From an uncultured Bacillota bacterium (lineage in GTDB: Bacteria; Bacillota; Clostridia; Christensenellales; Borkfalkiaceae), in contig CASFTB010000015.1 of NCBI GenBank assembly GCA_949297575.1, forward strand, positions 1-33,639: a stretch of 33,639 bases of DNA. The letters run 5' to 3'. The notes beneath the pieces were generated by a model. That model did no database searches, was not told the origin of the DNA, and was given only the letters and a program-made list of their open reading frames with translations. Numbering within the stretch: position 1 is the first letter of the stretch; each line of letters opens with the position of its first letter. The position numbers and the translations under genes are program-made. This document shows, one piece after another, positions 1-33,639 of this stretch.

Positions 1-1
1 C

Positions 2-23
2 GCGCTTCCGCTTGCGGAAGCGC
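2..23. repeat. GC-rich perfect hairpin at the left edge
   Basis: GCGCTTCCG and CGGAAGCGC pair perfectly around a CTTG loop. On the plus strand it is followed some 25 nt later by a T-rich stretch (47-59), so it could be the end of a gene lying left of the window. No T-tract follows directly, so a terminator call is weak. Confidence 0.4.
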
Positions 24-187
24 GGCCTCCCTGTTGCTGCGTATATCTTTTCTTTTTTCATGTGTCCACTTGAGTGGACTTAACGGTTTTGCCATCGTTA
101 GCGATATACATGCAGAAAACTTTCCTTCGTGTCTGGAGGATGAGAAAACTGAATTGCATAATTTGCTTAGGTGAGGATGTATTTATG

Positions 188-216
188 AAAAAGCGGCGTC
201 TTTGACGTCGCGTTTT
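188..216. terminator. Candidate bidirectional hairpin terminator in AT-rich region
   Basis: The arms GCGGCGTC (193-200) and GACGTCGC (204-211) pair with one G-T wobble around TTT. They are flanked by AAAA on the left and TTTT on the right, so it can read as a weak terminator in either direction. It lies within an AT-rich stretch (about 60-480) that holds no convincing gene. A second small palindrome, GTCCACT-TG-AGTGGAC, lies at 63-78. Confidence 0.4.
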
Positions 217-315
217 CATATTGTTCATACTATATCGTATTCTTTGCCTCCGGTAAGCATGCTGCATATTTTTATAGTGTCATTTCGGTTATTGGTTACA
301 GCAAAGCAATACCAC

Positions 316-435
316 TCACCATGTATAACGCCCGATACGTTTGCCGATATCATCAAAAGGACGAAAAATTTTTCTTCTCCAATCAGGACGCGGATTATAG
401 GATGTGGAAAATATTATTTCATTTTCTTCATCTTT
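316..435 (-). pseudogene. Possible C-terminal remnant of a protein gene
   Basis: On the minus strand an open frame of about 39 codons ends in a stop at 316. It reads like real protein: charged and aromatic-rich, including PRPDWRRKIFRPFDDIGKR near the end. It has no start codon with a ribosome binding site, and upstream it runs into the terminator hairpin at 493-523. I see no family match. It could be a degraded gene end or chance; the AT content of this patch (about 220-480) differs from the GC-rich surroundings. Confidence 0.2.
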
Positions 436-492
436 AGCGCCTCGCAAAACGGATCGGAGTAAAGCAAGAGCTTCCGAAAAAGTTCCGCACAC

Positions 493-523
493 AAAAAAGA
501 GCGCCGCGCGTTTCGCGCGGCGC
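493..523 (-). terminator. Strong intrinsic terminator of the 1158-493 transcript
   Basis: Read on the minus strand, GCGCCGCGCG (523-514), loop AAA, CGCGCGGCGC (510-501) form a perfect 10-bp GC stem, followed by TCTTTTTTG. This is a textbook Rho-independent terminator. It closes the transcription unit that starts at the consensus promoter at 1165-1192. Confidence 0.85.
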
Positions 524-783
524 CGGAGAAGAGGCGGGCAGGGGATGCCATAGATGACCTCTGCCGCCGCCAACCGCCGCCCGTCGCCTGCGGAATCGCC
601 GCAGCGTCGTGCGTCGGACAGCTCCAAAACACGGCCCGCAGGGCAGAAGGCACTGCGGGCATTTTATTCGTCGCTATTCAGTTGTGAGGAACTTTTTAAG
701 ACGCTCTATTCCTTAAACCTATAATCAGCGCGGGTGCCTCCCGTCTGCAGCGCAGTCGGCCGCCCGCAAAAGCGGAATCAGTC

Positions 784-816
784 TTATTTTACCGTCCCTT
801 TCAGATACTCGTACAT
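784..816 (-). CDS. Mini-ORF 2 (10 codons) with ideal ribosome binding site
   Basis: ATG at 816-814, stop TAA at 786-784, encoding MYEYLKGTVK. AGGAGG (830-825) lies 8 nt upstream of the ATG, and the stop of mini-ORF 1 lies only 15 nt upstream of this start. The placement suggests translational coupling or a leader-peptide arrangement. No function can be assigned. The peptide resembles the start of RuvA proteins, but nothing RuvA-like follows the stop, so this is taken as coincidence. Confidence 0.35.
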   Translation of the reverse strand: MYEYLKGTVK

Positions 817-831
817 TGGACCGCCCTCCTT

Positions 832-867
832 TCAAGCAAGCTTACGAAGTAAGTCGGATCTGTACAT
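832..867 (-). CDS. Mini-ORF 1 (11 codons) with ideal ribosome binding site
   Basis: ATG at 867-865, stop TGA at 834-832, encoding MYRSDLLRKLA. GGGAGG (880-875) is 7 nt upstream of the ATG. A hairpin CTTAC-TTC-GTAAG lies inside the coding part. Together with mini-ORF 2 it forms a tandem pair of about 10-residue peptides, both starting Met-Tyr, inside an otherwise non-coding transcript. This could be a leader peptide, a regulatory uORF or chance. Confidence 0.35.
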   Translation of the reverse strand: MYRSDLLRKLA

Positions 868-1164
868 TGCAGTACCTCCCTTTTCTTTTCGGGCGCGAAC
901 CGCTCTGCCGCTCCATCCGTCCGGCACTCTTTTCCGATCGCCATAGTGTGATGCGGTGCGGGGAAAGCGCTTCCGCTCCTCTGCCCCCGATCGAAAATTA
1001 CCTTCTCTTCCTTTCTCTTTACCCTTGCGCCGATATTCCCGTGCACTTTTCCGGAGGAAACCGCCGCAAATTATTGTATATTGGGAGGGGGACAGGCTCG
1101 CGTGCCCGATCCGATTGAGTTGTACCGAGGGAAATGATCTGGATTTTTCCCTTAGGTCACCTTT

Positions 1165-1192
1165 ATTATACCATGGATTTTCCGCTTGTCAA
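1165..1192 (-). promoter_or_regulatory. Perfect-consensus sigma-A promoter
   Basis: On the minus strand: TTGACA (1192-1187), 16-nt spacer, TATAAT (1170-1165). Predicted start is near 1158. It points away from gerAC into the gene-free region, so it must drive the 1158-493 RNA. Confidence 0.85.
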
Positions 1193-1276
1193 GCCTATTT
1201 TTGAAAAATTTTTTACTTTTTTGAAATTTTCTTTCAGCTATCACATTTTGCTTTTACGGGAGAGCGGTCGCCGCGG

Positions 1277-2482
1277 TCAGTGCAGGGTGTCGAAGGCGAT
1301 GTCGTACGCCGCCCGCGCCTCCTGCAGGATCCCGCCCTGGATGCCGTCGAACCGCGCCGGGTAACGCCGCCACAGTTTCTGCCGCAGGCGGAAGAGGTCG
1401 CAGCCGCTCTCCCGGCTCTTTGCAAAAGCGGCGGAGAGCCGCGCCTCGAACTTTTCTTCCGCGGCGCGCAGTACGTGTGCGGGCACAAACGCCGTCTGGG
1501 CGATCTCCTCGCGGCTGCCGGCGGCGTTGGCGTCCGTGACCTGCGCCCGCGCGCGGATGCGGAAGGTCAGTACGGGCGTCCCGCCCTCCAGCCGCAGGGA
1601 GGAGGAGCGCTTACTTATCTTCATCTTCAGCGTATACGTGACCTCCCGCCCCTCTTCGAGCACCGTCACTTCCCCCGAGGCGAGCCCCGTCTTCGAGGCG
1701 GCGAGGTTATAGGCGAGCGTCTCCTCCGCGTCGAGGATGCCGACGCCCCTGCCCCTGTCGAAGAGCATTGTGCGCGAGGCGTCGAACACGTCTGCGTCGT
1801 TCTCGCCCGCGCCCTGCGCACCGCCTCCTCCCGCACTCTCCGCGGCCCCCGCGCTCTCCCCGCCGGCGGGATCGCCGCTGCCCGCCATCGCCTCCCGCTT
1901 TACGGACAGGTAGGGCAGAAAGCCGCCGCCGCTCTCGGAAAAATAGCCCATGGCGAACTCCCGGAGCGAGGTCACGCTCACCTGCCCCGTCTGCTGTGCC
2001 TCGGTCGAGAGCACCTTTTCGATGGCGGAAAAGGTCAGATCGCCCACGGGCGACTTTGCCTGCAGAGCCTCGGCGGCCTTTCCCTCGCATACCGCGACCA
2101 GGCAGGAATCCTCCACATACTGGCTGCGCAGAAAGAAATCGAGCACGCCGAAAACGTCCTCCCGCGCGACGGCTTCGCCCAGCAGCACGAGGCGGCAGTG
2201 CACGAGGGTGGGGTACCAGCCCGTCTTCTGGTTGAACTCGGCGATCGCTTCTCCCACCGTCGCCGCCCCCGCAACTTCGACGTTGCTCGCCTTCTGCCCC
2301 GTCTCGGAGGGCACGGCAATCTGCGCGGTCACGTCTATCTTTCCGCCCTCGGCGGCGTCGATGCCGATGGCGGTGACGATGGAAGTCTTCTGGATATCCA
2401 CCAGGCCGAAGTCGTTGGAGAAAAAGAGCAGGAGCAGCAGCGCTGCCCCGAATACGAAGATGCGCGTCCGCAACCTGTTCAT
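1277..2482 (-). CDS. gerAC: GerAC-family spore germination protein lacking a lipobox cysteine
   Basis: 401 aa, normal for Ger(x)C proteins, the outer-face subunit of the GerA-type nutrient germinant receptor in the spore inner membrane. After a hydrophobic N-terminal helix (about residues 8-22) comes the family hallmark VDIQKTSIVTAIGID, where most members start the mature lipoprotein with Cys-Trp-Asp. Here no cysteine is present at the expected site; FSNDFGLVDI stands in its place, so this copy should not be lipidated in the usual way. A Gly/Ala/Glu-rich low-complexity insert occurs around residues 195-225. The ATG overlaps the gerAB stop (ATGA, 2479-2482), so the two are translationally coupled. 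The longer frame reaching 3103 runs through gerAB in another frame and is rejected. No clear terminator follows. Family call is strong; the germinant is unknown. Confidence 0.9.
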   Translation of the reverse strand: MNRLRTRIFVFGAALLLLLFFSNDFGLVDIQKTSIVTAIGIDAAEGGKIDVTAQIAVPSETGQKASNVEVAGAATVGEAIAEFNQKTGWYPTLVHCRLVLLGEAVAREDVFGVLDFFLRSQYVEDSCLVAVCEGKAAEALQAKSPVGDLTFSAIEKVLSTEAQQTGQVSVTSLREFAMGYFSESGGGFLPYLSVKREAMAGSGDPAGGESAGAAESAGGGGAQGAGENDADVFDASRTMLFDRGRGVGILDAEETLAYNLAASKTGLASGEVTVLEEGREVTYTLKMKISKRSSSLRLEGGTPVLTFRIRARAQVTDANAAGSREEIAQTAFVPAHVLRAAEEKFEARLSAAFAKSRESGCDLFRLRQKLWRRYPARFDGIQGGILQEARAAYDIAFDTLH

Positions 2483-3552
2483 TGCCCGCGCCTCCTTTGC
2501 CCCTTCCGCAGCAGCGTCGCGAACAGGGGGAGCAGGTAGCAGAAGACCCCGAAAAGCGGCCATAGTGCCTCCGCGAACACCGTCTGCACCTCCCGGAAGG
2601 AATAGTTGAAAAACACCGTCAGCGCGAGCAGTGCCCCGTTCACGGCGAGCGCGGGCAGGAGCGGCCTGCACCCGATCGCCGTGCAGGCGCAGTGCGTGCA
2701 CAGCTGTAAGGGGATGCACAGCGCAAAGGCGAGCACCAGGCTGAGCGCGATGGCGGGGAGCAGGTCGATGCGCCCGAGAGAGGTGAACGCCGTCGTGTAT
2801 TTCGCGATCTGCGCGAGCGCGTTCTGCTGCAGGGGCGCGAGGTCTGCAAACACCGCATAGAAGACGGCGAGGAAGAGCAGCGTCGCGGCCGCGCCTGCCG
2901 CGAAGGACAGCATCACCTTCGCCGTTCCGCCCTTTTCGGCGCGGAAGTGCCCGAGGAAAAAGAGGGGGAACAGGCAGTCTGCGTACCGCGCCATCCCGTA
3001 CCGCCATCCGCGCAGCACGGGTGCCGCGCCCCTGCCCAGCACGGGCAGCAGCGCCGCGAAGTCCGCCTGCGGCAGCGCGAGGAAGATGAGCGCGGCGAAG
3101 CACACCGCAAAGAGGGGGAGGGCGATGTCTGCGATGCGCCCGATGCTCTCGAGTCCGCGCATGCAGGCGAACAGCCCGACGGCGAAAAAGGGCGCGAAGG
3201 AGAGGACGGTGGGCGCGTTTTCGTAGAGGACCTGCGTCACAAATCCCTTCTGCTCGAGAAGCGGAAGCAGTGCGGAGAGGGCGAAAAACAGCGCGAATAC
3301 ACCGTACACGACGCGCGCTGCGATCTCCCCGAAGGTGTTTTTCAGCAGCCCGAAAAAGGTCTGCTCCGTCCGCCCCGCCAGCAGCATGATCGCGAAGACG
3401 ACGATCCCCTCCGCGAGCAGGTTGCCCAGTGCGGAAAAGAGCAGGTCGTTGCCCGCATGGTAGGCGAGGGTCGCGGGATAGAGCAGCATGCGCGTCGCGG
3501 GCAGGAGCGCCGCGTACAGAAAGCAGATCTGCCGCAGTTTTATCTTATCCAT
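2479..3552 (-). CDS. gerAB: GerAB-family germination permease
   Basis: 357 aa integral membrane protein with about ten hydrophobic helices along its length, matching the GerAB/spore germination permease branch of the amino-acid/polyamine transporter superfamily. In GerA receptors this subunit binds the germinant. The start MDKIKLRQICFLY at 3552 is chosen because AGGAGG sits about 6 nt upstream; an in-frame ATG at 3573 would add seven residues. It overlaps the end of gerAA by 8 nt and the start of gerAC by 4 nt, so the three genes form one operon. Its position as the middle gene in the A-B-C order supports the call. Confidence 0.9.
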   Translation of the reverse strand: MDKIKLRQICFLYAALLPATRMLLYPATLAYHAGNDLLFSALGNLLAEGIVVFAIMLLAGRTEQTFFGLLKNTFGEIAARVVYGVFALFFALSALLPLLEQKGFVTQVLYENAPTVLSFAPFFAVGLFACMRGLESIGRIADIALPLFAVCFAALIFLALPQADFAALLPVLGRGAAPVLRGWRYGMARYADCLFPLFFLGHFRAEKGGTAKVMLSFAAGAAATLLFLAVFYAVFADLAPLQQNALAQIAKYTTAFTSLGRIDLLPAIALSLVLAFALCIPLQLCTHCACTAIGCRPLLPALAVNGALLALTVFFNYSFREVQTVFAEALWPLFGVFCYLLPLFATLLRKGQRRRGQ

Positions 3553-5092
3553 CCTCTTCCTCCTTTCCGGCATCCGTCTCCGTGCCCGAGGCGGGGCGTC
3601 CGCGCATCTTTGCGCCGGGATCCTCCGCGCCGCTCTCTTGCCTGATGCGCAGGCGCGTGCGGTTTTTGCCGCGCAGTGCGGCGGGGCGTTCGCGCAGCGA
3701 AAACACGCCCGCCTTATATACGGTGTCGCGCAGGTCGCGCCTTACGAGGGGCGCAAAGGGCGCCAGCGGCGGCACGCCGTAGCTGTCCGCCGTCACGAGA
3801 TAGTACAGGATGAGCGCCGTCAGCAGGATCACCCCGTACATGCCGATGCTCCCCGCCGTCAGCAGCAGCGCCAGCCGCACGAGGGAGAGGGTGCCCGTCA
3901 GGTCGGGTACCGTGTAGGCGGAAATACCGGAAAGCGCCACGATAATGATGGCGGGGGAGGAGACGAGCCCCGCCTTCACCGCCGTATCCCCCAGCACGAG
4001 CGCCCCGATGACGGAGAGTGCGAGCGCGACGTACTTCGGCATGCGGATGCTCGCCTCGATGAGGATCTCCAGCACGACGAGCAGAAAAAACATCTCCAGG
4101 CTCGGGGAGAGGGGCAGATCCTGTATCCCGCCCGAAACGGTCATCAGCAGGCCGAAGGGAAGCAACTGCAATTTGAACAGCTGCGCCGCCACGTACAGCG
4201 CGGGCAGGAAGAGGGAGAGCGCCACCGCCAGCAGGCGCAGCAGCCTGCTCACCGTCGCGCGGTAGGGGCTCACGAAGTAGTCCTGCGAGCTCTGAAAGTC
4301 CTCCGCGAGCATGTAGGGCAGCGTCAGCGCGATGGGCGAACCGTCCACCAGCACGCCCGCCCGCCCCTCGAGCAGCTTCGCGCAGAAGATATCCGGCTTT
4401 TCCGTCGTGCCCGCCTGTTTGAACAGCGAAAGCGGCCGTTCGGCGAGGAATTTCGCCACATAAGAGGAGTCGGGCACCCCGTCCGTATCCACGGCGGCGA
4501 GCCTGTTTTCTATCCTGCGCACGACCTCTCCGTCCGCGGTGCCCTCCAGCCAGACGATGCACACGGCGGTGCCGCTGAGGCGGCCGACGTTCACCGTCTT
4601 AAACCGCAGTGCGGGGGTCTTGAGCCTCCTGCGCACCAGGCTCATATTGGTCTTGACGTCCTCGATGAATCCCTCGCGCGGGCCCTTGACGGCGATCGCC
4701 GTCTGCGGCTCCGCGACGGCGCGCAGAGAGACCTTTTTCGTGCCGAGCACGAGCGCCCCCGCGATGCCGTCGATGAACAGCGCCGGGTTGCCGGCGAGCA
4801 CCTCCTTTGCGGCCTCTTCCGCATCTTCCGCCTCCTTGCTTTCGGGGAAGAGGATGCGCCGCTCCGCCGCGGCGAGGCTCGCGGGCGCCTCCTCCGAGGA
4901 GAGAGGCCTTGCCGCGAGCTGCCCCAAAAGTTCCTTGTCCGTAATGCCGTCCGCATACACCGCGGCGCAGCGCCTGCCGTCCTTCGTTTCAAAGCGGAAG
5001 ACGAGCACGTCCTCCGCGGGAAGGATGTCCTTGAGCTGTTTTACGTTTTCCTGCACGCTCTCCGTAAAGCGCGCATCGCTCCTTGTTTCCAC
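3545..5092 (-). CDS. gerAA: GerAA/SpoVAF-family spore germination protein
   Basis: 515 aa, typical length. It has a soluble N-terminal domain (residues 1 to about 280) containing the family-like segment GRAGVLVDGSPIALTLPYML, then about five membrane helices from about residue 285 with the conserved region around GIQDLPLSPSLEMFFLLVVLEILIEA, and a basic/acidic C-terminal tail. It is the first gene of the germinant receptor operon. The assigned start is GTG at 5092, with no strong ribosome binding site. A GTG twelve codons further in has GGAG just upstream and is an alternative. In relatives such operons are transcribed in the forespore by sigma-G, but I could not find a convincing sigma-G promoter in the short upstream gap. 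Confidence 0.9.
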   Translation of the reverse strand: METRSDARFTESVQENVKQLKDILPAEDVLVFRFETKDGRRCAAVYADGITDKELLGQLAARPLSSEEAPASLAAAERRILFPESKEAEDAEEAAKEVLAGNPALFIDGIAGALVLGTKKVSLRAVAEPQTAIAVKGPREGFIEDVKTNMSLVRRRLKTPALRFKTVNVGRLSGTAVCIVWLEGTADGEVVRRIENRLAAVDTDGVPDSSYVAKFLAERPLSLFKQAGTTEKPDIFCAKLLEGRAGVLVDGSPIALTLPYMLAEDFQSSQDYFVSPYRATVSRLLRLLAVALSLFLPALYVAAQLFKLQLLPFGLLMTVSGGIQDLPLSPSLEMFFLLVVLEILIEASIRMPKYVALALSVIGALVLGDTAVKAGLVSSPAIIIVALSGISAYTVPDLTGTLSLVRLALLLTAGSIGMYGVILLTALILYYLVTADSYGVPPLAPFAPLVRRDLRDTVYKAGVFSLRERPAALRGKNRTRLRIRQESGAEDPGAKMRGRPASGTETDAGKEEEDG

Positions 5093-5220
5093 ACCGCAAG
5101 TGTGTGCAAAACAAAAAAGATTAAACGCCGCCGCGGCCCTTTTGCGCGCTGTTGTCGCAAAGAGGCGGCAGGGCGGGGCTTTTTCGCAAAACGGCGGCAG
5201 CGTTCTCCCCGTTTCGTGTC

Positions 5221-5252
5221 AAAAAACGGGGCGTCCCGTTCGGAACGCCCCG
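5221..5252 (-). terminator. Intrinsic terminator after the 5267-5749 gene
   Basis: On the minus strand a GC-rich stem pairs CGGGGCGT (5252-5245) with the segment ending at 5227, followed by TTTTTT (5226-5221). It separates the small membrane protein gene from gerAA. Confidence 0.8.
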
Positions 5253-5266
5253 CACTGCGGAAAAAA

Positions 5267-5749
5267 TCACAGCCCCGCGAGCGCCTTTTCCAGCGCCCCG
5301 TACAGCTGCGGCGCCATCTCTTCGCCCGCGATGTCCGCGAGCGCCGCGAGGGCGCCCTCCTCGTCGCTGCCCACCATCCGCGCGATGCTCTCCGCCTGCC
5401 CGTCCGAAAGGTCGTACGGGGCGAGCAGCGCCTTCACGCATGCCGCGCGGGCGTCCGCCGCAGTTCCGCCCGACGCGATGGCGCCGATCGCCGTCGCCAG
5501 TGAGCCGCAGGCGATGCCTTCGCCGAGTACGGAGGCGGCCTCCGCCCCCGCAAAGGCGCCGGTGAGTGCCGCGTATGCCGCATACAGCGCGATGCCGAGC
5601 AGCAGGGGAAGCGCCCGCGCGGCGCGGCCGCCGAGCCGCTTGCACAAGGTGCGCTGCAGCAGCAGGGCAAGCCCCCACGCGGCCGCCCCGACGAGCGCGA
5701 CGTCCGCGTTGCACTGCCGCAGGTAGCCGATAAGCCGAAAAACGTCCAT
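5267..5749 (-). CDS. Small membrane protein of unknown function
   Basis: 160 aa, Ala/Gly-rich. Two hydrophobic helices lie near residues 16-32 and 45-67, with a basic loop between them (CKRLGGRAARA). The C-terminal half is an acidic helical segment without recognised motifs. The start at 5749 follows GGAAGGGAG in the ribosome binding position; the frame extends further upstream but lacks a start with such a site. It is monocistronic, bounded by its own terminator. A possible extended -10 promoter (TGTTATACT) lies at about 5812-5820. I do not recognise the family. Confidence 0.7.
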   Translation of the reverse strand: MDVFRLIGYLRQCNADVALVGAAAWGLALLLQRTLCKRLGGRAARALPLLLGIALYAAYAALTGAFAGAEAASVLGEGIACGSLATAIGAIASGGTAADARAACVKALLAPYDLSDGQAESIARMVGSDEEGALAALADIAGEEMAPQLYGALEKALAGL

Positions 5750-5811
5750 GCTCCCTTCCTTCCGCCCCGCCTCCCGCAGGGGCGTGGCGCATGTTTTCCC
5801 GCCGCAGCGAA

Positions 5812-5820
5812 AGTATAACA
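5812..5820 (-). promoter_or_regulatory. Possible extended -10 promoter for the 5267-5749 gene
   Basis: Minus strand TGT followed by TATACT (5817-5812) forms an extended -10 element. The -35 region at the right distance is poor (TCCGTT). The leader to the ATG would be about 55 nt. Confidence 0.4.
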
Positions 5821-5897
5821 CACAAGTGCGCCCGAACGGAAGCCTGTCTGCCGGTTTTTTCCGCAGGTTTTGTCCCTCGTGTTTTTTTGCACAAATG

Positions 5898-5926
5898 TTG
5901 ACAAAACACGAATGCTGTGATATGAT
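5898..5926 (+). promoter_or_regulatory. Consensus sigma-A promoter of a small RNA unit
   Basis: TTGACA (5898-5903), 17-nt spacer, TATGAT (5921-5926). Predicted start is near 5933. The ATG at 5927 lies at or before the start point and so cannot begin a gene from this promoter. Confidence 0.8.
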
Positions 5927-5932
5927 ATGAAA

Positions 5933-6071
5933 CAAGCAAGAAAGGGTACCCTTTCTTTTTGGCCTCGGCTCGTAAAGGGCGGATCGCCTGCGGCAGGATA
6001 TGCTGTAAAAGCCCCGTTATCGGGGACAAGCGATACGGGAGAGGGCGGCGCGCATTGCGCGCCGCCTTTTT
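5933..6071 (+). ncRNA. Candidate small RNA (about 139 nt)
   Basis: A consensus promoter and a perfect GC-rich terminator enclose about 139 nt with no ribosome-bound reading frame. Visible hairpins: AGAAAGGG/CCCTTTCT near the 5' end, and CCCC-GTTAT-CGGG around 6012-6025. prfB downstream has its own promoter beyond the terminator, so this is either an independent small RNA or a conditional leader with readthrough to prfB. No known riboswitch or SRP/6S motif was recognised. Confidence 0.5.
6044..6071 (+). terminator. Intrinsic terminator of the small RNA
   Basis: GGCGGCGCGC (6044-6053), loop ATT, GCGCGCCGCC (6057-6066), then TTTTT. The 10-bp stem is perfect. Confidence 0.85.
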
Positions 6072-6184
6072 CCTTTACGGACGTAAAGCTCCGCCTTCCG
6101 CGAAGGGCTCGCTCCGGCCGCAGCCGCCGCCCGCCGCGGTAAAAGTAAGGTGTCCCGGAAAAAGTCATCGCCGCCCCGCCGTGT

Positions 6185-6214
6185 TTGACAATCCTGCCGC
6201 GCATGTGATATACT
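6185..6214 (+). promoter_or_regulatory. Sigma-A promoter of prfB
   Basis: TTGACA (6185-6190), 18-nt spacer, TATACT (6209-6214), about 40 nt before the prfB start. Confidence 0.75.
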
Positions 6215-6262
6215 ATAAAGAAAGAAAGCGTAAGATCGAACGGATAGATCGTGAGGTAGACC

Positions 6263-7360
6263 ATGTTCAAAGCAGACGATTACAGGATGCGCGCCAGGGC
6301 GCTGTCCGACACATTGCAGGAGACCAAAGAGGCGCTGGACATCGACGAGCTGCGCAAAAAGCTCGAAGAACTGCGCGTCGAGCAGGAAAAGCCCGAAGTG
6401 TGGGGCAACCTCGAACTCTCCACAAAGTTGGGGAGAGAGGCCTCCTCCGTCGAGGGCAAGATAGCCGCCTATGACAAGGGCAAAAAGGCGCTCGAAGAGG
6501 TGGGCGAGGTCATCGACCTCATCGAAGAGACGGGGGAGGAAGAGCTCGTGCCCGAGCTCGAAAACCTTCTGCAGACCGCCGAAAACGACCTCGAAGAGAT
6601 GCGCATCCGCTCGCTGTTGCGCGGAAAATATGACAACTACAATGCCCTCCTCACCCTGCATTCGGGCGCGGGCGGCACCGAAAGCTGCGACTGGGTCTCC
6701 ATGCTCTACCGCATGTATACCCGCTACGCCGAGCGCAGCGGCTTCAAAGTGACCGAGCTCGACCGCCTCGACGGGGACGAAGCGGGCATCAAGAGCGTGG
6801 ACTTCAAGATCGAGGGCGAAAACGCCTACGGCTATCTGAAGGCGGAAAAGGGGGTGCACCGCCTGGTGCGCATCTCGCCCTTCGACGCGAACAAGCGCCG
6901 CCACACCTCCTTCGCCTCCCTCGAAGTCATGCCCGAGATCGAGGACGACGGAGACGTGGAGATCAGGGCGGAAGACCTGAAGGTGACCACATTCCGCTCC
7001 TCCGGCGCGGGCGGCCAGCACATCAATAAAACGGAGTCCGCCATCCGCATCCAGCACATCCCCACGGGCATCGTCGTCTCCTGCCAGAACGAGCGCTCGC
7101 AGATCCAGAACCGCGAGATGGCGATGAAGATGCTGCGCTCCAAGCTCATCGAACTCAAGGAGAGCGAGCGCCTCGCGAACGAGCAGAACCTCAAGGGCGA
7201 GATCAAGAAGATCGAGTGGGGCAGCCAGATCCGCTCGTACGTCTTCTGCCCGTACACCCTCGTCAAGGACCACCGCACCGGCTGCGAAACGGGCAACATC
7301 CAGGCGGTGATGGACGGCGATATCCAGCCATTCATCATCGATTATCTCAAAAAGAGCTGA
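6263..7360 (+). CDS. prfB: Peptide chain release factor 2
   Basis: 365 aa, the standard RF2 length. RF2 releases the finished peptide at UAA and UGA stop codons on the ribosome. The codon-recognition motif SPF is seen in RISPFDANKRRHTSF, and the catalytic GGQ in SGAGGQHINKTESA at about residues 250-252, with the usual downstream RSQIQNREMAM. The start at 6263 has GTGAGGT upstream. The gene is open from start to end: the +1 programmed frameshift near codon 25 found in many bacteria is absent. It is preceded by its own promoter and probably cotranscribed with the following membrane protein gene. Confidence 0.97.
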   Translation: MFKADDYRMRARALSDTLQETKEALDIDELRKKLEELRVEQEKPEVWGNLELSTKLGREASSVEGKIAAYDKGKKALEEVGEVIDLIEETGEEELVPELENLLQTAENDLEEMRIRSLLRGKYDNYNALLTLHSGAGGTESCDWVSMLYRMYTRYAERSGFKVTELDRLDGDEAGIKSVDFKIEGENAYGYLKAEKGVHRLVRISPFDANKRRHTSFASLEVMPEIEDDGDVEIRAEDLKVTTFRSSGAGGQHINKTESAIRIQHIPTGIVVSCQNERSQIQNREMAMKMLRSKLIELKESERLANEQNLKGEIKKIEWGSQIRSYVFCPYTLVKDHRTGCETGNIQAVMDGDIQPFIIDYLKKS

Positions 7361-7388
7361 CCTTTCCGCAGGTGCCCGCGGAGGGCAT

Positions 7389-8048
7389 GTGCACGAAATG
7401 CGTGCGACGTCTATGAGAAAATATTACAAAAACTATCGCAGAAAGCCGAACATGTTCTTTTTTTTCGTGATGGGCGGGCTCTTTGCCGCCATCGGCGCGC
7501 TCGCCTTTTTCTTCGTGCGGGAGGGCGGCGCCGTGTGGGGCGGCGTATGCATCGGCGCGGGCGTGCTGCTCGCGGCGCTGCCGCAGCTCGTCATCTTCGA
7601 GCGCTTCGGCTTAAAGGGAGACGTGCTGCATTATCGCCGCGGCGGCATCCCGCACAGGGCGGACGTGAAGGACATCGGCGCCGCCGTCATCTGTATCTAC
7701 GACGAATACCGCCGCGGCAAGGGATTCGTGCCCGCGGCCTTCGAGAGCCGCGAGGGCCCCGTCCCCGTGCCCGCGCTGCTGCTCTTCACTTCCGTCTCGG
7801 AGGAGGAGCTGGACATGTGTGACCGCCGCACCATGACAAAGATGACCTTCCGCAGGCAGCTCGTGACCGACATGCTGCTCGATTTCGGCTTTCTGGAAGA
7901 GCTGTGGGCGTCCGGTTTTGCGGGGAAGGTGTACATCTTCGAAGACGTCGCCAAAATCTATAGACCCGCCTTCGACGAGCTGTTCGGGGGAGATGCGCGC
8001 GTCAGCGTCTACGACCGCATCCCGCTGCGCGCGAAGCGGAACATCTGA
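7389..8048 (+). CDS. Two-helix membrane protein of unknown function
   Basis: About 216-219 aa. After a basic N-terminus (KYYKNYRRKP), two hydrophobic helices lie close together (FFFFVMGGLFAAIGALAFFF and GGVCIGAGVLLAALPQLVIF), followed by a soluble domain of about 145 residues. The start is uncertain: GGAGGG at 7380-7385 serves GTG 7389 (3 nt) or ATG 7398 (12 nt), and ATG 7413 (MRKYYKNY) has no ribosome binding site. It lies between prfB and tsaD on the same strand without a terminator. The topology looks like small PH-like membrane proteins, but I cannot name a family. Confidence 0.7.
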   Translation: MHEMRATSMRKYYKNYRRKPNMFFFFVMGGLFAAIGALAFFFVREGGAVWGGVCIGAGVLLAALPQLVIFERFGLKGDVLHYRRGGIPHRADVKDIGAAVICIYDEYRRGKGFVPAAFESREGPVPVPALLLFTSVSEEELDMCDRRTMTKMTFRRQLVTDMLLDFGFLEELWASGFAGKVYIFEDVAKIYRPAFDELFGGDARVSVYDRIPLRAKRNI

Positions 8049-8151
8049 AGCCGCGCGCATGTGTGCCGCGGCGCAGATGAGGCAAAAAAAGGGAGATCTT
8101 TCGGGTGCGGCGGCGCGTATGTGCCGCCGCACATATGCATGGAGGTGCAAT

Positions 8152-9207
8152 ATGGGGTATGCCGAACAATTTTCCGCCCTTGCATTGAAGAGCGAACCCC
8201 TCATTTTGGGGATAGAGAGCTCGTGCGACGAGACGTGCGCCGCCGTCGTGCGCGGCCGCAAGCTGCTCTCGAACGCCGTGCTCTCTTCCGCTGCCGAGCA
8301 GGCGAAGTACGGCGGCGTCGTCCCGGAGATCGCCTCCCGCGCCCATACCGACGCCATCGGCAGGGCGGTGGAGTCCGCCCTCTCCGAGGCGGGCGTCGCC
8401 GCCGGGCAGATTGACGCCGTCGCCGTCACCTACGGCGCGGGGCTGGTCGGGGCGCTGCTGGTGGGGCTGTCCTTTGCAAAGGCGTTTGCCTATTCCCTGC
8501 GCATCCCCCTCATCGCCGTCAATCACATCCGCGGGCACATGGCGGCCGCGTATCTCACCGAGCCTGACCTCGCGCCGCCCTTCATCACCCTTTTGGCGAG
8601 CGGCGGGCACACCGCCGTCCTGTACACGAAGAGCGCGACCGAGTTCGAGATCATGGGCTCGACGCGCGACGACGCTGCCGGCGAGGCCTTCGACAAGGCC
8701 GCGCGCGTTCTGGGTCTGCCGTATCCCGGCGGGCCGAGCGTGGAAAAGCTCGCGCGCGAGGGCAGCCCGAACATTCCCTTTCCCAAAATGTTCAGGGGAA
8801 ACGGGTACGACTTTTCGTACAGCGGCCTGAAGACGGCGCTCATCAACTACTGCCACAACAAAGAGCAGAGAGGGGAGGCGTACAGCCGTGCAGACGTCGC
8901 CGCGTCCTTCCAGTGCGCCGCCTGCGACGTGCTCGCCGATCGCGCCGTCGCCGCCGCGAAGGAGAAGGGTTGCTCCGTCATCGCCGCGGGCGGGGGCGTC
9001 GCCGCCAACGGCTATCTGCGCGAAAAGCTGGCGGCGTCGTGCGCGAAAGCGGGCCTCCGCGCCATCCTTCCCGAAAAAAAGTACTGCACCGACAACGCCG
9101 CCATGATCGCCGCCGAGGGCGTCACGCAGTATTTCGCGCGCAACTTTTCCGACCTCTCCGTCAACGCCTGTGCCCACATCCCACTGGGGAAAAAGGGGAA
9201 GCAGTAG
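8152..9207 (+). CDS. tsaD: tRNA N6-threonylcarbamoyladenosine transferase TsaD
   Basis: 351 aa, usual length. TsaD transfers the threonylcarbamoyl group to A37 of tRNAs that read ANN codons, together with TsaB/TsaE (not in this window). Motifs in order: GIESSCDET (ASKHA phosphate site), VVPEIASRAH, the metal-binding NHIRGHMAAAY, LLASGGHT, DDAAGEAFDKAAR, and GGGVAANGYLREKL, with a late NAAMIA. The start at 8152 is decided by GGAGG six nt upstream, after a 103-nt gap containing a GC hairpin (8105-8132); the frame is open further upstream but lacks such a site. A terminator follows at 9404-9437. Confidence 0.97.
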   Translation: MGYAEQFSALALKSEPLILGIESSCDETCAAVVRGRKLLSNAVLSSAAEQAKYGGVVPEIASRAHTDAIGRAVESALSEAGVAAGQIDAVAVTYGAGLVGALLVGLSFAKAFAYSLRIPLIAVNHIRGHMAAAYLTEPDLAPPFITLLASGGHTAVLYTKSATEFEIMGSTRDDAAGEAFDKAARVLGLPYPGGPSVEKLAREGSPNIPFPKMFRGNGYDFSYSGLKTALINYCHNKEQRGEAYSRADVAASFQCAACDVLADRAVAAAKEKGCSVIAAGGGVAANGYLREKLAASCAKAGLRAILPEKKYCTDNAAMIAAEGVTQYFARNFSDLSVNACAHIPLGKKGKQ

Positions 9208-9224
9208 AAAGATCTGTACTTTTT

Positions 9225-9310
9225 GTCGGAAAAACAAAGGGACGCAAATCCGAGGACAACTCCGTTGCCCTCACGTTGCTCGGGACAATGTGTGTTCTCC
9301 CTTTGCCGAC
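9225..9310 (+). other. Nested, highly structured intergenic element
   Basis: The outer stem pairs GTCGG (9225-9229) with CCGAC (9306-9310) and CAAAGGGA (9235-9242) with TCCCTTTG (9298-9305). The inner stem pairs CCGAG (9250-9254) with CTCGG (9279-9283) and CAAC (9257-9260) with GTTG (9275-9278) around a 14-nt loop. It lies in the tsaD 3' region. A second hairpin (ATTTTGCG 9315-9322 / CGCAAAAT 9335-9342) follows. It could be a structured RNA element or a MITE/REP-like repeat. No family recognised. Confidence 0.5.
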
Positions 9311-9403
9311 CTTAATTTTGCGAGAGCGCACGCGCGCAAAATCGTTTGCGTTGGCGGCCGAAAGGGCAGAGGCCATCGTATGAAAATTAAAAAATTTGTC
9401 CAT

Positions 9404-9437
9404 AACCGTCTCCGAAGTTTTCCGGAGGCGGTTTTTT
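9404..9437 (+). terminator. Intrinsic terminator overlapping the next gene's ribosome binding site
   Basis: ACCGTCTCCG and CGGAGGCGGT form the stem (one G-T pair), followed by T6 (9432-9437). The right arm contains GGAGG (9424-9428), the only Shine-Dalgarno candidate for the gene starting at 9438. Confidence 0.75.
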
Positions 9438-9884
9438 ATGGGCCGGGTCGGCATTTTCCGGGGCGTTTTGCCCCTGCTCGCGGCGGCATTGCTCGCGGCA
9501 CTGCTCTTCTTCGTACAGTTTTCGGACGAGGCGCCCCTGTTTGCGGGCGCGCAGCGCTATCATTTCTATACCCGCAGCGCCGATTCGCAGGCGTGCATCG
9601 TCTGTGCGGACGCGGAAGAGGCCGCGCGCGTGCGCCGTTCCCTTTTCGGCAGGACGGGCGAGAGCGCCGTATTTGCCGACGCGGAGGAGGCACTCTCCCA
9701 GGCGGAAAGATACGGCGCGCGCCTGCTTTTCAGCGAGCGGGCGGGAGACGTGACCAATTATTATTACTACTCCCCGCACCTGGGCGGGTGCGTGTACGTC
9801 GCAGGGCGTGCGGTCAACCTGCACGTCGCGCTGCGCGGCGAGGGCGGCTGCGTCGGCTCTCCCCTCATTTTCGGCGGGTACTGA
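9438..9884 (+). CDS. Small exported or membrane-anchored protein of unknown function
   Basis: 148 aa if started at the ATG at 9438. A hydrophobic helix at about residues 5-26 (GVLPLLAAALLAALLFFVQF) is a signal anchor; the remainder is an outside domain of about 115 residues, with YYYYSPHLGGCVYVAGRAVNLHVAL towards the end. The pattern resembles small YwmB-like sporulation-associated proteins, but I see no decisive motif. Its GGAGG is within the right arm of the terminator hairpin, so translation may be limited or the gene read only on readthrough. An in-frame TTG at 9396 has no ribosome binding site. Confidence 0.6.
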   Translation: MGRVGIFRGVLPLLAAALLAALLFFVQFSDEAPLFAGAQRYHFYTRSADSQACIVCADAEEAARVRRSLFGRTGESAVFADAEEALSQAERYGARLLFSERAGDVTNYYYYSPHLGGCVYVAGRAVNLHVALRGEGGCVGSPLIFGGY

Positions 9885-9980
9885 AAGGACGCGCCCCTTC
9901 GCAAAAAATTTTTCCGCCGCCGCGTATAAAATCCGCGGAACGGTCAAAAATCACACCATCAAAAAAATCGGAGGACGATC

Positions 9981-10685
9981 ATGAACGATATGAAAGAGAA
10001 CAAAAATGCCGTGGCGGATACCCCCGTCAAGGTCAAGAGAAGGAGCCTTTACTACATTCTGGTCACCGCCTGCGCGCTCGTGCTCGCGGCAGCGGTCGTG
10101 CTCATCGTCGTGTTCGCGACGAACAGCCCCGCGCCCACCCTCGACGACCCCGGCGCCGCCGAACAGCCGGGCGGGGATGAACCGGGCGGCGAGGTGCCGG
10201 ACGAGGGCGACCCGGACGGAGAGGCCCCGGATGAAGACGAGCCGGACGAGCCCGGCAGCACGGAGGTCGTCTTCTCCATGCCCGTCTCCGAAGGCACGCT
10301 GGGCACGGCGTACACCTTCTGGTACAACTCCACGCTCAACCGCTACAACCTGCACACGGGCGTGGATTTCAAGGCGGATGCCGGCACGGCGGTCACGGCG
10401 GCATACGCGGGCACCGTCGAGAGCGTGACGGACACCCTGCTCGAGGGCGGCAAAGTCGTCATCGACCACGGCAACGGGCTGCGCACGGTGTACGCCTCCG
10501 TCGATCCCGCCGCAGGGCTGAAAGAGGGGGATACCGTCGCCCGTGGCGACGTCATCGGCGCGGTCTCCGCCGCCGCAGACGTGATGGGCAACGAGTACGA
10601 CGAGGGCAGCCACCTGCACTTCGAAGTGACGCAGGACGGCAAGGCTATCGACCCCGTCACCTATCTTGACCTTTCCGAAAAGTAA
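9981..10685 (+). CDS. M23-family (LytM) peptidase, SpoIIQ-like
   Basis: 234 aa. One N-terminal membrane helix (about residues 23-46), a Pro/Gly/Asp/Glu-rich linker (about 50-92), then an M23 domain. The zinc motifs are complete: HTGVDF (HxxxD) and HLHFE (HxH). The segment YNLHTGVDFKADAGTAVTAA followed by VVIDHGNGLRTVY closely resembles SpoIIQ, the forespore membrane protein that pairs with SpoIIIAH across the sporulation septum and is a peptidase in Clostridia. The start has GGAGG 6 nt upstream. A possible sigma-F-like promoter (GTATA at 9924, GGTCAAAAA at 9942) is weak. A general cell-wall endopeptidase is the alternative. Confidence 0.85.
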   Translation: MNDMKENKNAVADTPVKVKRRSLYYILVTACALVLAAAVVLIVVFATNSPAPTLDDPGAAEQPGGDEPGGEVPDEGDPDGEAPDEDEPDEPGSTEVVFSMPVSEGTLGTAYTFWYNSTLNRYNLHTGVDFKADAGTAVTAAYAGTVESVTDTLLEGGKVVIDHGNGLRTVYASVDPAAGLKEGDTVARGDVIGAVSAAADVMGNEYDEGSHLHFEVTQDGKAIDPVTYLDLSEK

Positions 10686-10709
10686 GGAGCGGACGCCGTA
10701 CGGCGAAGA

Positions 10710-10743
10710 GGGCCGCCCGCAGGCTTTTGCCTGCGGGCGGCCC
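10710..10743 (+). terminator. Strong hairpin terminator after the M23 gene
   Basis: GGGCCGCCCGCAGGC and GCCTGCGGGCGGCCC form a 15-bp perfect stem around TTTT. The T-tract is poor and delayed (TTTT at 10751), so part of its effect may be mRNA 3'-end protection. Confidence 0.7.
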
Positions 10744-10799
10744 TTGCCGTGTTTTGTGTAAAAAGGAGGCGAAAAGGCGGAGGGAAGAAAGCAAAACTC

Positions 10800-10828
10800 T
10801 GTACAAACGGCGCGAAATGTGTTAAAAT
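10800..10828 (+). promoter_or_regulatory. Probable promoter of the radC-gltX operon
   Basis: TGTACA (10800-10805), 17-nt spacer, TAAAAT (10823-10828), about 38 nt before the radC-family start. The -35 is a weak match. Confidence 0.5.
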
Positions 10829-10865
10829 AAAAAAAAGGGAGCACGTCCCGCAGAGGAGGGGGGAG

Positions 10866-11525
10866 ATGCACGAAGGTCACAGAGGGCGCATGCGCGAGCG
10901 CCTCGCCCTGCACGGCGATTCGCTCACCGATCACGAGCTGCTCGAGATCCTGCTCTTCGAGGTGATCGGCCGAAAAGATACAAATCCCGTCGCGCACCGC
11001 CTGCTCGACAGTTTCTGCGACCTGCAGGGGGTGCTGTCCGCGCCGCCCCGCCTCCTGTGCACGGTGGCGGGCATCGGCCCGCGCGCGGCGGAATTCGTGT
11101 TCCTCGTCGGCTGCTTTCTGCGCAGCGTGCGCAGAGAGCGCGCCCCGCGGCCCCGCCTGTACAGCTTCGAGGAGGCGCGCGCCTTCGCGGAGGGGCGGTT
11201 TGCCGGCGTCGCGGCGGAAAAGCTCGAGGTATACCTGACGGACGAAGAGGGGTTTCTTCTGTGCATCAAAAGCGTCACCGGCGAGCAGGCAGACCGCGTC
11301 GCGCTCAGCGAGCGCGAACTCGGCTACATCCTCGGCGAAGTCAGGCCGAAGGGCGTCATCGTCGCGCACAATCATCCCAGCGGCGTGGCACAGCCCTCCG
11401 CGGAGGACGACGCCGCGGCCGCCGCCATCGGCAGGGTGTGCCGCGCGCACGGCGCCCGCCTCAACGACAGTATCATCTGCGCCGGGAAGGAAACGTACAG
11501 CTATTACGGCGAGGGCAGGCTCTGA
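10866..11525 (+). CDS. radC: RadC-family JAB/MPN-domain protein
   Basis: 219 aa, typical RadC length. An N-terminal region with a helix-hairpin-helix-like LLCTVAGIGPRAAEF (about residues 58-75) is followed by the JAB/MPN+ metalloprotease-like domain with the metal motif AHNHPSGVAQPSAED (about 160-175: His-x-His and Asp). Cellular role is unproven in this family despite the historical DNA-repair name. The start at 10866 follows a long GGAGGGGGGAG; upstream extension to 10749 has no ribosome binding site. It begins an operon that continues 29 nt later with gltX. Confidence 0.92.
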   Translation: MHEGHRGRMRERLALHGDSLTDHELLEILLFEVIGRKDTNPVAHRLLDSFCDLQGVLSAPPRLLCTVAGIGPRAAEFVFLVGCFLRSVRRERAPRPRLYSFEEARAFAEGRFAGVAAEKLEVYLTDEEGFLLCIKSVTGEQADRVALSERELGYILGEVRPKGVIVAHNHPSGVAQPSAEDDAAAAAIGRVCRAHGARLNDSIICAGKETYSYYGEGRL

Positions 11526-11554
11526 GCCCGCCGCGAAAATAAGGAAGGAGAACC

Positions 11555-12994
11555 ATGAAAGAGGTAAGAACGAGATTTGCGCCCAGCCCCACGGGCTACA
11601 TGCACATCGGCAACCTGCGCACCGCGCTGTATGCCTATCTGTTCGCGAAAAAGGAGGGGGGCAAATTCATCCTCCGCATCGAGGACACGGACGGCAAGCG
11701 GTATGTGGACGGCGCCGTGCAGATCATCTATGACACGCTCAAAGACGCGGGCATGCATTACGACGAGGGCCCGGATGCGGGAGGGGACTTCGGCCCCTAC
11801 GTGCAGAGCGAGCGCGCCGCCATCTATAAAGAATACGCCCAAAAGCTGGTGGAGCTGGGCGGCGCCTATTACTGTTTCTGCGACAAGGAGCGCATCGACT
11901 CTCTGAAGGACGAAAACGGCGTCGGCCGCTACGACAAGCACTGCCTGCACCTTTCCAAGGCGGAGGTGGAGGAAAAGCTCGCCGCAGGAGTGCCCTACGT
12001 CATCCGCCAGAACATCCCCGCCGAGGGGAGCGGCAGCTACGAAGACCTCGTGTACGGCACCGTCACCGTCGACTTCAAGGACATGGAGGACGGCATCCTC
12101 CTCAAGAGCGACGGCATGCCCACCTATAACTTCGCCAACGTCGTCGACGACCACCTCATGGGCATCACGCACGTCATCCGCGGCAGCGAATACCTCTCTT
12201 CCACGCCCAAGTACAACCTGATGTACGACGCGTTCGGCTGGGAACGCCCCGCCTATATCCATCTCCCCCCCATCATGAAAAACGCGCACGAGAAGCTCTC
12301 CAAGCGCAACGGCGACGCGAGCTACCAGGACCTCGTCGCCAAGGGGTACTGCAGGGAGGCGATCGTCAACTACATCGCCCTGCTCGGCTGGAGTCCCAAG
12401 AGCAACCGGGAAAAAATGACCCTGCAAGAGCTGGAAGAGAATTTCTCCCTCTCCGGGCTGAACAGATCTCCCTCCATCTTCGACGAGCCCAAATTGCGCT
12501 GGCTTTCGGGCGAATACTTCCGCGAGATGGGGGAGGAGGAGTACGCGAAGGCCGCCCTGCCCTTCCTCAAAAAGAGCAAGGCATACGGCAAGTATGACGA
12601 GCGCAGGCTGCTCGCCGTCGTCAAGACGCGCACAGACGTGCTCGAAGATATCCCCGCCAAGCTCGACTTCCTCGAAGAGTACGGCGCCATCGACCCCGCC
12701 CTGTACTGCAACAAGAAGATGAAGTCGGACGCGGAGGTCGCCAAAAAGGTGCTGCCCGCGGCGGAAAAGGTGCTTGCGGGGCTGGAAGTCTTCGCCAACG
12801 CGGAGATCTACGCGGCGCTCGTGCAGCTCGCGCAGGAGAGCGGCATGAAGAACGGCCAGGTGCTCTGGTGCGTGCGCATCGCCCTGACCGCCAGGGAGAA
12901 CACCCCCGGCGGCGCCAGCGAGATGGCGGAACTTCTGGGAAGAGAGCGCAGCCTCTCCCGCCTCGCCGCGGCGCGCGCGGCGTTGGAGGCATGA
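11555..12994 (+). CDS. gltX: Glutamyl-tRNA synthetase
   Basis: 479 aa, typical length. It charges tRNA-Glu with glutamate in the cytoplasm. Class I signatures: the HIGH-like element in APSPTGYMHIGNLRTALYAY (about residues 9-28) and the KMSKS-like KLSKRNGD (about 246-253). Fragments such as LRIEDTDGKRYVDGA and DDHLMGITHVIRGSEYLSSTPKY are typical of GluRS. The start has AAGGAGA just upstream. Its stop overlaps the next start (ATGA at 12991-12994), coupling it to the histidine kinase. Whether it also charges tRNA-Gln (non-discriminating) cannot be told by eye. Confidence 0.97.
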   Translation: MKEVRTRFAPSPTGYMHIGNLRTALYAYLFAKKEGGKFILRIEDTDGKRYVDGAVQIIYDTLKDAGMHYDEGPDAGGDFGPYVQSERAAIYKEYAQKLVELGGAYYCFCDKERIDSLKDENGVGRYDKHCLHLSKAEVEEKLAAGVPYVIRQNIPAEGSGSYEDLVYGTVTVDFKDMEDGILLKSDGMPTYNFANVVDDHLMGITHVIRGSEYLSSTPKYNLMYDAFGWERPAYIHLPPIMKNAHEKLSKRNGDASYQDLVAKGYCREAIVNYIALLGWSPKSNREKMTLQELEENFSLSGLNRSPSIFDEPKLRWLSGEYFREMGEEEYAKAALPFLKKSKAYGKYDERRLLAVVKTRTDVLEDIPAKLDFLEEYGAIDPALYCNKKMKSDAEVAKKVLPAAEKVLAGLEVFANAEIYAALVQLAQESGMKNGQVLWCVRIALTARENTPGGASEMAELLGRERSLSRLAAARAALEA

Positions 12995-14277
12995 GCGAAG
13001 AGAGGCGTCCCTCCGCAAAGGAGGAGGGCGGGCTGCGGGCGCGCCTCTCCGAAATCAGCCTCATGCGCGGGCTGAAGATCGCCATCCTCATCCTGCTCGT
13101 TGCGGCATGCGTGGCGGCGATCGTGCCGCTGTTCGCGCTGCAAAGCCGCATCCCCCTCATTTCTATCCCCGTGGCGGCAGTACTGCTCTTTTCGATGGCG
13201 ATGAAGGTGTTCGCCGTGCAGGACTTCTATAAAAAGATCGCCTGGTACGTGCTGGACGCTCTGCTCCTTCTGGCGCTTTCCGTGCTGGGGGGCTGGTGGG
13301 CGCCCTCCGTGGTGGTCGGCACCTCCTACACCTATTTCGTGTACGTCGTCGTGCTGTCCGAGTTCTATCTCTCTTCCCCCTCCCTCAGAGACAACGCCAT
13401 CATGTTCGGCGTCAACTTCGCCGCATACACGGCGGTGTACATCGCTGCGGCGCTGGGCAACAACGAATTTTCAAACGCGTTCAGCATCTCCTCGCAGTAT
13501 TTCGTCGCGCTCGTCGTCTTCACGCTGCACTTCATCGTATTCAATTTTGCGATGACCGTCTATCGCAAAAACAGGCAGATCGAGCAAAACCTGCGCGAAT
13601 TGGAGGAGAGCCGCAACGAGCTTCTGCACGCCTACGACAAGCTCGAAGAGGCGACGCTGCTCGAAGAGCGCAACCGCATCGCCAAGGAGATACACGACAC
13701 GGCGGGGCATTCGCTGACCACCGTCATCATGCAGACGGAGGCGGCGCGCCTGGCCATCGATCAGGACCCCGCCGAGGCGAAGCGTGACATCGCCGCGGCG
13801 AACATACAGGCGAAAAACTGCCTCGAGCAGCTCCGCCTCTCCGTGCACCTGCTTTCGGGGCGGCGGGAGAACGTCACCCTCAGAGAGTACCTCGAGGGCA
13901 TCCTCGAAGAGACGGGCAGCGGCACCGGGCTGACCTTCCGCAGCAAGATAGACGACATCGAGCTCACCGCCGAGGCGGAGAGGTTTATCTCCAACGCCCT
14001 GCGCGAGGGCATCTCCAACGGCATCCGCCACGGCGGCAGCACGGCGTTTTTGTTTGAACTCAAAGACATGGGCAATTACATCGAGTTTTTGCTCTCCGAT
14101 AACGGCACGGGCGCAGACCTGAAGTCCTTTAAAGAGGGCTTCGGCCTCTCCGCCATGCGCGCCAAGGCAGAATCTCTGGGCGGCATGGTCAACTTTTCCT
14201 CCGAGGAGGGGGAGGGGTTTGAGATACGCCTCAGCCTGCCCGCGAGCCTGAAAAAGCAAAAGGAGGAAAGGGCATGA
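12991..14277 (+). CDS. NarL-type sensor histidine kinase
   Basis: 428 aa. About five to six membrane helices fill residues 30-195, with no large extracellular domain. A short coiled coil (about 195-225, rich in Glu/Leu/Arg) leads to the HisKA_3 box EERNRIAKEIHDTAGH with the phosphoacceptor His near residue 235. An HATPase domain follows with ALREGISNGIRHG (N box) and SDNGTG...GFGLSAMRAKAESLGG (G boxes). Overlaps with gltX and with its response regulator (ATGA on both sides) show a translationally coupled operon. The membrane-embedded sensing domain suggests it detects an envelope or intramembrane signal, as in LiaS/DesK-like kinases; this is inference. Confidence 0.93.
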   Translation: MSEERRPSAKEEGGLRARLSEISLMRGLKIAILILLVAACVAAIVPLFALQSRIPLISIPVAAVLLFSMAMKVFAVQDFYKKIAWYVLDALLLLALSVLGGWWAPSVVVGTSYTYFVYVVVLSEFYLSSPSLRDNAIMFGVNFAAYTAVYIAAALGNNEFSNAFSISSQYFVALVVFTLHFIVFNFAMTVYRKNRQIEQNLRELEESRNELLHAYDKLEEATLLEERNRIAKEIHDTAGHSLTTVIMQTEAARLAIDQDPAEAKRDIAAANIQAKNCLEQLRLSVHLLSGRRENVTLREYLEGILEETGSGTGLTFRSKIDDIELTAEAERFISNALREGISNGIRHGGSTAFLFELKDMGNYIEFLLSDNGTGADLKSFKEGFGLSAMRAKAESLGGMVNFSSEEGEGFEIRLSLPASLKKQKEERA

Positions 14278-14924
14278 AGATCAAAGTCATGATCGTGGAC
14301 GATCAGGTCATCCTCTCCGAAGGCATCCGCAGCGTGATCGCCTCGTCCGGCGAGCTGGACGTCGTCGCCGTCGCGCACGACGGGCAGGAGGCGCTCGCCG
14401 AGATGGAGCGGGGCAACGTGCCCGACGTCGTGCTGCTCGACATCCGCATGCCCAACATGAACGGCGTCGTCACGACGGGCGAGATCAAAAAGCGCTACCC
14501 CGATGTCAAGGTGCTCATCCTTACCACCTTTGACGACAGCGACTACATCCTCAGCGCCCTCAACAACGGCGCGTGCGGGTACCTCTTAAAGGACATCAGC
14601 GCGCCCGCGCTCATCGATGCCGTCAAAAACGCCTACGCGGGGGATACCATCCTGCCCGCGAAGATCGCCAAAAAGATCACCGACGCGGCAAAGATGGTTA
14701 CCGCCGACCGCGAGATCAAGCTGCGCCGCGCCTTCGGCCTCTCCGACCGCGAGGTGGAGATCGCCGTCATGCTCTTCGAGGGCTTCAACAACCGGCAGAT
14801 CGCCTCCGCTCTGGGCCTTTCGGACGGCACCGCCCGCAACTACATCAGCGCCATCTACTTAAAGCTCGGCTGCGACGGCAGGGCAGCCGCCATCGCCAAA
14901 ATGAAGGAGACGCTCGGCGCATAA
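14274..14924 (+). CDS. NarL/LuxR-family response regulator
   Basis: 216 aa. The receiver domain has acidic residues D9/D10, phosphoacceptor D56 in VVLLDIRMPN and the LTTF/LLKDIS elements. The C-terminal LuxR helix-turn-helix is LSDREVEIAVMLFEGFNNRQIASALGLSDGTARNYISAIYLKL (about residues 157-200). The start has GGAGG upstream and overlaps the kinase stop by 4 nt. It is the cognate partner of the preceding kinase. Targets are unknown; no ABC transporter or other obvious target gene lies beside it. Confidence 0.95.
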   Translation: MKIKVMIVDDQVILSEGIRSVIASSGELDVVAVAHDGQEALAEMERGNVPDVVLLDIRMPNMNGVVTTGEIKKRYPDVKVLILTTFDDSDYILSALNNGACGYLLKDISAPALIDAVKNAYAGDTILPAKIAKKITDAAKMVTADREIKLRRAFGLSDREVEIAVMLFEGFNNRQIASALGLSDGTARNYISAIYLKLGCDGRAAAIAKMKETLGA

Positions 14925-14928
14925 AGAA

Positions 14929-14975
14929 GCCGCCCCGCAGACGAACTTCGTCCGCGGGGCGGCGTTTGTTTTTTT
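14929..14975. terminator. Intrinsic terminator shared by converging genes
   Basis: GCCGCCCCGC (14929-14938) and GCGGGGCGGC (14954-14963) pair, with inner ACGAA/TTCGT extending the stem, followed by GTTTGTTTTTTT on the plus strand. On the minus strand TTCTTT follows, so it may also stop the XRE gene. Confidence 0.85.
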
Positions 14976-14978
14976 GCG

Positions 14979-15332
14979 TCATGTGAGGAACAGTATCATC
15001 AACACGATGAAGATAAAGATCATGGCGGGCAGCAGGCAGAAGAGGATGACCAGCCACCTGGTGCCGAATTTCATCTCGGCGAGCTGTTCCTGCGTAAACA
15101 CGGCCTCTTTTTCCCGCTCTCTGCGCTCGGCGCTCTCCCTGCGCATCTGCTCGACGGAAACGTCCAGCGCCTCCGCGATCTTTTGCAGCACCTCCTCGTT
15201 TTCGGGCACAAAAGACTGCTCCCATCGCTGCACGGAAGACTTGGATGCATAGATCTTGTCCGCAAAGGCGCGCAGCGAGTACCCGCGCTCTTCGCGCAGC
15301 TGCCGCAGGTATGCGCCGTCGATCTTTTCCAT
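14979..15332 (-). CDS. XRE-family regulator with a C-terminal membrane anchor
   Basis: 117 aa. The N-terminal XRE helix-turn-helix (about residues 6-60: LRQLREERGYSLRAFADKIYASKSSVQRWEQ) is followed by a charged Glu/Arg linker (about 62-85) and a single C-terminal membrane helix (WLVILFCLLPAMIFIFIVLM). The protein should therefore bind DNA while tethered to the membrane. The start at 15332 follows GGAGG; the longer open frame upstream crosses the promoter and is rejected. It is divergent from the 15556 gene, with GGGACA repeats between them as likely operators. Confidence 0.88.
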   Translation of the reverse strand: MEKIDGAYLRQLREERGYSLRAFADKIYASKSSVQRWEQSFVPENEEVLQKIAEALDVSVEQMRRESAERREREKEAVFTQEQLAEMKFGTRWLVILFCLLPAMIFIFIVLMILFLT

Positions 15333-15359
15333 CGCTGCCTCCAGTCCCTTTCTCCGCCT

Positions 15360-15388
15360 ATTATACCATATCGCGCCCCCGCGCGCAA
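15360..15388 (-). promoter_or_regulatory. Promoter of the membrane-anchored XRE gene
   Basis: Minus strand TTGCGC (15388-15383), 17-nt spacer, TATAAT (15365-15360), about 28 nt before the start codon. Confidence 0.7.
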
Positions 15389-15421
15389 GTTTTTGAGGCT
15401 TTTTTGCGCATTTTTCGCCGC

Positions 15422-15463
15422 GGGACAGTCCCGAAGACTGGTTTGGGACAAAAGCGGGACAGT
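15422..15463. promoter_or_regulatory. Likely XRE operator: three GGGACA half-sites
   Basis: GGGACAGT at 15422-15429 (part of the palindrome GGGACAGTCCC), GGGACA at 15445-15450 and GGGACAGT at 15456-15463. They lie between the two divergent promoters, just upstream of the -35 at 15481. Operator function is inferred from position and repetition. Confidence 0.55.
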
Positions 15464-15480
15464 TTTTCGCAGCCTTGCCG

Positions 15481-15509
15481 TTGACATTTCCGCCGTTTCG
15501 GTATATATT
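15481..15509 (+). promoter_or_regulatory. Consensus promoter of the 15556 gene
   Basis: TTGACA (15481-15486), 17-nt spacer, TATATT (15504-15509). Confidence 0.8.
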
Positions 15510-15555
15510 GAATACGAGGTTGCAGCCCGAATAAAATTTTTTGGAGGAAAAAACA

Positions 15556-16503
15556 ATGAACACAAAACAAACCAAGCGCGAGTTTATTGCCCTCAAGGTC
15601 ATCGCCCTCACGCTCAGCCTGCTCGTGCTGGCGGGGGTCGCGCTGTACTGCTTCACCACTCGTCCGAGTACATATACCGTGTATGCGGACGACGGTTATT
15701 ATTCGGAAACGACTTACTACTTAACAGAAGCTGCCTATGAGCGCGGTGTGCCGCTGGATGAGCGCATTTCCTTAGGAGAGGAGAACGATTTTGCCCTTGC
15801 GGTACAAAAAGATATGTGGGTCTATGAGTCAACCGACGAAAGTGGCGTTGTCACAGAATGCCGTCTGCTTGGCAGAGAAGAGGCGGAACAGGTAAAAGTT
15901 TTGGCTGCGACCGTAGCAAGGGAGCAGAATACGACATCAAGTATTACGCCCATTGACAGTAAAAGTGAAAGCTATTATAGATTCAGTGGACAATTTTATG
16001 TGTCCTGGGACGATGATGAAAATGTTTATAAGTTGCAGGGGTCTATCTCATGGGAAAATTTGCTTGCAAGCTGGTGGGAAACGCATAAGGCGGCTGAAGA
16101 GGGTAGCGCTGATTATCTCGGCTTTACATGGGGAGGAGGTTTCCTGAATAGTTACAGTTCGGCTTCTGCCAAGTATTACAATGATCAAAAAGTTGAGATC
16201 AGTACATCGATAGATGAGCCGTATCAGGCCAAAGTTTGGCAATTCAATGAGAAGTCTGGCTGGATGGGTAAAGAACTTGAACAAGGTAACTTTGAAGTCA
16301 GGCTCAGCAGAACGACACCTCTTCAGGGTCAGTCCGCAATAGCGACGATGACTTATGTTCATACATACGGAAAGTTTGATGGAACGTTAAGCTTGAAAGC
16401 GGGGGTCGACGAAGGTGGTATAACTTCTGAGATTGGATTAAATGTCAGTACTTCGGAAGATAATTGGCAAATTCAGATGAGCATCGTCGGGCTTGAATAT
16501 TAA
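15556..16503 (+). CDS. Exported or membrane-anchored protein of unknown function
   Basis: 315 aa. A signal-anchor helix at about residues 13-36 is followed by an extracellular domain rich in Ser/Thr/Tyr/Trp and alternating polar and hydrophobic residues, suggesting beta structure. No proper lipobox is seen (ALYCF is not one). The start at 15556 has GGAGG upstream. From about 15700 the gene is clearly more AT-rich than its neighbours and uses rarer AT-ending codons, which suggests recent acquisition or a fast-evolving surface protein. It is divergent from, and probably controlled by, the membrane-anchored XRE regulator. Function not recognised. Confidence 0.8.
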   Translation: MNTKQTKREFIALKVIALTLSLLVLAGVALYCFTTRPSTYTVYADDGYYSETTYYLTEAAYERGVPLDERISLGEENDFALAVQKDMWVYESTDESGVVTECRLLGREEAEQVKVLAATVAREQNTTSSITPIDSKSESYYRFSGQFYVSWDDDENVYKLQGSISWENLLASWWETHKAAEEGSADYLGFTWGGGFLNSYSSASAKYYNDQKVEISTSIDEPYQAKVWQFNEKSGWMGKELEQGNFEVRLSRTTPLQGQSAIATMTYVHTYGKFDGTLSLKAGVDEGGITSEIGLNVSTSEDNWQIQMSIVGLEY

Positions 16504-16520
16504 AGGAATGGAGGTATATT

Positions 16521-16529
16521 ATGAAATGA
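16521..16529 (+). other. Minimal ORF (Met-Lys-stop) overlapping the next start
   Basis: The sequence ATGAAATGA follows GGAGG (16510-16514) at the ideal 6-nt distance. Translation from the first ATG stops after two codons. The second ATG (16526) overlaps the stop and opens the next gene, so ribosomes may have to re-initiate. Confidence 0.35.
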
Positions 16530-16810
16530 AGGCACAAGGACAGTCTAAAAGGAAAAAACTGAGTAAGCGTGCAAAGCTTTTTTTGGCAAACGGGATTTTT
16601 TTCGTCGTATTGGCAGTTTTCTTGGTGCTTGCCTGTACCGGACATTTATATGATTTTTCGTTTGCGGTCGTCTTTCTCCTGAGCATTCAATGCTTTTTTA
16701 CCTTTATGAGCCTCATTGTCTACCACCTCTCCATCGTGGCGGACGCGCTGAATAGGCGGTATAAAGAGGGGGAGGAGAAGGAACGCGAGCAGAACGCGCA
16801 CAAGCGGTAG
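16526..16810 (+). CDS. Small two-helix membrane protein
   Basis: 94 aa from ATG 16526 (MKAQGQSKRKK). A basic N-terminus is followed by two membrane helices (about LFLANGIFFVVLAVFLVLAC and FAVVFLLSIQCFFTFMSLIVY), then a highly charged C-terminal tail (RRYKEGEEKEREQNAHKR). ATG 16508 (MEVYYEMK) in the same frame is an alternative start. It lies 22 nt after the exported protein and shares its low GC at the start, so the two form an operon in the XRE module. Family not recognised. Confidence 0.65.
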   Translation: MKAQGQSKRKKLSKRAKLFLANGIFFVVLAVFLVLACTGHLYDFSFAVVFLLSIQCFFTFMSLIVYHLSIVADALNRRYKEGEEKEREQNAHKR

Positions 16811-16847
16811 GAAAAACAGGGGGTGAGTGTGCCCCGGCAGCGGGGGG

Positions 16848-16887
16848 AAGCGCGCGCGGAACATTTTCTGCGCGCGCTTTGCATTTT
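16848..16887 (+). terminator. Intrinsic terminator closing the XRE module
   Basis: AAGCGCGCGC (16848-16857) and GCGCGCGCTT (16870-16879) pair around a 12-nt loop, followed by TGCATTTT. Confidence 0.65.
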
Positions 16888-16912
16888 CCGAAAAAACGGC
16901 GATCCACCGTTT

Positions 16913-16926
16913 ACTGTCTTGACAGT
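16913..16926. promoter_or_regulatory. Likely NiaR operator over the nadA -35 box
   Basis: Perfect palindrome ACTGTC-TT-GACAGT. Its right part is the TTGACA -35 element itself, so a bound repressor would block RNA polymerase. NiaR, encoded at the end of the operon, represses NAD synthesis in Firmicutes when bound to niacin. Assignment is by position and palindromy. Confidence 0.65.
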
Positions 16927-16947
16927 TGTCAATTTTTTGTGTATAGT
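16919..16947 (+). promoter_or_regulatory. Promoter of the nadABC-niaR operon
   Basis: TTGACA (16919-16924), 17-nt spacer, TATAGT (16942-16947). Confidence 0.85.
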
Positions 16948-16990
16948 AGTGCCATCAAACGCCGCCCGCCGGGGCGGAAAAAGGATCGGT

Positions 16991-17887
16991 ATGGTTACGG
17001 AAGAACTCAAAGAGCTCAAAGAGCGGGCGGATGCCGTCGTGCTCGCGCACTATTACACAGACGGCGCCGTGCAGGAGATGGCGGACTACGTGGGGGACTC
17101 TTTCTACCTCGCGAAGGTCGCGGCAAAGGAGAAGAGGAGCACCATCGTCTTCTGCGGGGTGCGCTTCATGGGCGAGAGCGCCAAGATCTTAAACCCCGAA
17201 TGCCGCGTGCTGCTGCCCGACGCCGAGGCAGACTGCCCCATGGCGCACATGGCGGACGTCGGACAGATCGAGCGGCTGCGGGCGCAGGTCGAAGACCTCG
17301 CCGTCGTCTGCTACATCAACTCCTCCGCGCGGCTGAAGGCGCACAGCGACGTATGCGTCACTTCCTCCAACGCGGTCAAAATCGTCTCCGCCCTGCCGAA
17401 CAGGAACATTCTCTTCATTCCCGATCAGAATCTCGGCTCGTTCGTCGCAAAGAAGTGCCCGCAAAAGGCCTTTTACTATTCGGGCGGCTACTGCCCCGTG
17501 CACGCGCAGCTTCTGGCGGAGGACGTTGCCGGAGAGCGGCGCGCCCACCCCGCCGCCAAGGTGCTGGTGCACCCCGAGTGCACGGCGGAGGTCGTCTCCC
17601 TCGCAGACTTTGCGGGCAGCACGGCGGAGATCATCGCCTATGCCGAAAAGAGCGGCGCGCGCGAGTTCATCCTCGGCACCGAGCCGGGGGTGCTGTGGGA
17701 GCTTTCCCGCCGCTGCCCGGGCAAGACCTTTTATCCCGTCACGCCCTTCTGCTCGGACATGAAGCGCATCTCGCCCGAACAGGTGCTCGCCTGCCTTACG
17801 GGCGGCGGGCACGAGGTCGTATTGGACGCCGCCCTCACGGACGCGGCGCGCAGGCCGCTTCAGCGCATGCTCGAGCTGGGTAAGTGA
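16991..17887 (+). CDS. nadA: Quinolinate synthase
   Basis: 298 aa, normal for the shorter NadA type. It condenses iminoaspartate with dihydroxyacetone phosphate to quinolinate using a [4Fe-4S] cluster. The three expected cluster cysteines are visible in context: VFCGVRFMGESAKIL, VHPECTAEV and PFCSDMKRIS. LAHYYTDGAVQEMADYVGDS at the N-terminus and CVTSSNAVKIV are also family marks. The start at 16991 has AAGGA upstream; the open frame extends further but crosses the promoter. It is first in an operon with nadB, nadC and niaR, and the nadB start follows 11 nt after its stop. Confidence 0.97.
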   Translation: MVTEELKELKERADAVVLAHYYTDGAVQEMADYVGDSFYLAKVAAKEKRSTIVFCGVRFMGESAKILNPECRVLLPDAEADCPMAHMADVGQIERLRAQVEDLAVVCYINSSARLKAHSDVCVTSSNAVKIVSALPNRNILFIPDQNLGSFVAKKCPQKAFYYSGGYCPVHAQLLAEDVAGERRAHPAAKVLVHPECTAEVVSLADFAGSTAEIIAYAEKSGAREFILGTEPGVLWELSRRCPGKTFYPVTPFCSDMKRISPEQVLACLTGGGHEVVLDAALTDAARRPLQRMLELGK

Positions 17888-17898
17888 GGAGGGGCGCC

Positions 17899-19194
17899 AT
17901 GCGCAGAGAAGATACATACGACGTGCTCATCGCGGGCACGGGAGTGGCGGGGCTGTGCTGCGCCCTCAACCTGCCCGCGCAGTACAGGGTGCTCATGCTC
18001 TCCAAGGCGGCGGAGGACGAAAGCGACTCCTTCCTCGCCCAGGGCGGCATCTGCATGCTGCAGGGGGAGGAGGACTTCGCCGCCTACTTTGAAGACACCA
18101 TGCGCGCCGGCCATTACGAGAACGACGAGGAGGCGGTAAAGCTGATGATCCGCACTTCCCCCGCCATGATCGCCGAGCTGGTCGCGGACGGCGTAGACTT
18201 CGCGCGGGACGGCGCGGGGAACTTCCGCCTCACGCGGGAGGGCGGTCATTCCCGCCCGCGCATCCTCTTTCACGATGACGTGACGGGAAAGGAGATCACG
18301 AGCAAGCTGCTCGCCCTTGCAAAGGGGAGAGAAAATATCGAGATCCGCCCGCAGACCGAGCTTCTGGACGTCATCGCCGAGGGGAACGAGTGCTTCGGCG
18401 GCATCCTGCGGGACAACGCGGGCGGCGGGGTCTATCCCGTCTATGCGGCCTTCGTGCTGCTCGCCACGGGCGGCGTGGGCGGCCTGTTCCGCCACTCCAC
18501 CAACTTCCGCCACCTGACGGGAGACGGCGTCGGCATCGCCCTCAGAAACGGCGTCGCCGTCGAGCACATCGACTACGTGCAGATCCACCCGACCACCCTT
18601 TTTTCCAAAAAGCCGGGGCGGCGCTTTCTCATCTCCGAATCGGTGCGCGGCGAGGGCGCGGTGCTGCTGGGGGCGGACGGCAAGCGCTTCTGCAACGAAC
18701 TGCTCCCGCGCGACATCGTCACCGGAGAGATCCGCGCGCAGATGAAAAAGGAGGGCAGCGAGCACGTCTGGCTGGATATGCGCCCGGTGGGGGAAAAGGC
18801 GCTCGCAGAGCACTTTCCCACCATCTGCGCCCGCTGCCGCGAGGAGGGCTTCGACCCCTTCGTGCAGCCCGTCCCCGTCGTGCCCGCCCAGCACTATTTT
18901 ATGGGCGGTGTCAAAGTGGACTTGGACGGCCGCACGAGCATGAAGCGGCTGTTCGCCGCGGGGGAGACGGCCTGCAACGGCGTGCATGGCAAAAACAGGC
19001 TGGCGAGCAATTCCCTGCTCGAAAGCCTCATCTGGGCGAAGCGCGCGGCAAAGTGCATGGCGGGCGCGCGCACACAGGTCGCATCGCGGCGGCCGCGGGC
19101 GGACATTTCCGTCTATGCTGATCACGCCGCGCTCAAAAAAAGTTACGAAAAACACATCCGCGAAGAGGCGGAGAGGGAGGCAACCATTGATTGA
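17899..19194 (+). CDS. nadB: L-aspartate oxidase
   Basis: 431 aa. It oxidises aspartate to iminoaspartate, the substrate of NadA. FAD-binding DVLIAGTGVAGLCCALNL near the N-terminus, AQGGICML, HSRPRILFHDDVTGKEI, the substrate/FAD region HPTTLFSK, ESVRGEGAVL, and YFMGGVKVDLDGRTSMKRLFAAGE...GKNRLASNSLLESL are typical. It is shorter than E. coli NadB (about 540 aa) because most of the C-terminal helical domain is missing, as in many clostridial forms. The start at 17899 follows GAGGAGG. The next gene overlaps its stop. Confidence 0.95.
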   Translation: MRREDTYDVLIAGTGVAGLCCALNLPAQYRVLMLSKAAEDESDSFLAQGGICMLQGEEDFAAYFEDTMRAGHYENDEEAVKLMIRTSPAMIAELVADGVDFARDGAGNFRLTREGGHSRPRILFHDDVTGKEITSKLLALAKGRENIEIRPQTELLDVIAEGNECFGGILRDNAGGGVYPVYAAFVLLATGGVGGLFRHSTNFRHLTGDGVGIALRNGVAVEHIDYVQIHPTTLFSKKPGRRFLISESVRGEGAVLLGADGKRFCNELLPRDIVTGEIRAQMKKEGSEHVWLDMRPVGEKALAEHFPTICARCREEGFDPFVQPVPVVPAQHYFMGGVKVDLDGRTSMKRLFAAGETACNGVHGKNRLASNSLLESLIWAKRAAKCMAGARTQVASRRPRADISVYADHAALKKSYEKHIREEAEREATID

Positions 19195-20080
19195 CGAAAT
19201 TTCCATGAAGATCCGCGCGGACGAACTCATCCGCATGGCGCTCGCCGAAGACGTGACGAGCGAGGACGTTTCCACCAACAGCGTGCTGCGCGAGTACGCC
19301 TTCGGCACGGCAGATCTCGTCTGCAAGCAGGAGGGGATCGTGGCAGGGCTGCCCGTCTTCGCGCGCGTGTTCGAGCTGCTCTCGGAGGGCGGCGTCGCCG
19401 TCGAGATGCGCGCGAAGGACGGAGACCGCGTCAAAAAGGGAGAGGTGCTCGCCCGCGTCAGCGGAGACATGCGCGCCATCCTCACCGGCGAGCGCACCGC
19501 GCTCAACTTTTTGCAGCGCATGAGCGGTATCGCCACGTACACGGCGAAGATGGTGCGCCTTCTGGAGGGCAGCGGGCTGCAGCTCGTCGACACCCGTAAG
19601 ACGACGCCCAACATGCGCATCTTTGAAAAGTACGCCGTGCGCGTCGGGGGCGGCGGCAACCACCGCTATAACCTCTCCGACGCCGTACTGCTGAAAGACA
19701 ACCACATCGGCGCGGCGGGCGGTGTAAAGCAGGCGGTCGCCGCGGCAAAGGCGTATTGCCCCTTCACGATGAAGATCGAGGTGGAGGCGGAGACCCTCGG
19801 AATGGTAAAAGACGCCGTCGCGGCGGGCGCGGACATCATTATGCTCGACAACATGACGGACGAACAGATGAAGGAGGCCGTCGCGCTCGTCGGCGGGCGG
19901 GCGCTGGTCGAAATTTCCGGCAACGTCACCGCCGAAAACGTGGCGCGGCTGAAAGAGATCGGGGCAGACGTCGTCTCCTGCGGGGCGCTCACGCACTCCG
20001 CGCCCATCCTCGACGTGTCCCTCAAAAACCTGCGGCCCGTCGATCCCGAAGCCTTTTTCGACGGCGCAGACGAGGCGTGA
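19187..20080 (+). CDS. nadC: Nicotinate-nucleotide pyrophosphorylase (quinolinate phosphoribosyltransferase)
   Basis: 297 aa if started at TTG 19187. It converts quinolinate and PRPP to nicotinate mononucleotide. Visible: TGERTALNFLQRMSGIAT, DTRKTTPNMRIFEKYAVRVGGGGNHRYNLSDAVLLKDNH, VEVEAETL-like KIEVEAETLGMVKDA, and IMLDNMTDEQMKEAV, all diagnostic. The TTG start is preferred because GGGAGG lies exactly 6 nt upstream; ATG 19205 (MKIRADEL) is the alternative but its ribosome binding site is poor. It overlaps the nadB stop by 8 nt. Confidence 0.95.
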   Translation: MIDEISMKIRADELIRMALAEDVTSEDVSTNSVLREYAFGTADLVCKQEGIVAGLPVFARVFELLSEGGVAVEMRAKDGDRVKKGEVLARVSGDMRAILTGERTALNFLQRMSGIATYTAKMVRLLEGSGLQLVDTRKTTPNMRIFEKYAVRVGGGGNHRYNLSDAVLLKDNHIGAAGGVKQAVAAAKAYCPFTMKIEVEAETLGMVKDAVAAGADIIMLDNMTDEQMKEAVALVGGRALVEISGNVTAENVARLKEIGADVVSCGALTHSAPILDVSLKNLRPVDPEAFFDGADEA

Positions 20081-20084
20081 GGCG

Positions 20085-20588
20085 ATGAACGGGGAAGAGA
20101 GGCGCAGGGCGCTGGCGGAGAGCATCGGGGCGCAGCCCCTCTCCGCGGCGCGCCTTGCGGAAAAATTCGGCGTCTCGCGGCAGGTCATCGTGCAGGACGT
20201 GGCGCTTCTGCGCGCGGAAGGGAAGGAGATCATCTCCACCAACCGCGGCTATATCCTCCCGCGCGTCCGCGCGAGCCGCGTGTTCAAGGCGCGCCACAGC
20301 GACGCGCAGACGAGGGAAGAGCTGTACCTCATCGTCGACGCGGGCGGCAGGGTGGAGGACGTGTTCGTCTGGCACAAGGTGTACGGCAAGATCGTCGCGC
20401 CCATGGGCATCTCCTCGCGCCGCGAGGCGGACGCCTTCCTGCAAAAGCTGGCGAGCGGCGTGTCAGTGCCCCTGAAAAACATCACGGGAGACTACCACTA
20501 CCACACCGTCACCGCCGCAGGCGAGGCCGCCCTAGACGAGATCGGCGCCCTCCTCGCCGCGCACGGCTTTTTGGCAGAGGGGGAATAA
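20085..20588 (+). CDS. niaR: Niacin-responsive transcriptional repressor NiaR (3H domain)
   Basis: 167 aa. An N-terminal winged helix (about residues 5-60: LSAARLAEKFGVSRQVIVQDVALLRAEGKEI) is followed by the 3H domain with its histidines in FKARHSDAQ, FVWHKVYGKI and GDYHYHTVTA. The protein binds niacin and then represses NAD biosynthesis and niacin uptake genes. It starts 5 nt after the nadC stop, so the repressor is cotranscribed with the genes it should control; the palindrome at 16913-16926 is the likely site. Confidence 0.93.
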   Translation: MNGEERRRALAESIGAQPLSAARLAEKFGVSRQVIVQDVALLRAEGKEIISTNRGYILPRVRASRVFKARHSDAQTREELYLIVDAGGRVEDVFVWHKVYGKIVAPMGISSRREADAFLQKLASGVSVPLKNITGDYHYHTVTAAGEAALDEIGALLAAHGFLAEGE

Positions 20589-20639
20589 GAGAAAGCTCGT
20601 TGCTTTTGTTTCGAGCCGATGGAACAAAAAATGACGGAT

Positions 20640-20684
20640 AAAAGGGGTGCCGCGCAAAGATATTCTTTGCGCGGCACCCCTTTT
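20640..20684. terminator. Long bidirectional terminator between niaR and an XRE gene
   Basis: AAAAGGGGTGCCGCGCAAAG (20640-20659) pairs perfectly with 20665-20684 over 20 bp around ATATT. A-run and T-run flanks make it usable from both strands. Confidence 0.85.
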
Positions 20685-20698
20685 GCGCAGTGACGTTT

Positions 20699-21049
20699 TT
20701 ATCCCTTATTGAGCCGTGAATCTTTCATAACTTGTACCTGTTTCATGAGCATATCTCGCATGTCCTCGTTTAAAGAGCGATAAAGTACGATAAGACGGCG
20801 CTCCTCCTCAGTCAGCGGCTGTTCGCGCCTTATATCTGTCCTGATATAGTCCTCATCTCTTCCCACTAAAAAGTCCACCGTACAGCCGAAGTAATCCGCA
20901 TATGCGATCAAGCTGAAAATCTGAGGTTCATGCGTTCCGTTTTCATACGCGGCGACGGTCGTCTGCCCGATATTCAGTTTTTTTGCGAGCTCTGTCTGTG
21001 TAAGCCCGTTTTCCTTTCGCAGCGATTTAAGTTTTTCTCCGATCTCCAT
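20699..21049 (-). CDS. XRE-family transcriptional regulator
   Basis: 116 aa, soluble. The XRE helix-turn-helix occupies about residues 5-62 (LKSLRKENGLTQTELAKKLNIGQTTVAAYENGTHEPQ), followed by a charged helical tail. Start at 21049 with only a weak ribosome binding site (AACAGAGT). The gene is more AT-rich than the chromosome around it. It is divergent from the three-gene lipoprotein operon, and the ATGCTA/TAGCAT repeats in the intergenic region are its likely operator. It shares the shape of the 14979 module but lacks the membrane anchor. Confidence 0.9.
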   Translation of the reverse strand: MEIGEKLKSLRKENGLTQTELAKKLNIGQTTVAAYENGTHEPQIFSLIAYADYFGCTVDFLVGRDEDYIRTDIRREQPLTEEERRLIVLYRSLNEDMRDMLMKQVQVMKDSRLNKG

Positions 21050-21125
21050 ACTCTGTTCAGCCCTATTTTTAATTATGTGACAGTATCATTCTAAAAATAT
21101 CTTAACACAGAAGAGGTAAAAAAGG

Positions 21126-21154
21126 TTGATAAAGCATGTTAGTGCTACTATAAT
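21126..21154 (+). promoter_or_regulatory. Promoter of the lipoprotein operon
   Basis: TTGATA (21126-21131), 17-nt spacer, TATAAT (21149-21154). Confidence 0.8.
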
Positions 21155-21155
21155 A

Positions 21156-21179
21156 ATGCTAAATAGCATATATATGCTA
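21156..21179. promoter_or_regulatory. Likely XRE operator: ATGCTA inverted repeats at the start point
   Basis: ATGCTA (21156-21161), AA, TAGCAT (21164-21169), ATAT, ATGCTA (21174-21179). A related AGTGCTA lies in the promoter spacer. The site covers the predicted +1, as expected for a repressor. Confidence 0.6.
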
Positions 21180-21206
21180 AAATTTATCTCATATCGGAGA
21201 TTAAAG

Positions 21207-22322
21207 ATGGCTGTAAACAGGAAGATCGTGCGCGCGGCATCCGTTTTGATTTTGGGGCTAAGTGCGCTTTTTTTGTCGGGGTGCGGCGCTTTCGGAGGCA
21301 GTGAAGGGGGCACAGGCACGAATACGGGCGGCGGTTCGGTGGAGGAGTTTCGGCTGACCGCTCCTTATGTCCTGTCATTCGGCTCCTTTTTGTCCTGGGC
21401 TCCGTGCAAAAATGCGGAGACCTACACCGTCTATTGCGGAGATTCTGTCGTCGGCACGACGGAGCAAACACGCTTCGACATCGTGCCCGGGGAAGAAGAC
21501 CTCACTTATACCGTAGTCGCGAACAGCGTCACGCGGGGCGTCTCCTCTTCTCCCTCCAACGAGGCGGTCGTCGGCAAGATTTCCGGTTTTGCAGAGGAAG
21601 AGATCCTCGATCTCTCCGGGCAAACGCCCGGTACCCTCTATACCGTTTCTTCCGATGTGAGAAAGGTCGTGTGTATTTCCGATTCGCCCGTTTCGTACAA
21701 TACGCGGTTTGTTTTGCAGAGCCGGACGCAGGACATCGTATTCGAGTTGCAGAATGTGACCTTCCGTTCTTCCGGCGATGCCGTGATCATCACCGAAAAT
21801 AAAACATATTCCCGCGCGCGGGAAAACTGGAACCTGATCCTCGACATATCGGGAGAGTGCTCGCTGGAGGGGATCGACCACACGGCGCTGCCCGCGCAGC
21901 CTGCATCCGATTCCGAAAAGCGCGGCACAGACGGGACCGCAGGGACGGACGGGGTCCTCGTTCCGACGGCGATCGTGCGGGGAGGCGGCACGCTGCATAT
22001 AACCGGCGGCGACGGCGGCCCCGGAGGGAAAGGGGCAGATTCCACGTTTTGGGCAGCAAAATATTACGGCGACGGCGGCAACGGCGGCGACGGGGGAGAC
22101 GGGGTGATCTGTCAGTATTTCGTGATGCAGATGGACGACATAGGGAAAGTGTATCTGAGCGGAGGAGCAGGCGGCACGCGCGGCGCTCCCGGCAATAACG
22201 GGAGCATCATCACGGGGCCGTGGAATACATCGAATTATAACGAACACTACGGCGCCTCCGGTGCAGCGGGTACATCGCTGCGGGGGGAGGTCATAACGCA
22301 AGGAGGAACATTGTATGAGTAG
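21207..22322 (+). CDS. Lipoprotein with FN3-like and Gly-rich beta-helix-like regions
   Basis: 371 aa. Signal peptide with lipobox LFLSGC (Cys near residue 25), then a Gly/Thr-rich linker, an FN3-like stretch (LSWAPCKNAETYTVYCGDSV...YTVVANSV, about residues 55-125), and a C-terminal region with short beta-strand segments and Gly-rich repeats (GGDGGPGGKGAD, GDGGNGGDGGDG, SGGAGGTRGAPGNNGS). The Gly-rich loops resemble those between rungs of right-handed beta-helix surface proteins. The start is chosen by GGAGA 7 nt upstream; the frame extends to 21126 across the promoter. First gene of a three-lipoprotein operon; its stop overlaps the next ATG. No enzymatic motif recognised. Confidence 0.8.
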   Translation: MAVNRKIVRAASVLILGLSALFLSGCGAFGGSEGGTGTNTGGGSVEEFRLTAPYVLSFGSFLSWAPCKNAETYTVYCGDSVVGTTEQTRFDIVPGEEDLTYTVVANSVTRGVSSSPSNEAVVGKISGFAEEEILDLSGQTPGTLYTVSSDVRKVVCISDSPVSYNTRFVLQSRTQDIVFELQNVTFRSSGDAVIITENKTYSRARENWNLILDISGECSLEGIDHTALPAQPASDSEKRGTDGTAGTDGVLVPTAIVRGGGTLHITGGDGGPGGKGADSTFWAAKYYGDGGNGGDGGDGVICQYFVMQMDDIGKVYLSGGAGGTRGAPGNNGSIITGPWNTSNYNEHYGASGAAGTSLRGEVITQGGTLYE

Positions 22323-23646
22323 GGTAAAAAAGGGCGTTCTCTGCTGTCTCGTCGCGGTGATGGCCGCATGTGCGGGGTTGTTTTCTTCCTGCGCATTGTT
22401 CGGATGGGAACCGTCGGTAGAAGATTATACGCCGGTCGGCACGCGGGAAGAACTGTTCGCGATGGAAGAGGACGGCTATTACCGTTTGACCGCCGATATC
22501 GATATGGGCGGGCAGACATGGACGCCGATCTCGCTGAAAGGGTTTGACGGCGGCGGGCATACCATCTCCGACTGTCAGATCATCGGCGCCGGCTTTTTCG
22601 TAGATATCGATACGCTCTCCAATGTTGCCTTCGATTCGGTCACCGTCCTCAACGGGTACTCCGTTGCGGTCGGAGGGCGAGCGGAGCAAATGGAAGGAGT
22701 GTCGGTCAAAAACAGTACCGTGACGGCTGCAGGTTCGGACGAGCTTATTAATAAGATCGGTTTAATCGCGGGATTCGTAAAAGGAGAGATCAAAAACTGC
22801 ACAGCGGAAGACAGCCGGCTGATTTGCAGTTCATTGGACGATTCTGCGTACATCGGCGGTATAGCCGGATGGAGTTCCGGAGGGGGAGAAAAAACGGGCT
22901 GTATTGCCAGAAATATAGACATTTATGCAGCAAATACAGGGTATAGCGATACCGATGATTTTCTGGTCGGCGGGCTGTTTGGCAAGGTCGATAACGGCGA
23001 AATAAGCGATTGTCTTGCCTCCGGGCTGACGATAGAAGCGGATGCGACGAAGTCGGGCGGCGTGAGCGTCGGAGGGATCGCGGGATACTTCGATGATTAT
23101 ACCTCTCTCAGCGGGTGCGCGTCTGTGGGCAATACCATCGCCGCCTCCGCAAAAAATTCGGTGCGCATGGGCGGCGTCGCAGGTATCTCGTACGCGGAAA
23201 CGACGGACTGCTATGCGTCGGGGAACACATTGGAATGCACGTCGTCGCTTTCTTCCTCTTCGAGTTGTTACATCGGCGGCTTTGTTGCCTCGGCGATGAA
23301 CAACGTGAAGTCGAGCTTTGCGGTAAACAATACGCTGCGCGGAAATGTCTCGGAGGACGAATACTACGTTGCGGGCTTTACGCCCAATATCCACGGGGCG
23401 ATACAAAACTGCGCCGTGGCGGAAAACGAGCTTGCGGGAGGTAATTCCGACGAGTTTGCGTTTGTGTCCAATATGATCTTCAATTGCTATATCACGGACA
23501 CGGCCAAGGGCGGGAACTGCAACGGACTGGAAGAGCTCTCCTCGCAGGACTGGTTCTCTCCTGACGAGATCACGCAGAAATTGCTGTTGGACGAAACTGT
23601 TTGGACGTTGAATGCAGGGGGATTTCCCGAAATCGTATTCGAATAA
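22315..23646 (+). CDS. GLUG-motif-like beta-helix lipoprotein
   Basis: 443 aa. Lipobox LFSSC at about residues 22-26. The domain begins with a pattern typical of GLUG/beta-helix surface proteins: YRLTADIDMGGQTWTPI then FDGGGHTISD. Repeats of the form xIGGIAGW, VGGLFGKVDNGEI, VGGIAGYFDDYTSLSGC, MGGVAGISYAETTDCYASGN and IGGFVASAMNNVKSSFAVNN follow at roughly 40-50 residue intervals, consistent with a right-handed solenoid. Ribosome binding site GGAGG; the ATG overlaps the preceding stop. It is a paralogue of the next gene. Such proteins are often adhesins or glycan-binding; no catalytic site seen. Confidence 0.85.
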   Translation: MSRVKKGVLCCLVAVMAACAGLFSSCALFGWEPSVEDYTPVGTREELFAMEEDGYYRLTADIDMGGQTWTPISLKGFDGGGHTISDCQIIGAGFFVDIDTLSNVAFDSVTVLNGYSVAVGGRAEQMEGVSVKNSTVTAAGSDELINKIGLIAGFVKGEIKNCTAEDSRLICSSLDDSAYIGGIAGWSSGGGEKTGCIARNIDIYAANTGYSDTDDFLVGGLFGKVDNGEISDCLASGLTIEADATKSGGVSVGGIAGYFDDYTSLSGCASVGNTIAASAKNSVRMGGVAGISYAETTDCYASGNTLECTSSLSSSSSCYIGGFVASAMNNVKSSFAVNNTLRGNVSEDEYYVAGFTPNIHGAIQNCAVAENELAGGNSDEFAFVSNMIFNCYITDTAKGGNCNGLEELSSQDWFSPDEITQKLLLDETVWTLNAGGFPEIVFE

Positions 23647-23658
23647 GGAGAAAAACGT

Positions 23659-25179
23659 ATGAAAAAAGTATTCGGCATTTTGGCGCTCTGCCTCATTCTC
23701 ACGTTGGCAGGCACGGCATTTTCGGGCTGCGGCCTGTTCGGTGACAGCACTCCGACCATAGAAGTTTCCACGGCGGAGGAGCTGAGGGGGGCAGAGGGGG
23801 CGAACGTCATCCTGAAAAACGACCTCGATCTGGAAGGAGGGATCTTTGAGCCCGTCTCCGTCGCAAGTTTTGACGGCGGCGGCCATACGATCTCCAATGC
23901 CGTTATCGTCGCCTCCGGCAGCAAGGAGCACGCATCTTTCTTCTCACGGGTAAAGAGCGGGGTGCGCGACGTGACGTTTGAAAATATCTCCGTCTCTTCC
24001 GAGGGTACGTCGTACGCGGCGATCGTCTGGGACGGGATGGAGCGCAGCGATGCGATGCCGCAGGGGGAAGAGATCGAGTTTGAAAACGTCCATATAAAGG
24101 ACTGCACCATCGAGTTCGTGCAGGGTACAAACGAAACGCGTACCTTTGTGGGCGGCATGGTCGGTTGGGGCGGCCTGGATTGGACGGGCACGCCCTCCCG
24201 CATCACCGACCGGCGCGAGCTTTCTTTTACCGGCTGCACGGTCGAAAACCTGACCGCGAATATCGACGGGTACGAGCCGTCGCAGGACGGGGCGTATAAC
24301 ATCGGGCCCGATCTGTATGTGGGCGGTCTGAGCGCCTGTGCCGACGGGATGGAAAATTGTTCCGTCCTCGACAGCAAAATTACAGTGCACTCGCATCAGC
24401 GGTACAGCGAGCCCTATGTGGGTGGACTGGTCGGATATCTGGAGGGCGGGGCGTCTGTTTCGGGCTGCCGCGTCTCCGGCAATACGATCGAGGCCTCCGC
24501 ACTGTATTACAGGCACATCTCTCTCGTCAATGCCTATGAGTGTTCGGACGTCTACCTCGGCGGTCTGTTCGCCGAAAGTGCGGCGGAGAGCGCGGTGAGC
24601 TATTGCAGCGTGGACGGCAATTCTTTGCAGGCAAATTCTGTCGGCGGTTATTATCTTGCCGGCATCGGCAGCTCGGTTTCTGCTACCGTCTCGCAGTGCG
24701 CGGTGGTAGAGAATACCTTTGTCGGCGTGGGCAGGCTGGACGGCGAGAATAAAAACGGCGACCCCTGGACGCGCAATATCGGCGGTATCTCTGCATCTTC
24801 TTCTGCCGTGACTTTCTCTTCTACGTTTACGTATGGGAACGATATGACGGCGACGCTCACGCTGGACGGAACTTCGAGCACCGATCCCACGGGGTCTGCA
24901 GTCGGTTTTTCCAAGACGACGGCAGACGCGGTATTCCTCAACTGCGCCACGGGCGCCAACACGATGGATGCAGGCTCAACCGATGAATTTGCAACGGCTG
25001 CGCTGAAGAATGCGACAAATTGTTACGTTACGAGCGAAACATATGGCAATGCGCAGGGCTTCGAGCTGATCTCCGAAACGGATTGGCTGTCGGAGGATTC
25101 CATATCGGAGTTGCTCAATCTCTCCGGCTCCCGCTGGCAGTATGCGCCGGGAGATATCCCCCGCCTGTCATTTTCCTGA
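23659..25179 (+). CDS. GLUG-motif-like beta-helix lipoprotein (paralogue)
   Basis: 506 aa. Signal peptide and lipobox AFSGC at about residues 20-24. It shares the opening with the preceding protein (NDLDLEGGIFEPV...FDGGGHTISNAVI) and carries similar solenoid repeats: FVGGMVGWGGLDW, YVGGLSACADGMENCSV, YVGGLVGYLEGGASVSGC, YLGGLFAESAAESAVSYC, YLAGIGSSVSATVSQC and NIGGISASSSAV. A tandem duplication followed by divergence is likely. Ribosome binding site GGAGA. Last gene of the lipoprotein operon, followed by a terminator. Confidence 0.85.
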   Translation: MKKVFGILALCLILTLAGTAFSGCGLFGDSTPTIEVSTAEELRGAEGANVILKNDLDLEGGIFEPVSVASFDGGGHTISNAVIVASGSKEHASFFSRVKSGVRDVTFENISVSSEGTSYAAIVWDGMERSDAMPQGEEIEFENVHIKDCTIEFVQGTNETRTFVGGMVGWGGLDWTGTPSRITDRRELSFTGCTVENLTANIDGYEPSQDGAYNIGPDLYVGGLSACADGMENCSVLDSKITVHSHQRYSEPYVGGLVGYLEGGASVSGCRVSGNTIEASALYYRHISLVNAYECSDVYLGGLFAESAAESAVSYCSVDGNSLQANSVGGYYLAGIGSSVSATVSQCAVVENTFVGVGRLDGENKNGDPWTRNIGGISASSSAVTFSSTFTYGNDMTATLTLDGTSSTDPTGSAVGFSKTTADAVFLNCATGANTMDAGSTDEFATAALKNATNCYVTSETYGNAQGFELISETDWLSEDSISELLNLSGSRWQYAPGDIPRLSFS

Positions 25180-25200
25180 ATCCCTGTAAAGAACATCGAT

Positions 25201-25236
25201 CCTGCGCGGGCGGCTTCATTGCCCGCGCAGGATTTT
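25201..25236 (+). terminator. Intrinsic terminator of the lipoprotein operon
   Basis: CCTGCGCGGGC (25201-25211) and GCCCGCGCAGG (25221-25231) pair perfectly, followed by ATTTTC. Confidence 0.75.
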
Positions 25237-25259
25237 CACACTTTATTCACGTTTTCCGG

Positions 25260-25288
25260 TTGACAAACGTCCGCTCTTTGACTATAAT
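25260..25288 (+). promoter_or_regulatory. Perfect promoter of the ATPase riboswitch transcript
   Basis: TTGACA (25260-25265), 17-nt spacer, TATAAT (25283-25288). The leader to the ATPase start is about 235 nt. Confidence 0.9.
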
Positions 25289-25303
25289 AAAGCTGTAAAC
25301 AGA

Positions 25304-25482
25304 ATATTCCCGTGGGGGAGTAGCCGGCGCGTTGTGCGCGGCGGGGTTCTTCATCTCGTGCCAAAGGGCACAGGGCTCCGCCTGAAACACGGCAAGACCC
25401 ATATACCGCGCCGCAAAGCGCGTATATGGCACAACTCCGCCCTTTTTCGAGCCATATATGCGCGGTGCATATATGGTTTTTT
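25304..25482 (+). promoter_or_regulatory. yybP-ykoY manganese riboswitch with terminator platform
   Basis: The aptamer shows both conserved loops of the Mn2+-sensing yybP-ykoY family: GGGGAGTAGC at 25315-25324 and GCAAGACC at 25392-25399, brought together by a P1 helix (TGGG 25313-25316 with CCCA 25398-25401). The expression platform has four complementary segments: A CCATATAC (25399-25406), B GCGCGTATATGGC (25418-25430), C GCCATATATGCGC (25451-25463) and D GCATATATGG (25467-25476), the last followed by T6. C-D is the terminator, B-C the antiterminator, A-B the anti-antiterminator. P1 formation would occupy the start of A, free B and switch the gene ON with ligand, as known for this family. 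Confidence 0.85.
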
Positions 25483-25530
25483 ATATATCTGCGCACGGTT
25501 GCGCAAAATCTATGGCAGGCAGGTCATTGT

Positions 25531-28197
25531 ATGGAGTATTACAATCAGACGTCGGACGAGGTACTTTCCCGCCTCGATACCGACAAAAACGCGGGTCTCA
25601 CCACGCTGAAGGCGCAGGAACACGCGGAAAAATACGGCAGGAACGAATTTACGCGCACCGGGCAGAAGTCGCTCCTGCGCCGCATCTGGGAGGCGTCGAC
25701 CGAGCCCATGCTCATCCTCCTTTTCTGCGCCTGGGCGATCACCATCGCCGTCAACATCGTCAACGCCGCGCAGGGCGGGCACTTCGACTGGGCGGAATGC
25801 GTCGGCATCCTCGTCGCCATCCTCATCTCGGTGGTGCTCACCGTCGTCATGGAGGGGCGCAGCGCCAAGGCCTTTGAAGAGCTCAACAAGATCAAAGAGG
25901 GCGTAGAGATCAAGGTCGTGCGCGACGGCATCGTGCAGTACATCCCCCAGCAGGAGCTGGTCGTGGGAGACATCGTGTACCTCGAAACGGGCAACAAGGT
26001 CGCGGCGGACGGCAGGCTGATCGAGAGCACCTCCCTCATGTGCGACGAATCCTCCCTCACCGGCGAATCCGCGCCCGTCGAAAAGGACGCCTCCGCCGTC
26101 TGCGGGGGCGAAAACACGCCCGTCGCCGAGCGCGTCAACATGGTGTATTCGGGCACCTTCGTTACAGGCGGAACGGGCAAAATGGTCGTCACCGACGTGG
26201 GCGACCTGACGCAGTTCGGGCTCATCGCCCGCGAGATCCAGGTCGGCGGCGAGGGACAGACCCCGCTGCAGGAGAAGATGGCGCGCCTCGGCAAGACCAT
26301 CACGGTCGTCGGCGCGGTGTTCGCGTCGCTCATCTTCATCATCCGGCTCGTGTACTGCCTCGTCGCGGAGCCGGTCACCTTCCAGGCCGTCAGCGCCGCC
26401 TTTATCGAGAGCATCGTGCTCATGGTCGCGGCGGTGCCGGAAGGGCTGCCGACCATCGTCGCCATCTCCCTTTCCATCAACATCGCGCGCATGGCGCGGC
26501 AGAACGCGCTCGTCAAAAAGATGGTCGCCTGCGAGACCATCGGCTGCATCAACGTCATCTGCTCGGATAAGACGGGCACCCTCACAGAAAACCGCATGAC
26601 CGTCGTGGATGTTTGGTCGGGCGGGCGGTTCGTCGACGTCTCCTCCCTCTCGGACGGGTACATGCTCTCCAACTTCTGCCTCAACAGCACCGCCGACCTG
26701 TACGAGGAGGAGAACGGCATCCGCTTCGTGGGCAACCCCACCGAGGGCGCGCTGCTCGTCTCCGCAAAGAAGTGCGGCATAGACTACGCCGCCCGCAGGG
26801 AGGCCGCCGACGTCTGCGACCTGTACCCCTTCTCCTCCGACGCAAAGAACATGACCGTCTGCGTGCGCGAGAGGGGCGGCTGCACCGTCTATACCAAGGG
26901 CAGCCCCGAAAAGATCCTTGCCCTGTGCAGAATGGAAGGGGAACAGCGGCGGCAGGTCGAGGAGGCGATCGTCGGGCTGCAAAAGCGCGCCCGCCGCGTG
27001 CTCGCCTTCGCACATAAAACGGCGGAAGGGCGCCCCGCCTCCCGCGAGGAGGCGGAAGAGGGCATGATCTTTGACGGCTTCGTCGGCATCGCCGACCCCC
27101 TGCGCGCCGAGGTCAGAGACGCCGTGCACGCCTGCAAGAGGGCGAACATCGAGGTCAAGATGCTCACCGGAGACAACATCGTCACCGCCACCGCCATCGC
27201 GGAAGAGCTCGGCCTGCTTGCGGGCGGCGGCATCGCCGTGGAGGCGTCCTATCTCGAGGGGCTGTCCGACGAAGAATTTTCCAAAGTGCTCCCCTCCGTG
27301 CGCGTCATCGCCAGGAGCACGCCTCTTTTGAAGATGCGCGTCGTCAAAGAGCTCAAGGCGGAGGGCAATGTGGTCGCCGTCACGGGAGACGGCATCAACG
27401 ACGCCCCCGCCCTCAAAAATGCGGACGTCGGCATCGCGATGGGCATCTCGGGCACCGAGGTCTCCAAAGAGGCGGCGGACATCGTCCTCCTCAACGACTC
27501 TTTCTCCACCATCGTCACCACCGTCAAGTGGGGCAGGGGCATCTATGAGAACTTCAAGCGATTCATCCAATTCCAGCTCACCGTCAACGTGGCGTCCGTG
27601 CTCATCGTCTTTTTGTGCACCGTCGTCGGGCTGTTCGTCGAGGGCTTCGAATCCCCCTTCTCCGCGCTCGACCTTTTGTGGATCAACATCATCATGGACG
27701 GCCCGCCCGCCCTCACGCTGGGGCTGGAACCCATCCGCGACGACCTCATGGCGCGCAGACCCACCGCGCGGGGGGAGAGCATCGTCTCCAAAGAGATGCT
27801 GCTGCGCATCGGCGTGAACGGCGTCTTCATGTGCGTCGTCTGCCTCGCAGAGCTGGGCTTCGACTTCCTCGGCTTCGGCGCCGCAAAGGTATCGACCGCG
27901 GTCTTCACGCTGTTCGTGCTCTTCCAGCTGTTCAACGCCTTCAACTGCCGCGAACTGGGAGACAGGAGCATCTTCCCCAATTTCTTTAAAAACAGGCTGA
28001 TGCTCGGGGCGTTCGTCATCGCCTTCGCGCTGCAGGTGCTCATCACCCAGTTCGGCGGGCAGGTGTTCGACACCGTCGCCCTGAACGCGCTCGACTGGCT
28101 CAAGCTCATCGGCATGGCACTGTCCGTCGTCGCTTTGGACGAGATCGTCAAACTTATCCGCCGCGCGGCGAAAAAACCGCGCGCCCGGGCGGCATAA
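25531..28197 (+). CDS. P2B (PMCA-type) cation-translocating P-type ATPase
   Basis: 888 aa. Full P-type set in order: actuator TGES (SSLTGESAPVEKD), PEGLP in M4, phosphorylation site CSDKTGTLTEN (Asp near residue 346), nucleotide-binding segment YTKGSPEKIL, and VTGDGINDAPALKNADVGIAMG. In M6 LWINIIMDGPPAL has the Asn/Asp pair with Met between, as in PMCA, and M5 (LTVNVASVL) lacks the Glu of the second SERCA calcium site, so one cation per cycle is expected. The manganese riboswitch upstream argues for Mn2+ (and/or Ca2+) export as its role. Start at 25531 (MEYYNQTSDEV) with AGGT upstream; an in-frame start at 25426 would translate through the riboswitch and is rejected. Confidence 0.95.
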   Translation: MEYYNQTSDEVLSRLDTDKNAGLTTLKAQEHAEKYGRNEFTRTGQKSLLRRIWEASTEPMLILLFCAWAITIAVNIVNAAQGGHFDWAECVGILVAILISVVLTVVMEGRSAKAFEELNKIKEGVEIKVVRDGIVQYIPQQELVVGDIVYLETGNKVAADGRLIESTSLMCDESSLTGESAPVEKDASAVCGGENTPVAERVNMVYSGTFVTGGTGKMVVTDVGDLTQFGLIAREIQVGGEGQTPLQEKMARLGKTITVVGAVFASLIFIIRLVYCLVAEPVTFQAVSAAFIESIVLMVAAVPEGLPTIVAISLSINIARMARQNALVKKMVACETIGCINVICSDKTGTLTENRMTVVDVWSGGRFVDVSSLSDGYMLSNFCLNSTADLYEEENGIRFVGNPTEGALLVSAKKCGIDYAARREAADVCDLYPFSSDAKNMTVCVRERGGCTVYTKGSPEKILALCRMEGEQRRQVEEAIVGLQKRARRVLAFAHKTAEGRPASREEAEEGMIFDGFVGIADPLRAEVRDAVHACKRANIEVKMLTGDNIVTATAIAEELGLLAGGGIAVEASYLEGLSDEEFSKVLPSVRVIARSTPLLKMRVVKELKAEGNVVAVTGDGINDAPALKNADVGIAMGISGTEVSKEAADIVLLNDSFSTIVTTVKWGRGIYENFKRFIQFQLTVNVASVLIVFLCTVVGLFVEGFESPFSALDLLWINIIMDGPPALTLGLEPIRDDLMARRPTARGESIVSKEMLLRIGVNGVFMCVVCLAELGFDFLGFGAAKVSTAVFTLFVLFQLFNAFNCRELGDRSIFPNFFKNRLMLGAFVIAFALQVLITQFGGQVFDTVALNALDWLKLIGMALSVVALDEIVKLIRRAAKKPRARAA

Positions 28198-28210
28198 CAG
28201 GATGTAGACG

Positions 28211-28246
28211 GCCGCCCTCCCGCAGGCAAGCGGGAGGGCGGCTTTG
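28211..28246 (+). terminator. Intrinsic terminator of the ATPase gene
   Basis: GCCGCCCTCCCGC (28211-28223) and GCGGGAGGGCGGC (28230-28242) pair perfectly, followed by TTTG. Between here and 28418 I see only GC-rich palindromes and a hairpin GCAGGG...CCCTGC (28380-28398), no gene. Confidence 0.75.
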
Positions 28247-28418
28247 TGCTCAAATCGAGCTCGTCCGATCTGTTTCGGGCAGGGGAAGGCGGATCGCACC
28301 GGATCCGGGGGCGGCGGCCGCCGCGGGGGATCTCTCCGGGGGCGTTTCCGTAAATAATTTTTGCGGGGCGTCCGTACTTGCAGGGCAAAAATCCCTGCGC
28401 GAAAAATCGGCAAAATCG

Positions 28419-28447
28419 TTGACGAAATACAGGTTTTATATTATAAT
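28419..28447 (+). promoter_or_regulatory. Promoter of the hydrogenase/phosphatase operon
   Basis: TTGACG (28419-28424), 17-nt spacer, TATAAT (28442-28447). Confidence 0.8.
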
Positions 28448-28450
28448 AAA

Positions 28451-28470
28451 ATCGATAATTTTTTATCGAT
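28451..28470. promoter_or_regulatory. Perfect inverted repeat at the transcription start
   Basis: ATCGATAA (28451-28458), TTTT, TTATCGAT (28463-28470). It spans the predicted start point (about 28454), so it fits an operator for a dimeric repressor or a 5' hairpin stabilising the mRNA. It does not match the Rex or FNR consensus that I know. Confidence 0.5.
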
Positions 28471-28541
28471 AGAGGGAGCCGCCCGCGGGGCGGCCGCCTC
28501 CGCCCGCGGGGCAAAAATACATATCGAGAGGTTTTACGGTC

Positions 28542-28790
28542 ATGGTACTCAAAGTGTGCGTGGGCAGTTCCTGCCATCTTCGCGGCTCTTACGACGTCAT
28601 CGAGGAGATGAAGCGCCTCATCAAAAAGTACGGCGTGGAGGACAAGGTGGATCTGCAGGCCACCTTCTGCGTCGGCAACTGCACCAACGGCGTCTCTGTC
28701 CTTGCCGACGAGGTGCTGCTCCATAACGCCAATAAGGACAACTGCGAGGAGCTCTTCCTCACGCAGGTATACCCGCTGCTGGGGAAGTGA
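28542..28790 (+). CDS. Thioredoxin-like [2Fe-2S] ferredoxin
   Basis: 82 aa. The four cluster cysteines C6, C11, C43 and C47 (CVGSSC...CVGNC) have the CX4C-CX3C pattern of thioredoxin-fold [2Fe-2S] proteins related to NuoE/HydC-type subunits. It probably passes electrons to the following hydrogenase homologue or senses redox state with it. First gene of the operon; GAGAGG lies about 10 nt upstream of the ATG. Its stop is 10 nt before the next start. Confidence 0.9.
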   Translation: MVLKVCVGSSCHLRGSYDVIEEMKRLIKKYGVEDKVDLQATFCVGNCTNGVSVLADEVLLHNANKDNCEELFLTQVYPLLGK

Positions 28791-28800
28791 GGGCGCCGCC

Positions 28801-30507
28801 ATGATCCAATATCTGGATTTCAAGGACGCCCGCTGCAAGGACTGTTACAAGTGCCTGCGCGAGTGCCCCGTCAAGGCGATCAAGGTGGTGGATCACCACG
28901 CAAAGATCATAGACAGCCGCTGCATCCTGTGCGGCCACTGCACGAAGGTCTGTCCGCAGAACGCCAAGAGCGTGCATTCCGAGCGGGCAGACGTCGAGCG
29001 CCTTTTAAAGGGCGGCAACGTCGTCGCGTCCGTTGCGCCCTCCTTCGTGTCCTCCTTCGACCTGCAGGATTTTTCGGTGATGAAGCTCGCCCTCGGGCGG
29101 CTGGGCTTTGCGGACGCGGAGGAAACGAGCATCGGCGCGCGTGAGGTCACGGCGCAGTACAAAAAACTGCTGGAGGGGGGAAAGTACAAAAACTTCATCA
29201 CTTCCTGCTGCCCGGCCGTCAACACGATGATCGAGCTGTACTATCCGAAGGCGCTTGCCTATCTCGCGCCCGTAGATACCCCCATGATCGCGCACGCGAA
29301 GATGATCCGCAAGCGCGACCCCAAGGCGAAGGTCGTGTTCATCGGCCCCTGCATCGCCAAAAAGCGGGAGGCGAAGGAAAGCGGCGTCGTAGACGGTGTG
29401 CTCACCTTCGAGGATCTCTCCGATATGTTCGCGGACGCGGGCATCGTGCTCTCGGAGATCGCGCGCATCCCCCTGCACGCGGAGGGGGGCGTCAACCGCG
29501 CCAAGTATTACCCCATCAGCCGCGGCATCATCAAATCCTTTGAAAATTATATCGACGGCTACGAGTTCGTCGCCGTAGACGGCGCAGAAAAGTGCAAGGA
29601 AGTGCTCGAAAACATCGAGAGCCTCTCCGGCATGTTCATCGAGATGAACAGCTGCGACTCCGCCTGCGTCAACGGGCCCTGTTCGCTCGCGCTCAAAGCG
29701 GGCGCGCTCAAAGCCAACGCGGATATCCGCAAATATGTGGGCAAGGATCTCGAAAAGAACGCCTCCGCCCCGTACACGCCCGCAGAGGGCATCGATTTCA
29801 CCTGCGTGCACGAGCGCAGGCGCACCGAAGACTTCATCCCCACCGACCGCCAGCTGGCAGAGATCCTCGCCAAGACGGGCAAGACCAAGCCCGAAGACAT
29901 GCTCAATTGCGGCGCCTGCGGCTACGATACCTGCCTCGAAAAGGCGTGGGCGGTCGCCAACGGCTACGCAAACATCGACATGTGCGTCCCGTACATGCGC
30001 GAGCGCGCCGAAAGCATGAGCTACGAGATCATCCAGACCAGCCCCAACGGCATCGTGCTGCTGGACAACGACCTCAACATTTTGGAGATCAACGGCAAGG
30101 CGCGCGAGCTTCTGGGCATCAAAGAGCGCGACCTCAAGGGGAAGGGCATCTTCCATTACTTCAACCCCACGGATTTCGTGCTCGCCCAGAACGACGGCAA
30201 AAACATCTACAACAAGAAGGTGTTCCTCGAAAAGACGGGCAGTTTCATCGAACTGACCATCATCGTCATGAAGGACAGGAAGGGCACGTACGCCGTGATG
30301 AAGGACATCACGCAGGAGACCAAGAGCGAAAAACAGCTGGATAAAGTCAAGCTGGAGACGCTTGCCACCACCGACGAGGTCATCAAAAAGCAGATGCGCG
30401 TCGCGCAGGAGATCGCCTCGCTGCTCGGCGAGACGACCGCGGAGACGAAGGTCGCCCTCCTCAAACTCAAAAAGACCATCCAGGGCGACGAGCCGGGGGC
30501 GAAGTAG
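28801..30507 (+). CDS. PAS-linked [FeFe]-hydrogenase homologue (sensory type)
   Basis: 568 aa. Domains: two [4Fe-4S] ferredoxin motifs (CKDCYKCLRECP and CILCGHCTKVCP, residues about 12-60); the hydrogenase H-cluster domain with L1 TSCCPAVN (about 134), L2 GPCIAKK (about 183) and L3 NSCDSACVNGP (about 283); an Fe-S domain LNCGACGYDTC...MC (about 369-398); a PAS domain (about 405-500); and a C-terminal helix. H-cluster cysteines are kept, but L1 lacks the usual Gly-Trp, L2 lacks Met, and L3 lacks the GGC motif. This combination is that of group C-like putative sensory hydrogenases, not bulk H2 producers. The next gene, a PP2C phosphatase, is the expected signalling output. Confidence 0.9.
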   Translation: MIQYLDFKDARCKDCYKCLRECPVKAIKVVDHHAKIIDSRCILCGHCTKVCPQNAKSVHSERADVERLLKGGNVVASVAPSFVSSFDLQDFSVMKLALGRLGFADAEETSIGAREVTAQYKKLLEGGKYKNFITSCCPAVNTMIELYYPKALAYLAPVDTPMIAHAKMIRKRDPKAKVVFIGPCIAKKREAKESGVVDGVLTFEDLSDMFADAGIVLSEIARIPLHAEGGVNRAKYYPISRGIIKSFENYIDGYEFVAVDGAEKCKEVLENIESLSGMFIEMNSCDSACVNGPCSLALKAGALKANADIRKYVGKDLEKNASAPYTPAEGIDFTCVHERRRTEDFIPTDRQLAEILAKTGKTKPEDMLNCGACGYDTCLEKAWAVANGYANIDMCVPYMRERAESMSYEIIQTSPNGIVLLDNDLNILEINGKARELLGIKERDLKGKGIFHYFNPTDFVLAQNDGKNIYNKKVFLEKTGSFIELTIIVMKDRKGTYAVMKDITQETKSEKQLDKVKLETLATTDEVIKKQMRVAQEIASLLGETTAETKVALLKLKKTIQGDEPGAK

Positions 30508-30509
30508 AG

Positions 30510-31670
30510 ATGGCGCTCTGTCTTGAAAGCGGCTATACGTCGCTGAATAAAAAGAACGAGGAGCTGTGCGGCGACCGCGTCGAGAGCATCGTCTCGGGCG
30601 ACTATACCACCCTCGTGCTCGCGGACGGGCTGGGCAGCGGGGTCAAGGCGAACATCCTCTCCACCCTCACCTCCAAGATCCTCTGCACGATGGTCGCCAA
30701 CGACATCGCCATCGAAGACTGCGTGGAGACCATCCTGCAGTCTTTGCCCGTGTGCAAGGTGCGCGGCGTGGCGTACTCCACCTTCTCCGTCATCCACATG
30801 AACAGCGAGGGGAAGGGGTACCTGTTCGAGTTCGACAACCCGCAGGCGATCTGGGTGCGCGATTGCAAGTGCCGCGATTTCCCCCGCGAGGCGATGGATA
30901 TTTTCGGCAAAACGGTGTATAAGACGCCGCTCGATCTGCGGGCGGGAGACGTCGTCGTCGTCATGAGCGACGGCGTCATCCACGCGGGCATCGGCATGAC
31001 GATGAACCTCGGCTGGCAGCGGCCGGAGGTCATGGAATATCTCGACGAAAACGTAAAGCCGGGGATGAGCGCGCGCGCCGTGGCATGTTTGCTTGCGGGC
31101 GTGTGCAACGACTTGTACCTCGGCACCCCCGGAGACGACACGACCGTCGCCGCCGTCAAGGTGCGCGAAAAGCTGAACGTGAACCTGATGATCGGCCCGC
31201 CCGTCGATAAATCCAAGGACGACTTCTACATTTCCCGCTTTCTGGCGGGGGAGGGGAAAAAGGTGGTCTGCGGCGGCACCAGCTCGCAGATCGTCGCGCG
31301 GCATCTGAAAACGACGGTGCGCGCCTCCTTCGACTTCCCCGATAAGGAGGTGCCGCCCATCGGCTTCATCGACGGCATCGACCTGACCACAGAGGGGGTG
31401 CTGACCATGCGCAGGCTTCTGGAACTTTCCGAAAAATATGTGGACGTACACGATCTGACCCCCAAGACCTTTACCAAAAAGGACGGAGCTTCCCTTCTCG
31501 CGCAGCTGCTGTTCGAGGAGGCGACGGACGTGCATTTCTTTGTGGGGCAGAGCATCAACGCGGCGCACCAGGGCCTGCCCATCGACATCACGATGAAGCT
31601 GAAACTGGTCGAAAGCCTCGCCGCCAACCTGAAGCGGATGGGCAAAAAGGTCATGATAGATTACGATTAA
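30510..31670 (+). CDS. SpoIIE-family PP2C serine phosphatase
   Basis: 386 aa. PP2C metal-binding motifs are present: VLADGLGSGVKAN (about residues 34-46), VVVMSDGVIHAG (about 149-160) and GDDTTVAAVKV (about 209-219). The last 165 residues form an additional domain of unknown function rich in charged helices. It starts 2 nt after the PAS-hydrogenase stop, so it is tightly coupled. SpoIIE-type phosphatases act on anti-sigma-factor antagonists or HPr-like proteins; here the likely input is the redox or H2 state read by the upstream sensor. The true substrate is unknown and no anti-sigma gene is in the window. Confidence 0.88.
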   Translation: MALCLESGYTSLNKKNEELCGDRVESIVSGDYTTLVLADGLGSGVKANILSTLTSKILCTMVANDIAIEDCVETILQSLPVCKVRGVAYSTFSVIHMNSEGKGYLFEFDNPQAIWVRDCKCRDFPREAMDIFGKTVYKTPLDLRAGDVVVVMSDGVIHAGIGMTMNLGWQRPEVMEYLDENVKPGMSARAVACLLAGVCNDLYLGTPGDDTTVAAVKVREKLNVNLMIGPPVDKSKDDFYISRFLAGEGKKVVCGGTSSQIVARHLKTTVRASFDFPDKEVPPIGFIDGIDLTTEGVLTMRRLLELSEKYVDVHDLTPKTFTKKDGASLLAQLLFEEATDVHFFVGQSINAAHQGLPIDITMKLKLVESLAANLKRMGKKVMIDYD

Positions 31671-31836
31671 AAGCGCTTTCGCCCTTTTGGGGCGGAAGGT
31701 GCGGGAGGAGGGCGTTTCGGGCAGGCAGCCCGAAGCGCCGCAGGGGAACAAGCCCCCGAGCCCGAGTGCAGCGCTTCGGCAAAAGGACAACAAAGGACAA
31801 CAAAGGACAATAAAGGATAAAAAAGAGAGGTAGGTC
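31671..31836 (+). other. Intercistronic region with hairpin before the second hydrogenase
   Basis: 166 nt without a gene. It has a hairpin (GTTTCGGGC...GCCCGAAGC, about 31711-31737) and an upstream mini-stem CGCCC/GGGCG (31679-31694), then the tandem 10-mer repeat and a GAGAGG ribosome binding site. No promoter recognised, so expression probably continues from upstream with possible RNA processing here. Confidence 0.5.
31781..31820 (+). repeat. Tandem 10-bp repeat with Shine-Dalgarno-like core
   Basis: Four units of CAAAGGACAA (last one degenerate: TAAAGGATAA), 31781-31820, each containing AAGGA. It ends about 17 nt before the ATG of the following hydrogenase gene. Tandem repeats in this place can vary in copy number. 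Confidence 0.8.
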
Positions 31837-33288
31837 ATGGCTGCAAGCAAAAGAATTTTTGATACCGCAGTACAAAAGCTCAAGTACGACGTGCTCAAAG
31901 CGATCATCCGCAACGAGTATGAGCACTGCTACGACAACATTTATATCGACATCCCCAAAGAGATCTCCCCGGGGCCCAAGGCGACGATGCGCTGCTGCAT
32001 CTTCAAGGAGCGCGCCATCGTACAGGAGCGCATCAAGCTGGCGATGGGAGGGGACAAAAACAACCCCAACGTCGTCGAGGTGATCGACATCGCCTGCGAC
32101 GAATGCCCCATCGGCGGTATCTTCGTCACGCCCGCCTGCCGCGGCTGCATCGTGCACCGCTGCCAGGAGGTGTGCCCGAAGGACGCCATCCAGATCATCG
32201 ACCACAAGGCGGTGGTGGATAAGTCCAAGTGCATCGAGTGCGGCAAGTGCACGCAGGCGTGCCCGTACGGCGCCATCATCCATCAGAAGCGCCCCTGCGT
32301 CTCTTCCTGCAAGGTCAAGGCGATCACGGTGGGGGAGGACAAGAAGGCGGTCATCGACAACGACAAGTGCATCGCCTGCGGCGCGTGCGTCTATCAGTGC
32401 CCCTTCGGTGCGGTCGTAGACAAATCCTTCGTCCTCGAAAGCATCGGCATCCTGCGCGAGGCGGAGGCAAAGGGCAACCACGTGTACGCCGTCATCGCGC
32501 CCTCCATCGTCAGCCAGTTCAAGTACGCGAAGATCGAGCAGGTCGTCACCGGCATCCGCAAGCTCGGTTTCCATCAGGTGGTCGAGGCGGCGCTGGGCGC
32601 AGATATCACCCTCTATCACGAGGCGGAGGAGTGGAAGGAAAAGGGCATCCTGACTACTTCCTGCTGCCCTTCCTTCGTCATGTTTGTGGAAAAGAACTTC
32701 CCCGAGCTCGCCAAATACGTCTCGCATTCCGTCTCCCCGATGGTCGAGGCGGCAATGCTCATCAAGCGCACCGACCCCACGGGCAAGGTCATCTTCATCG
32801 GCCCCTGCTCGAGCAAAAAGCTGGAGTACCGCCTGCCCAAGACCAAGGGCGCGATCGACAGCGTCCTCTCCTTCGAAGAGCTGCAGGCCTTCCTCGACGC
32901 CCGCCACATCGACGTGGGCAGCCTGGAAGAGACCTCGCTCGACAACGCCTCCTTCTACGGCCGTATCTTCGCCAAGAGCGGCGGCATCGCGCAGGGCATC
33001 GCAGACGTGGCAAAGGAGATGGGCGTCGAGGGCGTGAAGCCTCTCGCCATGAACGGCATCGACGAGTGCCGCGCCGCGCTGATGAAGCTCAAATTCAACC
33101 GCGCCACGGAAAACTTTTTTGAGGGCATGGCGTGCGACGGCGGCTGCCTCAACGGCGCGCTCTGCCTCAACCACGGCCCGAAAAACGTCGTCGACGTAGA
33201 CAAATACGGCGCCTCCGCCAAGGAAAAGACCATCGACAATTCCGTCAAGCTGTACAAGCTGAGCATGGGCGAGGGCGGCGGCGAGTGA
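31837..33288 (+). CDS. Monomeric [FeFe]-hydrogenase homologue, group B-like
   Basis: 483 aa. The N-terminal domain has many cysteines, including DIACDECPIGG and CRGCIVHRCQEVCP. Two [4Fe-4S] ferredoxin motifs follow: CIECGKCTQACP and CIACGACVYQCP. The H-cluster domain has L1 TSCCPSFV (about 275), L2 GPCSSKK (about 322) and L3 MACDGGCLNG (about 431). Both L1 cysteines, the L2 Cys and Lys, and L3 Met and Cys-x3-Cys are retained, so the H-cluster can be built. Differences from canonical group A (TSCCPGW, MPCTSK, MACPGGC) fit group B. Start at 31837 is set by GAGAGG. Whether it evolves or senses H2 is unknown; maturases HydEFG are not in this window. Confidence 0.9.
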   Translation: MAASKRIFDTAVQKLKYDVLKAIIRNEYEHCYDNIYIDIPKEISPGPKATMRCCIFKERAIVQERIKLAMGGDKNNPNVVEVIDIACDECPIGGIFVTPACRGCIVHRCQEVCPKDAIQIIDHKAVVDKSKCIECGKCTQACPYGAIIHQKRPCVSSCKVKAITVGEDKKAVIDNDKCIACGACVYQCPFGAVVDKSFVLESIGILREAEAKGNHVYAVIAPSIVSQFKYAKIEQVVTGIRKLGFHQVVEAALGADITLYHEAEEWKEKGILTTSCCPSFVMFVEKNFPELAKYVSHSVSPMVEAAMLIKRTDPTGKVIFIGPCSSKKLEYRLPKTKGAIDSVLSFEELQAFLDARHIDVGSLEETSLDNASFYGRIFAKSGGIAQGIADVAKEMGVEGVKPLAMNGIDECRAALMKLKFNRATENFFEGMACDGGCLNGALCLNHGPKNVVDVDKYGASAKEKTIDNSVKLYKLSMGEGGGE

Positions 33289-33313
33289 GCCGCGCCCGCC
33301 GTCAGAAAGAGAA

Positions 33314-33350
33314 GCCGCCGCGGGACATCAATGTCCCGCGGCGGCATTTT
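33314..33350 (+). terminator. Intrinsic terminator of the hydrogenase operon
   Basis: GCCGCCGCGGGACAT (33314-33328) and ATGTCCCGCGGCGGC (33331-33345) form a 15-bp perfect stem with a 2-nt centre, followed by ATTTTCTGTC. Confidence 0.8.
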
Positions 33351-33475
33351 CTGTCTTGTCTGCCTCCGCCGAAAAATGCCCGCATGCGCATATGCGCCCT
33401 GCACGGAGAGGAGATCTGTTTTTTCGGTTCTTTCTCCGCATCGGTCGCCTGCGGTGCCGGCTTGCCCCCGATCCG

Positions 33476-33503
33476 GAATTAAGAATGCAGAATGTAGAAT
33501 TGA
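33476..33503. repeat. Four tandem heptamers GAATKNN
   Basis: GAATTAA, GAATGCA, GAATGTA, GAATTGA in immediate succession. Degenerate GAATT-type runs like this occur dispersed in some clostridial genomes. No gene is seen in 33351-33639; the interval also has hairpins at 33550-33585 (CCCGAAAAA/TTTTTCGGG) and 33611-33631 (CGTTTTAC/GTAAAACG). Confidence 0.6.
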
Positions 33504-33639
33504 GGGCGGAGCAGGAGCGCCCCCTTTTTTTCCGGTTGCCTCAAATTCTCCCGAAAAAGATCTGCGCAGCAAAGATTTTTCGGGAAGAGGAGGCGCCGCC
33601 GTGCAAGTCGGGCGTTTTACATAAAGTAAAACGTCGACG

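Follow-up and report, generated by a model that had tools for sequence, protein, structure and literature searches.

Minigenes such as bar of phage lambda consist of a Shine-Dalgarno (SD) sequence, a start codon, one or two codons and a stop codon, and OLE, ROOL, GOLLD and the raiA motif are stand-alone structured bacterial RNAs. The boxA element usually acts from a position close to the 5' end of its RNA. NusB and NusE (S10) associate with the boxA of rRNA, according to the available text of PMC4807359. Control of the boxA type is also known for non-rRNA genes in gamma-proteobacteria, and in Escherichia coli suhB, where 6 nt separate the boxA from the SD, translation is repressed by the Nus complex (available portion of PMC5725501). 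Dual-function small RNAs are transcribed from their own promoter to a terminator and contain a coding small open reading frame (available portion of PMC5521070).

The window analyzed in this study is the whole stretch of 33,639 nucleotides from an uncultured Bacillota bacterium (contig CASFTB010000015.1). On its minus strand, from position 1158 to about 628, it carries one copy of an RNA gene family, which we tentatively read as a likely stand-alone RNA in which ribosomes on mini-ORFs would gate a predicted NusB-S10 site; we regard this reading as possible, somewhat short of probable. The features of this copy are collected in Table 1. The copies compared share the order of a consensus promoter, one to five mini-ORFs, a boxA-like motif and a terminator, joined within the family by a covarying helix. 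The comparisons given below lend good support to an RNA family that has no Rfam entry and is common to many related Clostridia.

Table 1. Features of the RNA locus and its upstream neighbor (window positions).
Feature	Position	Strand	Evidence
gerAC (start inferred from MNRL..), upstream neighbor	1277..2482	-	Pfam Spore_GerAC_N, Spore_GerAC
Sigma-70-type promoter TTGACA-16-TATAAT, AT-rich tract 5' of it	1165..1192	-	12/12; kept in 22-locus Borkfalkia alignment
5' hairpin AAGGGAAA..TTTCCCT, then CGGTACAACTCAA	1115..1153	-	Conserved in Borkfalkia alignment
Conserved element CACAC-N-GGC-N-ATCGGAAAAGA-N-GCC	923..950	-	Conserved alignment columns
Shine-Dalgarno 1 (GGGAGGTACTGCA)	868..880	-	Sequence, Borkfalkia alignment
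Mini-ORF1 MYRSDLLRKLA*, 11 codons	832..867	-	MY[KR]SDLRKLA* or close variant in most relatives
Shine-Dalgarno 2, in predicted small hairpin GGA..UCC just before start	818..829	-	Sequence
Mini-ORF2 MYEYLKGTVK*, 10 codons	784..816	-	Sequence
Long-range helix, 5' arm AGGGAC, in ORF2 codons 6-8	794..799	-	Covariation
Long-range helix, 3' arm GUUCCU, just before 3' motif	687..692	-	Covariation
rRNA boxA-like motif CUCACAACUGAAUA	675..688	-	Top-scoring 14-mer of window RNA under rRNA leader/spacer profile
First terminator-like hairpin GCCCGCAG..CUGCGGGC-CGUGUUUU; probable 3' end	624..660 (stem 660-634)	-	Position after boxA-like motif conserved
Second, stronger terminator (that of the preliminary description)	493..524	-	Outside conserved unit

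A preliminary description of this DNA had proposed a transcript of about 665 nt, running from a TTGACA-16-TATAAT promoter to a GC-rich terminator with a T-tract. Both signals are present: the promoter agrees with the consensus throughout, and the terminator has an 11-pair stem (10 G-C) followed by a T run. Promoter-like sites with at least 9 of 12 matches number five in positions 1-4000 of the window, compared with 0.7 +/- 0.8 in shuffled sequences. The proposed length did not hold, as the conserved unit seems to stop at the first hairpin. Apart from three matches to the second terminator hairpin alone, no blastn match extends beyond query position 559 (window 634), and under looser scoring 5 of 21 other Borkfalkia loci reach query positions 568-618. 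The end of the conserved unit points to an RNA that is probably about 530 nt long, with the hairpin at 524-493 serving as a second terminator. A terminator-like hairpin follows the boxA-like motif within 60 nt in 44 of 50 RNAs, with a median spacing of 12 nt.

No match to an Rfam family was found in the whole window at gathering scores. At E <= 10, positions 1-1400 gave 11 matches, every one below gathering, and the best of these was suhB (29.5 of 41 bits, E 0.00098), covering the second terminator hairpin. No family of Rfam 15, with OLE, ROOL, GOLLD, raiA, RNase P, tmRNA, SRP, 6S and T-box among those considered, reached its gathering score, and the search of 20 relatives at E <= 0.5 returned three hits, none over the RNA. 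The earlier judgment by eye that no known family is present thus agrees with Rfam, for this copy at gathering and for the 20 relatives at E <= 0.5. A tmRNA or a stand-in for it was rejected: ARAGORN detected no tmRNA in the window, the genome has a separate one (143 bits), and tmRNA scores above cut-off in 23 of 25 genomes. The repeated GGA motifs in small predicted hairpins resemble those of the CsrB/RsmZ sponge RNAs, but a CsrA sponge was rejected because CsrA was found in none of the 25 genomes searched (16 of the genus, nine of other families), with three control genomes positive. Our literature search found no account of such an RNA, which is not proof of absence.

The window copy belongs to the genus Candidatus Borkfalkia (order Christensenellales at NCBI), whose family we take to be the Borkfalkiaceae of GTDB. 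Using positions 494-1192 as query, blastn found matches in 22 of 28 genomes of the genus, its own included, and in 29 of 201 genomes of a family sample; three of the seven hits in other genera (G053, G154, G160) cover the second terminator hairpin only. A pattern scan of the genome contigs yielded 30 loci. A model of the ORF1-ORF2 region that uses sequence only, and for which 18 sequences partly from the same loci served as training set, matched 26 of the 28 same-genus genomes and 125 of the 201 family genomes at E <= 0.1; the weak hits among these are not all real, two of 33 loci examined (L141, L151) being without the features. At E < 1e-6 it matched 57 of the 201 genomes (26 of genus g1, 25 of g10, four of g8 and two of g14), with one such match per genome and several training sequences among the matches. 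The architecture was read in 10 genera (g1, g3, g4, g5, g7, g8, g9, g10, g14 and g16), some of them represented by a single locus.

An order-wide search matched 17 of 297 genomes, 14 in the family and three outside (G208, G239, G240). Genome G239 and its congener G212 contain three MY*-type sites with basic mini-ORFs in between, and G208 has one clear site; in all three genomes the 3' end consists, by eye, of a boxA-like motif and then a terminator. Judged by sequence, the architecture thus recurs in at least two other families (f13 and f9), while the evidence for the helix is limited to its own family. G240 (f14) has one SD-led ORF and no clear 3' motif. An exact-pattern search was positive in 5 of 396 genomes of the order, all inside the family, and in 5 of 391 genomes of the class, three in the family and two being chance hits in unrelated sequence. 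A further locus (L083, positions 4680-5050 of a Eubacterium sp. contig) has a promoter followed by MK* and MY* units with a matching SD context, and no recognizable helix or boxA; possibly the RNA is more widely distributed, or this case is due to chance or misbinning. The two g7 loci L144 and L145 have the RNase P RNA gene, identified by Rfam hits, downstream of the RNA and in the same orientation. In genus g16 (L139) the RNA contains four SD-led sites, M* and MY* among them, and is followed at 1217-1310 by a Gut-1-like RNA match (46.1 bits, gathering 50).

The preliminary description saw no normal gene and missed two SD-led tiny ORFs (867-832 and 816-784), the first of which is under selection at the peptide level. 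The mean number of SD-led ORFs of at most 20 codons is 1.89 in the 27 RNAs from Borkfalkia, compared with 0.049 in dinucleotide shuffles; it is 2.1 in eight g10 copies (shuffles 0.055) and 1.0-1.2 in g8, g3 and g5 (shuffles 0.015-0.039). The encoded peptides range from M*, MY* and MHK* up to 19 residues. At loci read in g8, g14 and g3, the SD of the next ORF lies inside the tail of the preceding ORF1-type ORF (e.g., ..RRGR* with GGAAGG in g8). Codons 2-9 of ORF1 show 14 synonymous changes and a single nonsynonymous one (R/K, conservative) among 24 Borkfalkia sequences, 16 of them distinct, with an expected synonymous fraction of 0.313 (p about 9e-7); this count, inferred by linking the distinct codons of each column without a tree, excludes L001, L164 and L165, and becomes 15 to 10 when L164 and L165, misaligned by an extra codon, are included. 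The extra in-frame codon occurs in the window copy and in L015, L164 and L165. This synonymous bias argues that the ORF1 peptide is under selection in Borkfalkia, and since mini-ORFs are present and one is constrained in this way, the RNA appears not to be purely noncoding. ORF2 shows 14 synonymous and 47 nonsynonymous changes in 25 sequences, compared with a neutral expectation of 0.234, so that its evolution, as far as codon changes tell, is neutral except for the start and the helix codons.

The last start is likely preceded by a GGA..UCC hairpin, as exact complements occur in 43 of 50 RNAs (mean 28.8, maximum 39 in 500 mononucleotide shuffles); changes from GGA/UCC to GGU/ACC were recognized by eye only. 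The second codon at this start is UAC in 42, AAC in seven and CAC in one of the 50, a bias that is partly by construction because the start-site finder required [TAC]CC[AG]ATG-NA[CT]. In genera g14, g7 and g4 (L126, L127, L144, L145, L152) the last site keeps its SD, with AUC or AUU replacing AUG. The family offers a concrete case of start-stop ORFs that are apparently kept as ribosome sites and not as peptides.

The helix connects ORF2 with the sequence next to the 3' motif, and its arms differ among relatives (GGAACGG/CCGUUUC, AGAGACG/UGUCUCU, AAGGCGUUGU/GCAACGCCUU, GGGCGGA/UCCGCCC). In 50 RNAs chosen for a recognizable motif, a choice that favors this test and the motif test alike, the best helix had a mean of 6.26 bp, compared with 5.25 +/- 0.15 for re-dealt partners (maximum 5.74 in 2000 trials); for the 23 RNAs outside Borkfalkia the values were 6.13 and 4.68 +/- 0.22. 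Six of the 50 (L005, L018, L066, L075, L135, L149) have a best helix of at most 4 bp. The set consists of 47 RNAs hand-picked from 73 start-site records and three from locus reading. The 26 dropped records include duplicates from upstream ORFs, 11 records with no recognizable 3' motif within reach (L023, L063, L073, L079, L083, L123, L125, L129, L134, L137, L148) and five in which the last site is of another type or not resolved (L065, L127, L144, L145, L156). A gap-free alignment in one register comprises 32 of the 50 RNAs, namely all 27 from Borkfalkia and five others. In this alignment 86.2% of the helix cells pair (29-56% in slid partner controls) and 27 cells are changed on both sides, compared with 10.4 in shuffles (0/500 as high); the number of pairs with a both-side change, 6 vs 4.5, was reached by 61 of 500 shuffles and is weak, as one of five measures.

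These comparisons reveal compensatory changes in a long-range helix across genera. The suggestion of an undescribed structured RNA made in the preliminary description stands in so far as no Rfam family matches and this helix covaries, but the mini-ORFs and the boxA-like motif had escaped it. The fold of the RNA as a whole is unremarkable: the window copy alone has a z of -0.68, with 3 of 20 shuffles folding as well, and the RNAalifold consensus for the whole RNA is poor (MFE -120.8, covariance term +83.4). The 5' arm starts at nucleotide 16-19 (A of the start codon = 0) in 42 of the 50 RNAs, with positions 13-23 searched, and the best helix of the other eight lies outside this spacing. The footprint of an initiating ribosome ends just short of this position. 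At the five g14, g7 and g4 loci with AUC or AUU, a helix, for example GCUUGC/GCAAGC or GCCUGC/GCAGGC, occurs at a similar spacing, as read partly by eye. Three g8 loci (L128, L138, L158) contain a candidate pseudoknot (UAAUUUCG/CGAAAUUA) that crosses the long-range helix beside the 3' motif.

The rRNA operons of the family (L168, L189-L203) contain a near-uniform boxA-like leader element and a distinct one before 23S. All 16 of the 16S leaders contain UUAAAAAUUGAAUA or a variant close to it, and all four spacers that precede 23S contain UUGACAACUGCAUA; in the four loci with both ends available, the leader element sits at the base of the helix formed by leader and trailer. By position, these rRNA elements occupy the places of boxA. 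The 3' motif of the RNA reads CUUA[AC]AACUGAAUA or near it in most Borkfalkia copies. A profile built from rRNA only (20 sequences, 16 leaders and four spacers of the family) ranks this motif first in 45 of the 50 RNAs, partly by selection because the 50 had a recognizable motif, and places it among the best three positions in 49. The motif scores 10.6 on average, compared with 4.35 +/- 3.2 for the best position in shuffled RNAs, and at least five RNAs (L075, L090, L135, L147, L150) score 3.0 or less. By this measure of similarity the 3' motif is an rRNA-type boxA sequence, and binding of NusB-S10 is predicted. A boxA located at the 3' end cannot, by its position, antiterminate the body of its own transcript; because such elements normally act at the other end, we infer a role as decoy or in termination.

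In agreement with the preliminary description, the gene immediately 5' of the RNA on its strand is gerAC, preceded by gerAB and gerAA (Pfam). Of 19 other Borkfalkia loci, 15 have gerAC in this place, as have all three g10 loci; in the remaining Borkfalkia loci, L032 is too near the contig end to tell, L040 and L045 are rearranged, and L035 has none. No gerAC was found near the one g8 locus. In the 15 Borkfalkia loci with gerAC, the spoIIE gene precedes gerAA, but in all three g10 loci it follows the RNA. By crude ORF calls, 4 of 20 is the largest number of Borkfalkia loci that have a downstream gene cluster in common, and the earlier guess of a regulatory leader finds no support in this genus. 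The lack of a general downstream gene in Borkfalkia suggests that the RNA is most likely a stand-alone unit, located in two genera within a sporulation-gene neighborhood. The contig of the window begins (positions 1-24) inside a GC-rich inverted repeat (cgcgcttccg..cggaagcgcg).

As the promoter, the ribosome sites, the helix, the boxA-like motif and the terminator form a chain, we propose a translation-gated boxA RNA. The RNA would be abundant, and ribosomes would load at every SD, make very short peptides and move to the next ORF. On the last ORF, an initiating ribosome would meet the helix just past its footprint, and an elongating one would open it; since the other arm adjoins the boxA-like motif, boxA, exposed or masked, would then bind or release NusB-S10. 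ORF1 would serve as a sensing peptide and ORF2 as a lever. The output would track the capacity for translation, and transcription of rRNA, in which this motif also serves, could be subject to feedback from it. A simple form of this mechanism is weakened by two observations: the motif lies at the 3' end, and the last site has AUC or AUU in g14, g7 and g4, so that elongation through the helix cannot be general. A more specific version, a ribosome-counting RNA in which free ribosomes pass along the mini-ORFs and unzip the helix and the exposed boxA soaks up NusB-S10 and throttles rRNA antitermination, we consider quite unlikely; if true, a single RNA would couple rRNA synthesis back to translation capacity throughout the family and its relatives.

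The constraint on ORF1 in Borkfalkia, the extra in-frame codon of the window copy and three relatives, and the basic character, often with aromatic residues, of many ORF1-type peptides of other genera (by eye) would also be expected of a micropeptide mRNA, in which the tiny peptides, ORF1 above all, matter and the remainder is an elaborate 5' and 3' UTR. We regard this as rather unlikely, however, as the peptides are unlike between genera, several ORFs are simply M*, MY*, MH* or MHK*, ORF2 evolves neutrally by its counts of 14 and 47, and both helix and motif are left unexplained. In a ribosome sponge, acting for instance in slow growth or sporulation, several strong SDs would trap initiating 30S or 70S particles at the one to five starts per RNA, and the helix, 16-19 nt past the last start in 42 of 50, would be a roadblock, with the boxA-like motif incidental or an aid to synthesis. 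The AUC and AUU codons are at home in such a sponge, as is the gerA and spoIIE neighborhood in two genera, but it accounts neither for the conservation of the motif nor for the constraint on the amino acids of ORF1, and we judge it unlikely.

The position of the motif, a median of about 12 nt before a terminator-like hairpin, would fit a cis-acting attenuator in which mini-ORF translation and NusB-S10 decide on read-through into the next gene. In g10 that gene would be spoIIE, which comes next in 3 of 3 loci, and boxA control of non-rRNA genes in gamma-proteobacteria offers a parallel (available portion of PMC5725501). Such an attenuator is improbable, since at most 4 of the 20 Borkfalkia loci have a downstream cluster in common and spoIIE lies upstream of gerAA there instead (15 loci). 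The consensus promoter and the boxA-like motif might finally be a relic of an rRNA operon leader whose rRNA genes were lost, but Rfam finds no rRNA within the window, the motif is at the wrong end, the ORFs are conserved and the helix covaries, and one strong copy per genome is kept across genera, which makes this origin very improbable. Returning to the translation-gated boxA RNA, it would, if its boxA is functional, be a stand-alone RNA through which the Nus machinery of rRNA synthesis is linked to the occupancy by ribosomes. With this family, bacteria known mainly through metagenomes gain a further conserved RNA.

Among known systems, the 5' UTR of suhB is similar in that an rRNA-type boxA occurs in a non-rRNA transcript near ribosome-binding sites and that translation and Nus factors interact there, as proposed here; suhB is itself a Nus-factor gene, whereas here the predicted boxA lies 3' of several mini-ORFs in a stand-alone RNA (available portion of PMC5725501). 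With the dual-function small RNAs the RNA has in common its own promoter, its terminator and a coding small ORF (available portion of PMC5521070), the latter in the form of the constraint on ORF1 in Borkfalkia, as read from its codons. It differs from them in that it has several mini-ORFs in tandem, of 1-19 codons, whose peptides are for the most part not conserved. OLE, ROOL, GOLLD and the raiA motif are likewise stand-alone and structured, but differ in that they have Rfam models and no Rfam family matches here; to our knowledge, tandem mini-ORFs and boxA are not among their features. We know of no other RNA with chained mini-ORFs, a near-fixed distance from start to helix and a motif resembling the boxA of rRNA. 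Its shortest units are built like the minigenes of lambda bar, but here they are chained within one conserved RNA together with a helix and a boxA-like motif.
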